Below, in pieces: positions 1-62,507 of a stretch of 62,507 bases of DNA. The notes below the pieces were generated by a model. The model was not told the origin of the DNA. It saw nothing but the letters and a program-made list of their open reading frames with translations, and did no database searches. How positions within the stretch are numbered: position 1 is the stretch's first letter; each line of letters starts with the position of its first letter. The stretch is from Promicromonospora umidemergens (GTDB lineage Bacteria; Actinomycetota; Actinomycetes; Actinomycetales; Cellulomonadaceae), in the NCBI RefSeq assembly GCF_024171995.1, contig NZ_JAMTCT010000029.1:1-62507 (forward strand), written 5' to 3'. A program made the position numbers and the translations under genes.

Positions 1-442
1 CACCCAGGGTCCCCGCGACCAGGCGCTCCCGCGTCACCGGCAACGCCGTGGCCAGGCGACGCGCCATCGTCATGTCCTTGCCCGCCGCCGCCGCCGAGAT
101 GCCCTCACGCACCCGCAACCACGACGTGAACGTGCGCGCCGTACCACCCGACCGCCACGAACCCTCAGCCTCGATCCGCGGCAACAAGACGTACCGCACC
201 CCGTCCAACCGGCCCGTCAACCGACGGGCCCGGGTGTGCGCCTCGACCAAGCGGGCGACGGACGGCGCATCCCACCCGTCCAACACCTCCGGACCGGTCA
301 GACCCGCCAGCTCACCCACCGCGTCCTCGATCCGCGCCAACGCCTCCTCGATCGACACCGCGGGAGGCAGACCACCAGTCGTGTCGTTCGTCGACTGCTC
401 CACCAGTACCCACCCCCCATCTCCGTCGTCCGTTGACCCCAT
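1..442 (-). CDS. DUF222-domain protein (13E12-like, HNH endonuclease family), partial
   Basis: The gene runs off the left edge, so only the N-terminal 147 codons are visible. They contain the helical DUF222 pattern, including LDGVRYVLLPRIEAEG and an R-T-F-T-S-W-L-R-V-R-E-G-I-S segment. In actinobacteria this domain is usually followed by a C-terminal HNH nuclease domain, which would lie outside the window. These genes are multicopy in actinobacterial genomes and their biological role is unclear. I chose the ATG at 442; a GTG at 403 in the same frame is an alternative. An SOS-box-like palindrome lies 4 nt upstream of the ATG, so DNA-damage control is plausible. Confidence 0.8.
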   Translation of the reverse strand, partial: MGSTDDGDGGWVLVEQSTNDTTGGLPPAVSIEEALARIEDAVGELAGLTGPEVLDGWDAPSVARLVEAHTRARRLTGRLDGVRYVLLPRIEAEGSWRSGGTARTFTSWLRVREGISAAAAGKDMTMARRLATALPVTRERLVAGTLG

Positions 443-446
443 TATC

Positions 447-462
447 TCGAACATACGTATGA
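447..462 (-). promoter_or_regulatory. Possible LexA/SOS box
   Basis: TCGAACATACGTATGA matches 10 of the 12 half-site positions of the actinobacterial SOS box TCGAAC-N4-GTTCGA. It lies directly before the ATG of the DUF222 gene. Mycobacterial 13E12 proteins of this class are known to carry SOS boxes, which supports the reading. Confidence 0.5.
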
Positions 463-627
463 TATGCGCGCGCTATCCGGAATCTGTGGATAACCCTCCA
501 CGACAGCGAGATCCCCCTGAGGCCTGTTCCAGAAGTCCCCCAGGACAGGCGATCGCGGAGTGGTACGACTCGGGTGAGGTCGAGATGTGGGACGTGACTG
601 TGGCCGACGGGATCTCCTGAACCACGC

Positions 628-658
628 TTGACCTCAACCGGCATTGAGGTTGTTGGCT
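628..658 (+). promoter_or_regulatory. MerR/SoxR-type promoter-operator
   Basis: A TTGACC -35 element (628-633) overlaps the inverted repeat CCTCAACCGGCATTGAGG (632-649), whose half sites CCTCAA/TTGAGG with a 6-bp centre equal those of SoxR boxes. A 19-bp spacer leads to a weak -10 candidate, TTGGCT (653-658). Over-long spacing spanned by a palindrome is typical of MerR-activated promoters. The transcript would start close to the ATG at 666. The regulator is not in the window. Confidence 0.5.
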
Positions 659-665
659 GTGCCGC

Positions 666-1409
666 ATGGAGATCATGAGCGTCGACACGGTGACCCGGTC
701 GACGGCGGAGACCGCTGCGTACTACGAGACCGTCCTCGGGCTCCCGGTGCGGAAAGAGATCGGTGCGGTTGAGGTTGCCGTCGGGCGGTCGGTCATCCGG
801 TTCCGGGAGGACGCGGATTCCGTGGGGGACCAGCACTACGCCTTCCTCGTCGACGACGCGCGGTTCGAAGCTGCCCGGGACTTCCTCGCAGCGGGCCCTG
901 GGCTGCTCGGCGACGGTGACCGCACCGAGTTCGAGGCGCAGCAGGCCTGGAACGCGCGGTCGCTCTACTTCCCCGGGCCGGACCGGTCGGTGCTGGAAGT
1001 CATCGCGCGCCGTGATCTCCCCTCAGCGCTGGGTGCCGGGCCCGTGCCGGGTGCGAAGGCCTCAAGCCCGCACGAGCCCGACACCCAGCTCGTCCCGTTC
1101 GGGCCCGGTGACCTGTTGTCAGTGAGTGAGGTGGGCATCGCGGTGCCCGACGTCGTCGGTACTGCCGACCGCCTTACCGAGACAGGGATCGGTCGCTACC
1201 CGGACGGTTCGGAGACGTTCTCTCCGGCCGGGCACATCGACGGCATGCTCATCCTGGTCAGCCAGGGGCGCACGTGGTTCCCGACGTCGGACCGCGTCGT
1301 GGGCGAACCGCCGGTCACGGTGATCGGGCAGGCAGGAGCAGCGAGTCCCGGCGTGGTCGCCGGGAGGTACGAGCTGGCCCCGGGCCGCGTGCTCGTCGTC
1401 CGACCGTAG
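666..1409 (+). CDS. VOC-family (glyoxalase/bleomycin resistance/dioxygenase) protein
   Basis: A 247-residue protein with two vicinal-oxygen-chelate modules. The first (about residues 1-115) opens with a helix and strand containing AAYYETVLGLPVRKE and ends at SLYFPGPDRSVLEVI. The second (about 150-247) begins VSEVGIAVPDV and is less conserved. VOC proteins are metal-binding enzymes or ligand-sequestering resistance proteins; nothing in the sequence fixes the substrate. An in-frame ATG at 675 is a possible start, but the MerR-type promoter places the transcript start near 666. The gene stands alone and is convergent with trmL. MerR-type control would fit a role in detoxification or redox stress. 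Confidence 0.75.
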   Translation: MEIMSVDTVTRSTAETAAYYETVLGLPVRKEIGAVEVAVGRSVIRFREDADSVGDQHYAFLVDDARFEAARDFLAAGPGLLGDGDRTEFEAQQAWNARSLYFPGPDRSVLEVIARRDLPSALGAGPVPGAKASSPHEPDTQLVPFGPGDLLSVSEVGIAVPDVVGTADRLTETGIGRYPDGSETFSPAGHIDGMLILVSQGRTWFPTSDRVVGEPPVTVIGQAGAASPGVVAGRYELAPGRVLVVRP

Positions 1410-1525
1410 CTCGCACGAGGGAAGCGGCAGACCTCAGGCCATCCGCATGATGGTGATCGCCCTGTTTTGATCATCTCGTTGTCACTTCTGCGAGGATCTC
1501 GACAGCACTCTTGCGATCGGCCACC

Positions 1526-2032
1526 TCACGCGCCCTCCGCGAACCCCGCCTGTCGCCACACCTCGTACACCGCGATCGACGCCGCGTTCGTCAGGTTGAG
1601 CGACCGCCGCCCGGGCAGCATCGGGATCCGCAGCTCGTCGGTGACGCGCGGGTGGGCGAGCGCCTCCGGCGGCAGCCCCGTGGGCTCCGGGCCGAACAGC
1701 AGCACGTCTCCCGGCTGGTACTCGACGTCGGTGAAGCGCGTGGTCGCACGGGTCGTGAACGCGAAGACGCGTGCTCCCGGCAGGGCGTCGAGCGCCGTGT
1801 CGAGCGACGGGTGCACGTCCATGACGGCGAGGTCGTGGTAGTCGAGGCCCGCACGCTTCAGCTTGGCCTCCGACAGGTCGAAGCCCAGCGGCTCCACCAG
1901 GTGCAGCCGGGCACCGGTGACCGCCGCGAGCCGGATCGCGGACCCGGTGTTACCGGGGATGCGGGGCTCGAAGTAGACGATGTGGGCGAGCGGGAACTCG
2001 GGCAGCGCGGAGGCGTCAGGCTGGTGCGGCAC
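1526..2032 (-). CDS. trmL: tRNA (cytidine/uridine-34-2'-O)-methyltransferase TrmL
   Basis: A 168-residue SPOUT methyltransferase that 2'-O-methylates the wobble base of certain leucine tRNAs using S-adenosylmethionine. The family's three motifs are visible: IPGNTGSAIRLAAVTGA near the N-terminus, LLFGPEPTGLPPE in the middle, and the trefoil-knot segment RIPMLPGRRSLNLTNAASIA near the C-terminus. The open frame continues to 2260, but GTG at 2032 gives the normal family length and has an AGGGAG ribosome site nine bases upstream. The upstream extension shares no family sequence. It is divergent from the trpS leader region. Confidence 0.88.
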   Translation of the reverse strand: MPHQPDASALPEFPLAHIVYFEPRIPGNTGSAIRLAAVTGARLHLVEPLGFDLSEAKLKRAGLDYHDLAVMDVHPSLDTALDALPGARVFAFTTRATTRFTDVEYQPGDVLLFGPEPTGLPPEALAHPRVTDELRIPMLPGRRSLNLTNAASIAVYEVWRQAGFAEGA

Positions 2033-2227
2033 AGCCCCATTCTCCCTGCCCGACGTCGGGGCGCGTGACGCCACGGCGGTCGGCTTGTTCGCTTCCTCGA
2101 TCTCGAACCGCAGCTGAAGGTCGGTGCGCTCGATCATGTCGCGCTGACCGTCGTAGGGACTTGCACCAGCAGCCACGGCCTCGAAGACCTCCTTGCTCGG
2201 CGTCGAAAGGACACATACTCTGAGCGC

Positions 2228-2272
2228 ATGACGCACGGGCTCGACTGGTGGCGGCTGCACTCGCAGCCGTGA
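2228..2272 (+). CDS. Trp-rich leader peptide of trpS (attenuator peptide)
   Basis: A 14-codon frame, MTHGLDWWRLHSQP, with adjacent Trp codons at 2246-2251, ending 23 nt before a strong intrinsic terminator. An AAAGGA element lies about 15 nt before the ATG. Tandem Trp codons immediately ahead of a hairpin and terminator are the hallmark of ribosome-mediated attenuation. Streptomyces auxiliary tryptophanyl-tRNA synthetase genes are known to be controlled this way. When charged tRNA-Trp is scarce the ribosome would stall on the two Trp codons and transcription would continue into trpS. Confidence 0.85.
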   Translation: MTHGLDWWRLHSQP

Positions 2273-2329
2273 CCTGACGCGCCCACCCGCACGGAAGTCC
2301 CGAGCTGCTCGCCGCAGCCCGGGACTTTT
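2252..2329 (+). promoter_or_regulatory. Ribosome-mediated transcription attenuator of trpS
   Basis: Three mutually exclusive structures can be drawn. Hairpin 1:2 is CGGCTGC (2252-2258) with GCAGCCG (2263-2269), starting one base after the Trp codons. The terminator 3:4 is AAGTCCCG-A-GCTGC (2295-2308) with GCAGC-C-CGGGACTT (2314-2327), running into TTTT (2326-2329). The antiterminator 2:3 is GCAGC (2263-2267) with GCTGC (2304-2308). A ribosome stalled on the Trp codons covers segment 1, freeing segment 2 to pair with 3 and break the terminator. Confidence 0.8.
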
Positions 2330-2379
2330 CTGTGCCCGACGCCGTCCGTGGGCAGCTCCCTGACCAAGGAGACACCCAC

Positions 2380-3513
2380 ATGTCCGTCACTATCGCACCC
2401 GAGGCGACCACACCGCCGTCGGCCACTCCCGGCGGGCCGGCCAGCACGACCCGCTCCGCCGCAGCGGCCCGCGAGCGAACCGCCGACCTGGAGCAGCTGA
2501 TCGTCCAGAACCCGGGGGCGTACCGCGTCCTGACCGGGGACCGGCCCACGGGGGCGCTGCACCTGGGCCACCTGCTCGGCACCGTGGCCAATCGCGTGCG
2601 CCTGCAGAACCTCGGCGTCGAGATGTTCCTCATCGTCGCCGACTACCAGGTCATCACCGACCGGGACGACGCAGGGGACCTGCCCGCCACCGTTCGCGAG
2701 GTGCTGCTCGACTATCTCGCCGCAGGGATCGACCCCGAGTGCACCACGATCTTCACGCACTCGGCAGTCCCGGCCCTGAACCAGCTGCTGCTGCCCTTCC
2801 TGTCGCTGGTCACCGTCGCAGAGCTCGAGCGCAACCCCACGGTCAAGGCCGAGTCGGAGGCCGCGGCAGAGCGCGGCGGCCGGGGAACGAGCGGCCTGCT
2901 GTTCACCTACCCGGTGCATCAGGCAGCAGACATCCTGTTCTGTCACGGCAACCTCGTGCCGGTCGGCGAGGACCAGCTGCCGCACCTCGAGGCCACCCGG
3001 ACCGTGGCCCGCCGGTTCAACCAGCGCTACTCAGCCGCGCAGCCGTACTTCCCCGAGCCGGATGCGCTCATCGCACAGTCCCCGACAATCCTGGGCAGCG
3101 ACGGGGGCAAGATGTCGAAGTCACGCGGCAATGCGCTGGAGCTGCGCGCCACCGAGGACGAGACCGTTGCGTTCTTCCGGCGCGCGAAGACCGATGCCGA
3201 CCGTGCGATCACGTACGAACCCGAGCGACGGCCCGAGATCGCCAACCTGCTCCAGATCGGTGCGTACTTCACCGGGACCTCGCCGCAGGCACTCGCCGAC
3301 GAGGTGGGCTCGGCCGGCGCGGGGCGTCTCAAGACGCTGGTCACCGAGGCGGTCACGGAGGGCCTGCGCCCCCTCCGTGCCCGACGCCGGGAGCTCGCCG
3401 CCACCGGTTCTCGCCACCTCGCCGAGGTGCTCGCCCGCGGCAACGCCCATGCGAACGCGATAGCCGACCGCACCCTCGACGACGTCCGCGATCTCATGGG
3501 GATGCGGTACTGA
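2380..3513 (+). CDS. trpS: Tryptophanyl-tRNA synthetase (auxiliary, attenuator-controlled type)
   Basis: A 377-residue class I aminoacyl-tRNA synthetase charging tRNA-Trp in the cytoplasm. The HIGH-type motif is HLGH (61-64) and KMSKS is intact at 244-248. YPVHQAADILF (about 177-187) is the tryptophan-pocket segment. The first 35 residues are a Thr/Ala/Pro-rich extension of low conservation. The ATG at 2380 has AAGGAG eight bases upstream. A Trp-Trp leader peptide and terminator precede it, the arrangement described for the indolmycin-resistant second TrpRS of Streptomyces, so this is probably an inducible second copy rather than the only trpS. Whether it confers antibiotic tolerance cannot be read from the sequence. 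Confidence 0.93.
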   Translation: MSVTIAPEATTPPSATPGGPASTTRSAAAARERTADLEQLIVQNPGAYRVLTGDRPTGALHLGHLLGTVANRVRLQNLGVEMFLIVADYQVITDRDDAGDLPATVREVLLDYLAAGIDPECTTIFTHSAVPALNQLLLPFLSLVTVAELERNPTVKAESEAAAERGGRGTSGLLFTYPVHQAADILFCHGNLVPVGEDQLPHLEATRTVARRFNQRYSAAQPYFPEPDALIAQSPTILGSDGGKMSKSRGNALELRATEDETVAFFRRAKTDADRAITYEPERRPEIANLLQIGAYFTGTSPQALADEVGSAGAGRLKTLVTEAVTEGLRPLRARRRELAATGSRHLAEVLARGNAHANAIADRTLDDVRDLMGMRY

Positions 3514-3607
3514 CCTGTCTGCCCGAGCCCGGGAGGGGTCCCTTCCGTTCATGGCTACGGTGTGCCGCGCGTGCGCTCGGCACGCGTGTCGACCGAAGGA
3601 GAGAGAC

Positions 3608-4096
3608 ATGATCACCGCACCTCGGAGAGCGACGAGCAAGCTGGCAATAGCATTGCTGGCGACGTTCTCCCTTACGCTGCCCGCCACCGCTGTCGCGGCT
3701 GTGCCCGCTGCCCCGGCGCCTGTCGCACCGGTGGTCGCCGCTGCGCCCTCCGCGCCGGTCTCCGCGTTGGCATCCGTGTGTCCGGGCAAGCGCATCGTGC
3801 ACAAGCCGATCAAGCTGAACGGATACAAGATCGGCTGGCTGAACGTCTACTACAGCCGGAGCAAGGGCACCAAGTGCGGCGTGGTGATGCACGCGGGGGC
3901 GAGCTGGGGAAAGACCGCCTACACGCAGGTGCAGGTCTGGAACGCGTACTCGTCGTCCTTCTCGGGTGGCGACTATCGCTACCGGACAGGCAAGGCGTCG
4001 GTCGGCGGCGTCCGCGGTGAGTGCGTCTCGGCGCAGGGGCTCATGGACTGGCGCGGCAAGACCAGGACGGCCACCGTGCACGGGCTCTGCGGCTGA
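3608..4096 (+). CDS. Small secreted protein of unknown function
   Basis: A 162-residue protein with a clear Sec signal: basic N-terminus, then LAIALLATFSLTLPATAVAA (about 12-31), then an Ala/Pro-rich linker. The mature part of about 100 residues has four cysteines (in SVCPGK, TKCGVV, GECVSA and HGLCG), which could form two disulphides, and many Tyr, Trp and Gly residues suggesting a small beta-rich fold. The spacing loosely recalls actinobacterial spore-associated protein A-like secreted proteins, but I do not firmly recognise it. ATG at 3608 has AAGGAG seven bases upstream. It is the last gene before a bidirectional terminator. Confidence 0.7.
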   Translation: MITAPRRATSKLAIALLATFSLTLPATAVAAVPAAPAPVAPVVAAAPSAPVSALASVCPGKRIVHKPIKLNGYKIGWLNVYYSRSKGTKCGVVMHAGASWGKTAYTQVQVWNAYSSSFSGGDYRYRTGKASVGGVRGECVSAQGLMDWRGKTRTATVHGLCG

Positions 4097-4138
4097 TCCG
4101 ACACCGCGGGCCGGCGCACCAGCCCGCGGACAAAGAAG

Positions 4139-4176
4139 TTCCCCGGCCGGGATGCCTCGATGACCCGGCCGGGGAA
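4139..4176. terminator. Bidirectional terminator hairpin
   Basis: TTCCCCGGCCGGG (4139-4151) pairs perfectly with 4164-4176 around a 12-nt loop. It sits between the converging 3608-4096 gene and pckG. There is no long U tract on either strand. Confidence 0.7.
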
Positions 4177-4244
4177 GTCTGCTCGGACGGCTGCCGGCAC
4201 GACGGGTAGCCACCCGTTGCAGCCGCGCCGTCAGCCGTCCGAAG

Positions 4245-6161
4245 TCACTTGGCCAGACGCTCCCGCAGGGCGTCCAGCTGGGCGCGCAGCGCGGCCGGTG
4301 TGTGGTCGCCGAACCGCGCGAAGAACTCCTCGGTCAGCTCGGCCTCGGCCAGCCACGGCTCGGTGGGGACGTCGAAGAGCGCCGCCAGATCGGCGTCGGA
4401 CACCTCGAGGCCGTCCAGGTTCAGCGTGCCCGGCGCGGGCAGGTTGCCCACCGGGGAGGCCACCGACGTGTCGGTGCGCAGGCCGCGGCCGGCCTCGACC
4501 TGACCGACGATCCACTCGATGACACGCGAGTTCTCGCCGAAGCCCGGCCACAGGAAGCTGCCGTCGTCGCCCTTGCGGAACCAGTTCACCTGGAAGATCT
4601 GCGGGCGCTTCGACTCCTCGATGCCCGCACCGACGTCGAGCCAGTGCGACCAGTGGTCGGCCATGTTGTAGCCGCAGAACGGGAGCATCGCGAAGGGGTC
4701 GCGGCGCAGCTCGCCGAGCGCGCCCTCTGCCGCTGCCGTGCGCTCCGACGAGATCGTCGCGCCCATGAACACGCCGTGCTCCCAGCCGAACGACTGCGCC
4801 ACGAGCGGCACGTTGGTGGCGCGGCGTCCGCCGAAGACGATGGCGTCGACCGGCACGCCGGCCGGGTCCTCCCAGGTGTCCGCGATGGTCGGGCACTGGG
4901 CCGCCGAGACCGTGAAGCGGGAGTTCGGGTGGGCGGCGGGGCGCTCGTCGGCGTCGGCGGGCGTCCAGTCGTTGCCCTGCCAGTCGATGAGGTGCTCCGG
5001 CGCCTCGGGCGTCAGGCCCTCCCACCAGACGTCGCCGTCGTCCGTCAGGGCGACGTTGGTGAAGATGGTGTCGCGGTCGAACGTGGCAACGGCCGTCGGG
5101 TTCGTGTCGATGCCGGTACCCGGCGCCACGCCGAAGAAGCCCGCTTCTGGGTTGATGGCGCGCAGGGCGCCGTCGGGTCCCGGGCGCATCCACACGATGT
5201 CGTCGCCGAGGGTCTCGACCTTCCAGCCCGGGATGGTGGGCTGCAGCATCGCGAGGTTGGTCTTGCCGCAGGCGCTCGGGAAGGCGGCGGCAAGGTGGTA
5301 CTGGCGCTGCTCGGGCGACGTGATGCGGATGAGCAGCATGTGCTCGGCGAGCCAGCCTTCGTCGCGCGCCATCGCCGAGGCGATCCGCAGCGCGAAGCAC
5401 TTCTTGCCCAGCAGGGCGTTGCCGCCGTAGCCGGACCCGTACGACCAGATCTCGCGGCTCTCGGGGAAGTGCACGATGTACTTGGTGTCGTTGCAGGGCC
5501 AGGCGACGTCGGCAGCGCCATCAGCCAGCGGGGCGCCCACGGAGTGCACGGCAGGGACCCACGGCTGCCCCGCGTCGATCAGCTCGAGGATCTCGTCCGA
5601 GACGCGCGTCATGACGTGCATCGAGACGACGACGTACGGCGAGTCGGTGATCTCGATGCCGACCTGTGAGATCGGGCCGCCGACCGGGCCCATCGAGAAC
5701 GGCACCACGTACATGGTGCGGCCCTTCATCGAGCCCTCGAAGACACCTTCCAGCTCGGTGCGCATCTCGGCGGGGGCCGCCCAGTTGTTCGTGGGACCGG
5801 CGTCCTCCTCGGCCTCCGAGCAGATGAAGGTGCGCGACTCGACACGCGCGACGTCGGCGGGATTGGAGCGGGCCAGGTACGAGCCGGGGCGCTTCTCCTG
5901 GTTGAGCTCGACGAGCGTGCCGGCGGCCAGCATCTGGTCGATGAGGCGCTGCTTCTCGTCGGCGGAACCATCGCACCAGACGATCTCGTCCGGCTGCGTG
6001 AGCTCGGCGACACCGGCCACCCAGGCCCGCACGCCGTGCTCTCCCGCGGACGCGGCCTGCGCGGTCGCCTCGGACGAGGTGGTGGAGCCCTGGCCGGCCG
6101 TCAGCTCGGAGACGAGCTCGGCGACGAGCCGGGTACGGCGGGGGTTCGCGAGGACGGACAT
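4245..6161 (-). CDS. pckG: Phosphoenolpyruvate carboxykinase (GTP)
   Basis: A 638-residue cytosolic enzyme converting oxaloacetate and GTP to phosphoenolpyruvate, CO2 and GDP, the first step of gluconeogenesis. The GTP-type P-loop FPSACGKTN is at about 294-302. Other family blocks are visible: [15 protein letters not shown] (about 241-255), GDDIVWMRP, and [12 protein letters not shown]. The N-terminal 30 residues are longer than usual. ATG at 6161 has GGAG six bases upstream; an in-frame ATG at 6179 has no such site. It is divergent from a RamB-like regulator, and in corynebacteria RamB controls acetate and gluconeogenic genes, so local control is plausible. Confidence 0.95.
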
Positions 6162-6266
6162 GTGCGCTCCGATCGTCATGCGGCGAGCCACGGTGGCGGG
6201 CTTGTTTCCACTCTGGTACGTGGATCTTCCCGATTTCCAGCCCACGGGCTGTCAAGAAACGCGGAT

Positions 6267-6283
6267 CTTCACGTAGTGTGAAG
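6267..6283. promoter_or_regulatory. Inverted repeat in the pckG-ramB divergent promoter
   Basis: CTTCAC-GTAGT-GTGAAG is a perfect 6-bp inverted repeat with a 5-bp centre, 106 nt upstream of the pckG start. Its position suggests an operator. It does not obviously match the AT-rich RamB motif known from Corynebacterium. Confidence 0.4.
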
Positions 6284-6329
6284 TAGCGGGTTCCTGTTGG
6301 CCGATCCCGGGTTTCCCGGCGTGACGGCC

Positions 6330-6389
6330 ATCACACGAACGGCCGTCACACGAACGGCGATCACACGAACGGCGATCACACGAACGGAC
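6330..6389 (+). repeat. Four tandem 15-bp repeats upstream of the RamB-like gene
   Basis: Units at 6330, 6345, 6360 and 6375 follow RTCACACGAACGGNN and differ only at the first and last bases. The 15-bp period is not a whole number of helical turns (about 1.4), so units would face different sides of the DNA. They end 11 nt before the GTG start, within the probable 5' untranslated region or core promoter, so they could be protein-binding iterons or a slipping minisatellite. Confidence 0.8.
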
Positions 6390-6399
6390 GGAGGGCGAC

Positions 6400-7887
6400 G
6401 TGCCGAGCTCGAACGAGGCGACCTCGCGCGGCGAGACCGACCTGATCACCCTGGGCCGGCGCATCCGGCACCTGCGCACCACGCAGGGACTCACGCTCGA
6501 CGGGCTCGGCGAGAAGGTGGGCTCCGCGCCGAGCCTCTTGTCGCTCGTGGAGAACGGGCGGCGCGAACCGCGCCTCGGCCTGCTGCGGTCCATCGCCGAG
6601 GCGCTCGGCGTGCCGATGAGCGAGCTGCTCAGCGCTGAGCCGCCGTCGCGCCGCGCGGCCCTGGAGATCGCGCTCGATCGGGCCCAGCGCGGACCGCTGT
6701 TCACCACCCTCGGGGTGCCCGCCGTCAAGCCCAGCCAGAAGCTGCCGATGCCCGTGCTGGAGCAGCTCGTCGGGTTGCACGAGGAGCTGGCCCGGCGCGA
6801 GCAGCTGGCCATCGCCACCCCGGAGGAGGCGCGGCGCGCCAACACCGAGCTGCGCCTGGAGCGGGAGGCCCGCGACAACCACTACCCGCAGTTCGAGGCG
6901 GTGGCGGAGCAGCTGGTCAGGGCCGCCGGGTACACGGGCGGCGCCCTGACCCACCGCACGGTGGCGCGGATGGCGGAGCAGATGGGCTTCACCCTGCTGC
7001 ACGTTGACGACCTGCCGCGGTCCGCGCGCTCGGTGACCGACCTGCACAACGGCCGCATCTACCTGCCACCTGCGTCGACCCCTGGTGGACACGGGCTCCG
7101 GTCGCTCGCGCTGCAGGCGCTGGCGCACCGGGTGCTCGAGCACGACCGGCCGCGCTCCTACGGCGAGTTCCTGCGCCAGCGCGTCGAGATCACGTACTTC
7201 GCCGCCGCGTGCCTCGCGCCGCAGTTCGTGGCCGTGCCGTTCCTGGAGGCGCGCAAGCGGGAGCGTGACCTCGCGGTCGAGGACTTCCGCGACGCGTTCG
7301 GCATCACGCACGAGGCCGCCGCCATGCGGCTCACCAACCTCGCCACGCACCACCTGGGCATCCCGCTGCACTTTCTGCGGGTGGGGGCCGACGGTGCCCT
7401 CTTCCGCGGCTACGCGAACGACGGTCTGCCCTTCCCGCAGGACGTCACCGGCGCCATCGAGGGCCAGCTGATCTGCCGGCGGTGGGCGGCGCGCGAGGCC
7501 TTCGAGCGGCGCGACCGCGCCACCGAGTTCTACCAGTACACCGACACACCGGCCGGGACCTTCTGGTGCTCCACCCAGACGGGTTCCATGTCGCAGTCGG
7601 GCGGGCCGGACGGCGGGTCGGGTGCGTTCTCGATCACCGTCGGCGTGCCCTATGCCCATGCCAAGTGGTTCCGCGGGCGGGACTCGCAGGTGCGGCGCAG
7701 CTCCGGCTGCCCGGACCCGGCATGCTGCCAGCGCCCGGCGCCTGAGCTCACGGACCGCTGGTCGGGCGAGGCCTGGCCGTCCGGGCGCATGCACCAGCAG
7801 ATCCTCGCGGCCCTCCCGCGCGGCGCCTTTCCCGGCGTGGACGACGCAGAGGTCTACGCGTTCCTGGACAAGCACGCGCCTGGGTAG
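6400..7887 (+). CDS. RamB/ScfR-like XRE regulator with IrrE-type domain
   Basis: A 495-residue transcriptional regulator. Residues about 18-75 form an XRE helix-turn-helix (LGRRIRHLRTTQGLTLDGL, then SLVENGRREPRL). The middle part resembles the ImmA/IrrE-like DUF955 region and the C-terminal part the DUF2083 region of short-chain-fatty-acid regulators, ending with a cysteine-bearing segment (SSGCPDPACCQRP). The architecture and length match RamB of corynebacteria and mycobacteria, which controls glyoxylate-cycle and acetate genes and responds to acyl-CoA status. The canonical HExxH is not evident here (the segment reads ALAHRVLEHD), so protease activity is unlikely. GTG at 6400 follows GGAGGG. 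It is divergent from pckG. Confidence 0.85.
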   Translation: MPSSNEATSRGETDLITLGRRIRHLRTTQGLTLDGLGEKVGSAPSLLSLVENGRREPRLGLLRSIAEALGVPMSELLSAEPPSRRAALEIALDRAQRGPLFTTLGVPAVKPSQKLPMPVLEQLVGLHEELARREQLAIATPEEARRANTELRLEREARDNHYPQFEAVAEQLVRAAGYTGGALTHRTVARMAEQMGFTLLHVDDLPRSARSVTDLHNGRIYLPPASTPGGHGLRSLALQALAHRVLEHDRPRSYGEFLRQRVEITYFAAACLAPQFVAVPFLEARKRERDLAVEDFRDAFGITHEAAAMRLTNLATHHLGIPLHFLRVGADGALFRGYANDGLPFPQDVTGAIEGQLICRRWAAREAFERRDRATEFYQYTDTPAGTFWCSTQTGSMSQSGGPDGGSGAFSITVGVPYAHAKWFRGRDSQVRRSSGCPDPACCQRPAPELTDRWSGEAWPSGRMHQQILAALPRGAFPGVDDAEVYAFLDKHAPG

Positions 7888-7934
7888 ACCCCGGCTGCTG
7901 CTGCTGCCTGTCGGACGGGTTAGCGTAGTCGACC

Positions 7935-8612
7935 GTGGCATCGAACCTGGCTTGTATCGGACTGGACGTCTGGCGACGTAGCGACTTTCGCGACATGGTG
8001 GCGGCGGCTCGCTCCGAGGCGGAGACCATCGCAAAGGACGGCGAGGTCGGCGTCCACGTCTGGACCGACGTGTCCGGTGCCCGGCTGATCATCACCACCG
8101 AGGGCGACCTGGTCCGAGCGGTCACGCCCACGTTCTACGCGGCGCCCGGCGCCGTCATCTCCGAGCCGCAGGCGGTCGACGGCGGGCTCGTGCTCGCAGA
8201 GCTCGTGAACGACCAGGACGAGGTCATCACCGAGATCGCCTGCCAGCTCGAGGAGCTCGCCCTGCTCGGTTCGGCGCCGCCGCCGGTCAGGGGCCCGGTG
8301 TCCGTCGTCGTGCTGGGCAACTCCACCCAGGTGACCGGGCGGGCCGACGGCGCAGCGCCCGGCCTGGTCTTCGAGCCCACCGGGGCCTACTCCCGGTCGA
8401 CCGACGCCGTCGCGCACCTGACCGGCGTCGTGCTCGCGGTCGAGCGGCGCGCCGTCGGCCGTACCGGCCAGGCCTTCACCGCCGCCCGCGTGCAGACCGA
8501 CGGCTTCCACGTCACCCTCTGCGTCCCGGCGGGCAAGCCGGAGCTGACCACGGGCGACGTCGTCGAGGTGGACGGCTACGTGGTCGTCTCGATCCCGGCG
8601 CTGCGCGCCTGA
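7935..8612 (+). CDS. Conserved hypothetical protein
   Basis: A 225-residue protein without signal peptide or membrane helix. I do not recognise the family. The C-terminal third (about 145-225) reads as alternating strands with turns, from HLTGVVLAVERRAVG to GDVVEVDGYVVVSIPAL, and resembles an OB-like barrel. The N-terminal part is acidic and helical. GTG at 7935 has no ribosome-binding site, but TAGCGT (7921-7926) lies eight bases upstream, consistent with a leaderless transcript. It is followed by a very long palindrome that probably ends transcription from both directions. Confidence 0.6.
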   Translation: MASNLACIGLDVWRRSDFRDMVAAARSEAETIAKDGEVGVHVWTDVSGARLIITTEGDLVRAVTPTFYAAPGAVISEPQAVDGGLVLAELVNDQDEVITEIACQLEELALLGSAPPPVRGPVSVVVLGNSTQVTGRADGAAPGLVFEPTGAYSRSTDAVAHLTGVVLAVERRAVGRTGQAFTAARVQTDGFHVTLCVPAGKPELTTGDVVEVDGYVVVSIPALRA

Positions 8613-8630
8613 GGTTGCCCGTCGAAACCC

Positions 8631-8700
8631 TCCCCTTCGAGGCCTAAGCTTCTTCGCTTTGAGCCGCCTCAAAGCGAAGAAACTTAGGCCTCGAAGGGGA
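8631..8700. repeat. Palindromic element, family A (copy 1), probable bidirectional terminator
   Basis: Arms 8631-8663 and 8668-8700 are 33 nt each and complementary at all but one position, with a CCGC loop. The arms contain CTTCGAGGCCTAAG and CTTCGCTTTGAG. A closely related element is at 59632-59693, so this is a dispersed sequence and not just a local terminator. Confidence 0.85.
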
Positions 8701-8719
8701 TTACCCGGTCGCCGCCGAA

Positions 8720-10015
8720 CTAGCGCAGCGGGCCACCGCGGGCGTCCAGGCGGTCCAGCAGCTTCGGCAGGACGTCGCCGAGACGCAGGCCGTCGTGCTC
8801 GAACTCGTTGGTGACCCACGGCGCGACGTTGCCCACGTGCATGGCCGTCTCCAGCGAGAGCGACGAGTCCACGAACATGTCGTCGAAGTACACAGTGGCC
8901 TCGACCGGGACCTCGTTCTCCGCGAGGCGGTGCAGGTCGTACAGGTCGCGCCAGTCCTGCCGCTCCGCCAGCGCGTCGGCGGCGGCCCGGAACGGGCGCA
9001 GGGCGTTGATCTCGGCGAACATCCAGGGGTAGATCATCTCGCCGGTCAGCAGCAGCGGCCGGGCGCTCTCGGCGAACGCGGGGTCGGCGTCGCGCACGGA
9101 CTGGGCCGCCCACGCCGTCGGGCCGGTGTGGGACTGGGCGTAGATCGACTCGTGCAGCAGCGCGTACAGGGGGTTGGTCGCGAACGACGTCTCCGCTCCG
9201 ACCGTGGCGAGGAGGGTGTCGCTCAGCGGGCCACCGTGCGGGGAGTCGAACGCCTCGTCGAGGATCCAGTGCACCCGCTCGAACCCCGGCTGCATGCCGA
9301 AGTCCATGCCGAGCGTCTGGAACCGGCGGGTGGTCAGGGTGTCGCCGCCCGGCTCGGTCACCTCGCCGGTCGAGAGCCGGTCGGCGATGCGGCCGAGCGT
9401 CTTCACCGCGTGCGGGTAGCGCGCCCTGAACTGCTCGTTCTTGGCGACCACACGCGGCTGGGTGCGCTCGTACACCTCCCGGGCCGACGCCGTCAGGCTG
9501 GGCAGGCCGCCGGTGACGAGGCTCGCGTTCAGGCCCTCCGGCGCGAACGACAGGTAGGTCATCGTGATGAACCCGCCGTACGACTGGCCCAGCGACGTCC
9601 AGCGCCGCCCGTCGAAGAGCGTCTTCCGGACGTGCTCCGCGTCGCGCACGATGTTGTCCGCGCGGAAGTGGCTGAGGTGCTCGGCCTGCTGCGCCGGCGT
9701 GCCGACGGCGTCGAGCGCGGCGGCGCGGACGGCGCTGGACCGCCCGGTGCCGCGCTGGTCCAGCAGCACCACGCGGAAGCGCTTCAGGGCGGTGCCCACC
9801 CAGCCCTCCGGGCCGGTCGGGCGCGGGCCCTTGCCGCCGGGGCCGCCCTGCAGGAACACCAGGAGCGGCAGATCCTCGGTCCGCCGCGCGGGATCCACGA
9901 GCTCGCGGGCGAACACGGAGATGGTGGGCGAGCCGTCGGGCTGGGACCAGTCCAGCGGGACGTCGACGGAATGGTCGGTGACGTGGACACCGGGAAGGGT
10001 GTAGCTGATGGGCAC
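8720..10015 (-). CDS. Proline iminopeptidase-like alpha/beta hydrolase (S33)
   Basis: A 431-residue hydrolase with the family S33 arrangement. The oxyanion region is LVFLQGGPGGKG, followed by VVLLDQRGTGRSS, and the nucleophile elbow is GQSYGG. A cap region follows and a C-terminal His lies near MHVGN. Such enzymes remove N-terminal proline from peptides, but substrates vary. The open frame extends upstream to 10114; I prefer GTG at 10015 because conserved sequence starts just after it and TAGGCT (10023-10028, minus strand) lies seven bases upstream, suggesting a leaderless transcript. It is divergent from the YqeB-like pair. Confidence 0.82.
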   Translation of the reverse strand: MPISYTLPGVHVTDHSVDVPLDWSQPDGSPTISVFARELVDPARRTEDLPLLVFLQGGPGGKGPRPTGPEGWVGTALKRFRVVLLDQRGTGRSSAVRAAALDAVGTPAQQAEHLSHFRADNIVRDAEHVRKTLFDGRRWTSLGQSYGGFITMTYLSFAPEGLNASLVTGGLPSLTASAREVYERTQPRVVAKNEQFRARYPHAVKTLGRIADRLSTGEVTEPGGDTLTTRRFQTLGMDFGMQPGFERVHWILDEAFDSPHGGPLSDTLLATVGAETSFATNPLYALLHESIYAQSHTGPTAWAAQSVRDADPAFAESARPLLLTGEMIYPWMFAEINALRPFRAAADALAERQDWRDLYDLHRLAENEVPVEATVYFDDMFVDSSLSLETAMHVGNVAPWVTNEFEHDGLRLGDVLPKLLDRLDARGGPLR

Positions 10016-10131
10016 GGGGACGAGCCTATGGGGCCGAGTCGGTGTCTGTGCAGCGAGCCGACGCCACGAACCTCGCAGGCTGCTCACAAGGGTTCGGCTC
10101 GCCACTCGTTGCATTACTGGAGTCGCTGCTC

Positions 10132-10138
10132 TAATAAT
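10132..10138 (+). promoter_or_regulatory. -10 element, leaderless promoter of the first YqeB-like gene
   Basis: TAATAAT ends six bases before the ATG at 10145 and no ribosome-binding site is present, so the transcript should begin at or next to the start codon. Confidence 0.55.
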
Positions 10139-10144
10139 TGACCC

Positions 10145-10846
10145 ATGACGACCACCGAGGTGCGCCAGCCACCCGCGCTACCCGTCCTGCTCGGCCTGGG
10201 CGTGCTCGCCCTCGGCGTCGTGCTGGGCTGGTTCGCGCCCGCGCTGGCCCGGGGCCTGGCCGGTCTGATCGAGGCGACGCCGCTGCCCGCACCTGGTCTG
10301 ATCCGGCTGATCGAGACCCTCCCGCTGGAGTGGTCGCTCGGGATCCTCGGCGGGCTCGGCCTCCTGGGCGGAGGTTTCGTCGCCTTCATGACGGTGGGCG
10401 AGGCGCCGCGCCTCACCGTCGCGGACGACCACCTGGAGCACCGGCAGGAGGAGCGCGAGGTGTGGATCGAGCGGTCCGACGTCGGCGCCGCGTTCCAGGA
10501 CGGGAGCGACCTCGTGCTCCTGCGGCCCGACGGCGGTCTGCGTGCCCGGCTCGACGTCGACACCCTGCCGGCCACAAAGGTCCTGGGCGCGCTGGAGCAG
10601 CACCGCTGGCCCTGGCGGGACGCCGACCCGCACGAGCAGCAGTTCGAGCGCTGGGTCGACGGCAGGCCCGGCTTCACGCCCGACGAGCACGCAGTGCTCC
10701 GCCGTCGGCTCGAGGAACGCAAGGATGCCGCCGCCCGTCGCAGGGCGGACGAGGACCTGGCCCCGCTGGGACTGGTGGCGCGGATCCGGGACGACCGGAT
10801 CCAGGTGCGCCGGACCACGTCGGACCGCGACACGACGAGCCGGTAG
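10145..10846 (+). CDS. YqeB-like membrane protein (paralogue 1)
   Basis: A 233-residue protein with two predicted membrane helices in the N-terminal third (about 12-35 and 60-82) and a soluble C-terminal part rich in charged residues. The soluble part has strand-like stretches (LTVADDHLEHRQEEREVWIERSDV) resembling the PH-like domain of YqeB-family proteins, then a basic helical tail. The function of YqeB proteins is unknown. The next gene encodes a paralogue with the same layout, so the pair arose by tandem duplication. Confidence 0.65.
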   Translation: MTTTEVRQPPALPVLLGLGVLALGVVLGWFAPALARGLAGLIEATPLPAPGLIRLIETLPLEWSLGILGGLGLLGGGFVAFMTVGEAPRLTVADDHLEHRQEEREVWIERSDVGAAFQDGSDLVLLRPDGGLRARLDVDTLPATKVLGALEQHRWPWRDADPHEQQFERWVDGRPGFTPDEHAVLRRRLEERKDAAARRRADEDLAPLGLVARIRDDRIQVRRTTSDRDTTSR

Positions 10847-10875
10847 AGCCCGTGGATCGCAGGCGCGGAAGTCTG

Positions 10876-10881
10876 GATAAT
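10876..10881 (+). promoter_or_regulatory. -10 element, leaderless promoter of the second YqeB-like gene
   Basis: GATAAT ends exactly six bases before the ATG at 10888, the same spacing as in the paralogue upstream. No ribosome-binding site is visible. Confidence 0.55.
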
Positions 10882-10887
10882 CCAGCC

Positions 10888-11658
10888 ATGGACACCACCA
10901 CCCTGCGCCGACCACGCACTGCCCCCTTCGTCCTCGTCCTCGTGGGTGCGGTGATCGGGGCGCTGGCCGGCTGGCTCGGGCCGATCGCGGCCCGGATCAC
11001 GGTCGACCAGGCCGCACGAGCCGGTCTGCGGGAAGAGACGGCGGACTCCGTGCTCGGCCCCGTCGTCGAGCTCGCCGCCATCCCCACAGAGCTGGCGGTA
11101 CCGCTGCTCGGCTTCGCGGGGCTGATCGGCGGGGTGTTCCTCGCGGTCTCACGGGCGGCAGAGGCCCCGCGTGTCGAGGTCGCCGACGGCCATGTGGAGC
11201 ACCGGCAGCGGCACGTGCCAGAGGTCCGGGTGGAGCGAGCTGAGGTCACAGCGGTGTTCAGGGACGGGAACGAGCTGGTGCTGCTGACCCGCGGTGCGCT
11301 GCACGCGCGCCTCGACGTCCGTACGTTGCCGCCTGCGCGGGTCCGTGAGGCGCTGACCCACCATGGCTGGCCGCTGTGTGACGCTGACCCGTTCGAGGCG
11401 GACTTCAGGCCGTGGGCCGACGGACAGGCGGGCTTCACCGAGGCCGAGAACGACCTGTTGCGGTACCGGTTCTCGGTGCGGAAGGACTCGGCCGTGTGCC
11501 GGGAGGCCGACGCGGGACTCACCGGTGCGGGTCTCGTGGCTCGGACCCGAAAGCGCCGGCTCGAGGCGCGGCGGGTCGGAGACGTCGCGAGGATCCGGAG
11601 CGGGTCGGGAGACCTGGCGACGTCGGCCGGCGAGGGAGCCCGTGGCACGGACCGTTGA
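10888..11658 (+). CDS. YqeB-like membrane protein (paralogue 2)
   Basis: A 256-residue paralogue of the preceding protein. It shares two N-terminal membrane helices, the strand-rich block EVADGHVEHRQRHVPEVRVE, the LVLLTRGALHARLDVRTLPP block, and the FRPWADGQAGFTEAENDLLR region that aligns with FERWVDGRPGFTPDEHAVLR of paralogue 1. The C-terminal 25 residues are a Gly/Ser/Ala-rich tail. ATG at 10888 is preceded by its own promoter-like element. The 3' end overlaps the following TetR gene by 17 nt, suggesting co-transcription and translational coupling. Confidence 0.7.
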   Translation: MDTTTLRRPRTAPFVLVLVGAVIGALAGWLGPIAARITVDQAARAGLREETADSVLGPVVELAAIPTELAVPLLGFAGLIGGVFLAVSRAAEAPRVEVADGHVEHRQRHVPEVRVERAEVTAVFRDGNELVLLTRGALHARLDVRTLPPARVREALTHHGWPLCDADPFEADFRPWADGQAGFTEAENDLLRYRFSVRKDSAVCREADAGLTGAGLVARTRKRRLEARRVGDVARIRSGSGDLATSAGEGARGTDR

Positions 11659-12235
11659 CCCCGTGCGCCACGAGGCGCGCCGGCTCGTCATCATCGACGC
11701 GGCCCTGACCGTCTTCGCCGAACGCGGGTACGACGGCGCCACAACCGCCGAGATCTGCCGGCGGGCGGGCATCGGCTCGGGCACGTTCTTCCACTACTTC
11801 CCGACCAAGCTCGCGCTGCTGCTCGCGATCCTGGCGCTCGGCACCGCAGAGGTACGCGACGCCGCCGCGGTCTACTCGGACCGGACCGACCCGCTCGGTG
11901 TGCTCCTCGACATCGTCAGGCAGGGCGCCGACGACGCGGCAGACCCCCGGATGCCGGGCTTCGTGCGCGCGGTGGGCGGCGTCATGCACCTGCCAGAGGT
12001 CGCCGCCGCCCTCGACGCGGACACCCAGGCGCAGCGCGACCTGCTCCTGCCCTGGGTGGAGAGGGCCCAGCGGGCGGGAGAGACCAGGACCGACCTCACC
12101 CCGGAACAGATCACCTCGTGGCTCTACCTGCTGACCGACGGCTTCCTTGGCCGCACAGCGGTCGAGGAGAGCTTCACGGCGCGGGGCGAGAAGGCGACGC
12201 TCGTCGACACGGCGAGCCGCTTCCTGGCACCGTAA
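11642..12235 (+). CDS. TetR-family transcriptional regulator
   Basis: A 197-residue repressor-type protein. The N-terminal helix-turn-helix (about 10-55) reads IIDAALTVFAERGYDGATTAEICRRAGIGSGTFFHYFPTK in pattern, the canonical TetR fold, and the remaining helical part is the ligand-binding domain, whose ligand is unknown. GTG at 11642 is chosen because the upstream frame is coding for the YqeB-like protein and AGGGAG lies just before it. It overlaps the paralogue 2 gene by 17 nt, so it may regulate the membrane-protein pair. Confidence 0.8.
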   Translation: MARTVDPVRHEARRLVIIDAALTVFAERGYDGATTAEICRRAGIGSGTFFHYFPTKLALLLAILALGTAEVRDAAAVYSDRTDPLGVLLDIVRQGADDAADPRMPGFVRAVGGVMHLPEVAAALDADTQAQRDLLLPWVERAQRAGETRTDLTPEQITSWLYLLTDGFLGRTAVEESFTARGEKATLVDTASRFLAP

Positions 12236-12243
12236 CCGGACCT

Positions 12244-12272
12244 GCCCACCCACCGAGGACTGGTGGGTGGGC
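12244..12272. terminator. Terminator hairpin between tetR and glpK
   Basis: GCCCACCCACC (12244-12254) pairs perfectly with GGTGGGTGGGC (12262-12272) around a 7-nt loop, between two converging genes. Confidence 0.7.
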
Positions 12273-12292
12273 CCTCCGCTGACCCGGCCAGG

Positions 12293-13807
12293 TCAGCCGA
12301 TGTCCGCGTCCACCCAGTCGAACGTCTTCGTCACGGCCTTCTTCCAGCTCCGGTACAGGCGCTCCCGCTCGTCCTGCTCCATCGCGGGCTCCCACCGGCG
12401 GTCCTCCGCCCAGTTCGCGGTGACGTCGGACTCGCCCTTCCAGAAGCCGACGGCGATACCTGCCGCGTACGCGGCGCCGAGCGCCGTGGTCTCCGCGACG
12501 ACCGGCCGGACGACGGGCACCCCGAGCTGGTCGGCCTGGAACTGCATGAGCAGCTCGTTGGCGATCATGCCGCCGTCGACCTTGAGCTCGGTCAGCTCGA
12601 CGCCGGAGTCGGCTCGCATGGCGTCCATGACCTCTCGGGTCTGGTACGCCGTGGCCTCGAGCGCGGCTCGCGCGATGTGGTTCCGGTTGACGTACCGGGT
12701 CAGGCCGACGAGCGCGCCGCGTGCGTCGGGCCGCCAGTACGGTGCGAACAGGCCCGAGAAGGCGGGGACGAAGTAGGCACCGCCGTTGTCCTCGACCTTG
12801 CGGGCGAGCCACTCGACGTCGGGCGCGTCGTGGAACAGGCCCAGGTTGTCGCGGAGCCACTGGACCAGGGACCCCGTGACAGCGATGGAGCCCTCGAGCG
12901 CGTAGATGGGGGCCGCGTCGCCGATCTTGTAGCAGACCGTGGTGAGCAGGCCGTTCTCGGACGGCACCTTCTCCGTGCCCGTGTTGAGCAGCATGAAGTT
13001 ACCGGTGCCGTACGTGTTCTTCGCGGTGCCGACCTCGAAGCACGCCTGACCGAACGTGGCGGCCTGCTGGTCGCCGAGGATGCCCGCGATGGGCACGCCG
13101 GGAACCATGCCCCGGGGGCGGCCCTTGCCGTACACCTCGGAGGAGGAGCGGATCTCCGGGAGCATCGACAGCGGGATGCCCATGTCCGCGGCGATGTCCT
13201 CGCGCCAGGACAGCGTGTCGAGGTCCATCAGCATGGTGCGGGAGGCGTTCGTGACGTCGGTGACGTGCACGCCGCCGTCGACCCCGCCGGTCATGTTCCA
13301 CAGGAGCCAGGCGTCGGTGTTGCCGAACAGCAGGTCGCCCCGCTCGGCCGCCTCGCGCGCACCCTCGACGTTGTCCAGGATCCACTTCACCTTCGGGCCG
13401 GAGAAGTAGGTGGCGAGCGGCAGGCCCACGATCGCCTTGTACTTGTCCGGGCCCTCGGACCCGCCGAGCTCCTCGACGATGGCCTGGGTGCGCGTGTCCT
13501 GCCACACGATCGCGTTGTAGACCGGCTTGCCGGTCGTCTTGTCCCACACGACGGTGGTCTCGCGCTGGTTGGTGATGCCCACGGCCGCGAGGTCGCTGTG
13601 GTTGATGTTCGCCCTGGTCAGCGCGAGCCCGACCACCTGGCGGGTGTTGTCCCAGATCTGGTCCGGCTTGTGCTCCACCCACCCGGCCTTCGGGAAGATC
13701 TGGTCGTGCTCGATCTGGCCGCTGGACACGACGGTCCCGGCGTGGTCGAAGATGATCGCCCGAGAGCTCGTCGTGCCCTGGTCGATCGCGAGTACGTAGT
13801 CAGCCAT
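12293..13807 (-). CDS. glpK: Glycerol kinase
   Basis: A 504-residue FGGY kinase making sn-glycerol 3-phosphate from glycerol and ATP in the cytoplasm. The N-terminus ([16 protein letters not shown]) is diagnostic, followed by the glycerol-binding block [28 protein letters not shown] and the C-terminal FGGY signature region [18 protein letters not shown]. The length equals the family norm. AAGGGAG lies ten bases before the ATG. It is the third gene of glpD-glpF-glpK, 45 nt after glpF. Confidence 0.97.
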
Positions 13808-13852
13808 CGCTGTTGACTCCCTTGTCTGTGTCCGTGTCGAAGTCCGTGTGGA

Positions 13853-14584
13853 TCAGAAGACCGCCGCAGCCAGCAGGCCTCCGATCGCACCACCCACCAG
13901 CGGCCCGAGGACCGGCACCCAGGAGTACGCCCAGTCGCTGGAGCCCTTGCCGGGGATGGGCAGGATGAAGTGCGCGATGCGCGGTCCGAAGTCACGCGCC
14001 GGGTTGATGGCGTATCCCGTGGGGCCACCGAGGCTCGCGCCGATGCCGACCACGAGGAGGGCTGCGGCCAGCGGCCCGAGGTCGCCCGGCCAGTTGCCGA
14101 ACGACAGGATCACGAAGACCAGCATGAACGTGGCGATGACCTCGGTGACGAAGTTCCACGTGTACGAGCGGATCTCGGGGCCGGTGGAGAAGACGCCGAG
14201 CTTGACGGCCGGCTCGGCGTCCTCGTCGAAGTGCTTCTTGTGCGCGAGGTAGGCGAGGACGGCGCCCACGAAGGCACCGGCGAGCTGGGCCACCCAGTAC
14301 AAGAGCATGTTGCCGAAGGTGGCCGGGACCCCTTCCGCGAACTCCTCTGCCCCGTTGGTCAGGATGCCGAGCGTCACGGCGGGGTTGATGTGCCCGCCGG
14401 ACCTGAAGGCGACGAACACGCCGGCGAAGACCGCGAGGCCCCAGCCGAAGTTGATGAGCAGCCAGCCGCCGTTGAAGCCCTTGGTCCTGGGCAGGATGGC
14501 GTTGGCCACCACGCCGGCACCACCGAGGATGAGGATCATTGTGCCGAGGAACTCCGGCAACATGATGTCTGTGAATGCGTTCAT
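13853..14584 (-). CDS. glpF: Glycerol uptake facilitator (aquaglyceroporin)
   Basis: A 243-residue channel with six membrane helices allowing passive glycerol entry. The two pore motifs are intact: NPA at 67-69 (GGHINPAVT) and NPAR at 194-197 followed by Asp198 (YAINPARDFGPR). The aspartate after the second NPA-R is the feature separating glycerol channels from water-only aquaporins. ATG at 14584 starts at conserved sequence; an upstream extension in the open frame is not needed. It is co-directional with glpD and glpK. Confidence 0.95.
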   Translation of the reverse strand: MNAFTDIMLPEFLGTMILILGGAGVVANAILPRTKGFNGGWLLINFGWGLAVFAGVFVAFRSGGHINPAVTLGILTNGAEEFAEGVPATFGNMLLYWVAQLAGAFVGAVLAYLAHKKHFDEDAEPAVKLGVFSTGPEIRSYTWNFVTEVIATFMLVFVILSFGNWPGDLGPLAAALLVVGIGASLGGPTGYAINPARDFGPRIAHFILPIPGKGSSDWAYSWVPVLGPLVGGAIGGLLAAAVF

Positions 14585-14689
14585 CGCTGACTCGCTCTCT
14601 GCCGACCACACTGTCGGCGTACGGGGGTGTACCCGGCGGCTCTCTGGGGGGAGCCCGTCGGCAGTTCGGTGCTTACGTCCTTTGCTTCC

Positions 14690-16435
14690 TTAGTTTCGGA
14701 GCGGCTGCATGGCCGCGACGTCCGGGGTGGTCAGGCGCGACCGTTCGGCGGCCTCGTCGTCGGGAGCCTCTTCCGCCTGGCGTTCGGCCTCTATCCGCGC
14801 CTGCCAGGCGCGGACCTCGCGCTCGGTGTCGGACGCGTCCCAGCCGAGCAGCGGGCCGACGACGGAGGCGACCTCCTCGGCCGCCTCGGTGCCTCGGTCC
14901 GCGATCTCGTAGACGAGCCGTGTGCGGTGCGCGAGCACGTCCTCGAGATGGAGGGCGCCCTCGTGGCTCACGGCATAGTGCGCCTCGGCGCGAAGGTAGG
15001 CGGTGGCGTGCTCGAGGGGCCGTGCGAGCGAGGGGTCGGCGTCGCACAGCTCGACGATCTCGGCGAGGTTCGCGCCGTACCGGTGCAGCAGGTGGTCGAG
15101 CAGCGGGGGAGTCCAGCCGAACCGCTTGCCCCACGTGCGCGCCTGACGCTGCACGGCCCGCAGCCCGACGGCGCCCGTGAGCGGGATCTGGTGCGTGATC
15201 GAGGGCAGCGCGGCGGAGCGCTGCCCGATCGCGAAGTCGACGGCGTCCTTGGCCATGATCCGGTAGGTCGTCAGCTTGCCGCCCGCGATCACGGTGAGGC
15301 CAGGCGTCGGCGAGGCGACGGTGTGCTCGCGGCTGACCTTCGCGCTGCTCGTGCCGGCCTTGGTGCCCGGCTGGAGCAGCGGGCGCAGGCCCGCGTAGGT
15401 GCCGATGATGTCTTCCCGGGTCAGGGGGTGTGCCAGCACGGCGTTGGCGTGGTCGAGCACATAGTCGATGTCGGCGCTCGTGGCGACCGGGTGGGTCGGG
15501 TCGAGGTCCCACGGTGTGTCGGTGGTCCCGATGATCCAGTACCTGCTCCACGGGATCACGAACAGCACGGACTTCTCCGTCTGCAGGATCAGTCCGGCAT
15601 GGCCACGGATGCGTTCCCGCGGGACGACGAGGTGGACGCCCTTGCTGGCGAGCACGCGCAGCCCGCCCTCCGAGCCCGCGAGGGCCTCGGTGTCCTCTGT
15701 CCACACGCCGGTCGCGTTGATGACCGAGCGGGCCCGGACGGTGATCTCCTTGCCGGTCTCCAGGTCCACGATCACCGCGCCGTTCACTGCGCCCGTCGCA
15801 CCCTGCGTCAGGCCCACCACCTGGGTACGGCTCGCGGCGTGCGCCCCGTAGCTCGCGGCGGTGCGGATGACCGTGGCCACCAGCCGGGCGTCGTCGACCG
15901 ACGCGTCCCAGTACTGCACGGCGCCGACGGCGGCGTCGTGCGCCAGGTCCGGGAACTTGGCCTCCATCTGCTTCTTGCTCAGGTGCCGGTGGAGCGGCAG
16001 TGGCCGGCGGCCCGGCGTGAGCGTCGCGAGCACGTCGTACATGGCGATGCCGGCGCCCACGTAGGCACGCTCCCAGACCCGGTGCTCCAGCGGGTACAGG
16101 AACGGGACCGGTCGCACCAGGTGCGGTGCGAGGTCCCGGAGCAGGAGGTCGCGTTCGGTGAGGGCCTCGTGGACCAGCTCGAAGTCCAGCATCTGCAGGT
16201 AGCGCAGCCCGCCGTGGACCAGCTTGCTGCTCCGGCTGGAGGTGCCTTGCGCCCAGTCCTGTGCCTCGACGACGGCGGTCGACAACCCGCGGGTCACCGC
16301 GTCCAGCGCTATGCCGGCCCCGGTGATCCCGCCCCCGATCACCAGCACGTCGAGCTCGGCCGATGGACTGACACTGGCTTCGAGCGCGGCCAGTGCTTGC
16401 GTCCGCGCGTCTGCGGTCAGGCGTGTGGATGCCAT
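14690..16435 (-). CDS. glpD: Glycerol-3-phosphate dehydrogenase, FAD-dependent
   Basis: A 581-residue respiratory flavoprotein oxidising sn-glycerol 3-phosphate to dihydroxyacetone phosphate at the membrane. The FAD-binding Rossmann motif VLVIGGGITGAGIALDA is near residue 30, followed by SSRSSKLVHGGLRYL and later IIGTTDTPWD, all family hallmarks. The C-terminal domain covers about 400-550. It is the first gene of the glycerol operon, with a 105-nt gap to glpF. The 183-nt region upstream, shared with the divergent argA, should hold the operon promoter; no operator is obvious. Confidence 0.95.
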   Translation of the reverse strand: MASTRLTADARTQALAALEASVSPSAELDVLVIGGGITGAGIALDAVTRGLSTAVVEAQDWAQGTSSRSSKLVHGGLRYLQMLDFELVHEALTERDLLLRDLAPHLVRPVPFLYPLEHRVWERAYVGAGIAMYDVLATLTPGRRPLPLHRHLSKKQMEAKFPDLAHDAAVGAVQYWDASVDDARLVATVIRTAASYGAHAASRTQVVGLTQGATGAVNGAVIVDLETGKEITVRARSVINATGVWTEDTEALAGSEGGLRVLASKGVHLVVPRERIRGHAGLILQTEKSVLFVIPWSRYWIIGTTDTPWDLDPTHPVATSADIDYVLDHANAVLAHPLTREDIIGTYAGLRPLLQPGTKAGTSSAKVSREHTVASPTPGLTVIAGGKLTTYRIMAKDAVDFAIGQRSAALPSITHQIPLTGAVGLRAVQRQARTWGKRFGWTPPLLDHLLHRYGANLAEIVELCDADPSLARPLEHATAYLRAEAHYAVSHEGALHLEDVLAHRTRLVYEIADRGTEAAEEVASVVGPLLGWDASDTEREVRAWQARIEAERQAEEAPDDEAAERSRLTTPDVAAMQPLRN

Positions 16436-16606
16436 GCGCCCAACTCACCACGCATTCCGTCACTTGGCAAGACCTTTGCCCTGTTAGCCAGGGTGTGTCG
16501 GTAGGTTCTCTTGCTCACATTCCGGTTCGCCGTACGCTTCGTCCGGCGCAACCGCCTGATATGCCCGTCTGGTGCGCCCACCGGGCGCAGCGCGAGGGCT
16601 CGGCCG

Positions 16607-16612
16607 TAGTGT
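16607..16612 (+). promoter_or_regulatory. -10 element, leaderless promoter of argA
   Basis: TAGTGT ends six bases before the GTG at 16619, without a ribosome-binding site. Confidence 0.5.
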
Positions 16613-16618
16613 GTCGCC

Positions 16619-17152
16619 GTGACGACACCCGAGGCGCCGGCCGCGCCCGTGATCCGCCCAGCGCTCCCGGCCGACGTGCGCACTATCCGTGACCTCGTCG
16701 AGCCGCTCAGCCAGGAGCGGATCCTCCGACCGTACGAGATGGTCGGCTATTTCGAGGCGGTCCAGGAGTTCCTGGTGGCCACCGACCGGGCGGCGGCGAC
16801 GGGCGACGCCGTCGTCGGCTGCGGGGCGCTCCATGTGATGTGGGACGACCTCGCCGAGGTGCGCACGCTGGCCGTGCACCGCGACTGGCGCGGCCGCCGG
16901 GTGGGGCACGCTCTCCTCGAGGCGCTGATCGAGCGAGCCGGCGCCCTCGGGCTGCGCCGCGTTTTCTGCCTGACCTTCGAGGTCGACTTCTTCGCCGCCC
17001 ACGGGTTCCGCGAGATCGACGGCACGCCCGTCACCCACGAGGTGTACGCGGAGCTGCTGCGCTCCTACGACGAGGGCGTGGCCGAGTTCCTCGACCTGGC
17101 GCGGGTGAAGCCCAACACCCTTGGCAACTCGCGGATGCTGCTGGAGCTCTGA
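16619..17152 (+). CDS. argA: Amino-acid N-acetyltransferase (actinobacterial ArgA)
   Basis: A 177-residue GNAT acetyltransferase making N-acetylglutamate from glutamate and acetyl-CoA, the entry step of arginine synthesis. The short actinobacterial form lacks the amino-acid-kinase domain of the E. coli enzyme. Diagnostic blocks are VVGCGALHVMWDDLAEVRTLAV, the acetyl-CoA loop RDWRGRRVGHALLEAL, RRVFCLTFEVDFFAAHGF and the C-terminal RVKPNTLGNSRMLLEL. The end is 18 nt from the converging mutY gene. No other arg gene is nearby. Confidence 0.92.
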   Translation: MTTPEAPAAPVIRPALPADVRTIRDLVEPLSQERILRPYEMVGYFEAVQEFLVATDRAAATGDAVVGCGALHVMWDDLAEVRTLAVHRDWRGRRVGHALLEALIERAGALGLRRVFCLTFEVDFFAAHGFREIDGTPVTHEVYAELLRSYDEGVAEFLDLARVKPNTLGNSRMLLEL

Positions 17153-17170
17153 CCCACGCCCACGACCGAG

Positions 17171-18067
17171 CTATCTCGGGAGGTGGAGGCGGCTTGCTTC
17201 GTCCTGCTCGGCCAGGCCGTCCTCGACCAGGCCGGCGATCGCGCGGTCCAGCTGCCGCGGGTCGTGCCACAGGGACGTGAGCAGGGCGCGGTCCACCGGC
17301 TCGTCCGCCTGGCGGAGCTCCGCCATGACCCGGCCGCGCGCCTGCCGGTCGGTGCCTGCCCAGGCCTGCGTGCGGCGTCGTTCGGCGTGGGCGTCCGGCG
17401 GCGAGCCCGCCTGGCGCCACGCGCACAGCGCGGCCACCGGGCACGCGCCGCACTTCGGGGCCTTCGCCGTGCAGACCAGCGCGCCCAGCTCCATCGACGC
17501 GGCGGCCCAGCGGGCGGCGTCGGTGTCGCCGTCGGGCGCGAGGGCCGTGGCAAGGGCACGTTCCGCAGCGGTGTACGACGGCGCGGGAAGGGCCGCCCCG
17601 CCGACCGCGCGCGCCAGCACCCGGCGCACGTTGGTGTCGACCACCACTGATCGCTTGCCGTAGGCGAACGCCAGCACCGCCGCCGCCGTGTACTCACCCA
17701 CGCCGGGCAGGTCACGCAGCTCGGCCTCGGTGCCGGGCACCACGCCGCCGTGCCGTTCGACGACCACCCGGGCGCACTCCTGCAGCCGCAGCGCACGGCG
17801 CGGGTACCCGAGCCGGCCCCAGGCCCGGAGGACGTCGGCGGTCGCCGCGTGCGCCAGGTCAGCGGGGGTCGGCCACTGCTCCAGCCATGCGCGCCAGGCG
17901 GGCTCCACGCGGACCACCGGTGTCTGCTGCAGCATGACCTCGCTGACGAGCACGCCCCAGGGGGTCCGGTCCGGTGCACGCCAGGGCAGGTCGCGTGCGG
18001 CGCCGTCGAACCAGTGCACGACGCCGGAGCGTACCGCCGTGCGTCGTGTCGCTTCCCGTGCTGTCAC
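17171..18067 (-). CDS. mutY: A/G-specific adenine DNA glycosylase
   Basis: A 298-residue base-excision repair enzyme removing adenine mispaired with 8-oxoguanine. Catalytic Glu43 is in SEVMLQQTP, the helix-hairpin-helix is LPGVGEYTAAAV (about 120-131), the catalytic Asp144 is in VVVDTNVRRV, and the [4Fe-4S] ligands are Cys199, Cys206, Cys209 and Cys215. The C-terminal MutT-like domain of E. coli MutY is absent and replaced by a short helical tail, as in many actinobacteria. GTG at 18067 begins the conserved region. Confidence 0.92.
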   Translation of the reverse strand: MTAREATRRTAVRSGVVHWFDGAARDLPWRAPDRTPWGVLVSEVMLQQTPVVRVEPAWRAWLEQWPTPADLAHAATADVLRAWGRLGYPRRALRLQECARVVVERHGGVVPGTEAELRDLPGVGEYTAAAVLAFAYGKRSVVVDTNVRRVLARAVGGAALPAPSYTAAERALATALAPDGDTDAARWAAASMELGALVCTAKAPKCGACPVAALCAWRQAGSPPDAHAERRRTQAWAGTDRQARGRVMAELRQADEPVDRALLTSLWHDPRQLDRAIAGLVEDGLAEQDEASRLHLPR

Positions 18068-18269
18068 GGGGACTCATCCTGCCCCACGATCGCCGCTCGG
18101 CCGAAGCGGACCGAGTGGCGGGTGGGGCTCGCGGACCCCGTGAAGTAGGACACTTGACCGAGTCGGCGGCGCGGCTGTCACCACGGCGGTGCGGAGCGTC
18201 GTATTTTGGTGCCGCGCGGTGTTACCGCACGTGGGACCGTGTCCAGGAGTCCAGCAGGGGGTTCAGCAG

Positions 18270-19073
18270 GTGGTCAGTGCGCCGGAGGAGGCCGAACGGC
18301 CCCAGGACCACGACGCGGAGCGGGCGTCCGCCGGCCGGCGACGGCTCGGGCGTGTGGCCGTGGTGCTGGCCGTCCTGGCGTTCGGCGGCGTCGGGGTAGC
18401 CCTGACGTGGCCCGAGACCGACGCGCCGATCGTGTCGGACAAGGCGAACCCGCCGAACCCCGTGGACCCGAACGCCGCCGCGGCGCCGTGCGAGCCCGGC
18501 GACCTCGATGTCGGGCTGGCGGCGGACCGGCTGACGGTCACCCCCGGCGTCCCGGTCGGGTTCACGGTGTCGCTCCGGAACGAGGGGCCGGTGCAGTGCC
18601 TGGTCGAGGCGCCGGCGCACGGCCTCGCCGTGACCGTGTACCAGGGCGAGGTGGGTGAGCCGACGGCGGAGCGGGTCTGGTCGTCGGCGGACTGCGCCGA
18701 CCAGGAGGAGGAGCGGCTGCTGCTGCTCGGGCCGGACGACGTCGACACCACGGACGTGAGCTGGTCCGACTCCCGGTCCGTGCCCGGTTGCGAGGCGGGC
18801 CAGCCCAGGCTGACCGCCGGCGAGTACACCGCACAGGTCACGCTCGCCGATATCGAGGGGGTGTCCAGCGACGTGGTGCGCATGACGTACACGGTGCCGG
18901 AGCCGAGCGGGTCGCCGTCGCCGTCAGGGAGCCCGTCCGGGGACTCGTCCGCGAGCCCGTCGGCGGACGCGTCGGACGACGCTGAGGCATCGGCGGAGCC
19001 GGACGGGACGGACGGGACGGACGGGACGGACGCGGCGAACGAGCCGAGTGGCGACTCCGACAAGAAGCCCTGA
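18270..19073 (+). CDS. Membrane-anchored secreted protein with acidic Ser/Asp tail
   Basis: A 267-residue protein of unknown function. One membrane helix near the N-terminus (VAVVLAVLAFGGVGVALTW) acts as anchor or signal. The extracellular part contains an Ig-like or DUF4232-like beta domain (about 70-205) with Cys residues at APCEPG, VQCLVE, SADCAD and PGCEAG that could pair. The last 55 residues are low-complexity Ser/Pro/Asp with a DGT repeat of 9-nt period. I chose GTG at 18270 because upstream codons lack anchor-type sequence; the frame is open back to 18189. Confidence 0.6.
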   Translation: MVSAPEEAERPQDHDAERASAGRRRLGRVAVVLAVLAFGGVGVALTWPETDAPIVSDKANPPNPVDPNAAAAPCEPGDLDVGLAADRLTVTPGVPVGFTVSLRNEGPVQCLVEAPAHGLAVTVYQGEVGEPTAERVWSSADCADQEEERLLLLGPDDVDTTDVSWSDSRSVPGCEAGQPRLTAGEYTAQVTLADIEGVSSDVVRMTYTVPEPSGSPSPSGSPSGDSSASPSADASDDAEASAEPDGTDGTDGTDAANEPSGDSDKKP

Positions 19074-19099
19074 CGCCGCTGCCGGCCGGCGCCAATGCG

Positions 19100-19262
19100 C
19101 GAGTGCAGATTTGGTTGCGATCGCAGATGCCGACTGCAGACTTTGTCGCGGTGAGGGGCACTCAAACCGCAATCAAGTCTGCACTCGTCGGCCGGGGGCG
19201 CGATCAAGTCTGCACTCGCCGGTCCGGTCCGGTCCGGTCCGGTCCGGTGCGGACCGGACCGG
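19100..19262. repeat. Inverted repeats of family C plus GGTCC tandem repeat
   Basis: CGAGTGCAGATTTGGTTGCG (19100-19119) is nearly complementary to 19168-19187, and 19199-19218 is a third, inverted half-copy. A run of GGTCC pentamers follows (about 19220-19247) and is closed by GGACCGGACC. The block lies between two converging genes and could form large hairpins. The GAGTGCNG/CNGCACTC arms recall the element at 35544-35618. Confidence 0.75.
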
Positions 19263-19313
19263 TGTGTTCCGGGCAGCAGTCCGCGTCAGGCGTGCTCCGT
19301 CAGAGGTATCGCG

Positions 19314-20396
19314 TCAGACGTACCGCTCGAGGATGCTGGACTCGGCCAGCCGGGACAGGCCCTCGCGGATGGTCCGGGCGCGCTGTTCGCCGACGCCGTC
19401 GACCGACATCAGGTCGTCCACGCTTGCGGCGAGGAGCTTCTGCAGGCTGCTGAAGTGCCCGACGAGCTGCTCGATGGTGGTGTTCGGCAGGCGCGGCACC
19501 TTGGACAGGAGCCGGTAGCCGTGCGGCGCGACGGCGGCGTCGAGCGCGTCCCCGCCGCCGGGCAGGTCGAGGATCCTGCCGATCTGGCTCATGTCGAGGA
19601 GCTCCTGCGACGTGAGCGCGGAGAGCTCGGCCTGCACGTCGGCGAGCGTGCGGTCCTTGCGGCCCAGCACGTAGTCGCGGATCACGAACTCGCGGTCCGA
19701 GCCGACGTCGCCGATCAGCTCGTCGAGCTGGAGCGCCAGCAGGCGGCCGTCCACGCCGAGCTCGATCACGTAGCCCGCGATCTCGTCGGAGATGCGGCCG
19801 ACCATCTCGAGGCGCTGGACCACCGAGCACACGTCACGCACCGTGACCAGGTCCTCGATCTCCAGTGCGGACAGCGTGCCGGACACCTCGTCGAGGCGGG
19901 CGCGGTAGCGCTCGAGCGTCGCGAGGGCCTGGTTGGCCCGGCCGAGGATCGTGTCCGAGTCCTCCAGCACGTGCCGCTGCCCACCCACGTAGAGCGCGAC
20001 GATCCGCATGGACTGGCTCACGGAGATGATGGGGAAGCCGGACTGCTTGGCGACCCGCTCGGCAGTGCGGTGGCGGGTGCCGGACTCGGTGGTCTCGATG
20101 GTCGGGTCGGGCAGCAGCTGCACCGCGGCCTTGCGGATGCGGGTAGCGGCCCGGTCCAGCACCACCGCGCCGTCCATCTTGGACAGCTCGCGCAGCCGGG
20201 TGGCCGAGAAGTCGACGTCGAGCGAGAACCCGCCGGAGCAGATCTGTTCCACCGTCGGGTCGAGCCCGAGCACGATGAGCGCGCCGGTACGGCCGCGCAG
20301 GATGCGCTCGAGTCCGTCGCGGAGTTCGGTCCCGGGCGCGACGGCGGCCAGGGTCTCCCGGAGCAGCTCGTCAGGGTGCGAGGAGGTGGTGGCCAC
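19314..20396 (-). CDS. disA: DNA integrity scanning protein, diadenylate cyclase DisA
   Basis: A 360-residue c-di-AMP synthase. The DAC domain (about 10-150) has the catalytic DGA motif at 75-77 (KMDGAVVLD) and RHR at 108-110 (GTRHRTAER). A helical linker and a C-terminal helix-hairpin-helix DNA-binding domain ([22 protein letters not shown]) complete the octamer-forming protein. c-di-AMP commonly controls potassium transport and cell-wall homeostasis; a KtrB-type potassium channel is at the right edge of this window. GTG at 20396 has TAGGAT six bases upstream and no Shine-Dalgarno site. radA lies directly upstream on the same strand, the usual disA neighbourhood. Confidence 0.96.
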
Positions 20397-20402
20397 GAAG
20401 AA

Positions 20403-20408
20403 ATCCTA
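20403..20408 (-). promoter_or_regulatory. -10 element, leaderless promoter of disA
   Basis: TAGGAT on the minus strand ends six bases before the GTG at 20396. It allows disA expression independent of radA. Confidence 0.5.
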
Positions 20409-20459
20409 CGCTGCGCGCAGGCTCACAAGCAGTTCGTTTCGCGGACCGGTCAATCACGG

Positions 20460-21893
20460 TCAATCACGGTCCGTCTCGCTTCCGGTCTCGCTGCCTGCGG
20501 ACTGCGCCCACTCCACGGCGTCGCGGATGTGGGCGGCCTCCACCAGCCGGAGCCCCTCGGGCGCCTTGACGCCGGTCCCGTGCGGCACGACGGCGTGCGC
20601 GAAGCCCAGGCGCGCCGCCTCGCCAAGGCGGCGATCCAGCCCGGCGACCGGGCGCAGGTCGCCGGCCAGGCCAACCTCGCCGACGGCGACCGTGGCCCCG
20701 GGCAAGGGCCTGCCCGTTCGCGCGGAGACGAGCGCCAGCGCGGCCGCGAGGTCCGAGGCCGGTTCGGTGATCCGGGCACCGCCGACGGTCGAGGCGTAGA
20801 CGTCCTGGTCGGCGAGCCGTAGCCCGCCGTGCCGCTGCAGCACGGCCAGGATCATGGCGAGCCGGCTGGAGTCGACGCCGCTGGTCGCACGCCGCGGGTT
20901 GTTCAGCGGGCTGGGGGCGACGAGGCCCTGCACCTCGACGGCGAGCGGCCGCCGTCCCTCCAGGGTCACCGTGATGCACGACCCCGCGACGCCCGAGCCG
21001 GCGTGCGAGAGGAACAGGCCGGACGGGTCCGGCAGCCCGACGATCCCGTCCTCCGACAGGTCGAAGCAGCCCACCTCGTCCGTCGGTCCGTACCGGTTCT
21101 TCACCGCTCGGATCATGCGCAGGCGAGAGTGTCGGTCGCCCTCGAACTGGCAGACCACGTCCACCAGGTGCTCGAGCGTGCGCGGGCCGGCGACGGAGCC
21201 GTCCTTGGTCACGTGCCCCACGAGGATCGTGGGGATCTGCCGTTCCTTGGCCACGGCGATCAGCGCCCCGGCGACCTCCCGGACCTGCGACACGCCGCCC
21301 GGGGCGCCGTCGACCTGAGCGGACGCGATGGTCTGCACCGAGTCCACGATGAGCATGTCCGGCTGGTTCGCCTCCAGATGACCGAGCACCGTTCCCAGGT
21401 CGGTCTCCGCGGCGAGCAGCAGGGTCGGCGACAGTGCGCCGATCCGCTCGGCACGCAGCCGCACCTGCCCAGCGGACTCCTCGCCGGTCACGTACAGCAC
21501 GGTGCGGGGTGACTCGAACCCGTCGGGCCCCAGCGCGCCGTCGGCCACGTTGCTGGCGACGTCGAGCAGCAGGGTCGACTTGCCGACGCCCGGCTCGCCC
21601 GCGAGCAGGATCACGGCGCCGGGCACGAGCCCGCCGCCGAGCACCCGGTCGAACTCACCGACGCCGGTCGGGTTGGCGCGCGCCGACTCGACGTCGATGT
21701 CCCCGATGGGCCGAGCGGGCTCACGCGCGGGAGACACGGTGGCCGTGCGGGGGCCGCCCGCCGCAGGCCCGTCCTCGGACACGGTGCCCCACGCCTGGCA
21801 CTCCCCGCAGCGGCCGACCCACTTGACGGTGGTCCAGCCGCACTCGGCACAGCGGTAAGCGGGCCGAGCCCGCTTGGAGGTCGAAGAGGTCAC
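20460..21893 (-). CDS. radA: DNA repair protein RadA
   Basis: A 477-residue RecA-related branch-migration protein. The N-terminal zinc finger has Cys15, Cys18, Cys29 and Cys32 (RCAECGW to RCGEC). The Walker A motif is GEPGVGKST, the RadA-specific KNRYG motif is present in RAVKNRYGPTDEVGCF, and the Lon-like C-terminal domain covers about 280-460. The frame is open to 22397, but conserved sequence begins after GTG at 21893. TACGGT seven bases upstream suggests a leaderless start. A gap of 63 nt separates it from disA. Confidence 0.94.
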   Translation of the reverse strand: MTSSTSKRARPAYRCAECGWTTVKWVGRCGECQAWGTVSEDGPAAGGPRTATVSPAREPARPIGDIDVESARANPTGVGEFDRVLGGGLVPGAVILLAGEPGVGKSTLLLDVASNVADGALGPDGFESPRTVLYVTGEESAGQVRLRAERIGALSPTLLLAAETDLGTVLGHLEANQPDMLIVDSVQTIASAQVDGAPGGVSQVREVAGALIAVAKERQIPTILVGHVTKDGSVAGPRTLEHLVDVVCQFEGDRHSRLRMIRAVKNRYGPTDEVGCFDLSEDGIVGLPDPSGLFLSHAGSGVAGSCITVTLEGRRPLAVEVQGLVAPSPLNNPRRATSGVDSSRLAMILAVLQRHGGLRLADQDVYASTVGGARITEPASDLAAALALVSARTGRPLPGATVAVGEVGLAGDLRPVAGLDRRLGEAARLGFAHAVVPHGTGVKAPEGLRLVEAAHIRDAVEWAQSAGSETGSETDRD

Positions 21894-22005
21894 GTGCGCC
21901 ACCGTACGTGCCACCACCCACACGGGCGGGGTACCTTGCGTCCATGCTGGTCTCCGACGGGAACCGGGTGAGCCGCGAAGCATCGCGCGCACCGGTCCCG
22001 ACCCC

Positions 22006-22983
22006 ATGAAGTCCCAGAGCTCCACGGCCCGTCGCGCGGCCCGCGCGGCAGGCCTCGTCGTGGCCATGGGGGCAGCGGTGGGGACCTGGCTCGTCTGGTG
22101 GGCGATGGTGGCCACGTGGCCGGGGCAGCGGGTCGAAGAGCGTGTCTTCGAGACCGCGGACCGGTTCCAGGACGTCGTCAACCCCCTGGTGGAGCCCGTG
22201 CTGCTGCTCGGCTCGCTGCCATGGCTCCTGACCGGGCTCGGCCTGGTGTGCGGGATCGGGCTGCTGCGCCGGCGATGGGTTGCCGCGGGTCTGGCCGCCG
22301 TCGTGATCATCGGGTCGAACGTGACCACACAGGTGATCAAGGACGGGGTGTTCCACCGCACGGGACTCGTCGGCGAGTGGAACCGGGACATCAACACCCT
22401 GCCGAGCGGTCACGTCACCGTCGTGGTCGCGGCCTGGGCGGCGCTGCTCCTCGTCACGCCGCGCGGCTGGCGGCCGCTGACGGCGTTCGCCGGAGCCGTC
22501 GCCGCCTGCGGGATCGGCCTCGCGACGCTCGGCGACCGCTGGCACCGCCCGTCCGACGTCGTCGCGGCGGTTCTCGTGGTGGTGGCATGGACTGCGCTGG
22601 TGTGCGCAGCGGCGCCCCGGGGATGGGCCGACCGGACCGGCGGCGACCCGGCCGACCGGGCCGACTTCTCGACGTGGCTGGTCACCACGGTCCTCGGTGT
22701 CGTAGCGGTGCCGACGGCGGGGCTCTCCGTCCTGGCCGCCGCGGCGACAGAGGGGCACACCTGGACGGGCCTGCCGTGGGCCGGTGGTCTCACCGCCTAT
22801 ACCGGAGGCCTGCTCGCCGCGTGCGCCGTCTCCGCGGCAGCGTTCGCGGTGCTGCTCCCGTTGTGCCAGGCGACGGCGCGGCCCTGGTCGTCCGGCCGGC
22901 GGAGCGCCGCACCGGCCCTTCCCGGGCGTGCCTACCCCCGGATGTCAGTGCCGCACCATAAGGTGCCAACTGAGCCACCGTGA
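22006..22983 (+). CDS. PAP2-family phosphatase (integral membrane)
   Basis: A 325-residue membrane protein with about six helices. The phosphatidic-acid-phosphatase signature is visible as PSGH (in NTLPSGHVTVV) and DRWHRPSDVVA, which supply the catalytic histidines; the first motif (IKDGVFHRTG) is degenerate relative to KxxxxxxRP. Such proteins dephosphorylate lipid phosphates or undecaprenyl diphosphate at the outer membrane face. The C-terminal third adds three more helices not needed for PAP2 activity. ATG at 22006 is chosen since the upstream frame overlaps the radA promoter. Confidence 0.78.
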   Translation: MKSQSSTARRAARAAGLVVAMGAAVGTWLVWWAMVATWPGQRVEERVFETADRFQDVVNPLVEPVLLLGSLPWLLTGLGLVCGIGLLRRRWVAAGLAAVVIIGSNVTTQVIKDGVFHRTGLVGEWNRDINTLPSGHVTVVVAAWAALLLVTPRGWRPLTAFAGAVAACGIGLATLGDRWHRPSDVVAAVLVVVAWTALVCAAAPRGWADRTGGDPADRADFSTWLVTTVLGVVAVPTAGLSVLAAAATEGHTWTGLPWAGGLTAYTGGLLAACAVSAAAFAVLLPLCQATARPWSSGRRSAAPALPGRAYPRMSVPHHKVPTEPP

Positions 22984-23017
22984 CATACCCGGTGGACAGA
23001 GCACGGGGGAGCCAGCC

Positions 23018-23683
23018 ATGACCGACCAGCGCGTGAACTCACCGCGCACCGGTGCGACAGCATCGGTGGCCACGCCGGGCGCGCGGAAGGCTTCGCCCGC
23101 CGTGTACCGGCGTCGTCGCCTCGTGGTGTTCGTGGGCCTGCTCGTGCTCGTGCTCGCCGTGGTGCTCGTCGGTGGTCTCGTATGGCCCGGCTTCATGCGG
23201 GCCGAGGCGACCCCGCAGCCCGTTCCCACGGTGACCGTCACGGCGCCGGTGCCGACTCCAACGGTCAAGGCGATGGACCGCAGCGGTGACGAGACGGCCT
23301 TCCAGAAGGCGCTCCCGTCGACCGTGCTCCAGTTCGCGCTCGGCTCCATCGCCGAGGCCAAGGAGATCAGGGAAGAACAGGACGCGCTCGAGGCGTGGAC
23401 CGCCGAGTACTCGGACGGCGGCTCCGGCGAGGTGACGCTCCAGGCGGGCCAGTGGGCGACGTCGGACGAGGCGGCTCAGGCCGCGACGGCCTGGATCGAG
23501 GCAGCGGGCGAGGCCGAGCGTGAGGGCGACGTCAAGGTCGGCAAGAAGGTGGTCGGGCAGTACGCGATCATGCCTGCCGAGGATGGCAGGGCCGTCGCGG
23601 TCTGGCAGAACGGGACCGCCGTGATGCAGGCGACCGGCCCGGCCGACACGATGGAGGACTTCTACGCGGCCTTCCCGCTGTGA
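23018..23683 (+). CDS. Single-pass membrane protein of unknown function
   Basis: A 221-residue protein with a Ser/Thr/Ala-rich cytoplasmic N-terminus, a basic stop (YRRRR), one membrane helix (about 39-60, LVVFVGLLVLVLAVVLVGGLVW), a Pro/Thr/Val linker (about 68-88) and an extracellular helical domain of about 125 residues rich in Glu and Ala. I do not recognise the domain. ATG at 23018 follows GGGGGAG. It lies 34 nt after the PAP2 gene, so co-transcription is possible. Confidence 0.6.
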   Translation: MTDQRVNSPRTGATASVATPGARKASPAVYRRRRLVVFVGLLVLVLAVVLVGGLVWPGFMRAEATPQPVPTVTVTAPVPTPTVKAMDRSGDETAFQKALPSTVLQFALGSIAEAKEIREEQDALEAWTAEYSDGGSGEVTLQAGQWATSDEAAQAATAWIEAAGEAEREGDVKVGKKVVGQYAIMPAEDGRAVAVWQNGTAVMQATGPADTMEDFYAAFPL

Positions 23684-23737
23684 CGGGTCTCGGCCTGGCC
23701 CGAGCGGCGGCCGTCCAGCGGCCCGAGCGGCGCGGGG

Positions 23738-23743
23738 GACAAT
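23738..23743 (+). promoter_or_regulatory. -10 element, leaderless promoter of proC-lacI
   Basis: GACAAT ends six bases before the GTG of proC at 23750, with no Shine-Dalgarno site. Confidence 0.5.
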
Positions 23744-23749
23744 AGCGCC

Positions 23750-24553
23750 GTGAACCAGCGACTTGCGGTCCTCGGGGCCGGGAACATGGGCGAGGCGGTG
23801 CTCGCGGGCGCGCTGTCGGCGGGCTGGGCGGCCTCCGACGTCGTCGCCACCGTGCGGACCGAGGCCAAGGCACAGCGCCTGCGTGAGACCTACCGGGTGG
23901 CCACCACGAGCGACAACGTGGCGGCGGTCCGGGGCGCAGGCCTCGTCCTCGTGGGGGTGAAGCCGAAGGACGTCGGAGCCCTGCTCGACGAGATCGCGTC
24001 CGCGATCGACCCTCAGGCCGTGGTGGTCACCGTCGCGGCAGGCCACCCCGCGGCGTTCTACGAGCAGCGGCTGCCCGCCGGCGTCCCCGTCGTGCGGGCG
24101 GTCCCCAACACGCCCGCCGCCATCGGCGCGGGTATCACCGCGATCGCGCCCGGCCGGGGCGCGACGGACGCCGACCTCGAGGCGGTCGAGCACCTGTTCT
24201 CCGGCACGGGCGCTGTGGTCCGCGCTGCAGAGAAGGACCTGAACGCCGTGTCGGCGATCTCCGGGTCCGGACCGGCGTACATCTTCTACGTCGCCGACGC
24301 GCTGGCCGAGGCGGGCGTGCTCCTCGGCCTGACGCGGGACGTCGCGCGCCGCCTCGCGGTCCAGACCCTGCTCGGCGCGTCCCGGCTCATGGACGAGTCG
24401 GGGGAGCACCCCGTCCTGCTGCGGGAGAAGGTCACCTCGCCCGGCGGCACCACGGCGGCCGCCCTCCGAACGCTGGACGACGGCGGGGTGCGTGCCTCGT
24501 TCCTGGCGGCCGCGACCGCCGCGCGTGACCGCGCCGACGAGCTGGGTGGATGA
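23750..24553 (+). CDS. proC: Pyrroline-5-carboxylate reductase
   Basis: A 267-residue NAD(P)H-dependent enzyme completing proline synthesis. The nucleotide-binding motif is VLGAGNMGEAVLAGAL at the N-terminus, followed by VLVGVKPKDV and VVRAVPNTPAAIGAG. The C-terminal dimerisation domain has the P5CR signature around SAISGSGPAYIFYV and LREKVTSPGGTTAAAL. The stop codon overlaps the start of the following lacI gene (ATGA), so the regulator is translationally coupled to a housekeeping gene. Confidence 0.96.
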   Translation: MNQRLAVLGAGNMGEAVLAGALSAGWAASDVVATVRTEAKAQRLRETYRVATTSDNVAAVRGAGLVLVGVKPKDVGALLDEIASAIDPQAVVVTVAAGHPAAFYEQRLPAGVPVVRAVPNTPAAIGAGITAIAPGRGATDADLEAVEHLFSGTGAVVRAAEKDLNAVSAISGSGPAYIFYVADALAEAGVLLGLTRDVARRLAVQTLLGASRLMDESGEHPVLLREKVTSPGGTTAAALRTLDDGGVRASFLAAATAARDRADELGG

Positions 24554-25602
24554 TTCCTTCCGTGACCATCTCTCGACCCGCGACGACGCGGCCGCCGGCC
24601 ATGGCCGACGTCGCCGCGCTCGCCGGCGTGTCCCACCAGACCGTCTCACGTGTCCTCAACGGGCACCGGAGCGTGCGCCCGGCGACGCGGGAGAAGGTGC
24701 TGGAGGCGATCGCCGAGCTCGGGTACCGCCGCAACAGCGCGGCGCGTGCCCTGGTCACCGCGCGATCGACCACCGTGGGCGTGGTCACCACCGGCTCGCC
24801 GCTGTTCGGCCCGTCGAGCACCCTGATCGCCGTCGAGGAGGCCGCGCGTGAGCAGGGCTGGTACGTCAGCGTCGCCACGCTGCGCCGGTACGACGCCGAG
24901 ACCATGCACAAGGCTCTCGAGCACTTCATGGACCAGGCGGTCGAGGGCATCGTGGTCATCGCGCCGCACACCGACGTCGCCGACGCGGTGGAGTCGTTCC
25001 AGGCCCCGGTGCCCGTGGTCATCATCGCGGCCCGAGACCTGAAGCCCGACGTGCCGACCATCCCGCTGGCCGTGGACCAGCGAGCCGGGGCGCGGCTCGC
25101 CGTCGAGCACCTGATCGGGCTGGGACACCAGCGGATCCTGCACGTCGCAGGTCCGCCGGACTGGCTGGACGCCGTCGAGCGCGAGGAGTCCTGGCGCGCG
25201 GTCCTCACCGAGCACGGCCTTCCGGTCCTCGGTCCGGTGGTGGCGGGCTGGACCGCGGACCGCGGCTACATGGTGGGCCTGGACCTGGCGCAGCGGGTCA
25301 AGGCCGGCTCCGGCCCGACGGCGGTCTTCGCCGCCAACGACCAGCTCGCCCTCGGTCTGCTCCGGGCGTTCTGGGAGTGCGGCGTCTCGGTGCCCGACGA
25401 CGTCTCGGTGGTCGGGTTCGACGACGTCGACGGCTCTGGCCACTTCATCCCCCCGCTGACGACCGTGCGCCAGCCGTTCGTCGACCTCGGCCGGCGGAGC
25501 GTTGCCCTGCTCCTCGCGGCGGTCGACGGTGGCACGCCTGGGGCGGAGCTGATCGCACCCGAGCTGGTGGTGCGCCGGAGCGCTGCCGCGCCACGACGCT
25601 GA
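24550..25602 (+). CDS. LacI-family regulator (LacI-1), candidate master regulator of the arabinose locus
   Basis: A 350-residue repressor. The DNA-binding headpiece (about 18-75) contains VAALAGVSHQTVSRVLNGHRSV; recognition residues His-Gln...Arg compare with Tyr17-Gln18-Arg22 of E. coli LacI, which reads TGTGAGCG. The rest is a periplasmic-binding-protein-like sugar domain ending in VGFDDVDGSGHFIPPLTTVRQP. ATG at 24550 overlaps the proC stop by 4 nt. Operators of the form TGTGAGCGYTAACA occur at 31471, 37203 and 53021 and a diverged one at 26652, all before sugar genes, so this protein is the best local candidate to bind them. The inducer is unknown, perhaps arabinose or galactose. Confidence 0.88.
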   Translation: MIPSVTISRPATTRPPAMADVAALAGVSHQTVSRVLNGHRSVRPATREKVLEAIAELGYRRNSAARALVTARSTTVGVVTTGSPLFGPSSTLIAVEEAAREQGWYVSVATLRRYDAETMHKALEHFMDQAVEGIVVIAPHTDVADAVESFQAPVPVVIIAARDLKPDVPTIPLAVDQRAGARLAVEHLIGLGHQRILHVAGPPDWLDAVEREESWRAVLTEHGLPVLGPVVAGWTADRGYMVGLDLAQRVKAGSGPTAVFAANDQLALGLLRAFWECGVSVPDDVSVVGFDDVDGSGHFIPPLTTVRQPFVDLGRRSVALLLAAVDGGTPGAELIAPELVVRRSAAAPRR

Positions 25603-25616
25603 AGGGACCCCCAGGA

Positions 25617-26540
25617 ATGAGCACGAGCCCACCGCAGAGCGTCCCTGCCGTCCGGGTGGGGCCCGTGGACACCTGGCGCTGGGCCGGGCCGGTCCTCATG
25701 GTCCTGGCCGTCGCAACGGTCCTGGTGGGCGTGGTGGCCGGGCCTGTGGCGGTCCTGCGGTCCGGCGCCATCGGCCTGGCCGACACCGCGATCACGCTCG
25801 CCGTCGTCGGGCCGCTCCTGGCCGTGGCGCTGTGGCGCCGACCAGGCGCCCTGCGGGTCGTGGCGGTGCTGGCCGTCCTGATCGCGTGCAGCCGGTGGGC
25901 GCACGGCCTGCCCGAGGTCTTCGGCACCGGGCTCGAGTGGAACTTGCTCGAGTGGAACTGGCAGGGCAAGACCGTCGAGCTGCTCTGGCTGGTCGCCCTC
26001 TTCCTGGCGCTCGGGCCGTGGGCGCGCGAGGAGGCGGGTCTCGGCCTCCGGCTGCGGGCCGGCTGGCGGCCGGCGGGCTGGGTGGTGGTGGGGCTGTTCG
26101 GCGGGTTCGCCCTCCTCTCGCTGTGGAGCCTTGCCGACGCCGGTGCGCCACCTACCCCGATGGACACCGAGCGGTTCCTGTTCGACGTCGGTCACCCCAA
26201 CCTCGTCGAGGAGCTGCTCGTGCGGGGTGCGATGCTGGCCGTGCTCGACCGGGCCTGCGGAACGCCGTGGCGGTTTCTCGGCGCGGACGTCGGCTGGGGG
26301 CTCGTCCTGACGGCGCTGTGGTTCGGGCTGTGGCACGGCTTCGTGCTCACCGCAGACGGGTTCGTCGTGGATCCCGTTGCGGTGCTGAGCACGGGGATCG
26401 TCGGCCTGCTGCTGGGCTGGGTGCGCGCTCGGAGCGGTTCTGTCTGGCTCGCGTACGCGGCGCACTGCGCGGTCGAGGTCGGGCAGGACACCGGAGTGAT
26501 GGCCTGGGCGCTGCTCGGCGGGAACGTCCCGCTGGGCTGA
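25617..26540 (+). CDS. CPBP/Abi-family intramembrane metalloprotease homologue
   Basis: A 307-residue protein with about eight membrane helices. The CPBP (CAAX protease and bacteriocin-processing) motifs are present: Glu198-Glu199-x3-Arg203 in NLVEELLVRGAML, the second motif FGLWHG (about 241-246), and a third in AAHCAVE. Related proteins are prenyl-protein proteases in eukaryotes and bacteriocin self-immunity proteins in bacteria. It starts 14 nt after lacI-1 and precedes the first sugar-transport promoter; whether it acts in sugar uptake is unknown. Confidence 0.75.
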   Translation: MSTSPPQSVPAVRVGPVDTWRWAGPVLMVLAVATVLVGVVAGPVAVLRSGAIGLADTAITLAVVGPLLAVALWRRPGALRVVAVLAVLIACSRWAHGLPEVFGTGLEWNLLEWNWQGKTVELLWLVALFLALGPWAREEAGLGLRLRAGWRPAGWVVVGLFGGFALLSLWSLADAGAPPTPMDTERFLFDVGHPNLVEELLVRGAMLAVLDRACGTPWRFLGADVGWGLVLTALWFGLWHGFVLTADGFVVDPVAVLSTGIVGLLLGWVRARSGSVWLAYAAHCAVEVGQDTGVMAWALLGGNVPLG

Positions 26541-26607
26541 CCGGCCCGGCTGCACCGGCTCCTCCCGACGGCCTGCCCCGGGCTGTCCCGCCCTGTGGCC
26601 GGGGCCG

Positions 26608-26665
26608 TTGACAGCCTTCTGCCGGGGTGGCAGAGTCACCGCGCACGGAGATGTTTACGTTCACA
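26608..26665 (+). promoter_or_regulatory. Promoter and LacI-type operator of the first CUT1-GH43 operon
   Basis: TTGACA (26608-26613) is a perfect -35 with CAGAGT (26631-26636) as a poor -10 after 17 bp. The operator TGTTTACGTTCACA (26652-26665) follows just downstream. In reverse it reads TGTGAACGTAAACA, 11 of 14 positions shared with TGTGAGCGCTAACA at 31471. Confidence 0.55.
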
Positions 26666-26756
26666 TTCCGTCGCCGGGCAGCGTTGCCCTGCGTGTTCCA
26701 GGACATCGAAGTCCAGGTGATTCCGGACACTGTGGTCCGGGGAAAGGGGTGCGCCA

Positions 26757-27644
26757 GTGCCTGGTCGCCGCCCACCGAGCCGCCGCGTCTCCGCGGCAGG
26801 CTGGACCTTCGTCGCGCCGTTCATGGTGGCGTTCGCCTTCGCGTTCCTCGCTCCGGTGCTCTACTCGCTGTACCTCAGCCTGTTCCGCAACCAGCTCATG
26901 GGCGGCAACCAGTTCGTGGGGCTGGCGAACTACTCCGCCGCGTTCACCGACCCGAAGTTCTGGGACGGCACCGGCCGGGTGCTCCTGTTCCTGGTGGTGC
27001 AGGTGCCGATCATGCTCGCAGTGGCCCTGGCCGCCGCGCTCGTGATCGACAGCGGCCGCCTCTTCGGGAAGCGCTTCACGCGGATCGCGCTGTTCGTGCC
27101 CTACGCGGTACCCGGCGTCGTCGCCGTCCTGATGTGGGGCTTCCTGTACGGCGACCGGATCGGGCTGGTCGGCTGGATCAACGAGGCGGCGGGCTCGCAG
27201 GTCCTCACTCCCTTCTCCAGGGAATGGATGCTCGTCGCGATCGGCAACATCGTGACGTGGGAGTTCGTGGGCTACAACATGCTCATCCTGTACTCGGCGC
27301 TGCGCACCGTCCCCGGCGAGCTCTACGAGGCGGCGGCGATCGACGGCGCCGGGCAGTGGCGGGTGATCAGGGCGGTGAAGCTACCGGCCCTGCGCGGGGC
27401 GCTCGTGATCGCGACCATCTTCTCGATCATCGGCAGCTTCCAGCTGTTCAACGAGCCGAACATCCTCAAGGTGCTCGCGCCGACGCTCATCTCGTCGTCC
27501 TACACGCCCAACATGTACGCCTACAACCTCAGCTTCCTTGGCCAGCAGGTCAACTACGCGGCGACCGTCGCGATCATCATGGGCGTGCTGACCGCCGCGA
27601 TCGCCTACGTGGTCCAGCTCCGTGGCACCAGGAGGGACAGCTGA
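26757..27644 (+). CDS. CUT1 sugar ABC transporter permease (MalF type), system 1
   Basis: A 295-residue inner-membrane permease with six helices and the EAA loop (ELYEAAAIDGAGQWRVIRAVKLP) that docks the ATPase. CUT1 systems import oligosaccharides. GTG at 26757 has GGAAAGGGG upstream. It forms an operon with the next permease (1-nt overlap) and the binding lipoprotein. No ATPase gene is present, so a shared MsiK-type ATPase encoded elsewhere is expected, as is common in actinobacteria. The secreted GH43-CBM13 enzyme downstream suggests galactan- or arabinogalactan-derived oligomers. Confidence 0.92.
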   Translation: MPGRRPPSRRVSAAGWTFVAPFMVAFAFAFLAPVLYSLYLSLFRNQLMGGNQFVGLANYSAAFTDPKFWDGTGRVLLFLVVQVPIMLAVALAAALVIDSGRLFGKRFTRIALFVPYAVPGVVAVLMWGFLYGDRIGLVGWINEAAGSQVLTPFSREWMLVAIGNIVTWEFVGYNMLILYSALRTVPGELYEAAAIDGAGQWRVIRAVKLPALRGALVIATIFSIIGSFQLFNEPNILKVLAPTLISSSYTPNMYAYNLSFLGQQVNYAATVAIIMGVLTAAIAYVVQLRGTRRDS

Positions 27645-28504
27645 TGGCGCACTCCTTCTCGCGGCCGCGCAAGTCCGTGGTCCTCACCCTGCTGATGGCA
27701 GGGCTGGTCGTCTACTCGCTGGCACCGCTCTGGTGGCTGCTCGTCAGCTCCACCAAGACGCAGGAGGCGCTCGCCGACTCCTTCGGCCTCTGGCCGGCGG
27801 GGCCGTTCGCGCTCTTCGACAACATCGCGGCGGTGCTCACCTATCAGGACGGCGTCTTCGTCCGCTGGTTCGGCAATACGGTGGTCTACGTCGTCGCGGG
27901 CGCAGGCGGTGCCACGCTCCTGGCGACGCTCGGGGGCTACGGCCTGGCGAAGTACCGGTTCCGGGGGCGTTCGGCGGTCTTCGCCACCGTCATCGGCGCC
28001 GTCGCCGTTCCCGGCGCGGCGCTCGCCGTGCCGACGTTCCTCATGTTCAGCCAGCTCGGGCTGACGAACACGATGTGGTCGGTGATCCTGCCCACCCTGG
28101 TCTCCCCGTTCGGGCTGTACCTGATGTGGGTGTTCGCCACGGAGGCGATACCGACCGAGCTGCTCGAGGCCGCCCGGGTCGACGGAGCGGGGGAGTGGCG
28201 CACCTTCTTCACCATCTCGCTGCGGCTGCTCGCGCCCGGCATCGTGACGGTCGCGCTGTTCGCGATCGTCGCGACGTGGAACAACTACTTCCTGCCGCTG
28301 ATCATGCTCTCGGACCGGAACCTGTTCCCCCTCGCGATCGGGCTAGCTAGCTGGAACGCCGATGCGACCGGGGTGGGCGCCACGCCGGTGTTCCACCTGG
28401 TCATCACGGGTTCGGTGCTGACCATCCTGCCGATCGTCGCGGCGTTCCTGCTGCTGCAGCGCTACTGGCAGTCCGGCCTGAGCGCCGGAGGCGTAAAGGG
28501 ATGA
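27644..28504 (+). CDS. CUT1 sugar ABC transporter permease (MalG type), system 1
   Basis: A 286-residue partner permease with six helices. The N-terminal LAPLWWLLVSSTKTQEAL and the EAA loop (LLEAARVDGAGEWRTFFTISL) are typical of MalG-type subunits. ATG at 27644 overlaps the preceding stop as TGATG and has AGGAGGGA upstream. The binding-protein gene follows 37 nt later. Confidence 0.92.
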   Translation: MAHSFSRPRKSVVLTLLMAGLVVYSLAPLWWLLVSSTKTQEALADSFGLWPAGPFALFDNIAAVLTYQDGVFVRWFGNTVVYVVAGAGGATLLATLGGYGLAKYRFRGRSAVFATVIGAVAVPGAALAVPTFLMFSQLGLTNTMWSVILPTLVSPFGLYLMWVFATEAIPTELLEAARVDGAGEWRTFFTISLRLLAPGIVTVALFAIVATWNNYFLPLIMLSDRNLFPLAIGLASWNADATGVGATPVFHLVITGSVLTILPIVAAFLLLQRYWQSGLSAGGVKG

Positions 28505-28541
28505 GCGGCTTCAAGACGAACTACCTCAAGGAGGAGGAATC

Positions 28542-29888
28542 ATGAGCATCACACGTAACGGCCGGATCGCGGCGGGCGCCATGGCCGCCGTGCTGGCCGG
28601 CAGCCTCGCAGCCTGCTCTGGGGGTGGCGGCGGCGGAGGGGAACCCGACGAGGGAGCGACCGCCGAGGAGATCGAGGCCGCTCTCGAGGAGGGCGGCATC
28701 ATCGACTACTGGACCTGGACGCCGCAGGCCGAGAAGCAGATCGAGGCCTTCGAGAAGGCGTACCCGAACATGACCGTGAACCTCACGGACACGCAGGGCG
28801 CCGAGGAGCACAACACGGGGCTGCAGAACGCGATAGCAGCGGACAAGGGCATCCCTGACGTGGCCCAGCTGGAGTACCAGTCGGTGCCGCAGTTCCAGCT
28901 CCCCGGCCAGCTGACCGACGTGACCGGGTACGGCCTCGGCGAGCTCGAGGACCTGTACACGCCGTCGACCTGGGGTTCAGTGGCTCTGGGTGATGGTCTC
29001 TGGGGCCTGCCCCAGGACTCCGGTCCGATGGCGCTGTTCTACAACGCCGAGGTCTTCGAGGAGAACGACCTCGTGGTGCCGAAGACCTGGGACGAGTACG
29101 TCGAGCAGGCGCGGAAGCTGAAGAAGTCAGATCCCGACAAGGTCCTCTTCAACGACGACGGGAACGGCCCGGGCACCGTCACGTCGATGATCTGGCAGGC
29201 CGGCGGCAAGCCGTTCCAGGTGGAAGGTGACACCGTCACGATCGACCTCGCCGACGAAGGCACGACTCGGTGGGCCGAGACGTATCAGCAGCTGATCGAC
29301 GAGGAGCTGATGTCGGACATCACCGGCTGGAGCGACGAGTGGTACCAGGCGCTCGGGGACGGCACGATCGCCTCGATGGTCGTGGGCGCCTGGATGCCCG
29401 GCATCTTCGAGGACGGTGTGCCGGACGGTGACGGCGCGTGGCGGATCGCCCCGATGCCGACCTACGACGGCACTCCGGTCAACGCCGAGAACGGCGGTTC
29501 GGCGGACGTCATCCCGGCCGGTGCCGACGACAAGGTGCTCGCCGCGGGCTTCCTCAAGTGGCTCAACAGCGACCCGGAGAGCATCCGCGTGTTCATGGAG
29601 ACGGGCGGGTTCCCGGCAACCGTCGCGGAGCTGGGCTCCGAGGAGTTCCTGGGCTACGAGTCCGAGTACTTCGGCGGTCAGAAGATCAACGAGGTGCTCG
29701 CGGCCGGTGCGGACGACGTCGTCGAGGGCTGGAGCTACCTGCCGTGGCAGTCGTACGCGAACAGCATCTTCTCGGACACCGTAGGTCAGGCCTACCTCGA
29801 CAGGACATCGCTGCTGGACGGCCTCTCCGAATGGCAGGCGGAGAACGTCCGGTACGGCGAGGAGCAAGGCTTCACCGTCGACGGCTGA
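28542..29888 (+). CDS. Extracellular sugar-binding lipoprotein, CUT1 system 1
   Basis: A 448-residue family 1 solute-binding protein anchored by lipid. The signal ends in the lipobox LAAC (about 22-25), followed by a Gly-rich linker and the mature domain beginning IIDYWTWTPQAEKQIEAFEKAYPNM in pattern. It captures oligosaccharides for the two upstream permeases. AGGAGGA lies ahead of the ATG. Placing the binding protein after the permeases is unusual, since it is normally first, and matters because binding proteins are usually needed in excess. Confidence 0.92.
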   Translation: MSITRNGRIAAGAMAAVLAGSLAACSGGGGGGGEPDEGATAEEIEAALEEGGIIDYWTWTPQAEKQIEAFEKAYPNMTVNLTDTQGAEEHNTGLQNAIAADKGIPDVAQLEYQSVPQFQLPGQLTDVTGYGLGELEDLYTPSTWGSVALGDGLWGLPQDSGPMALFYNAEVFEENDLVVPKTWDEYVEQARKLKKSDPDKVLFNDDGNGPGTVTSMIWQAGGKPFQVEGDTVTIDLADEGTTRWAETYQQLIDEELMSDITGWSDEWYQALGDGTIASMVVGAWMPGIFEDGVPDGDGAWRIAPMPTYDGTPVNAENGGSADVIPAGADDKVLAAGFLKWLNSDPESIRVFMETGGFPATVAELGSEEFLGYESEYFGGQKINEVLAAGADDVVEGWSYLPWQSYANSIFSDTVGQAYLDRTSLLDGLSEWQAENVRYGEEQGFTVDG

Positions 29889-29948
29889 CCGCCTGCACCG
29901 CCTGCACTGCCCCCGAACCCTGCACCGCGATGAAGGAGTGTGGTCCCC

Positions 29949-31352
29949 GTGAGGCGTCTTCTTGCTGCCCTCGCTGCCCTGACCTGCGTACTGGCGCCGG
30001 CCGTCGGCGCGGTCTCCGCCCAGGCCTCGCCCGAGACGGTGGTCAACGCCACCCAGTTCACCGACACGGCCGGCGATCCGCTGCACGCCCACGGCGGCGG
30101 GGTGGTCAAGGTGGGTCAGTACTACTACTGGTTCGGCGAGAACCGGAACGAGGACAACACCTTCCGGTACGTGTCGGCCTATCGCTCCACGGACCTCGTG
30201 CACTGGGAGTTCCGGAACCACGTGCTCACCGAGGCCAGCCACCCGGAGCTGGCCGTGGCCAACATCGAGCGGCCCAAGGTGATGTACAACGAGGCCACCG
30301 GCCAGTTCGTCATGTGGATGCACAAGGAGAACGGCAGCGACTACTCCGAGGCGCGGGCGGCGGTCGCCGTGAGCGACACCGTGGACGGCGACTACACGTA
30401 CCAGCGCAGCTTCCGGCCGCTCGGGCACATGTCCCGCGATATCGGCGTGTTCGTCGACACCGACGGGACCGGTTACATGTACTCGGCCGCTAACGAGAAC
30501 TATGACCTGCACATCTACCGGCTCACCAGCGACTACACGGACGTGGCGACGCTCGTCGCGAACCCGTGGCCCGGCGGCCACCGTGAGGCGCCCGCCCTGT
30601 TCAAGCGCGGTGGCACGTACTTCATGCTGACCTCCGGGGCCACGGGCTGGAACCCGAACCAGCAGAAGTACGCGACCAGCGGCAGCCTGGCGTCCGGCTG
30701 GTCAGCCATGCGGAACGCGGGCGACTCCAGCGGATACGGCTCGCAGACCACGTTCGTGCTGCCGGTGCAGGGCACGTCCGGCACGTCGTACCTGTATCTG
30801 GGTGACCGCTGGGGCAACTCCATCGGCAGCAACGTGAACGGTTCGCGCTACGTGTGGGCGCCGATCACGTTCCCCACGTCGACCTCGATGTCGTTCGACT
30901 ACTACCCGGAGCTCTCCATCGACGCGGCGGCGGGAACCGTCACAGGGCAAGGTGGACCGTTCGAGTCGCTCACCGCGCGGCACTCCGGCAGGTGCGCGGA
31001 CGTGACCAGCCAGTCGAACGCCGCGGGCGCCCAGATCAAGCAGTACGACTGCAACGGCGGCGGGAACCAGCGGTTCTGGTTCCGGAACGCGGGCGGCGGC
31101 TACCACAACCTCGTGGCCCGGCACAGCGCGCTCTGCGTGCAGGAGAACGCCACGACCGTGACCCAGGAGGGCTGTGGGTCGGGGACGAACCAGCAGTGGT
31201 CGGTCGTCGCGGCGTCGGGCGGCCATGTGACCGTCCGGTCGCGCGCGACCGGCGAGTGCCTGGACGTCAACGGCGGCTTCACCGCGAACGGTGCCGCGGT
31301 GATCACCTACGCCTGCAGCGGCGCCACCAACCAGCAGTGGACCCGCGGCTGA
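29949..31352 (+). CDS. Secreted GH43 (subfamily 24/34-like, probable exo-beta-1,3-galactanase) with CBM13
   Basis: A 467-residue secreted glycosidase. A signal peptide (about 1-26) is followed by a five-bladed GH43 domain (about 30-325) and a ricin-type CBM13 trefoil (about 339-467, repeats with QW motifs such as NQRFWF and NQQWSV). The blade-one Asp base of ordinary GH43 is missing: the segment reads HAHGGG. Asp164 (SRD) and Glu213 (HREAPALF) fit the pKa modulator and acid, and Gln266 (YGSQTTF) is placed like the Gln base reported for fungal exo-beta-1,3-galactanase. This suggests attack on the galactan backbone of type II arabinogalactan. GTG at 29949 has AAGGAG ten bases upstream. Confidence 0.75.
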   Translation: MRRLLAALAALTCVLAPAVGAVSAQASPETVVNATQFTDTAGDPLHAHGGGVVKVGQYYYWFGENRNEDNTFRYVSAYRSTDLVHWEFRNHVLTEASHPELAVANIERPKVMYNEATGQFVMWMHKENGSDYSEARAAVAVSDTVDGDYTYQRSFRPLGHMSRDIGVFVDTDGTGYMYSAANENYDLHIYRLTSDYTDVATLVANPWPGGHREAPALFKRGGTYFMLTSGATGWNPNQQKYATSGSLASGWSAMRNAGDSSGYGSQTTFVLPVQGTSGTSYLYLGDRWGNSIGSNVNGSRYVWAPITFPTSTSMSFDYYPELSIDAAAGTVTGQGGPFESLTARHSGRCADVTSQSNAAGAQIKQYDCNGGGNQRFWFRNAGGGYHNLVARHSALCVQENATTVTQEGCGSGTNQQWSVVAASGGHVTVRSRATGECLDVNGGFTANGAAVITYACSGATNQQWTRG

Positions 31353-31380
31353 GGACACACCGGTCCTGAGGTCCGCTCCG

Positions 31381-31428
31381 AACGACGTCGGGCACCGAAC
31401 CGGGCACGGTTCGGTGCCCGACGTCGTT
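31381..31428 (+). terminator. Terminator of the first CUT1-GH43 operon
   Basis: Arms 31381-31401 and 31408-31428 are perfectly complementary over 21 bp around GGGCAC. It begins 28 nt after the GH43 stop and ends before the araB promoter. Confidence 0.85.
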
Positions 31429-31470
31429 CTCAAGGCGGACCTGTCCTTACCCGGTTGTCGTAACGTATCG

Positions 31471-31484
31471 TGTGAGCGCTAACA
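31471..31484 (+). promoter_or_regulatory. LacI-type operator before araB-araD-araA
   Basis: TGTGAGCGCTAACA is a near-perfect palindrome. Its right half continues as TAACAT (31480-31485), a plausible -10 element, with TTGTCG (31455-31460) as -35 at a 19-bp spacer. Binding would therefore occlude the promoter. Confidence 0.75.
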
Positions 31485-31582
31485 TCGCCGGGGGCGGTCA
31501 GGCCACGGCTTGCCGTGACGGTCGACCGACGGTGACACGAACGACGCCACGCGACGATGCGGGCAGGATGGAGCGGCCCACG

Positions 31583-33250
31583 ATGGTGGAGCGGCAGGAC
31601 GAAGGAGCGGAACGGCTCGCCGGTCTCCGGGAGGCGATCGAGCAGGGGCGGACCGCTCTCGGCATCGAGCTCGGCTCCACCAGGATCAAGGCGTGCCTCG
31701 TCGGCCCGGCGGGCGCGCCGCTCGCGAGCGGCAGCCACGACTGGGAGAACCAGCTCGTCGACGGCACGTGGACCTACTCGCTGGACGCCGTGTGGTCGGG
31801 CCTGCAGGACTCGGTGACAGCGCTGTTGCGCGACGTCGAGCGGCAGTACGGCGTGCGGCTCACCACCGTCGGCGCACTCGGCGTCTCGGCGATGATGCAC
31901 GGCTACCTCGCGTTCGACGAGGCGGACGAGCAGCTCGTGCCGTTCCGCACCTGGCGCAACACCAGCACCGAGCGCGCCGCTACCGAGCTGACCGGCCTGT
32001 TCGGGCACAACATCCCGCTGCGCTGGTCGGTCGCCCACCTCTATCAGGCGATCCTCGACGCCGAGCCGCACGTGACACAGGTACGGCACGTCACCACGCT
32101 GGCCGGCTACGTGCACTGGCGCCTGACCGGGCAGCAGGTGCTCGGCGTCGGCGACGCCTCCGGCATGTTCCCGATCGACCCGGCGACGAAGGACTACGAC
32201 CAGCGGATGCTTGCCCAGCTCGACGAGCTGGTGGGCGACCGCGGCCCGGGCCGGGGCATCGCCGACCTGCTGCCGCGCGCCCTCCCCGCCGGTGCCGACG
32301 CCGGTGCGCTGACCGAGGAGGGCGCCGCGCTCCTGGACCCGACGGGCACGCTCCGCCCGGGCATCCCGCTGTGCCCGCCCGAGGGCGACGCAGGGACCGG
32401 CATGGTCGCCACCAGCTCCGTGGCGCCCCGCACCGGCAACGTCAGCGCGGGGACCAGCATCTTCGCGATGGTCGTCCTGGAGAAGCCGCTGGACCGCGTG
32501 CACGAGGAGCTGGATCTCGTCACCACCCCGGCCGGCGATCTCGTCGCGATGGTGCACTGCAACAACGGCGCCAGCGAGCTCGCCGCCTGGGCGGGGCTGT
32601 TCGGCCAGTTCGCGTCCGCCCTCGGGCAGCCGGCCGAGCCGGGCGCCGTCTTCGGGGCACTGCTGCGGTCCGCCCTGGACGGCGACGCCGATGGCGGCGG
32701 CCTGCTCGCGTACAACTACCTGTCCGGTGAGCCGATCACCGGCCTCGAGGCCGGCCGCCCGCTGTTCACGCGCACGCCCGACAGCCGGCTCACCCTCGGC
32801 AACTTCGCGCGCACGCAGGTCTACAGCGTGTTCGGCACCCTGAGCCTCGGCATGCGCGTGCTGGCCGAGGAGCAGGTCGAGCTGGACACCATGTTCGCGC
32901 ACGGCGGCCTGTTCAAGACGGAGGGCGTGGCCCAGCGGCTGCTGGCCGCCGCGCTCGGCGCGCCGGTGGCCGTGGGCCGGACGGCGGGCGAGGGCGGTGC
33001 CTGGGGCATCGCGCTGCTCGCCGCCTACCGGGCGTCCGCACACGGCGCGACCGCCCCCGAGCAGGACCTGGGCGCCTACCTCGGCGCCGAGGTGTTCGCG
33101 GATGCCGCGCTCGACGTCGTCGAGCCCGACGCCGACGACGTGGCGGGCTTCTCCGCCTTCCTGGAGCGCTACAGCGCGGGCCTCGCGATCGAGCGCGCCG
33201 CCGTGGAGACGCTCCGGACCCGGGACACGACGCAGGAGGACGACCGATGA
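31583..33250 (+). CDS. araB: L-ribulokinase (FGGY family, AraB-like)
   Basis: A 555-residue FGGY carbohydrate kinase that should phosphorylate L-ribulose, inferred from its place before araD and araA. The ATP-binding phosphate-1 motif is [15 protein letters not shown], and [16 protein letters not shown] and WRNTSTERA form sugar-binding blocks. It belongs to the divergent FGGY branch often found with araD/araA in actinobacteria and differs from E. coli AraB, so the substrate is context-based. ATG at 31583 has GGAG nine bases upstream; ATG at 31568 is an alternative. It overlaps araD by four bases (ATGA). Confidence 0.85.
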
Positions 33251-34026
33251 CCACGCAGGCCCTTACCGACTACCCGCAGGCAGTCCAGGACGAGGTGGCG
33301 CGCGTCCGCACCGTCGTCTCGGACCTGCATGCCGAGCTGCCACGCTGGGACCTGGTGGTCTGGACGGCGGGCAACGTCTCGCAGCGCGTGCCGAACCCGG
33401 ACGTGCCGGACGGCAGCGCCGACCTCTTCGTCATCAAGCCGTCGGGCGTCTCGTACGACGACCTGACACCCGAGGGCATGGTCGTCTGCGACCTCGACGG
33501 CAGCCTCGTGGACGGCACGCGCGCGCCGTCGTCGGACACCGCGGCCGCCGCCTACGTGTACCGGCACATGCCCGAGGTGGGCGGCGTGGTGCACACGCAC
33601 TCCACGTACGCGACGGCGTGGGCCGCGCGCGGCGAGGAGGTGCCGTGCGTGCTGACGATGATGGCCGACGAGTTCGGCGGGCCCGTCCCCGTCGGCCCGT
33701 TCGCGATCATCGGCGACGACTCGATCGGCCGGGGCATCGTCGAGACCCTCGCGGGTCACCGCAGCCCCGCCGTGCTGATGCGGAACCACGGTCCGTTCAC
33801 CATCGGCAAGGACGCGCGCGCAGCCGTCAAGGCGGCAGTGATGGTCGAGGAGGTCGCCCGGACGGTGCACGTCTCCCGCCAGCTCGGCGAGCCCGTCCCG
33901 ATCGAGCAGCAGCACATCGACTCCCTCTACGACCGCTACCAGAACGTCTACGGCCAGCCCGCGACGACGCCGTCGGGCACCGCCGCATCGAACACGGCCG
34001 GACAGAACACGGAAGGACAGGCATGA
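33247..34026 (+). CDS. araD: L-ribulose-5-phosphate 4-epimerase
   Basis: A 259-residue class II aldolase-fold zinc enzyme converting L-ribulose 5-phosphate to D-xylulose 5-phosphate. The zinc ligands are recognisable as [12 protein letters not shown] and the later [10 protein letters not shown] region, and the phosphate-binding loop as TAGNVSQR and [10 protein letters not shown]. It is coupled to araB and araA by ATGA overlaps at both ends. The C-terminal 25 residues are a Thr/Ser/Gln-rich tail. Confidence 0.93.
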
Positions 34027-35537
34027 GCACCAAGCCCTACGCGGACCGTGAGGTCTGGTTCCTCACCGGGAGCCAGGACCTCTACGGCGAGGAGACCCTT
34101 GCCCAGGTCGCGGAGCAGTCGCAGGAGGTGGCCCGCGCGCTGGACGCGTCGTCGGACGTGCCGGTCAAGGTCGTGTGGAAGCCCGTCCTGAAGGACTCGG
34201 TCTCGATCCGCCGGGCCATGCTCGACGCGAACGGTGACGACAAGGTGCTGGGCGTCGTCACCTGGATGCACACCTTCAGTCCCGCCAAGATGTGGATCGC
34301 GGGCCTGGACGCGCTGCGCAAGCCGCTGCTGCACCTGCACACGCAGGCGAATGTCGAGCTCCCCTGGGACGACATCGACATGGACTTCATGAACCTCAAC
34401 CAGGCCGCGCACGGCGACCGCGAGTACGCGTACATCGCCACGCGCCTCGGCGTCGCGCGGACGACGGTGGTGGGGCACGTCTCCAACCCTGCGGTCACGC
34501 GCCGGGTGGGCACCTGGGTGCGCGGCGCCGCCGGCTGGGCGGCGACGCACGAGCTCAAGCTCGTCCGCTTCGGCGACAACATGCGCAACGTGGCCGTCAC
34601 CGAGGGGGACAAGACCGAGGCCGAGCTGCGGTTCGGCGTCTCGGTGAACACGCACGGCGTGAACGAGCTGGTCGCGGCCGTCGACGCCGTCGAGGAAGCT
34701 GCCATCGACAAGGTGGTGGCCGAGTACGAGGATAGGTACGACGTCGCCCCCGAGCTCCGGGCCGGCGGCGAGCGGCACGACTCCCTGCGCTACGCCGCGC
34801 GCCAGGAGATCGCGCTGCTCGGGTTCCTGGAGGCGGCGGGCGCCAAGGCGTTCACCACCAACTTCGAGGACCTTGGCACGCTGCGCCAGCTCCCCGGGCT
34901 CGCGGTGCAGCGCCTCATGGAGCAGGGCTACGGCTTCGGCGCGGAGGGCGACTGGAAGACGGCCGTGCTCGTCCGGGCCGCCAAGGTGATGGGCGAAGGC
35001 CTCCCCGGGGGCGCGAGCCTCATGGAGGACTACACCTACGACCTCACCCCGGGCGCAGAGCTCATCCTCGGCGCGCACATGCTGGAGGTCTGCCCGTCGC
35101 TGACCACCTCGAAGCCGCGGATCGAGATCCACCCGCTCGGCATCGGCGGCAAGGAGGACCCGGTCCGCATGGTCTTCTCGGCGGACGCCGTCGAGGGCGC
35201 CGTCGTCGTGTCGCTCGCCGACATGCGGGACCGGTTCCGGCTGACGGCCAACGTGGTCGACGTCGTCACCCCGCCGCGCGACCTGCCGAAGCTGCCGGTC
35301 GCCCGCGCGATGTGGGCGCCGCGACCGTCGTTCGAGATCTCCGCGGAGTCGTGGCTGACGGCAGGCGGCGCGCACCACACCGTCATGTCGACCGCGGCGG
35401 GCATCGAGGCGTTCGAGGTCTTCGCGAACATCGCGCGCACGGAGCTGCTCGTCATCGACGAGGACACCACGCGCCGCGGCTTCGCCGACCAGGTCCGCTG
35501 GAACCAGGTCTACTACCGCGTGGCCCAGGGCCTCTGA
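34023..35537 (+). CDS. araA: L-arabinose isomerase
   Basis: A 504-residue manganese-dependent isomerase converting L-arabinose to L-ribulose. The N-terminus [21 protein letters not shown] is diagnostic, as are [31 protein letters not shown] and the metal-site block TNFEDLG. The family's C-terminal [23 protein letters not shown] is complete. It is the last gene of araB-araD-araA; a long palindrome follows seven bases after the stop. Confidence 0.97.
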
Positions 35538-35543
35538 CCCGGA

Positions 35544-35618
35544 CCCCCTCGCCGAGTGCGGGCTACTCGTCGCCAGAAGACCGTCTGGCCAACAGGCAGC
35601 CCGCACTCGACGAGGGGG
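35544..35618. repeat. Palindromic element, family C-like, probable terminator of araBDA
   Basis: Arms 35544-35564 and 35598-35618 pair over 21 bp with one mismatch and contain GAGTGCGGGCT. The 33-nt loop holds a small inner hairpin (GCCAGA/TCTGGC). It lies between converging araA and the GPP34 remnant. The GAGTGCNG arms are shared with 19100-19218. Confidence 0.8.
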
Positions 35619-35625
35619 GTGGCGG

Positions 35626-36170
35626 CTAGCTGCCCGCCGTGGCGGCGCTCGTCGCCGCCACCGTCGCCGCCACCATGGCCGCGTTGACGTCGTCGATCGC
35701 GCGCTTCACCGCGGCACCGGCCCATTCCGACTCAGCGATCTCCTTGGCGCGGCGCTTCAGTGCGCGGCGGTCGACGGCCAGGCGGTGCTGGGGAACAGCC
35801 CGAGGATCTTGACCTGCTCCTCGCGCAGCACCCCGCGTGCGGCCAGCCCGCGCTGCAGCGCCTCGCGCAGCCGCTTCGCGAAGCCGCCCTGCCCGATCTT
35901 GCGGATCGCGTCCTTGGGCCTGCGCTCGTGCATCAGCTCGAGGACCTCGCGCTGCAGCGGGTCCGTCGGCGTCGCCCGGCCGGTCGTGCGGAACCGGCCC
36001 TTGCGCCCGCCGTCCGCGCCGTCCGACACGTCGAGCGAACCCTGCAGCGTGAGCTCGGCGACCGAGGCTCCGGCCAGCGCGAGCTGCAGGTGCTGTGCGC
36101 TGAGGAGCGGTCGGCCCGAGACGTCGTCGAGCGCGAGGAGCAGGTACTCCTCGGCGAGGCTGAGTTCCAT
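35626..36170 (-). pseudogene. GPP34-family (Golgi phosphoprotein 3-like) gene, disrupted by internal deletion and frameshift
   Basis: Reading from ATG 36170 (AGGAG upstream), the N-terminal part is typical GPP34: AEEYLLLALDDVSGRPLLSAQHLQLALAGA, RKGRFRTTGRATPTDPL and EEQVKILGLFPSTAWP. The frame then stops at 35757-35759 after 137 codons. In another frame, immediately after, comes the family's C-terminal end (DRRALKRRAKEIAESEWAG, then AIDDVNAAMVAATVAATSAAT), stopping at 35626-35628. Actinobacterial GPP34 proteins are about 220-230 residues, so roughly 50 central residues are missing and the two ends are out of frame. A truncated product could still be made, but the gene is probably non-functional. 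A sequencing error alone would not explain the missing middle. Confidence 0.82.
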
Positions 36171-36263
36171 GAGGGCTCCTCGAGGGCGGGTGCTGGTTCT
36201 GTCGGACTTAGCAGACCACGGGACACCCACGCAAGAGATCCACCCCAAGGCGGAGCCTTGGTC

Positions 36264-36318
36264 GTGGGCGCGATCGTTGCGCCTATAACAGGCAGGAAGC
36301 CGCAACGATCGCGCCCAC
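36264..36318. repeat. Palindromic element, family B (copy 1)
   Basis: GTGGGCGCGATCGTTGCG (36264-36281) pairs perfectly with 36301-36318; the 19-nt loop reads CCTATAACAGGCAGGAAGC. It lies between two minus-strand genes. Three related copies follow at 38304, 45715 and 46608. Confidence 0.85.
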
Positions 36319-36368
36319 AGAACGGACGGCCCACCCGGGTGCGCCTCTCCGGCTCGACGACGTCGCTC

Positions 36369-36965
36369 CTACGAGTAGGTGGCACCGATCGTGATGGAAC
36401 GGCTCTTGAGGTTGACGTGGTGGCTTCCGCTGAAGCCCTTCTTCACGCCGGAGTCCCTGCGCAGCAGGTCGAGCTCGTACGACCCGTCGACGTAGGCCCT
36501 GCCGGAACCTCGGGTGAAGAACACGTCTCCTCGGCCCGCACCCGCCTCGTAGCGCACAGCGACCCCGCTGAAGGACCAGCTCAGCTGGTCGTCGGCCTTG
36601 TCCCAGGTGTTTCGGCCGACCCTGCCGTCCGAGGAGATGCCGTAGCGGTCCTGCCAGTTCTCGGTCGCCCTCTTGGTGTTGGAGCCGAAATAGCCGTCGA
36701 CTCCCGAGTAGGGCAGCAGGCCCTCGGCAGCGAGCAGCGACTGCCAGAGGATGACGATGTCGGTGTTCGACGAGTTCGAACAGCCTTGGCACAGGTCGCC
36801 ACCGAGCTCGTCGCGGTGATCACCCCAGTCGTCGCTGATCGCGCCGGCTCCGTCGACGAACGACGTGCTGAAGCTGTCCGTGTGCGCCTGCGCCGGTCCA
36901 GCGATCATCGTCGTGGCTCCGACGAGGATTGCGACAGCCGCCGCGATTCTTCCTGTGCTCCGCAT
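36369..36965 (-). CDS. Secreted peptidoglycan-binding-domain protein
   Basis: A 198-residue secreted protein. The signal peptide (about 1-28, AAAVAILVGATTMIAGPAQA) is clear. A PG_binding_1 helical domain (about 72-125) is indicated by LLPYSGVDGYFGSNTKRATENWQ and RVGRNTWDK. The C-terminal 65 residues are beta-like and not recognised. A CQGC pair lies before the domain. It could bind cell wall or other glycans outside the cell. ATG at 36965 has AGGAGGG nine bases upstream. It is divergent from the ytfQ-type gene. Confidence 0.75.
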   Translation of the reverse strand: MRSTGRIAAAVAILVGATTMIAGPAQAHTDSFSTSFVDGAGAISDDWGDHRDELGGDLCQGCSNSSNTDIVILWQSLLAAEGLLPYSGVDGYFGSNTKRATENWQDRYGISSDGRVGRNTWDKADDQLSWSFSGVAVRYEAGAGRGDVFFTRGSGRAYVDGSYELDLLRRDSGVKKGFSGSHHVNLKSRSITIGATYS

Positions 36966-37202
36966 GAGTGCCCTCCTGATGGTGAGTCCTGGCTCGACCT
37001 GACGGTCGAACGCGGCGCCGTCAGCGCCGAGACCCAACGTAGGGACGCGCGCTTGCAAGAAACATGCAGCCCGCTTGCAGGTTCCCCGAACGGCGGAGCG
37101 TCCCGCCAGAACGGGCACCGAGCAGGAGCAGGTACGCCACGAGGCCGAAACGCGGCGGACTCGTTACTGGAACGTGACGTCGCGCACTATGAATCCAGCC
37201 CA

Positions 37203-37216
37203 TGTGAGCGCTAACA
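37203..37216 (+). promoter_or_regulatory. LacI-type operator before the ytfQRT-yjfF-type operon
   Basis: TGTGAGCGCTAACA, identical to the operator at 31471; TAACAT (37212-37217) could be the -10. It lies in the 313-nt divergent intergenic region 36966-37278, which otherwise shows only two CGCTTGCA direct repeats near 37050 and no coding sequence I can support. Confidence 0.75.
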
Positions 37217-37278
37217 TTCGAGCGGGCAGATAGCCGCTAGTCCTCGCACGAAGCCGTGCAGGATCTCAAGGAGGAGAC

Positions 37279-38286
37279 ATGGCACGCACGACCCTGACCC
37301 GCACCGTTCTGGCCGCGGTGTCCGTAGTCTCGCTGTTCGCGCTGGGCGCCTGCGCCTCGGACGCGGGTGGTGAGCCGGCAGCCGGAGGCGAGACCAGCGG
37401 CGGCGCCGACGACGGCGTCATCACCCTCGGCTTCTCACAGGTGGGCGCCGAGTCCGGGTGGCGCGCCGCGAACACGAAGTCCATCCAGGACACGCTGACC
37501 GTGGACAACGGCTTCGAGCTCAAGTTCTCCGACGCGCAGCAGAAGCAGGAGAACCAGATCCAGGCGATCCGCTCCTACATCACCCAGGGCGTGGACGTCA
37601 TCGCGTTCTCCCCGGTGGTCGAGACCGGCTGGGACGCAGTGCTCCAGGAGGCCAAGTCGGCAGGGATCCCCGTGATCCTCACCGACCGCGCCGTCGACTC
37701 GAGCGACGAGACCCTCTACGAGTCGTTCATCGGCTCGGACTTCGTCAAGGAGGGGGAGATGGCCGGCGAGTGGGTCGTCGAGCAGTACGACGGCGAGGGC
37801 TACCAGGCCGTCGAGCTGCAGGGCACCACGGGTGCCGCCCCGGCGATCGACCGGAAGGAAGGCTTCGAGTCGGCCATCGAAGGCTCGGACGTCGAGATCA
37901 TCGACAGCCAGACGGGCAACTTCACGCGGGCCGAGGGCAAGACCGTCATGGAGGGCTTCCTCAACAAGCACGACGACATCGACCTCGTGTTCGCGCACAA
38001 CGACGACATGGGGCTCGGTGCGATCGAGGCCATCGAGGCGGCCGGCATGACACCGGGCGAGGACATCAAGATCGTCACCATCGACGCCGTCAAGGACGGC
38101 ATGCAGGCGCTCGTCGACGGCAAGATCAACTACATCGTCGAGTGCAACCCGCTGCTCGGTCCGGACCTGGCGGAGATCGCGCAGAAGGTCGTCGCCGGCG
38201 AAGAGGTCGAGAAGCGCATCGTCGTAAAGGACGAGGCGTTCGACCAGGCCGCGGCCGAGGAAGCGCTGCCCACGCGCGAGTACTGA
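37279..38286 (+). CDS. ytfQ: Sugar-binding lipoprotein, YtfQ/AraU type (CUT2)
   Basis: A 335-residue periplasmic-type binding protein with lipobox LGAC (about 22-25). The mature protein begins ITLGFSQVGAESGWRAANT and contains VVETGWDAVLQEAKSAGIPVI and GTTGAAPAIDRKEGF, typical of YtfQ, which binds galactofuranose and related furanoses, and of AraU arabinose-binding proteins. The araBDA context favours L-arabinose. AAGGAGG precedes the ATG. A long palindrome separates it from the ATPase gene, which may keep binding-protein mRNA in excess. Confidence 0.88.
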   Translation: MARTTLTRTVLAAVSVVSLFALGACASDAGGEPAAGGETSGGADDGVITLGFSQVGAESGWRAANTKSIQDTLTVDNGFELKFSDAQQKQENQIQAIRSYITQGVDVIAFSPVVETGWDAVLQEAKSAGIPVILTDRAVDSSDETLYESFIGSDFVKEGEMAGEWVVEQYDGEGYQAVELQGTTGAAPAIDRKEGFESAIEGSDVEIIDSQTGNFTRAEGKTVMEGFLNKHDDIDLVFAHNDDMGLGAIEAIEAAGMTPGEDIKIVTIDAVKDGMQALVDGKINYIVECNPLLGPDLAEIAQKVVAGEEVEKRIVVKDEAFDQAAAEEALPTREY

Positions 38287-38303
38287 CGCCCCCCGCTGGC
38301 CCT

Positions 38304-38368
38304 CTTGGTCGTGGGCGTGATCGTCGCGACTGCCCGTTCTGGGCGCAACGATCACGCCCACGACCAAG
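38304..38368. repeat. Palindromic element, family B (copy 2), inside the ytfQ-ytfR gap
   Basis: Arms 38304-38328 and 38344-38368 pair over 25 bp with one mismatch. The loop ACTGCCCGTTCTGGG is the reverse complement of the other copies' loop type (CCAGAACGGGCAGT), so this copy is inverted. It ends 23 nt before ytfR. Confidence 0.85.
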
Positions 38369-38390
38369 GGACTGAGTTAGAAGGTCGAGG

Positions 38391-39917
38391 ATGACCCAGC
38401 AGACAACACCGCCCGTCGTCGAGATGACGGGCATCAGCGTCGAGTTCCCCCCGGTGAAGGCCCTCGACGGGGTCGATCTCCACCTGCGCCCCGGCGAGAT
38501 CCACGCCCTCATGGGCGAGAACGGCGCGGGCAAGTCCACCCTGATCAAGGCCCTCACGGGGATCCACTCCCCGACGGAGGGCACGATCCGGGTCGACGGC
38601 GTCGAGCGCCGGTTCACCGGTCCCGCCGACGCCAGGGCACACGGGGTGAGCACCGTGTACCAGGAGGTCAATCTCTGCGGGAACCTCACGGTCGCGGAGA
38701 ACATCATGCTCGGCGCCGAGCCGCGCCGGCTGGGCGGCCTGCACTGGCGGGCGATGCGCCGTCAGGCGGCGACGCACCTGGAGCGGATGGGCCTGAGCAT
38801 CGACCCGGCCTCGTCCCTCGGATCGCACTCGCTCGCGGTGCAGCAGCTCGTCGCGATCTGCCGCGCCACCGTGGGTGACTGCAAGGTGCTGATCCTCGAC
38901 GAGCCCACCTCCAGCCTGGACACCGACGAGGTGGCGCACCTGTTCACCGTCATGCGCGCGCTGCGCGACGACGGCGTGGCCATCCTCTTCGTGAGCCACT
39001 TCCTCGACCAGGTCTACGAGGTGTCCGACCGCATGACCGTGCTGCGCAACGGCCGCCTCGTGGGCGAGTTCATCACCGCGGACCTGCCGACGCACGAGCT
39101 GGTCCAGCACATGATCGGCCGCTCGATGGACGTGCTGGAGGCCGCCGAGCACGTGGTGGAACGTGCCGGCAGGCCGGCGGGCACCACCCCCCTGCTCCAG
39201 GCTGTCGGCCTGGGCCGCAAGGGCTCCGTGCAGCCGTTCGACCTCGAGCTCTACGAGGGCGAGGTGGTGGGCCTGGCCGGGCTGCTCGGCTCGGGCCGCA
39301 CGGAGCTCGCGCGCCTGCTGACGGGCGCCGACCGGGCCGACGCCGGCCAGACCCGCATGGCGGGGAAGCCTGCCCGGCTGCGGACACCGCGTGCGGCCAT
39401 GGACCTGGGCATCGCCTACACGTCCGAGGACCGCAAGGGTGAGGGCGTCGTGGACGGCCTGACCGTGCGGGAGAACATCGTGCTCGGCCTCCAGGCGCGG
39501 CGGGGCTGGATGCGGCCGCTGCCGCGCAAGCAGGTGGACGAGCTGGTCGCCTCGTACATCGAGCAGCTCGGCATCCGGCCCGCCGACCCGGAGGCGCTGC
39601 TGCGCAACCTGTCCGGGGGCAACCAGCAGAAGGTGCTGCTCGCGCGCTGGCTCGCCACGGCTCCGCGGCTGCTCGTCCTCGACGAGCCCACGCGCGGCAT
39701 CGACGTCGGCGCCAAGGCCGAGATCCAGAAGCTCGTGGCCGACCTCGCCGCAGACGGCATGTCCGTCGTCTTCATCTCGGCGGAGCTCGAGGAGGTGCTG
39801 CGCATATCCCACCGCATCGCAGTGCTGCGGGACCGCCGCAAGGTGGCGGAGATCGACGGAGGAGGAGCCACGATGGACCAGGTGGTCGACCTTATCGCCG
39901 GGGGTGGTGCAGCATGA
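38391..39917 (+). CDS. ytfR: Sugar ABC transporter ATPase, YtfR type (CUT2)
   Basis: A 508-residue protein with two fused ABC domains. The first has Walker [10 protein letters not shown] and Walker [13 protein letters not shown] sequence ([13 protein letters not shown]); its signature region SLAVQQLVAI is degenerate. The second has a degenerate P-loop (GLLGSGRTE), signature [15 protein letters not shown] and Walker [15 protein letters not shown]. One competent and one degenerate site is normal for CUT2 ATPases. It overlaps ytfT by four bases. Confidence 0.93.
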   Translation: MTQQTTPPVVEMTGISVEFPPVKALDGVDLHLRPGEIHALMGENGAGKSTLIKALTGIHSPTEGTIRVDGVERRFTGPADARAHGVSTVYQEVNLCGNLTVAENIMLGAEPRRLGGLHWRAMRRQAATHLERMGLSIDPASSLGSHSLAVQQLVAICRATVGDCKVLILDEPTSSLDTDEVAHLFTVMRALRDDGVAILFVSHFLDQVYEVSDRMTVLRNGRLVGEFITADLPTHELVQHMIGRSMDVLEAAEHVVERAGRPAGTTPLLQAVGLGRKGSVQPFDLELYEGEVVGLAGLLGSGRTELARLLTGADRADAGQTRMAGKPARLRTPRAAMDLGIAYTSEDRKGEGVVDGLTVRENIVLGLQARRGWMRPLPRKQVDELVASYIEQLGIRPADPEALLRNLSGGNQQKVLLARWLATAPRLLVLDEPTRGIDVGAKAEIQKLVADLAADGMSVVFISAELEEVLRISHRIAVLRDRRKVAEIDGGGATMDQVVDLIAGGGAA

Positions 39918-40981
39918 CGAACCTGCTTCGCCACCACCTGTTCTGGCCGGTGGCCGCCCTGGTCGCCCTGCTGGTCGCCAACACGGTCGCCAGCCCCGGC
40001 TTCCTCGCCATCACCGTCCGGGACGGCCACCTGTTCGGTGCGCCGATCGACATCCTCCGGACCACCGCACCGCTCCTGCTCGTCGCCCTCGGCATGACGC
40101 TGGTCATCGCCACGCGCGGCATCGACCTCTCGGTCGGCGCGGTGGTCGCGGTCTCGGGAGCGGTGGCGCTGTCGCACATCGCGTCGTCGCCGAACCCCGA
40201 CTCGCCCGTGACCGTGCTCACCGCCATCGGCCTGGCCCTGGCGCTGTGCCTGGTGCTGGGCGTGTGGAACGGGTTCCTGGTCTCGGTGCTGGGGATCCAG
40301 CCGATCATCGCCACGCTCATCCTGATGACGGCGGGCCGCGGCGTCGCCATGCTCATCACGGGCGGCATGATCACCACCGTCAACAGCGCACCGTTCAAGG
40401 TGCTGGGCTCGGGCTTCTGGCTCGGGCTGCCCGTCGCGGCGGTCCTCGCGTTCGGCGTGTTCGCCGTCGTCGCGTTCGTCGTGCGGCGCACCGCGCTCGG
40501 CATGCTCCTGGAGGCGACGGGTATCAACCCGGCGGCCAGCAGGCTCTCCGGGGTGCGGTCCAAGACGCTGACCTGGACCGTGTACGCGGCGGCAGGCCTG
40601 TTCGCCGGACTGGCGGGCCTGCTCATCAGCGCCGACACCATGGCGGCCGACGCCAACAACGCCGGCCTGTTCATCGAGCTCGACGCGATCCTCGCGGTGG
40701 TGATCGGCGGGACGGCGCTCTCGGGCGGCAAGTTCAACCTGTCGGGCACCCTGGTGGGCGCGCTCGTCATCGCGACCCTGGAGCGGACGGTGACCGTCGT
40801 CGGCATCTCGCCGCTGGTCACGCCCTTGTTCATGGCGCTGGTCGTCATCGCGGTGACGCTGCTGCAGTCGCCGAGGATGCGGGAGCGGCTCACGGCAGCC
40901 ACCCGCCGACCGGTCGCCACGACGCCGCCCGAGCCGCAGTCCGCTGCGCGCCCCGACTCGACGGAGGTGAAGGCCCGATGA
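39914..40981 (+). CDS. ytfT: Sugar ABC transporter permease, YtfT type (CUT2)
   Basis: A 355-residue membrane permease with about nine or ten helices. Family blocks are PLLLVALGMTLVIATRGIDLSVGAVVAVSG and LDAILAVVIGGTALSGGKF. It pairs with the next permease as a heterodimer, as in YtfT-YjfF. The last 25 residues are a hydrophilic Pro/Ser/Glu tail. It is linked to its neighbours by ATGA overlaps. Confidence 0.92.
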   Translation: MTNLLRHHLFWPVAALVALLVANTVASPGFLAITVRDGHLFGAPIDILRTTAPLLLVALGMTLVIATRGIDLSVGAVVAVSGAVALSHIASSPNPDSPVTVLTAIGLALALCLVLGVWNGFLVSVLGIQPIIATLILMTAGRGVAMLITGGMITTVNSAPFKVLGSGFWLGLPVAAVLAFGVFAVVAFVVRRTALGMLLEATGINPAASRLSGVRSKTLTWTVYAAAGLFAGLAGLLISADTMAADANNAGLFIELDAILAVVIGGTALSGGKFNLSGTLVGALVIATLERTVTVVGISPLVTPLFMALVVIAVTLLQSPRMRERLTAATRRPVATTPPEPQSAARPDSTEVKAR

Positions 40982-41976
40982 CGACGTCGGCCCCCGCCCG
41001 CGCCCCACGCGCACTCAAGATCCCGACCCGGCTGGACCGCCGCTACCTGCCGGTGGTGGGCACGTTCGTGGTGCTGGCGCTCATGCTCGTCGTGGGCGGC
41101 AGCAGGTACGAGAACTTCGTCTCGCCGGCCGTGATCTCCAACCTGTTCATCAACAACGCGCACCTGATCGTGCTCGCGGTCGGCATGACCTTCGTGATCC
41201 TCACGGGCGGCATCGACCTGTCGGTCGGTTCTGTGCTGGCGCTGTCCACCGTGGTCACGGCGGCTCTGCTCCAGGCCGGCTGGCCGCCTGCCGTGGTGAT
41301 CCCGCTCGCCGTGGGCGCAGGGACCGTGATCGGTCTGGCGCACGGCGTGATGGTCCACTACTTCCAGGTGCAGCCGTTCGTGGCGACGCTCGCCGGCATG
41401 TTCTTCGCGCGCGGCCTGTGCTTCGTCATCGCGCCGGAGTCCATCGCCATCGACGAAGCGTCGTTCGTCTCGCTCGCTACCTGGGTGCAGATCTTCGGCG
41501 GATGGCGCATGTCGTCCGGCGTGCTCATCGCGCTGATCGTGGTGGGCGCCGGCTTCCTGGTGCTGCACTTCACGCGGTTCGGCCGCACGGTGTACGCGGT
41601 CGGCGGTGGTGAGCAGTCCGCCCTGCTCATGGGGCTGCCCGTGGCCCGCACCAAGGTGCTCGCCTACGTGGTGAGCGGCACGTGCGCAGGGCTCGGCGGA
41701 CTGCTGTTCGCCATGTACTCCCAGTCGGGCTACTCGCTGACCGGCGTAGCGATGGAGCTCGACGCCATCGCGGCGGTCGTCATCGGCGGAACGCTGCTGA
41801 CGGGTGGCACCGGCTTCGTGCTCGGCTCCGTGCTGGGCGTGCTGGTGCTCGGTCTGATCCAGACCATCATCACGTTCGAGGGCACCCTCAGCTCCTGGTG
41901 GACCAAGATCGTGATCGGCGTGCTGCTGCTGATCTTCGTGGCGGTCCAGCGCGTGCTCAGCCTCCGCAAGACCTAG
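40978..41976 (+). CDS. yjfF: Sugar ABC transporter permease, YjfF type (CUT2)
   Basis: A 332-residue second permease of the furanose/arabinose importer. Blocks are [47 protein letters not shown] and LDAIAAVVIGGTLLTGG. A YjfF-type permease beside a YtfT-type permease strongly supports assignment to the YtfQRT-YjfF/AraUVWZ class rather than to generic ribose transporters. A terminator follows. Confidence 0.92.
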   Translation: MTTSAPARAPRALKIPTRLDRRYLPVVGTFVVLALMLVVGGSRYENFVSPAVISNLFINNAHLIVLAVGMTFVILTGGIDLSVGSVLALSTVVTAALLQAGWPPAVVIPLAVGAGTVIGLAHGVMVHYFQVQPFVATLAGMFFARGLCFVIAPESIAIDEASFVSLATWVQIFGGWRMSSGVLIALIVVGAGFLVLHFTRFGRTVYAVGGGEQSALLMGLPVARTKVLAYVVSGTCAGLGGLLFAMYSQSGYSLTGVAMELDAIAAVVIGGTLLTGGTGFVLGSVLGVLVLGLIQTIITFEGTLSSWWTKIVIGVLLLIFVAVQRVLSLRKT

Positions 41977-41986
41977 CGGGGCCCCC

Positions 41987-42025
41987 GGCCCTGACCCGGC
42001 GTACTCGGTACGCCGAGTCAGGGCC
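41987..42025 (+). terminator. Terminator of the ytf-type operon
   Basis: Arms 41987-42004 and 42008-42025 pair over 18 bp with one mismatch and a TCG loop. It lies 57 nt before the GH43-GH51 start, whose own promoter is not obvious. Confidence 0.8.
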
Positions 42026-42081
42026 GCAGTACCACCCACCGCACAACCCCACCCACAGTGACGTGAAGGGATCGACAGAAC

Positions 42082-45000
42082 ATGGTTCTACATCGATATA
42101 AAAGAGCTGCGCTCGCGGCGGGCGCTGCCCTCGCGGTCGGCCTGGCGGGCGTCGTCGCGGCGCCCGACGGCGACCCGGTCGCCTCGGCGGCCGAGCCGCC
42201 CGCTGCGACGTCCGGCACGGCGGCGGCCTCGGGGGAGGAGGGCGACCACGCCGCCTACTTCTTCCCCTACTTCACCGGCGAGTCCACCGCGGACGGCGAG
42301 ACCATCTCGTTCGCCGTCTCGGACGGCCCCGACCCCCTGGACTGGACCACGCTGAACGGCGGCGATCCGGTGCTCACCTCCACGCTCGGCACCGAGGGCC
42401 TGCGCGACCCGTTCCTGATCCGGGGCGACGACGGCACGTACTACCTCCTCGCGACCGACCTGCAGATCTACGGCGGCGGCAACTTCGGCGACGCCCAGGA
42501 GACGGGCAGCCGCTCGATCATGGTGTGGGAGTCCACCGACCTGGTGAGCTGGGGCGAGCAGCGCGAGATCGAGCTCGCCCCCGAGAACGCCGGCAACCTG
42601 TGGGCGCCAGAGGCGTACTGGGACGAGGCGGCCGGCGAGTTCGTCGTCTACTGGGCCTCCGCGCTCTACCCGGACGACGTCCCGCCCGCCGAGCGCGACA
42701 TCCGCACGTCATACCAGCGCATGATGTACGCGACCACCACGGACTTCGAGACGTTCTCGGAGCCGGAGGTCTGGATCGACGAGCCGCAGGGCGACGGGCT
42801 CGGCATGATCGACTCCACGGTCCAGGAGGAGGACGGCGTCTACCACCGCCTCACCAAGGACGAGTCGTACATGGGGATGCGCCAGGAGTCGTCAACGGAC
42901 CTGCGGCGCACGCAGGGCGTGTCCGACGGCGACGGCTGGGACCTGGTCTCCGAGCGCGTCGGGTTCGGACAGCCGAACCCCTGGGGCGGCACGTTCACCG
43001 GCGGGGAGGGACCCACGCTGTTCCCGTCGCTCACCGACGACCGCTGGTTCCTGCTGCAGGACCAGCCGAGCTATCACGGCGGCCAGGGCTACATGCTCTT
43101 CGAGTCGGACGACCTGAGCAGCGGGGAGTGGACCGCCAACCTGGACGCGAACCTGCCGGCCAGCCCCCGGCACGGCACGGTCCTGCCGATCACCGCCGAG
43201 GAACAGGCCGCGCTGCTGGCGGCGTACCCGCCGGCGGAGACCCCGGTGCAGGAGCACACGCTCGACGTCGACGCCGCCGCTGCGGGCACCGAGATGAGCG
43301 ACGACCTGTACGGCGTCTTCTACGAGGACATCAACTACGCGGCCGACGGCGGCCTGTACGCCGAGCTGGTCCGCAACCGGTCCTTCGAGTTCGCCTCGAC
43401 GGACAACGCGGCGTTCACCGGCATGACCGGCTGGGACGTCGTCCAGCGGGGGAGTTCGGGCACCGCCACGGTGGAGTCCGAGCGGGCCGAGTGGCTGGGC
43501 GGCACCAACCGCGCCTACCTGACCGTCGAGGCGGACGGCCCCGGCGTCGGCGTGCGCAACGCGAGCTACAACGAGGGCTTCGCGATCGAGAAGCGCGAGA
43601 AGTACGACTTCTCGGTGTTCGCGCGCGCCGAGCGCAAGCAACGCCTCAAGGTCAGCCTCGAGTCCCCGGACGGCAGCACGACCTACGCCTCCACCACGAT
43701 CAACGTCAACGGCACCGACCGGTGGAAGAAGCACAACGCCAAGCTCACCGCGACCAAGACGGTGAACGACGCCCGGCTCGTGGTGACGGGCGGCGCGGCC
43801 GGCACGCTGCGCCTTGACATGGTCTCCCTGTTCCCGCGCGACACCTGGGACGGCCCGGTCAACGGCCGCTCGGTGCTGCGCGAGGACCTCGCGCAGAAGG
43901 TCGCCGACCTCGAGCCGTCCTTCCTGCGGTTCCCCGGCGGCTGCGTCACCAACGTCGGCACGTTCGACACGTACCTGGAGTCGGACGGCGCGGACCGCCG
44001 TCGGACCTACCAGTGGAAGGAGACCATCGGGCCGGTCGAGGAGCGCCCGACCAACTGGAACTTCTGGGGCTACAACCAGACCTACGGCCTCGGCTACCTC
44101 GAGTACTTCGAGTTCGCCGAGGACCTGGGGGCGACGCCGCTGCCGGTGCTGTCGGTCGGCGCCAACGGCTGCGGCAGCAACATCCCCGAGCTGACCGACG
44201 ACGCAGGCATCGACCGCTGGGTGCAGGACACCGTCGACCTCATCGAGTTCGCCAACGGTTCCGTGGACACGGAGTGGGGTGCGAAGCGCGCCGCGCTGGG
44301 CCACCCCGAGCCGTTCGACATGAAGTACATCGGCCTGGGCAACGAGGAGAACACCCGGACGTTCGAGGCCAACTTCCCGCGGTTCCGGGACGCCGTCGAG
44401 GCGGCTCACCCCGAGGTCACGGTGATCTCGAACTCCGGCCCTGACGACACCGGCGCCCGGTTCGACGAGCTGTGGGACTTCAACCGCGAGCAGGGCGTCG
44501 CGATGGTCGACGAGCACTACTACAACGACCCCTCGTGGTTCCTCAGCAACACCGAGCGCTACGACTCCTACGACCGGGAGGGGCCGCACGTGTTCCTCGG
44601 CGAGTACGCGTCGCGCGGCAACGCCTGGTCCAACGCGCTCTCGGAGGCCGCGTACATGACGGGGATCGAGCGCAACGCCGACCTGGTGGAGCTCGCGTCC
44701 TACGCGCCGATGTTCGCCAACGAGGACTACGTCCAGTGGTCCCCGGACATGATGTGGTTCGACAACGACGAGTCGTGGGGCTCGACGTCGTACTACACGC
44801 AGCAGATGTTCATGACGAACACCGGCGACCAGGTGGTCCCGTCCACGCACGACGGCCCGGAGGAGACGCCGGAGGACATCGGTGGCGGCGTCTTCCTGTC
44901 GACCTGGAACACCCAGGCCGCGTACGACGACGTGACGGTGACCGACAACGAGTCCGGTGAACTGCTCTTCTCCGACTCGTTCGACGACGGGTCGCGGTGG

Positions 45001-45711
45001 GACCCGAAGTCGGGTTCGTGGGCCGTGTCCGACGGCGAGTACGTGCAGTCGGCCGGCGACGTCACCGACGCCCGCTCGATCATCACGGACGCCTACACCA
45101 AGGACTGGGACAACTACACGCTGGAGCTCGACGCCCGGAAGCTGGGCGGCAGCGAGGCCTTCCTCGTCGGGTTCGCCGCCGGGGGCCAGGACGACTTCTA
45201 CTGGTGGAACCTCGGCGGGTGGAACAACACGCGGCAGGCGCTGCAGCGGGCCGACGGCGGCCCCGCGGGCGAGGTCGCGGCCATCGAGGGGCACTCCCTG
45301 GAGACGGGCAAGGACTACCACGTGAAGGTCGTGGTGTCCGGGCGGACCATCGAGCTGTACCTCGACGGTGAGCTGCAGATGAAGTACTCCGAGCCGACCA
45401 CCGAGTCGCTGTACCAGGTGGTCACCCGGGACGCCGAGACCGGCGAGCTGGTGCTCAAGGTCGTCAACCCGTACGACTCCGTGGCGCGCACGGCGGTGTC
45501 CGTGAACGGGGCCCAGGTGGGTCCGGAGGCGTCCGTGACCGAGATGAGCGGGGCGCCGTCGGCGGTGAACACCAAGACGCGACCCGAGCGGATAGTGCCG
45601 GTGGAAGGCACGGCGACGCTCGACGTGTCGTCGTCCGACGGCGGCACGGAGTTCACGTACGACTTCCCCGCGCACTCGATCACGTTCCTCCGCCTCACAG
45701 ACGCCGGATAG
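42082..45711 (+). CDS. Secreted GH43-GH51 fusion, bifunctional arabinofuranosidase/arabinanase candidate
   Basis: A 1209-residue secreted enzyme. Signal peptide about 1-37; GH43 propeller about 57-385 with catalytic Asp109 (LRDPF), Asp244 (MIDST) and Glu309 (GGEGP); GH51 module about 392-950 with acid/base Glu755 (GLGNEEN) and nucleophile Glu841 (FLGEYA). A carbohydrate-binding-like beta-sandwich (about 437-585) sits near the GH51 start and a laminin-G/DUF1080-like insert (about 960-1110) interrupts its C-terminal beta domain, which ends at 1209. Both active sites look intact, so one secreted chain may remove differently linked arabinofuranosyl units. It is by far the largest gene of the window. 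Confidence 0.85.
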   Translation: MVLHRYKRAALAAGAALAVGLAGVVAAPDGDPVASAAEPPAATSGTAAASGEEGDHAAYFFPYFTGESTADGETISFAVSDGPDPLDWTTLNGGDPVLTSTLGTEGLRDPFLIRGDDGTYYLLATDLQIYGGGNFGDAQETGSRSIMVWESTDLVSWGEQREIELAPENAGNLWAPEAYWDEAAGEFVVYWASALYPDDVPPAERDIRTSYQRMMYATTTDFETFSEPEVWIDEPQGDGLGMIDSTVQEEDGVYHRLTKDESYMGMRQESSTDLRRTQGVSDGDGWDLVSERVGFGQPNPWGGTFTGGEGPTLFPSLTDDRWFLLQDQPSYHGGQGYMLFESDDLSSGEWTANLDANLPASPRHGTVLPITAEEQAALLAAYPPAETPVQEHTLDVDAAAAGTEMSDDLYGVFYEDINYAADGGLYAELVRNRSFEFASTDNAAFTGMTGWDVVQRGSSGTATVESERAEWLGGTNRAYLTVEADGPGVGVRNASYNEGFAIEKREKYDFSVFARAERKQRLKVSLESPDGSTTYASTTINVNGTDRWKKHNAKLTATKTVNDARLVVTGGAAGTLRLDMVSLFPRDTWDGPVNGRSVLREDLAQKVADLEPSFLRFPGGCVTNVGTFDTYLESDGADRRRTYQWKETIGPVEERPTNWNFWGYNQTYGLGYLEYFEFAEDLGATPLPVLSVGANGCGSNIPELTDDAGIDRWVQDTVDLIEFANGSVDTEWGAKRAALGHPEPFDMKYIGLGNEENTRTFEANFPRFRDAVEAAHPEVTVISNSGPDDTGARFDELWDFNREQGVAMVDEHYYNDPSWFLSNTERYDSYDREGPHVFLGEYASRGNAWSNALSEAAYMTGIERNADLVELASYAPMFANEDYVQWSPDMMWFDNDESWGSTSYYTQQMFMTNTGDQVVPSTHDGPEETPEDIGGGVFLSTWNTQAAYDDVTVTDNESGELLFSDSFDDGSRWDPKSGSWAVSDGEYVQSAGDVTDARSIITDAYTKDWDNYTLELDARKLGGSEAFLVGFAAGGQDDFYWWNLGGWNNTRQALQRADGGPAGEVAAIEGHSLETGKDYHVKVVVSGRTIELYLDGELQMKYSEPTTESLYQVVTRDAETGELVLKVVNPYDSVARTAVSVNGAQVGPEASVTEMSGAPSAVNTKTRPERIVPVEGTATLDVSSSDGGTEFTYDFPAHSITFLRLTDAG

Positions 45712-45714
45712 CTG

Positions 45715-45775
45715 GTTGTGGGCGTGATCTTTGCGGCTAGAACGTGCATGTCGCCGCAACGGTCGCGCCCACAAC
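45715..45775. repeat. Palindromic element, family B (copy 3)
   Basis: Arms 45715-45737 and 45753-45775 (23 nt) pair with three mismatches or wobbles; the loop contains TAGAACGTGCATGT. It starts four bases after the GH43-GH51 stop. Confidence 0.8.
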
Positions 45776-45807
45776 GAACTCGGGCCCATGGGACCGCCGT
45801 CAACCCG

Positions 45808-45813
45808 TACGGT
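45808..45813 (+). promoter_or_regulatory. -10 element, leaderless promoter of the alarmone synthetase
   Basis: TACGGT ends six bases before the GTG at 45820, with no Shine-Dalgarno site, just after the family B palindrome. Confidence 0.45.
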
Positions 45814-45819
45814 GGTCCC

Positions 45820-46599
45820 GTGAGCAAGCTGCCCGAGGATGTCCGGGAACATCCGATACCAGATCCCGCCGAGCTCCGAAAGCTCGTCGGAGAGATGCGC
45901 CGGCTGGTGCTGACCTACAAGTTCGGGATCGACGAGATCATGACCAAGGTCTCGATCCTGCGCGACGAGTTCCGGCACATGCAGAACTACAACCCGGTCG
46001 AGCACGTCGGGTCGCGGCTCAAGTCGTTCGAGTCGATAGTGGCCAAGTGCCGCCGCAAGGGCATTCCGCTGACGCCGGAGGGCATCCGGGCGCAGATGTT
46101 CGACATCGCAGGGGTGCGGATCACCTGCAGCTTCGTCAACGACATCTACCTGGTCCGCGACATGCTCCTGAAGCAGTCGGACATCACGGTCCTCGAGGAG
46201 CGGGACTACATCAAGAGCCCGAAGGCGGCCGGGTACAAGTCGCTGCACCTCATCGTGCAGATCCCCGTGTTCCTGTCCGACCGGGTCGAGAACGTCATCG
46301 TCGAGATCCAGCTGCGCACCATCGCCATGGACTTCTGGGCGAGCCTCGAGCACAAGATCTACTACAAGTACGACGGCGACGTGCCCAGGCACCTCACCGA
46401 CTCGCTCAAGCTCGCGGCCGACGTCGCCTGGTCGCTCGACACCTCGATGGAGCGCATCCACGACGAGGTCAAGGCGATCTCGGGCGACGAGGAGCCCGTG
46501 TCGAGCCGGCACAACCTGCACACCCCGGAGGAGATGCTGCGCGACTTCTGGCGCGCCGCAGAGGCCGACGGCGGCTTCGACTTCGGCAACAAGGGCTGA
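45820..46599 (+). CDS. Small alarmone synthetase (RelA/SpoT-domain GTP pyrophosphokinase)
   Basis: A 259-residue single-domain synthetase that should transfer pyrophosphate from ATP to GTP or GDP, making (p)ppGpp. The RelA/SpoT synthetase core shows FDIAGVRITCSFVNDIYLV, RDYIKSPKAAGYKSLHLIV and EIQLRTIAMDFWASLEHKIYYK. Hydrolase, TGS and ACT domains are absent, so it is of the RelQ/RelP class rather than the long Rel. GTG at 45820 is preceded by a promoter-like element. The gene is bracketed by two family B palindromes and splits the arabinose enzymes, suggesting an inserted unit. Confidence 0.9.
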   Translation: MSKLPEDVREHPIPDPAELRKLVGEMRRLVLTYKFGIDEIMTKVSILRDEFRHMQNYNPVEHVGSRLKSFESIVAKCRRKGIPLTPEGIRAQMFDIAGVRITCSFVNDIYLVRDMLLKQSDITVLEERDYIKSPKAAGYKSLHLIVQIPVFLSDRVENVIVEIQLRTIAMDFWASLEHKIYYKYDGDVPRHLTDSLKLAADVAWSLDTSMERIHDEVKAISGDEEPVSSRHNLHTPEEMLRDFWRAAEADGGFDFGNKG

Positions 46600-46607
46600 C
46601 CTCTTCG

Positions 46608-46668
46608 GTCGTGGGCGTGATCGTTGCGCCTGGAACGGGCACGTAGCCGCAACGATCACGCCCACGAC
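46608..46668. repeat. Palindromic element, family B (copy 4)
   Basis: GTCGTGGGCGTGATCGTTGCG (21 nt; 46608-46628) pairs perfectly with 46648-46668; the loop reads CCTGGAACGGGCACGTAGC. It separates the converging alarmone synthetase and GH51 genes. Confidence 0.85.
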
Positions 46669-46676
46669 AAAGGGAA

Positions 46677-48209
46677 TCAGTGGGTGGTGAGGGTTCCCGA
46701 CAGCGCTGTCCACGACTCCGCGGGCAGCGTCACCTTCGTCGTCGGGCCTCCGCCGGCGGCGACCCGACCGGTGACGTCGAACGCGCCCCAGTGCTCCGCG
46801 GCCACCTTCTCCGCGTGCTCGGGGCCGACGACGGCGGGCTCGTGGTCGGCGGTCATCGACCAGCCCTCGGTGACCTCGAGCGCCGCACCCAGGTGCGCCA
46901 GCTCGACCTCGACCGGCTCGGCGGAGCGGTTGGTCAGGAACAGCGCGACGGCGCCGTCCGACAGGGTGGCCGCCGCCGTGACCGCCGGCACCTCGCCGTG
47001 CGCCTTGGTCGTGATGGTCGGGGTCGCCACGCGCAGGTCGAGCGCCTCGCCCTGGGCCAGGCGTGCCGTCGTCGCGAAGGGGTGGAACGTCGGCTGCCGC
47101 CAGGCCTCGCCGCCGGGCTCGGTCATGATCGGCGCGATCACGTTGACGAGCTGGGCGAGGCAGGCGACCGGCACGCGGTCGGCGTGGTTCAGCAGCGTGA
47201 CCAGCAGGTCACCCACCACCACGGCGTCGAGCCCGGAGTAGACGTCCTCGATGATGCGCGGGGCGTCCTTCTGGATCGGCAGGTTCTCCTCGCCGGGGAA
47301 GCGGGTGGTCAGGTACCAGACGTTCCACTCGTCGAAGCTCACGGTGATCTTCTTGTCCGAGCGACGCTGGGCGCCGACGGCGTCGGCGGAGGCCACCACC
47401 CGATCGATGAACCGGTCCATCGCGGTGCCGGACCCGAGGAACGACGCGCGGTCGCCGTCGACCTCCTCGTAGTACGCGTGCATCGAGATGTGGTCCACCA
47501 GGTCGTACGTGTACTCGAGGACCGTGCGTTCCCACTCGCCGAACGTCGCCATCTGCATGGACGACGACCCGCACACGACGAGCTCGATCGACGGGTCGAC
47601 GAGCTTCATCGCGGCGCCGGCGTTGCGGGCGAGCTTGCCGTACTCGTGCGCGTCCTTGTGCCCGATCTGCCAGGGGCCGTCCATCTCGTTGCCGAGGCAC
47701 CAGAGCCTGACGCCGTAGGGTTCCTCGCGGCCGTTCGCGATCCGCAGGTCGGCCCAGCGGGTGCCCGCCTCGCCGTTGCAGTACTCGAGCAGGGCCACCG
47801 CCTCCTCGACACCGCGGGTGCCGAGGTTGACTGCCATCATCGGCTCGATGCCCTCGCGCTCGGCCCACTGCAGGAACTCGTCGGTCCCCACGAGGTTGGG
47901 CTCGACGGTGCGCCACGCGAGGTCGAGGAACGGCTTGCGCTGCTCCACCGGGCCGACGGCGTCCTCCCACCGGTAGTTCGAGACGAAGTTTCCACCCGGA
48001 TACCGGACGGTGGTGACGCCGAGCTCACGCGTCAGGTCGGCGACGTCCCGGCGGAAGCCGTTGCTGTCGGACGTCGGGTGGCCCGGTTCGTGGATGCCCG
48101 TGTAGACCGCACGCCCCAGGTGCTCCACGAAGGAGCCGAAGAGGCGACGGTCGACGGCGCCGACGGTGAAGTCGGGGTGCAGCAGGACGCGGGTAGGTGA
48201 GGTCGTCAT
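46677..48209 (-). CDS. abfA: Intracellular alpha-L-arabinofuranosidase (GH51)
   Basis: A 510-residue enzyme without signal peptide, cleaving terminal alpha-L-arabinofuranosyl units from imported oligosaccharides. The TIM barrel carries acid/base Glu175 (LWCLGNEMDG) and nucleophile Glu294 (SFDEWNVWY); VRYPGGNFVSNYRWEDAVGP and the C-terminal beta domain are typical of AbfA. The length matches the family. ATG at 48209 has GAGGAAC upstream. It is divergent from lacI-2 and shares the YACAACGTTG operator region, so it is probably repressed by that protein. It likely works with the CUT1 importer downstream of lacI-2. Confidence 0.95.
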   Translation of the reverse strand: MTTSPTRVLLHPDFTVGAVDRRLFGSFVEHLGRAVYTGIHEPGHPTSDSNGFRRDVADLTRELGVTTVRYPGGNFVSNYRWEDAVGPVEQRKPFLDLAWRTVEPNLVGTDEFLQWAEREGIEPMMAVNLGTRGVEEAVALLEYCNGEAGTRWADLRIANGREEPYGVRLWCLGNEMDGPWQIGHKDAHEYGKLARNAGAAMKLVDPSIELVVCGSSSMQMATFGEWERTVLEYTYDLVDHISMHAYYEEVDGDRASFLGSGTAMDRFIDRVVASADAVGAQRRSDKKITVSFDEWNVWYLTTRFPGEENLPIQKDAPRIIEDVYSGLDAVVVGDLLVTLLNHADRVPVACLAQLVNVIAPIMTEPGGEAWRQPTFHPFATTARLAQGEALDLRVATPTITTKAHGEVPAVTAAATLSDGAVALFLTNRSAEPVEVELAHLGAALEVTEGWSMTADHEPAVVGPEHAEKVAAEHWGAFDVTGRVAAGGGPTTKVTLPAESWTALSGTLTTH

Positions 48210-48236
48210 TGTTCCTCGCTGATCGGTCGGCGGTTC

Positions 48237-48248
48237 TACAACGTTGCA
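48237..48248. promoter_or_regulatory. LacI-2 operator in the abfA-lacI-2 divergent promoter
   Basis: TACAACGTTGCA, centred on the palindrome CAACGTTG and preceded by TTC. The same core occurs at 49537. Confidence 0.7.
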
Positions 48249-48324
48249 CACTAGTCGATCGACGACGCGGCGGCGACGACGGTCCTCTACCCTGTGGGAA
48301 AACTCAGGAGCGGAGGCTGGCAGC

Positions 48325-49434
48325 GTGGCCGTGACGATGCACGACGTGGCACAGCGCGCAGGCGTGTCCATCAAGACCGTGTCGAACGTGGTGAACGGCT
48401 ATCCGTACATCCGGGCCGAGACCAAGCAGCGGGTCGAGACGGCGATCGACGACCTGGGTTACCGCGTCAACATGTCCGCCCGGAACCTCCGGACGCGGCG
48501 TACCGGGCTGATCACGCTGGCGGTCCCGGAGCTGTCGCTCCCGTACTTCGCGGAGCTGGCCGACGCCGTCATCTCCGCCGCGGACGCCGCCGGGTGGACG
48601 GTGCTCATCGAGCAGACCAGCGCCAGCCGCGAGCGGGAGACCGAGGTGCTCTCGGGCCGGCGCAGGCACCTCACGGACGGGCTGATCTTCTCGCCGCTGG
48701 CGCTCGGGCCCGACGACCTCGGCCTGTTCACCGTCGACTTCCCGCTGGTGCTGCTGGGCGAGCGCGTCTTCGGGGCGCCGGCCGACCACGTGACGATGAA
48801 CAACGTAGCGGCCGCCAAGGCGGCAACGTTGCACCTGGCGTCGCTCGGCCGCCGTCGGATCGCCGTGATCGGGGCGCACGAGGGGGAGCAGGTGGGGTCC
48901 GCCGCGCTGCGTACGGCGGGCTACCGCGAGGGGCTGGAAGAGGCGGGGCTGCCGTTCGTGCCGGAGCTCGTCGGCGAGGCGGGCCTCTGGCACCGCTCCA
49001 CCGGCGCGGAGGCGATGAGCCGCATGCTCGACGACGGGGTGGAGATCGACGCCGTGTTCGCGCTCAACGACGCGCTGGCGCTCGGCGCGCTGCACGCCCT
49101 GCACGCCCACCGGATCGACGTCCCCGGGGGCGTGGCGCTCATCGGGTTCGACGACGTCGACGACGCGAAGTACTCGGTCCCCGCGCTGTCCTCCGTGGAC
49201 CCCGGCCGCGACCAGATCGCGCACACCGCGGTGGAGCTGCTGCTGGAGCGCATCGGCGCGACCGGCGACCCTGCGCCCTTCCGGAAGGTGGTGCCGGACT
49301 CGCGGATCGTGGGCCGCGAGTCGACCGGCGACGTCGCGACGGGCGAGGCCGGCCGGGTGGTAGCGCTCCAGGAGGGCGGGACCGAGCTGGTGGGTGATGC
49401 CCGGCGGTGGCGTGGTCGGCAAAAGGTCACGTAG
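48325..49434 (+). CDS. LacI-family regulator (LacI-2) of arabino-oligosaccharide use
   Basis: A 369-residue repressor. The headpiece is MHDVAQRAGVSIKTVSNVVNG with recognition residues Ile-Lys...Asn, clearly different from LacI-1, in keeping with a different operator (YACAACGTTG). The sugar-binding domain ends VALIGFDDVDDAKYSVPALSSVDP. The C-terminal 35 residues are an extension beyond the family core. GTG at 48325 has GGAGG eight bases upstream. It lies between abfA and a CUT1 operon, each with an operator copy, so it probably represses both and itself. An inverted repeat (49416-49424 with 49465-49473) at its 3' end may terminate transcription. Confidence 0.9.
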   Translation: MAVTMHDVAQRAGVSIKTVSNVVNGYPYIRAETKQRVETAIDDLGYRVNMSARNLRTRRTGLITLAVPELSLPYFAELADAVISAADAAGWTVLIEQTSASRERETEVLSGRRRHLTDGLIFSPLALGPDDLGLFTVDFPLVLLGERVFGAPADHVTMNNVAAAKAATLHLASLGRRRIAVIGAHEGEQVGSAALRTAGYREGLEEAGLPFVPELVGEAGLWHRSTGAEAMSRMLDDGVEIDAVFALNDALALGALHALHAHRIDVPGGVALIGFDDVDDAKYSVPALSSVDPGRDQIAHTAVELLLERIGATGDPAPFRKVVPDSRIVGRESTGDVATGEAGRVVALQEGGTELVGDARRWRGRQKVT

Positions 49435-49536
49435 TCGGCAGTTCGAACTCACGACGACCTGACGTTTTGCCGATCGGCCACGGTCGACCCCCTTGCCACG
49501 GCGGCCAGTAGCCGGTAGAACGGTGCCCGGCGTTCC

Positions 49537-49548
49537 TACAACGTTGAA
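49537..49548 (+). promoter_or_regulatory. LacI-2 operator before CUT1 system 2
   Basis: TACAACGTTGAA, preceded by TTCC, 70 nt upstream of the binding-protein gene and matching 48237-48248 over the ten-base core. Confidence 0.7.
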
Positions 49549-49618
49549 AAGAAACCCGGTGACGACGCCGGGAGCGCCTCGGCCCTTCGGCCGTGGCACC
49601 GAATCAAGGAGGACTCGG

Positions 49619-50971
49619 ATGCGTAGATCAGCCCGACGCCGAGGCGTGGCTGCCGCAGCCGCCATGGCCGTATCCGCCGCTGGTCTCGCGGCCTGCTCCG
49701 GTGGCAGCGGTGGCGCCGCGGAGGCGACCTGCACCAACGAGATCAAGCAGGCCGACGCCACCCAGGTGACCGTGTGGGCCTGGTACCCGTCGTTCGAGAC
49801 GATCGTGGACCGCTTCAACGAGACCCACACGGACCTGCAGATCTGCTGGACCAACGCAGGCCAGGGCGCCGACGAGTACAACAAGTTCCAGACCGCGATC
49901 GAGGCAGGTACCGGCGCGCCCGACGTGATCATGCTCGAGGCAGAGGTGCTCCCCACCTTCACGATCCTCGACTCGCTCGTGGACCTGTCCGAGTACGGCG
50001 CGGGCGAGCTGGAGGCCGACTACACGGCGGGCTCGTGGTCCGACGTCTCGGGCGGCGACTCCGTCTACGCGATCCCCGTCGACGGCGGCCCCATGGGCAT
50101 GCTCTACCGGGCCGACATCTTCGCGGAGCACGGCGTCGAGGTGCCGACCACCTGGGACGAGTTCGCGACGGCCGCCCAGGACCTGCGCGACGCCGGCTTC
50201 GAAGGCCACATCACCGACTTCCCGACCAACGGCAACGCGCTCAACTACGCGCTGTTCGCGCAGAACGGCTGGGAGCCGTTCCAGTACGACGCCGCGAAGC
50301 CGACCGAGATCGGCATCAATGTCGACAGCCCGGAGGCTGAGGAGGTCCTCGGCTACTGGAAGGGCCTGATCGACGACGACCTGGTCGCCACCGAGGACGC
50401 GTTCACGACCGACTACAACGCGGCGCTCGTGGACGGCACCTACGCCGTCTACCTCGCGGCCGCCTGGGGCCCCGGCTACCTGCAGGGCCTCTCCGAGGCG
50501 GACGCCGACGCCGAGTGGCGCGCCGCTCCGCTCCCGCAGTGGGACCCGGAGAACCCGGTCCAGGTGAACTGGGGCGGTTCCACGTTCGCCGTGACCACCC
50601 AGTCCGAGCAGCCGGAGGCCGCCGCGACGGTCGCGAAGGAGCTGTTCGACACCGACGAGGCGTGGAGGCTCGGCGTCGAGGAGGCTGCCCTGTGGCCGCA
50701 GTGGAAGCCGATGCTCGAGTCGGACTGGTTCACGGGCCTCGAGGCGCCGTTCTTCGGCGGCCAGAAGATCAACGAGGAGGTGTTCCTCGACGCCGCGAAC
50801 GGGTACGAGGGCTTCTCGTTCAGCCCGTTCCAGGTCTACGCCTACGACCAGCAGACGCAGGCCCTGTTCGACATGGTCGAGAACGACACCGACGCCGCCA
50901 CCGCACTGGGCACCGTCCAGGACGGTCTGGTGCAGTACGCCACCGAGCAGGGCTTCACGGTCACAGAATGA
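49619..50971 (+). CDS. Extracellular sugar-binding lipoprotein, CUT1 system 2
   Basis: A 450-residue family 1 solute-binding lipoprotein with lipobox LAAC (about 23-26). The mature part shows VTVWAWYPSFETIVDRFNETHTDLQ in pattern, then GTGAPDVIMLEAEVLPTF. It should bind arabino-oligosaccharides, judged from the adjacent intracellular GH51. AAGGAGG lies seven bases before the ATG at 49619. Unlike system 1, the binding protein is first in the operon. It overlaps the following permease by four bases. Confidence 0.92.
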   Translation: MRRSARRRGVAAAAAMAVSAAGLAACSGGSGGAAEATCTNEIKQADATQVTVWAWYPSFETIVDRFNETHTDLQICWTNAGQGADEYNKFQTAIEAGTGAPDVIMLEAEVLPTFTILDSLVDLSEYGAGELEADYTAGSWSDVSGGDSVYAIPVDGGPMGMLYRADIFAEHGVEVPTTWDEFATAAQDLRDAGFEGHITDFPTNGNALNYALFAQNGWEPFQYDAAKPTEIGINVDSPEAEEVLGYWKGLIDDDLVATEDAFTTDYNAALVDGTYAVYLAAAWGPGYLQGLSEADADAEWRAAPLPQWDPENPVQVNWGGSTFAVTTQSEQPEAAATVAKELFDTDEAWRLGVEEAALWPQWKPMLESDWFTGLEAPFFGGQKINEEVFLDAANGYEGFSFSPFQVYAYDQQTQALFDMVENDTDAATALGTVQDGLVQYATEQGFTVTE

Positions 50972-51927
50972 GCTCGGTACTGAGCGAGAGCAAGAGCGCC
51001 GTCACGCCTGGTGGGCCGGCCAGGACGACCCGGCCCACGAGCAAGATCGCCAGCCGACGGCAGCGCTGGGGATACGTGTACGTGGCACCGTTCGCCGCGG
51101 TGTTCGCCGTGTTCCTGGTGCTGCCGCTGGGCTACGCGCTGTGGATGAGCCTGCACAACAAGGGCATCGCGACGGCCGGCCGCAACGTGTTCGTGGGCGC
51201 CGACAACTACGTCAAGGCGTTCACGGACCCGGTGTTCCTCGAAGGGCTCTGGCGGGTCCTCCGGTTCGTGCTGGTCATGGTGCCGGTCCAGGTCCTGGTC
51301 GCGCTCGTGGCGGCGCTCCTGCTCGACACGCTCGCCACGCGGCTGAGCCAGGTCTCGCGGCTGCTGATCTTCGTGCCGTACGCCATCCCGGCCGTGATCG
51401 GGGCCCTCATGTGGGGCTTCCTGTACAGCCCGCGGTTCGGCCCGGCACAGGACCTGTTCGGCCTGGTGGGGCTGACGGCGCCGGACTTCCTGAGCTCCGC
51501 CAACATCTTCGGGTCGCTGGTCAACATCGTGACCTGGCAGTGGGTGGGCTACTACATGATCATCATCTACGCGGCCCTGAGGTCGATCGACCCGTCGATC
51601 TATGAGGCGGCGGTGCTCGACGGCGCCGACCGCCGGCAGATCGCGCTGCGGATCAAGGTGCCGATGATCTCGTCCTCGATGGTGATGATCGTGGTCTTCG
51701 CGCTCATCGGCACGCTGCAGTTCTTCACGGAGCCGCAGGTGCTGCGGTCCTCCGCGATGGGAGCCATCCCGACCGACTACACCCCGAACATGTACGCGTT
51801 CGCCACGGCGTTCAACTACAGCCAGTTCAACTACGCGTCGACGCTCGCGTTCTCGCTCGGCTTCCTGGTGTTCGTGGGCTCGTACCTCTTTCTGTTCCTG
51901 ACACGCAAGCAGAGCGGGCTGAAGTGA
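50968..51927 (+). CDS. CUT1 sugar ABC transporter permease (MalF type), system 2
   Basis: A 319-residue six-helix permease with the EAA loop SIYEAAVLDGADRRQIALRIKVP. It shares the VPYAIPAVIGALMWGFLYS and SxDYTPNMYAFxTAFNYSQFNYA-type blocks with the system 1 permease, so the two systems are related. ATGA overlap at its start and a one-base TGATG overlap at its end show a tight operon. Confidence 0.92.
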   Translation: MSSVLSESKSAVTPGGPARTTRPTSKIASRRQRWGYVYVAPFAAVFAVFLVLPLGYALWMSLHNKGIATAGRNVFVGADNYVKAFTDPVFLEGLWRVLRFVLVMVPVQVLVALVAALLLDTLATRLSQVSRLLIFVPYAIPAVIGALMWGFLYSPRFGPAQDLFGLVGLTAPDFLSSANIFGSLVNIVTWQWVGYYMIIIYAALRSIDPSIYEAAVLDGADRRQIALRIKVPMISSSMVMIVVFALIGTLQFFTEPQVLRSSAMGAIPTDYTPNMYAFATAFNYSQFNYASTLAFSLGFLVFVGSYLFLFLTRKQSGLK

Positions 51928-52829
51928 TGGCGAACTCGACCCTTCTTTCCAGGGCACGTACCGAGCGGGCCACCGGCACGCCGGTGGGCCAAGGCCGCCG
52001 GCTGGGCTCCCACGTGGTGCTCGTCCTGCTCGCGCTGTACTTCGTGGTGCCCCTGTGGTGGCTGGCGGTGGCGTCCACCAAGACGAACGCCGGCCTGTTC
52101 GGCGGCGCACCGCTCTGGTTCGGCTCGGACTTCGCCCTGGCCGACAACATCGCCGGCCTCTTCAGCCACCAGGGCGGCATCTACTGGATCTGGTTCCGCA
52201 ACTCGTTCGTGTATGCCATCGCGGGCGGCGTGGGCGCGACGGTGCTCTCGGTGCTGGCCGGCTACGGCCTGGCCAAGTACCGGTTCCGCGGCCGGAGCGT
52301 GTTCTTCGCGCTGCTGCTCGGCTCCGTGATGGTGCCGATGACGGCGCTCGTGATCCCCACCTTCGTGCTGCTCAGCGGGATGGGCCTGCTCAACACGATG
52401 TGGGCGGTGATCCTGCCGTCGCTGCTCAGCCCGGTCGGCGTCTACCTGGTTCGGGTCTACGCGCAGGACGCCGTGCCGGAGGAGGTGCTCGACGCCGGGC
52501 GGGTCGACGGCGCGGGTGAACTTCGGCTCTTCTTCCAGGTGGTGCTGCCGCTGCTGCGCCCGGCGATCGTCACGGTGCTGCTGCTCACGACCGTCGCGAC
52601 CTGGAACAACTTCTTCCTGCCGCTCGCCGTGCTCCGGGACCCGAATCTGCTCCCGGTCACGGTAGGGATCTATAACTGGCAAGCCCTTTCCAATGCCGGC
52701 GCGGGGGGCGAGCAGGTCTGGAATCTCATCGTCACCGGGTCCTTCCTCTCGGTGGTCCCCCTGGTCATAGCGTTCCTCTCCCTGCAGAAGTACTGGCAGG
52801 GCGGCCTGTCGCTCGGGAGCGTCCGGTGA
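51927..52829 (+). CDS. CUT1 sugar ABC transporter permease (MalG type), system 2
   Basis: A 300-residue partner permease with VPLWWLAVASTKTNAGLF near the N-terminus and the EAA-like loop EEVLDAGRVDGAGELRLFFQVVLP. An in-frame GTG at 51924 is possible; ATG at 51927 is the more usual choice. No ATPase gene follows, so this importer also needs an ATPase from elsewhere. The 261-nt gap that follows holds the next operator. Confidence 0.92.
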   Translation: MANSTLLSRARTERATGTPVGQGRRLGSHVVLVLLALYFVVPLWWLAVASTKTNAGLFGGAPLWFGSDFALADNIAGLFSHQGGIYWIWFRNSFVYAIAGGVGATVLSVLAGYGLAKYRFRGRSVFFALLLGSVMVPMTALVIPTFVLLSGMGLLNTMWAVILPSLLSPVGVYLVRVYAQDAVPEEVLDAGRVDGAGELRLFFQVVLPLLRPAIVTVLLLTTVATWNNFFLPLAVLRDPNLLPVTVGIYNWQALSNAGAGGEQVWNLIVTGSFLSVVPLVIAFLSLQKYWQGGLSLGSVR

Positions 52830-53006
52830 GGCGCACATCGTCCTCGAGCGTCGGCGCACGGGGTTCAGGATTCCTTGACCTGGCTCCCAGCGGGTTGACG
52901 GTATCAATGCCGTAACCATTCGAGAAGGGCTCCTTACATTTCCTCTACCACGGCTACGGTGATAGCGTCGCCGATCGATCGTGGCGGAGTTCACCCCGAC
53001 ACGATT

Positions 53007-53035
53007 TTGACCGGCGCTCGTGTGAGCGTTAACAA
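53007..53035 (+). promoter_or_regulatory. Promoter with LacI-type operator before the chvE-mmsAB operon
   Basis: TTGACC (53007-53012) is a -35 with TAACAA (53030-53035) as -10 at 17 bp. The operator TGTGAGCGTTAACA (53021-53034) covers the spacer and -10 and differs from the 31471 and 37203 sites at one base. Confidence 0.7.
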
Positions 53036-53090
53036 TCGTAGTCGGCCGGGTCGCAGACGTGCCCGGAAGGAACCTCGAAGAGGAGATGTC

Positions 53091-54266
53091 ATGGCAAGGA
53101 AGCTGTGGGCCAGGCACGGTCTGGCAGTACTGGCGACGGGTGCGATGGCCGTCTCGCTCGCCGCGTGCGGCGGCGGTGGCGCAGGTGCCGGTGGTGGCGC
53201 TGACGGTGGTGCGGCAGGGGACGGCGAGGAGGGCGGCCTCGTGGGCGTTGCCATGCCCACCCAGACCTACGAGCGTTGGATCGCGGACGGCGACGCCGTC
53301 AAGAGCGGTCTCGAGGAGGCCGGGTACGACGTCGACCTGCAGTTCGCGGGCGACGACATCCCGACCCAGCAGCAGCAGATCGACGCGATGATCAACAAGG
53401 GCGCCGAGGCGCTGATCATCGCCTCCATCGACGGCACCGCGCTGGGCAGCCAGCTCGAGGCCGCCGCTGCCGCGGACATCCCGGTCATCTCGTACGACCG
53501 CCTCATCCGCGACTCGGAGAACGTCGACTTCTACGTCACGTTCGACAACGAGGAGGTCGGTGTGCAGCAGGGCACCTCGCTGCTGACCGGTCTCGGCATC
53601 CTGGACGAGAACGGCGAGGAGGCCGCTGACGCGCCCGAGGGCCCGTTCAACATCGAGATCTTCGCCGGTTCACCCGACGACAACAACGCCGGGTTCTTCT
53701 TCGACGGCGCCATGTCCGTCCTGCAGCCGTACCTCGACGACGGCACGCTGGTCGTGCCCTCCAAGCAGACCGACTTCGGCACCGTCGCCATCCAGCGCTG
53801 GGAGCAGGAGGGCGCGCAGAGCCGCATGGAGGACCTGCTGACCTCCTCGTACAGCAAGGGCGAGAAGACCATCGACGGTGTGCTGGCACCCGCCGACGTG
53901 CTGTCGCGCGGTGTCATCACCGCGCTGAGCAACTCGGGCTACGGCAAGGGTGACCTCGACATGCCGGTCATCACCGGGCAGGACGCCGAGGCGGCGTCGG
54001 CCAAGCTGATCGAGGACGGCAAGCAGTACTCGACGATCTTCAAGGACACCCGGCTGCTGGCCGAGCAGGCCGTCATCGCCGCCACGTCGTTCCTCGAGGG
54101 CAACGAGCCCGAGGCGAACGACACGGAGACCTACGACAACGGCGTGAAGGTCGTGCCGTCGTTCCTGCTCCCCACGGTGATCGTCACGGCGGACAACCTC
54201 GAGGCCGAGCTCATCGAGTCCGGCTACCTCACCGAGGAAGAGGTCGCTTCCGGCCAGACCGACTAG
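53091..54266 (+). CDS. chvE: ChvE-type multiple-sugar-binding lipoprotein (CUT2)
   Basis: A 391-residue lipoprotein with lipobox LAAC and a Gly/Ala-rich linker. The mature domain shows VGVAMPTQTYERWIADGDAVKSGLEEAGYDV in pattern, ISYDRLIRDSENVDFYVTFDNEEVG and ITGQDAEAAS, diagnostic of ChvE/XylF-like proteins that bind arabinose, galactose, glucose or xylose. AGGAG precedes the ATG. It begins a second CUT2 importer under the same operator type as araBDA. Confidence 0.9.
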   Translation: MARKLWARHGLAVLATGAMAVSLAACGGGGAGAGGGADGGAAGDGEEGGLVGVAMPTQTYERWIADGDAVKSGLEEAGYDVDLQFAGDDIPTQQQQIDAMINKGAEALIIASIDGTALGSQLEAAAAADIPVISYDRLIRDSENVDFYVTFDNEEVGVQQGTSLLTGLGILDENGEEAADAPEGPFNIEIFAGSPDDNNAGFFFDGAMSVLQPYLDDGTLVVPSKQTDFGTVAIQRWEQEGAQSRMEDLLTSSYSKGEKTIDGVLAPADVLSRGVITALSNSGYGKGDLDMPVITGQDAEAASAKLIEDGKQYSTIFKDTRLLAEQAVIAATSFLEGNEPEANDTETYDNGVKVVPSFLLPTVIVTADNLEAELIESGYLTEEEVASGQTD

Positions 54267-54312
54267 CCGGAGCGGCACCTCGGTAGGTCGGCCCGACCCG
54301 GCTGATGTCCCG

Positions 54313-54380
54313 GCGGCCGGTCGGTGGTCGCGCTCCCAGAGACCCGGTCTCGACGAGCTCGACCACCGGCCGGCCGGTCG
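54313..54380. repeat. Imperfect palindrome with a CTCGACGAGCTCGACCACC core
   Basis: GGTGGTCG (54323-54330) pairs with CGACCACC (54360-54367) in a GC-rich, partly repetitive stretch. The right arm resembles a dispersed element common between genes in high-GC Micrococcales. It fills the gap between the binding-protein and ATPase genes, as the family B element does in the ytf operon. Confidence 0.55.
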
Positions 54381-54445
54381 GAACCAGGCCGGCGTCGGCC
54401 ACCCGCAACACCACCACTGGCGACAAGTACGCGACAAGGACTGGC

Positions 54446-56017
54446 ATGGCCGATTCGGCGCCGACCGACATCCTCGAGATGCGCGGCATCACCAAGACAT
54501 TCCCCGGGGTCAAGGCACTCCAGGACGTCAACCTCACTGTCCGTCGAGGCGAGATCCACGCGATCTGCGGCGAGAACGGGGCGGGCAAGTCCACCCTGAT
54601 GAAGGTGCTGTCGGGCGTGTACCCGTACGGTACCTACGACGGCGACATCGTGCTCGACGGCGAGACCGCCCAGTTCGGCACCATCAACGACTCCGAGGCG
54701 CGGGGCGTGGTGATCATCCACCAGGAGCTCGCGCTCGTCCCGTACCTGTCGATCGCGGAGAACATCTTTCTCGGCAACGAGCGCCGTCGTGCGGGCGGAG
54801 CGATCGACTGGAACCGGACCAACGCCGAGGCCGCAGCACTCCTCGAGCGGGTCGGGCTCAACGAGACCCCCACCACCCTCGTCTCCGCGCTCGGCGTGGG
54901 CAAGCAGCAGCTCCTGGAGATCGCCAAGGCGATCTCCAAGGACGTCAGCCTGCTCATCCTCGACGAGCCGACGGCAGCGCTGAACGACAACGACTCCGAG
55001 CACCTGCTGAACCTGCTCCGGCAGTTCAAGGCGCAGGGCATCACGTCGATCATGATCTCCCACAAGCTCGCCGAGATCGCCGAGATCGCCGACCGCACCA
55101 CGATCATCCGGGACGGTCAGTCGATCGAGACGTTCGACATGGCCGAGGCGGGCGCATCGTCCGAGGCGATCCAGAACCGCATCATCCGCGGCATGGTGGG
55201 ACGTGACCTCGACAACCGCTACCCCGCCCGCGAGTCGCACCCCGGTGCGGAGGTGCTGCGCATCGAGGACTGGACGGTGCATCACCCGACCCAGCCAGGA
55301 CGCGTCGTCGTCGACAGGGCGAACCTGAACGTCCGGGCCGGCGAGGTGGTCGGCATCGCAGGCCTGATGGGCGCCGGGCGCACCGAGCTCGCGATGTCGG
55401 TGTTCGGCCGCTCCTACGGCCGGGACATCTCCGGCAAGGTCTACCTGGACGGCAAGCAGGTGACCGTCGGGACGGTGCCGGACGCGATCAAGGCCGGCAT
55501 CGCCTACGTGTCCGAGGACCGCAAGCAGTACGGGCTCAACCTCATCGAGGACATCAAGCGCAACATCTCGGCGGCCGGTCTCGGCAAGCTGTCGAAGAAC
55601 GGCTTCGTGGACGCGAACGAGGAGCTCAAGGTCGCGGGCGAGTACCGCGACTCCATGAACATCCGCACCCCCAACGTGCTGGTGGAGGTGGGCAAGCTCT
55701 CGGGCGGCAACCAGCAGAAGGTGGTGCTGTCCAAGTGGCTGTACACCGCCCCTGAGGTGCTGATCCTCGACGAGCCCACGCGCGGCATCGACGTCGGCGC
55801 CAAGTACGAGATCTACACCATCATCAACGAGCTGGTCGCGGCGGGGAAGGCCGTGCTGGTCATCTCCTCGGAGCTCCCGGAGCTCCTCGGGATCTGCGAC
55901 CGCATCTACACCCTGGCCTTCGGCCGAATCACTGGCGAGGCCGACGTCGCCTCAGCCACCCAGGAAGGACTCATGGCCCTCATGACGCAGGAGAACACGC
56001 AGGAGACGAAGGCATGA
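54446..56017 (+). CDS. mmsA: Multiple-monosaccharide ABC transporter ATPase (MmsA/GguA type)
   Basis: A 523-residue double ABC ATPase. The first domain has [28 protein letters not shown] and [11 protein letters not shown]; the second has the degenerate P-loop [24 protein letters not shown] and [13 protein letters not shown]. The [21 protein letters not shown] block is typical of GguA/XylG. ATG at 54446 has AAGGA upstream. It overlaps mmsB by four bases. Confidence 0.93.
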
Positions 56018-57195
56018 CCGGCATCGCGAACCTCAGAGAGCTGTTCACGCGCAACATCCGCACGAGCGGTATCTACATCGCGTTCGTGCTGATCATCGTG
56101 CTGTTCTCGGTGCTGACCGACGGGCTGCTCCTCAGCTCGCGGAACATGACCAGCCTGGTGCTGCAGTTCTCGTACATCCTGATCCTCGCCATCGGCATGG
56201 TGATCATCATCATCGGCGGGCACATCGACCTGTCGGTCGGGTCGGTGGTCGCACTGACGGGCGCGGTGGCGGCCGTCGTCGTCATCCGGGGCGAGCAGCC
56301 CTGGTGGGTAGGCGTGCTGGCGGCCCTCGGTACCGGGCTCCTGGTAGGGGCCTGGCAAGGGTTCTGGGTGGCCTACGTCGGCATTCCAGCGTTCATCGTG
56401 ACGCTGGCCGGCATGCTGCTGTTCCGCGGTCTGACGCTCGAGGTGCTCAACAACGTCTCGCTCTCACCGTTCCCCTCGGAGTACACCTCGATCGCCTCGG
56501 GCTTCCTCAACGGGCTGCTCGGCGGGTACGGCTACGACACCTTCACCCTCGTCATCTTCGCGATCGGTGTGCTGGGCTTCGCGTACAACGCGTGGCGCAA
56601 CCGCCGCGCGCGCGTCGCGTACAAGCAGACCGTCGAGGCGCCGGTGCTGTTCGTGCTGAAGCTCGTCGTGATCGCCGCTGTCGTCATGTGGTTCGCGTGG
56701 AACCTCGCCACGTACCGCGGGCTTCCTGCGGTGCTGATCATCCTCGCGGTGCTGGTCATGGTCTACACGCTCGTCACAAAGCACAGCGTGTTCGGCCGCC
56801 ACGTCTACGCCATCGGCGGCAACCTCGCCGCGGCGCAGCTGTCCGGCGTCCGCGTGAAGCGCGTGAACTTCTGGATGTTCGTGAACATGGGCTTCCTCGC
56901 CGCGATCGCTGGCATCGTGTACTCCGCCCGGTCGAGCGCCGCCCAGCCGGCGGCGGGCAACATGTTCGAGCTCGACGCGATCGCGGCCTGCTTCATCGGC
57001 GGCGCCGCAGTGACCGGTGGTATCGGCACCGTGACCGGCGCGATGGTCGGTGGCCTGATCATGGCCGTCATGTCCAACGGCATGTCGCTCATGGGTGTCG
57101 ACCAGTCGACGCAGCAGATCGTCAAGGGCGTCGTGCTGCTCCTGGCCGTCGCGTTCGACGTCTGGAACAAGAAGCGGGCCGCGGCCGCGCGCTGA
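56014..57195 (+). CDS. mmsB: Multiple-monosaccharide ABC transporter permease (MmsB/GguB type)
   Basis: A 393-residue permease with about ten helices. Blocks are [45 protein letters not shown] and [24 protein letters not shown]. The greater length compared with YtfT and YjfF, with an inserted segment at about 150-220, is characteristic of GguB/XylH. It acts alone as a homodimer. A perfect 66-bp palindrome follows 15 nt after the stop. Confidence 0.93.
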
Positions 57196-57210
57196 CCCCC
57201 CTCAGGCGTT

Positions 57211-57276
57211 CGCGCCAACCCAGCGATCTGGCCCGGAACTCACGTGAGTTCCGGGCCAGATCGCTGGGTTGGCGCG
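57211..57276. repeat. Perfect 66-bp palindrome
   Basis: 57211-57243 is the exact reverse complement of 57244-57276 with no loop; the centre is CACGTG. It starts CGCGCCAACCCAGCG. It separates mmsB from the tetR gene and could act as a terminator once transcribed, but a loopless 33-bp arm is longer than a terminator needs. Confidence 0.95.
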
Positions 57277-57303
57277 GAACTCCGGACTCGCCCCGGCGTG
57301 GGC

Positions 57304-57309
57304 GAGAAT
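57304..57309 (+). promoter_or_regulatory. -10 element, leaderless promoter of the export-cassette tetR
   Basis: GAGAAT ends six bases before the ATG at 57316, with no Shine-Dalgarno site. Confidence 0.4.
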
Positions 57310-57315
57310 GGCCGG

Positions 57316-57942
57316 ATGGCATCACCCGACTCCGCGCCGCGCCGCGGGCGCCGTCCTGCCGGGCAGGACGCGCGTTCCGAGATTCTCGCCGCCGCGCGCA
57401 CGGAGTTCGTCGAGCGCGGGTACGAGGCGGCCTCCCTGCGCTCGGTAGCCCGTCGCGCCGGCGTGGACCCGGGGACGGTGCGGCACTGGTTCTCCGACAA
57501 GGCGAAGCTCCTGACGGCGATGCTCGGCGTCGTCGGGATCGATCCCGGCGCAGTCGTGGGACGGATCGCGACCGGCCCGGTGGAGACGCTGGGGGAGCGG
57601 CTCGTCGAGGCGCTGCTCGGCCTCTGGGACGAGTACGGCGGTGACACGGTCCGGGTGGTCGTGCCTGCCGTGATGTCGGACGCCGCGCTGCGTGGGCTGC
57701 TGTCCCAGTTCATCGGCGCGGCGATCCTCGGTCCGGTGGTGCGGGCGCTCGACGTGCCCGACGCGCCGCTGCGCACAGCCCTCGTGGCGTCCCAGATGGC
57801 CGGCCTCATGATGACCCGCTTCCTGGTCCCGGTGGAGCCGCTCGCCTCGATGCGTCCGTCGCAGGTGGCCGCGCTCGTCGGCCCCAACCTGCAGCGGTAC
57901 CTCACGGGAGACCTTGCGGTGTCGTCGGCGGAGCGCGCATAA
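57316..57942 (+). CDS. TetR-family regulator of the ABC export cassette
   Basis: A 208-residue TetR repressor. The helix-turn-helix (about 20-65) reads ILAAARTEFVERGYEAASLRSVARRAGVDPGTVRHWFSDK in pattern. The C-terminal part resembles the TetR_C_17-like tetracyclin repressor group, with IGAAILGPVVRAL and VASQMAGLMMTRF. It is followed after eight bases by an ABC ATPase and then an ABC-2 permease, so it probably represses this exporter in response to its substrate. Confidence 0.82.
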   Translation: MASPDSAPRRGRRPAGQDARSEILAAARTEFVERGYEAASLRSVARRAGVDPGTVRHWFSDKAKLLTAMLGVVGIDPGAVVGRIATGPVETLGERLVEALLGLWDEYGGDTVRVVVPAVMSDAALRGLLSQFIGAAILGPVVRALDVPDAPLRTALVASQMAGLMMTRFLVPVEPLASMRPSQVAALVGPNLQRYLTGDLAVSSAERA

Positions 57943-57943
57943 T
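57938..57943 (+). promoter_or_regulatory. -10 element, possible leaderless promoter of the ABC ATPase
   Basis: CATAAT overlaps the tetR stop codon and ends seven bases before the ATG at 57951. It would allow expression separate from tetR. Confidence 0.4.
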
Positions 57944-57950
57944 TCCTCAC

Positions 57951-58793
57951 ATGAGGAAAAGCGCGGTGGTGATCCGCGGCCTGCGCGTGGTCCGCGGCGG
58001 CAGGCCGATCATCGACGGGCTCGACCTCAGGGTGCCCGCCGGTTCCGTCGTCGGGCTGATGGGGCCGTCCGGCTCCGGCAAGACGACGCTCATGCGCTCC
58101 CTCGTCGGCGTGCAGGACAAGGTGACGGGCACGGTGGAGGTGCTCGGCGGCGCCGCCGGCAGCCCTGTCTTGCGCCGCAGGGTCGGCTACATGACGCAGG
58201 ACGCCAGCGTCTACACCGACCTCACCGTCGTACAGAACCTCAGGTACTTCGCGGCCCTGGCCGGCATCCCGGACGGGGCCGAGGCGGTCGCCGCGGCGGT
58301 CGGCACCGTCGACCTCGGCGGGCACGAGAAGCAGCGTGTCGGCACGCTGTCCGGCGGTGAGCGATCCCGTGTCTCCCTCGCCGCGGCCCTGGTGGGCGGC
58401 CCGGACCTGCTCGTACTGGACGAGCCCACCGTTGGCCTCGACCCAGTGCTGCGCCGCGACCTGTGGGCGGTGTTCCGCCGACTGGCGGCCGAGGGCCGCA
58501 CGCTCCTCGTCTCCAGCCACGTCATGGACGAGGCGACGCAGTGCGACCGGCTGATCCTGATGCGCGACGGCGCGCTCGTCGCGGACACCACGCCCGACGA
58601 GCTGCTGGCCACCACCGGGGCGCCCGACGCCGAGCGCGCGTTCCTCGCCCTGATCGACGCGGCCCGGCCCGCCGCTCGGCCCGCTCAGGGGACCGGGCCG
58701 AGCGGGTCGACCGGACCGAGCGAGTCGACCGGGCCGAGCGGGTCGACCGGGCCGAGCGAGTCGACAGAGTCGACCGAGGAGACAGCGCGATGA
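57951..58793 (+). CDS. ABC transporter ATP-binding protein (ABC-2 exporter)
   Basis: A 280-residue ATPase with Walker A GPSGSGKTT, Q-loop MTQDASVYTDLTV, signature LSGGERSRVSLAAAL, Walker B LLVLDEPTVGLDP and the H-loop SSHVMDEA. It energises the ABC-2 permease encoded next. The C-terminal 30 residues are a repeat of GPSGST/GPSEST encoded by an 18-bp minisatellite, absent from normal family members. The end overlaps the permease start by four bases. Confidence 0.9.
   Translation: MRKSAVVIRGLRVVRGGRPIIDGLDLRVPAGSVVGLMGPSGSGKTTLMRSLVGVQDKVTGTVEVLGGAAGSPVLRRRVGYMTQDASVYTDLTVVQNLRYFAALAGIPDGAEAVAAAVGTVDLGGHEKQRVGTLSGGERSRVSLAAALVGGPDLLVLDEPTVGLDPVLRRDLWAVFRRLAAEGRTLLVSSHVMDEATQCDRLILMRDGALVADTTPDELLATTGAPDAERAFLALIDAARPAARPAQGTGPSGSTGPSESTGPSGSTGPSESTESTEETAR
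58693..58764 (+). repeat. 18-bp in-frame minisatellite in the ABC ATPase gene
   Basis: Four units of CCGGRCCGAGCGRGTCGA at 58693, 58711, 58729 and 58747, plus a decayed partial unit. Each unit adds six residues, so copy number can change without a frameshift. Confidence 0.85.
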
Positions 58794-59515
58794 ACCTGAC
58801 CTTCGCCACTGCCGGCCGCGTGCTGTCCCAGCTGCGCGGCGACCACCGCACGGTCGCCCTGATCATCGTGCTGCCGTGCCTGCTGATCGGCCTCATCGCC
58901 TGGATGTTCGACGACCAGCCCCAGGTGCTCGACCGGTTCGGCCCCATGCTGGTGGGCATCTTCCCGCTCATCGTGATGTTCCTGGTCACGAGCGTGGCGA
59001 CACTCCGCGAGCGGCAGTCGGGCACGCTCGAGCGGCTCATGACCACGCCGATCCGCAAGGGCGACTTCGTGGCGGGCTACGGCCTCGCGTTCGCGACGCT
59101 GGCCCTGGTCCAGGCGCTCGTGGTGGTGGGCTTCGCGACGTGGGTGGGCATGGACGTGGACGGCCCGCTGTGGCTCGTGCTGGTCGTGGCGATGCTCGAC
59201 GCGGTGCTCGGCTGCACGCTGGGCCTGGCCGCGTCAGCGCTGGCCCGGAGCGAGTTCCAGGCGGTACAGATGATGCCGGCGATCCTGTTCCCGCAGCTCA
59301 TCACCTGCGGCCTCCTGATGCCGCGTGACCAGATGCCCGAGGTCCTGGAGTGGCTGTCCCGCGTCTTCCCGCTCACCTACGCCGTCGAGGCGATGACGTC
59401 GCTCGCGGCGGGCGACGAGTGGGCAGACATCCGCGGCGCGGTCGGGGTGATCGCCCTGTTCATCGTGGGTGCGATGCTCCTTGGCGTGCTGACTCTCCGC
59501 CGCCGGACGGCGTGA
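58790..59515 (+). CDS. ABC-2 type transporter permease
   Basis: A 241-residue membrane protein with six helices of the ABC-2/DrrB class. Typical blocks are LRERQSGTLERLMTTPIRKGDFVAGY and the pre-C-terminal LSRVFPLTYAVEAM. With the ATPase it forms an exporter of unknown substrate, often a drug or lipid. ATG at 58790 overlaps the ATPase stop as ATGA. Confidence 0.88.
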   Translation: MNLTFATAGRVLSQLRGDHRTVALIIVLPCLLIGLIAWMFDDQPQVLDRFGPMLVGIFPLIVMFLVTSVATLRERQSGTLERLMTTPIRKGDFVAGYGLAFATLALVQALVVVGFATWVGMDVDGPLWLVLVVAMLDAVLGCTLGLAASALARSEFQAVQMMPAILFPQLITCGLLMPRDQMPEVLEWLSRVFPLTYAVEAMTSLAAGDEWADIRGAVGVIALFIVGAMLLGVLTLRRRTA

Positions 59516-59631
59516 GGGCCGCGGAGTGACCCCGAGTGGTCGGTAGAACGTCAGAAGGTCGGCAACCCGAGCTGGGCGGAGACGCCGTAGGTGTCATCAC
59601 CCTGGCTCGAACGGTTCGTTCGCTCCATCTG

Positions 59632-59693
59632 CTTCGAAACCTAAGTTGCTTCGCTTTGAGGGCCCCCAAAGCGAAGCAACCTAGGTTTCGAAG
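59632..59693. repeat. Palindromic element, family A (copy 2)
   Basis: Arms 59632-59658 and 59667-59693 pair over 27 bp with one mismatch. The core CTTCGAAACCTAAG...CTTCGCTTTG matches copy 1 at 8631-8700. It lies between the converging ABC-2 permease and acuC genes. Confidence 0.85.
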
Positions 59694-59734
59694 GGGAGTT
59701 CTGGCCGGCGAGTGCGCGCCCCGGGCGCCGGGCG

Positions 59735-60907
59735 TCAGTCCAGCAGGGGGTCCAGGCCCCATAAGGGGTAGACGGCTCTTCGGGTGGCCTGGACCGACCG
59801 GTCCACCGCGTCGGCCGGGTCATAGCCGTCGCTCCAGGGGCGGAAGGGCACCTCCGCAGAGCCCAGCGTGCGTGCGGTCTCCAGGTCCAGGGCCTCGACC
59901 GTCGCGCGCCACCCGCCGGGCAGCTCCGAGCCGCGTTCCAGCGGCACGTGCGCCGCCTCCGCGACGAGCGCCGCCCAGGCGAGCGGCACGACGTCGGACA
60001 CGGCGTAGCCGCCACCGCCCAGCGCGAGCCAGCGGCCCTCTGCGTGCTCGTGCGCGAGCCCGTGCGCCCACTGCTGCGCGGTCAGCTGGGCATCCACCGA
60101 GACGTCGAGGTTCGAGAGCGGGTCGCGGCCGTGGGCGTCGCAGCCGTGCTGGGACACGATCGCCTCCGGCCGGTGCTGTCGGACCAGGGCGGGTACCACG
60201 GCGTCGATGGCCCGCAGCCATGCCGCGCCGGAGGTGCGCGCCGGGACGGGGATGTTGACGACGCTGCCCTCCGCGGGCCCGGAGCCGATGTCGGCCGAGG
60301 CACCTGTGCCGGGGAACAGGGTGCGACCGTCCTCGTGGATCGAGATCGTGAGCACGCGCGGGTCGTCCCAGAAGATCGCCTCGACGCCGTCGCCGTGGTG
60401 GGCGTCGAAGTCCAGGTACGCGACGCGTTCAGCGCCCCGGTCCAGCAGGCGCCGGATGGCCGCGGCGGCGTCGTTGTAGACGCAGAAGCCCGACGCCGCA
60501 CCGGGCATCGCATGGTGCATGCCGCCCGCGACGTTCACGCCGTGCGCGATCTCCCCGTCCCAGAGCGCGTCGGCGAGGTCGACGGACCCACCGAGCTGGC
60601 GTGCGGCGGCCTCGTGCATCCCTGCGAACAGGGGGTCGTCGTCGGTGCCCAGCCCGCGCGCCAGGTCCGGCTCCAGCGTGGTCCCGGCGTGCCGGACGGC
60701 GGCCACGTAGTCGGCGTCGTGCACCGTCTCGATGACGGCGTCGGAAGCGGGCTCGGCGTCCACCACCTCGAGCGTCGGCTCCCGGAGCAGGCCGAGCGCC
60801 TCGATGAGCCGCATCGTGAGGTCGAGGCGGGCAGGCGACATCGGGTGCCCGGGTCCGAAGTCGTACTCGAGCAGTCGCGGACTCCAGACCAGCCGGGCGA
60901 GGTGCAC
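59735..60907 (-). CDS. acuC: Histone-deacetylase-family protein AcuC
   Basis: A 390-residue zinc-dependent deacetylase. The family motifs are GMHHAMPGAASGFCVYND (about 128-145), the zinc and catalytic block VAYLDFDAHHGDG, SIHEDGRTLFPGTG, and QHGCDAHGRDPLSNL. In Bacillus AcuC deacetylates acetyl-CoA synthetase and restores its activity. GTG at 60907 has TACCGT (60914-60919, minus strand) six bases upstream and no Shine-Dalgarno site, again suggesting a leaderless mRNA. It is divergent from the potassium channel gene. Confidence 0.9.
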   Translation of the reverse strand: MHLARLVWSPRLLEYDFGPGHPMSPARLDLTMRLIEALGLLREPTLEVVDAEPASDAVIETVHDADYVAAVRHAGTTLEPDLARGLGTDDDPLFAGMHEAAARQLGGSVDLADALWDGEIAHGVNVAGGMHHAMPGAASGFCVYNDAAAAIRRLLDRGAERVAYLDFDAHHGDGVEAIFWDDPRVLTISIHEDGRTLFPGTGASADIGSGPAEGSVVNIPVPARTSGAAWLRAIDAVVPALVRQHRPEAIVSQHGCDAHGRDPLSNLDVSVDAQLTAQQWAHGLAHEHAEGRWLALGGGGYAVSDVVPLAWAALVAEAAHVPLERGSELPGGWRATVEALDLETARTLGSAEVPFRPWSDGYDPADAVDRSVQATRRAVYPLWGLDPLLD

Positions 60908-61020
60908 CAGCCCACGGTATCGGACCGGTGCCGGTGTGGGGGTTTCTGCTCGGGACGGGCCCCGTGGCGTGGCAGAGTAAGGCGTCGATCGTCGAGAGCT
61001 GGGTGGAAGGAGCGGTTCGG

Positions 61021-62421
61021 ATGGCGCGAAGCTTGCGGCACCGGCTGTTCGGTCTCCGGGAGTACATCGACGAGCTGGCGTTCCGGGCCCCGGCCCGGCT
61101 GGCCGTCACGGTCTTCGCGTGCGTGATCGGCGTGTTCACCCTGCTCCTCCTCGCCCCCTTCGCCACGGCCGACGGCGACGGCGCCCGCCTGGTCGACGCC
61201 TTGTTCACCGCGGTGTCCGCGGTGTGCGTCACGGGCCTCGTCGTGCAGGACACGGCGACCTACTGGTCCCTGTACGGGCAGATAGTCATCCTCGCCGGGA
61301 TCAAGGTGGGTGGCCTCGGGATCATGACCGTCGCCTCCCTGCTCGGCATGATCGTGTCGCGCAAGATCGGGCTCACGCAGAAGCTGCTCACGGCGTCGGA
61401 GACCAAGACCAGCAAGCTGGGCGACGTCGGCTCGCTGATCCGGGTCATCATCGTCACCGCCACCACCATCGAGCTGTCGATCGCCCTGCTGCTCTTTCCG
61501 CGGTTCCTGGTGATCGAGGGCAACGTGGGCACTGCGGCCTGGCACTCGCTGTTCTACGGGATCTCGGCGTTCAACAACGCGGGTTTCGTGCCGACGGTCG
61601 AGGGCCTGGCGCCGCACGTCGGGGACTGGACGCTCGTACTGCCGATCGCGCTCGGCGTGTTCATCGGCGCGCTCGGTTTCCCGGTCATCCTCAACATCCA
61701 GCGGTCGCTGCCCCGGTCGGGTCAACGGTGGCACGGCTGGGCCCAGCGGCTCTCCCTGCACACCAAGCTCACGCTCGTGACCAGCTTCGTGCTGTTCGTG
61801 GTGGGTGCGCTGCTGCTCCTGGTCCTGGAGTGGACCAACCCGCACACGTTCGGCCCGCTGAGCCTCGGGGAGAAGCTCCTGGCCGCCGTCTTCGCCGGCA
61901 TCATGCCCCGCTCCGGCGGGTTCAGCACGGTCGACGTCGGGGCGATGACCCAGTCGAGCTGGCTCATCCAGGACGCGCTGATGTTCGTCGGTGGCGGGTC
62001 GGCGTCGACCGCCGGCGGCATCAAGGTGACCACGCTCGCCGTCATGCTGCTCGCGATCGTCGCGGAAGCGCGCGGCGACCGGGACATCGAGGCGTTCGGC
62101 CGGCGCATCCCGCGCGACGTGCTGCGGCTCTCCATCGCCGTGGTGTTCACGGGAGCGTCCATCGTGCTGGTCTCCTGCGTCGCGCTGCTGGAGCTCACCG
62201 ACCACAACCTGTCCAAGGTGCTGTTCGAGGTGCTGTCGGCGTTCGCGACCGTCGGCCTGTCCACCGGGATCACGCAGGGCCTGCCCGACGCCGCCAAGTA
62301 CTGGCTGTCGGCGCTCATGTTCGTCGGGCGGACCGGCGCGGTGACGGTCGTGGCGGTGCTGGCGCTGCGCGACCGGCGGCGCATCGTACGCTTCCCCGAG
62401 GAACGACCCATTATCGGGTGA
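61021..62421 (+). CDS. ktrB: KtrB/TrkH-type potassium uptake channel subunit
   Basis: A 466-residue membrane protein with four M1-P-M2 repeats. The selectivity-filter loops are VSAVCVTGLVV, YGISAFNNAGF, MPRSGGFST and SAFATVGLSTG, each with the key glycine. The third-repeat intramembrane loop is GGGSASTAGGIK. It imports potassium with a cytoplasmic KtrA/TrkA ring, whose gene may lie just beyond the window. ATG at 61021 has GAAGGAG upstream. c-di-AMP, made by DisA, often controls Ktr systems through the ring subunit. Confidence 0.93.
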   Translation: MARSLRHRLFGLREYIDELAFRAPARLAVTVFACVIGVFTLLLLAPFATADGDGARLVDALFTAVSAVCVTGLVVQDTATYWSLYGQIVILAGIKVGGLGIMTVASLLGMIVSRKIGLTQKLLTASETKTSKLGDVGSLIRVIIVTATTIELSIALLLFPRFLVIEGNVGTAAWHSLFYGISAFNNAGFVPTVEGLAPHVGDWTLVLPIALGVFIGALGFPVILNIQRSLPRSGQRWHGWAQRLSLHTKLTLVTSFVLFVVGALLLLVLEWTNPHTFGPLSLGEKLLAAVFAGIMPRSGGFSTVDVGAMTQSSWLIQDALMFVGGGSASTAGGIKVTTLAVMLLAIVAEARGDRDIEAFGRRIPRDVLRLSIAVVFTGASIVLVSCVALLELTDHNLSKVLFEVLSAFATVGLSTGITQGLPDAAKYWLSALMFVGRTGAVTVVAVLALRDRRRIVRFPEERPIIG

Positions 62422-62494
62422 GGCCGGAGTGCAGTGCAGGGTGAGGGCCGAGGAACGAGGCACTCGCCCGGAACGGAAAGCAGGCCTCACCCGA
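62414..62494. terminator. Inverted repeat after ktrB
   Basis: TCGGGTGAGGCC (62414-62425), overlapping the ktrB stop, is perfectly complementary to 62483-62494. The 57 nt between contain GAGTGC and GCACTC. It could be a terminator or another member of the palindromic repeats; nothing else is visible up to the window end. Confidence 0.5.
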
Positions 62495-62507
62495 CAGACA
62501 ACATCGG

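Follow-up and report, generated by a model that had tools for sequence, protein, structure and literature searches.

The classical attenuators of trp operons, of which E. coli trpL is the example generally recounted, follow the same mechanistic logic as the element described here, and control biosynthesis, whereas that element controls a synthetase. In the actinobacteria, Vecchione and Sello (2010) are said to have placed the gene of an auxiliary, antibiotic-resistant tryptophanyl-tRNA synthetase (TrpRS) of Streptomyces coelicolor under ribosome-mediated attenuation, reportedly by an arrangement in which, likewise, the second TrpRS gene is preceded by a Trp leader peptide with alternative hairpins. 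A study by Korolev et al. (2015, cited in PMC4833913) deals with Trp attenuation in Actinobacteria, and may already list some of the leaders described below. The leader trpL2 of S. lividans is taken here to precede an auxiliary trpS. A comparative analysis (PMC1262725) predicts Trp attenuators before trpS in Streptomyces, including trpS2 of S. avermitilis, and describes trp operon attenuators in Corynebacterium and Streptomyces; the Streptomyces precedent on which the preliminary description of the present locus had drawn, that of Vecchione and Sello, appears to be real. For S. lividans, a further source (PMC8079986) gives the -10 element as TAnnnT, at a mean distance of 6.3 nt from the transcription start, and calls the trpS leader leaderless from RNA-seq; trpL2 is in that respect like the leader predicted below, and differs from it in having one Trp and no U-rich stretch (MMTRTCTQLWRAA). 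A literature search, with most subscription papers outside its scope, returned no description of a trpS attenuator in Promicromonosporaceae.

The window analysed here is a stretch of 62,507 nucleotides from Promicromonospora umidemergens, in which an auxiliary (type II) trpS is preceded by a short open reading frame and a series of inverted repeats (Table 1). This element is, with little doubt, a ribosome-mediated transcription attenuator of the auxiliary TrpRS gene, a reading directly supported by the peptide, the alternative pairings, their conservation and fixed spacing, their dedication to trpS, and the existence of a second TrpRS copy. It belongs to a known mechanism, already known for auxiliary trpS in Streptomyces, and the interpretation given in the preliminary description is supported overall.

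Table 1. Features at and around the trpS leader of the window.
Feature	Position	Strand	Basis or remark
SpoU-type methylase ORF, divergent	1526-2260	-	ORF bounds, start may differ
Weak -35-like TTGCTC, 17 nt 5' of the -10 box	2193..2198	+	read from sequence
-10 box TACTCT, 6 nt 5' of the leader ATG	2216..2221	+	TAnnnT box survey of leaders
Leader peptide ORF, MTHGLDWWRLHSQP and stop	2228..2272	+	UGG UGG at 2246-2251, stop UGA at 2270-2272
Segment 1, CGGCTGC (CGGCUGC), protector 5' arm	2252..2258	+	folding; pairing reaches into second UGG
Segment 2, GCAGCCG plus UGAC	core 2263-2269, extended 2263..2273	+	protector with 1, antiterminator with 3; shares bases with stop codon
Segment 3, GTCCCGAGCTGC (also written GUCCCGAGCUGC)	2297..2308	+	pairs with 2 or 4
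Segment 4, GCAGCCCGGGAC, terminator 3' arm	2314..2325	+	folding
U tract TTTTCTGT, 6 T of 8	2326..2333	+	read after stem
AAGGAG, likely ribosome-binding site of trpS	2366..2371	+	read from sequence
Auxiliary (type II) tryptophanyl-tRNA synthetase, 377 aa	2380..3513	+	TIGR00233, 228.5 bits (cut-off 176.75)
PEP carboxykinase (GTP) ORF	4245-6245	-	ORF

The 6.6 Mb genome contains three matches to PF00579, corresponding to the window enzyme, to a TrpRS identified by TIGR00233 that is 35% identical to it and represents the housekeeping copy (L002), and to a TyrRS recognised by eye (L001). The suggestion in the preliminary description that the attenuated synthetase is a second copy is confirmed by that search; its further suggestion that this copy is stress-induced is a prediction, as is induction by inhibitors of TrpRS. 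The window enzyme is closest to those of Promicromonospora, with P. panici and P. iranensis both at 86%.

The leader encodes, as had been proposed, a peptide with two adjacent Trp codons, and the position of its start relative to a putative promoter element is regular. Among the window and 80 named loci, all 64 tandem-UGG leaders that lie no more than 400 nt from trpS possess a TAnnnT hexamer ending 6 nt (42 leaders) or 7 nt (22 leaders) upstream of the start codon, as compared with 42 of 15,120 control positions (all positions 60-300 nt upstream, start codons or otherwise) that satisfy the same test, the start codon having been chosen, where several lay in frame, for the presence of the box, which favours the result somewhat. 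A Shine-Dalgarno-like string was found before the start of none of these 64 leaders. A generic consensus scan of 2000-2420 returned no promoter, and the -35-like TTGCTC was rejected in the box survey because it matches TTGACA at just 3 of 6 positions. The TAnnnT spacing, taken together with the S. lividans data (PMC8079986), suggests that the leader mRNA is probably leaderless, starting at about 2228, and that it is probably translated from its extreme 5' end.

The preliminary description had also considered the attenuator complete, and the folding of 2228-2340 agrees with that assessment: its energy is -67.0 kcal/mol, as against -43.6 +/- 3.6 kcal/mol in 200 dinucleotide shuffles (z -6.5), none of which was as stable. 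Computed folding yields three mutually exclusive pairings following the peptide. The first, the protector hairpin 1:2 (core -12.6, extended -22.5 kcal/mol, the extended stem pairing through the UGG codons), is present as described, except that it begins 0 bases, rather than one base, past the second UGG. The second, the antiterminator 2:3, likewise exists, and was undersold as a pairing of 5 base pairs: that GCAGC/GCUGC core contributes -4.1 kcal/mol by itself, whereas the entire structure comprises approximately 10 base pairs (the core plus CG/CG and GAC/GUC) and an inner helix, with an energy of -18.0 kcal/mol. The third, 3:4, is a hairpin spanning 2297-2325 (-20.0 kcal/mol for the core to -33.0 extended) that is followed by the U tract, in keeping with the U-tailed terminator originally reported; the generic consensus scan of 2000-2420 detected no terminator, and the stem carries an A.C mismatch. 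When segment 3 was shuffled, 17 of 1000 versions paired with segment 2 as well as the native one did, which is moderately unusual; in the first version of that test the window gave 27 of 300, which is not significant, and the first automatic hairpin test chose wrong hairpins in many loci and produced weak 2:3 statistics. A T-box or other Rfam element was considered as well and rejected, with no family reaching its gathering score in 1900-2700 and three sub-threshold matches only.

The relationship between ribosome position and these pairings was computed as a partition function on RNA ending just before segment 4, with the 5' limit varied to represent the leading edge of the ribosome, whose footprint length is a matter of general knowledge. 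The probability of the 2:3 core is 0.999 with free RNA from 2258, 2260, 2262 or 2263 (a ribosome on either UGG), 0.046 from 2252 (segment 1 exposed), 0.79, 0.56 and 0.35 from 2264, 2265 and 2266, and 0 from 2268, 2270 or 2275 (a ribosome at the UGA); the mutually exclusive pairings are, by computation, placed such that the ribosome could choose between them. In the proposed mechanism, transcription would begin at or beside the leader AUG, and the ribosome would therefore load on a bare 5' end. With ample Trp-tRNA it would proceed to the UGA, directly 3' of segment 2, and mask that segment, so that the 3:4 terminator would form and transcription would end before trpS; an untranslated leader would sequester segment 2 in the 1:2 pairing, with the same outcome. 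When Trp-tRNA is scarce, whether the cell is starved of Trp or its housekeeping TrpRS is inhibited, the ribosome would stall on the UGG codons and cover segment 1 only, allowing 2:3 to pair before segment 4 is made, pre-empting the terminator and permitting transcription of trpS. The TrpRS so produced would restore charging and turn the leader off again. The leader is a candidate sensor of the charging of Trp-tRNA, small in size and defined by its sequence.

The distribution of the element was examined with a covariance model built from 19 leaders and searched in 121 sampled genomes of the family. At E<1e-8 the model matches 43 places in 42 of those genomes (18 of them sequences used in the model, and 25 not), and by coordinate comparison every one of the 43 lies directly upstream of a type II trpS on the same strand; the 68 genomes for which no type II trpS is listed have no such match. 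The remaining five matches are weaker (E 0.001-0.007): two fall in genomes that lack type II trpS, and three lie antisense to true sites. A search of the window alone likewise gives an antisense match to the leader region, over 2292-2398 on the minus strand, at 29.1 bits. The genome to which the window belongs contains a single match at E 0.01 or better under strict filters, and hence no second copy; the model finds no match at housekeeping trpS genes (L002 and L138), and no tandem-UGG ORF with a start codon was found in the 3429 bases of the trpE locus of the same genome (L147).

Type II trpS itself is present, at an identity of 59% or more, in at least 53 of the 121 genomes, a count given as a lower bound since a poor fragment could be missed. 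Some Trp leader accompanies it in 50 of the 53 genomes listed, 42 with the family-type leader and eight with leaders of other types (G099, G013, G107, G056, G057, G020, G102 and G115), and none was found in the remaining three (G035, locus L130; G010, L132; and G052, L137). Among the window and the 80 named loci, a tandem-UGG leader lies near trpS in 64 cases, another seven loci show a leader that contains W but lacks UGG UGG, and in eight no leader was detected (L034, L036, L038, L042, L065, L072, L083 and L073, the last with just 582 nt of upstream sequence); loci with no detected leader, in either set, were retained in the counts. At the other two, L044 and L047, a tandem-UGG leader is separated from trpS by ORFs recognised by eye as transposase-like (L044:1527-2780 and L047:1937-2842), and no longer lies directly before the gene. 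Attenuation of trpS, found in print only for Streptomyces, is extended in this manner to much of one actinobacterial family. Antribacter soli (L007 and L016, with the same leaders as L093 and L114 of G027) carries type II trpS twice, and a separate leader precedes each gene.

Alignment of the leader in relatives shows that the Trp codons and the stems are kept. In all 52 aligned family-type leaders the Trp codons and their spacing are invariant, and the stretch from the first UGG to the bases past the stop is free of gaps. The leader peptide itself might instead be the active agent, through stalling of the nascent chain in the manner of TnaC, where Pro precedes the UGA, or by action in trans. 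The ending QP and stop, found in 51 of the 52 leaders, would suit such a role, and peTrpL of Sinorhizobium is described as a Trp leader peptide that functions in trans (PMC7298713). However, variation is seen at codons 2-6 and in the loop, and the codons that are conserved, L..QP, are those that form the RNA stem; the single exception, L118, ends in QS through a C-to-U substitution by which a G.U pair is retained, and leaders of the Streptomyces-like class end in other residues, such that an active peptide is very improbable.

A quick tree of 117 type II TrpRS sequences and one housekeeping row placed all 52 rows with QP-type leaders on one side of a branch with support of 99, the housekeeping row and L136 having very long branches and unsure placement. 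The Promicromonosporaceae leader form belongs to a single clade and is marked by a distinct stem and by a stop codon placed directly 3' of segment 2. The leaders ending in WWRSS or WWPS before the stop, which precede type II trpS in Streptomyces, Kitasatospora, Actinomadura and Nonomuraea, share with it the TAnnnT hexamer 6-7 nt before the start, the tandem UGG, the 1:2, 2:3 and 3:4 pairings and the gene family; they differ in having stems such as GGCCGUCC/GGACGGCC rather than GGCUGC/GCAGCC, and a stop codon in the 1:2 loop rather than past segment 2. In the tree's long-branched L136 (G037:C13:35035-36127), type II trpS is in two overlapping pieces, representing a frame change that is either real or due to assembly, and its leader is present. 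The locus L021, labelled Sphaerisporangium cinnabarinum ATCC 31213, has a trpS and leader that group inside Cellulosimicrobium, and is possibly mislabelled. Six loci from Actinomadura and Kitasatospora (L041, L061, L063, L066, L069 and L078) have UGG CGG, with a single Trp, and downstream hairpins that look similar.

Within the family, covariation was not found: not one of 22 pairs had both partners altered, and 99.3% of alignment cells pair, a value that column shuffles equal (99.3%), so that pairing in the family could reflect plain sequence conservation. Sliding the register reduced pairing from 99.3% to 25-62%, the sole control favouring that register, in an alignment that was itself fitted to the model. 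An initial alignment (A1) puts segment 4 wrongly in variants shorter by one C, and therefore the model was made from 19 sequences; realignment of 47 sources to this model gave A3, with 46 rows. The lack of covariation is compatible with a sequence constrained by three pairings that compete, though it offers no independent proof of them.

The only covariation-like support comes from comparison with the leaders of Streptomyces and Actinomadura. Stems differ by lineage, being GGCUGC/GCAGCC in the family and GGCCGUCC/GGACGGCC or GGCGCUCC/GGAGCGGCC in Streptomyces, Actinomadura and Nonomuraea. A second hairpin test mis-picked a downstream hairpin in at least L016, L043, L110-L113, L115, L120, L124, L125, L044 and L047, and a swap test therefore used segments defined by class motifs, which were chosen after inspection of the data and covered 87 of 96 leaders (L028, L044, L047, L050, L056, L126, L127, L128 and L134 were dropped). 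Segment 2 pairs with segment 3 of its own class at medians of -13.6, -15.2 and -18.0 kcal/mol, as against -5.8 to -7.5 kcal/mol when segments are swapped between the family class and the Streptomyces-like classes, with overlap in that the swapped range reaches -12.3 and the family class's own range reaches -9.6. Leaders of differing sequence thus preserve the same pairing logic. The two Streptomyces-like subclasses are nearly interchangeable (-14.2 and -15.1). Shuffles at individual loci are moderate, with 50 or fewer of 1000 as good in 65 of the 96 leaders.

The U tract is less uniform than the stems that precede it. In the 8 nt past the stem, 20 of the 52 family-type leaders have 0-2 T, 17 have 3, and just 11 have at least 5, a poverty that extends to many relatives beyond the closest ones of the window and renders intrinsic termination there doubtful. 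In those relatives the same sensing might be coupled to a different downstream step, with stalling controlling Rho access or RNA stability, and Rho was considered for terminator-less cys leaders of Mycobacterium in Seliverstov 2005 (PMC1262725). That alternative appears unlikely, since the hairpin is present throughout the alignment and good U tracts (5-7 T of 8) are found in 9 of 9 cases comprising the window and the eight other listed MTHG-type leaders.

The function of the auxiliary enzyme was approached through its active site and its relatives. Gln occupies the position taken here to be His43 of B. stearothermophilus TrpRS throughout the 117 type II rows, of which 113 were recognised by pattern and 4 were read by eye. 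The assignment is presumed partly from the sequence of the B. stearothermophilus enzyme and partly from alignment with the housekeeping TrpRS of the same genome, which has His there. An exchange of His43 to Asn confers indolmycin resistance, according to PMC4899734, and resistance of the window enzyme to indolmycin is therefore plausible. The enzyme might serve instead to add to charging capacity or to take part in NO-linked chemistry, in the manner of TrpRS II of D. radiodurans, whose structure (1yi8) is its best match in the PDB; a type II enzyme is also the only TrpRS of three relatives, two of them complete genomes in which the leader is present and the third with no leader found. Against such a role stand the Gln at the His43 position, with its bearing on resistance, and the lack of any PF02898 match in the genome (2 of 14 control genomes were positive), by which a partnership with NO synthase was rejected, and this alternative is rather unlikely. 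Inhibitor tolerance is the more probable role.

The relatives in question are three of the 53 listed type II genomes (G010, G075 and G096), in which the housekeeping copy is absent: each has one type II match and one further PF00579 gene with a TyrRS-like score, at a completeness of 99-100%. Two of these, G075 (L124) and G096 (L125), retain the leader, with 1 T in the 8 nt past the stem, and a rule that an attenuated TrpRS is a spare copy accordingly has exceptions, because the sole TrpRS is attenuated in both; an essential synthetase would there be under the control of its own tRNA charging. No leader was found in the third, G010 (L132), where the likely trpS start lies, by eye, 6 nt past a TAnnnT box. 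Belief and doubt are evenly matched for the broader proposal that the leaders of Promicromonosporaceae constitute a distinct, single-clade class of leaderless Trp attenuator reserved for type II TrpRS, that the housekeeping enzyme was replaced with the leader kept in at least two complete genomes (G075 and G096), and that the sole copy of G010 is expressed, with no leader found, from a trpS mRNA that itself looks leaderless. Together these genomes offer a natural series, from a spare copy with a leader, through a sole copy with a leader, to a sole copy without one, in which the fate of an induced auxiliary enzyme turned sole enzyme may be followed.
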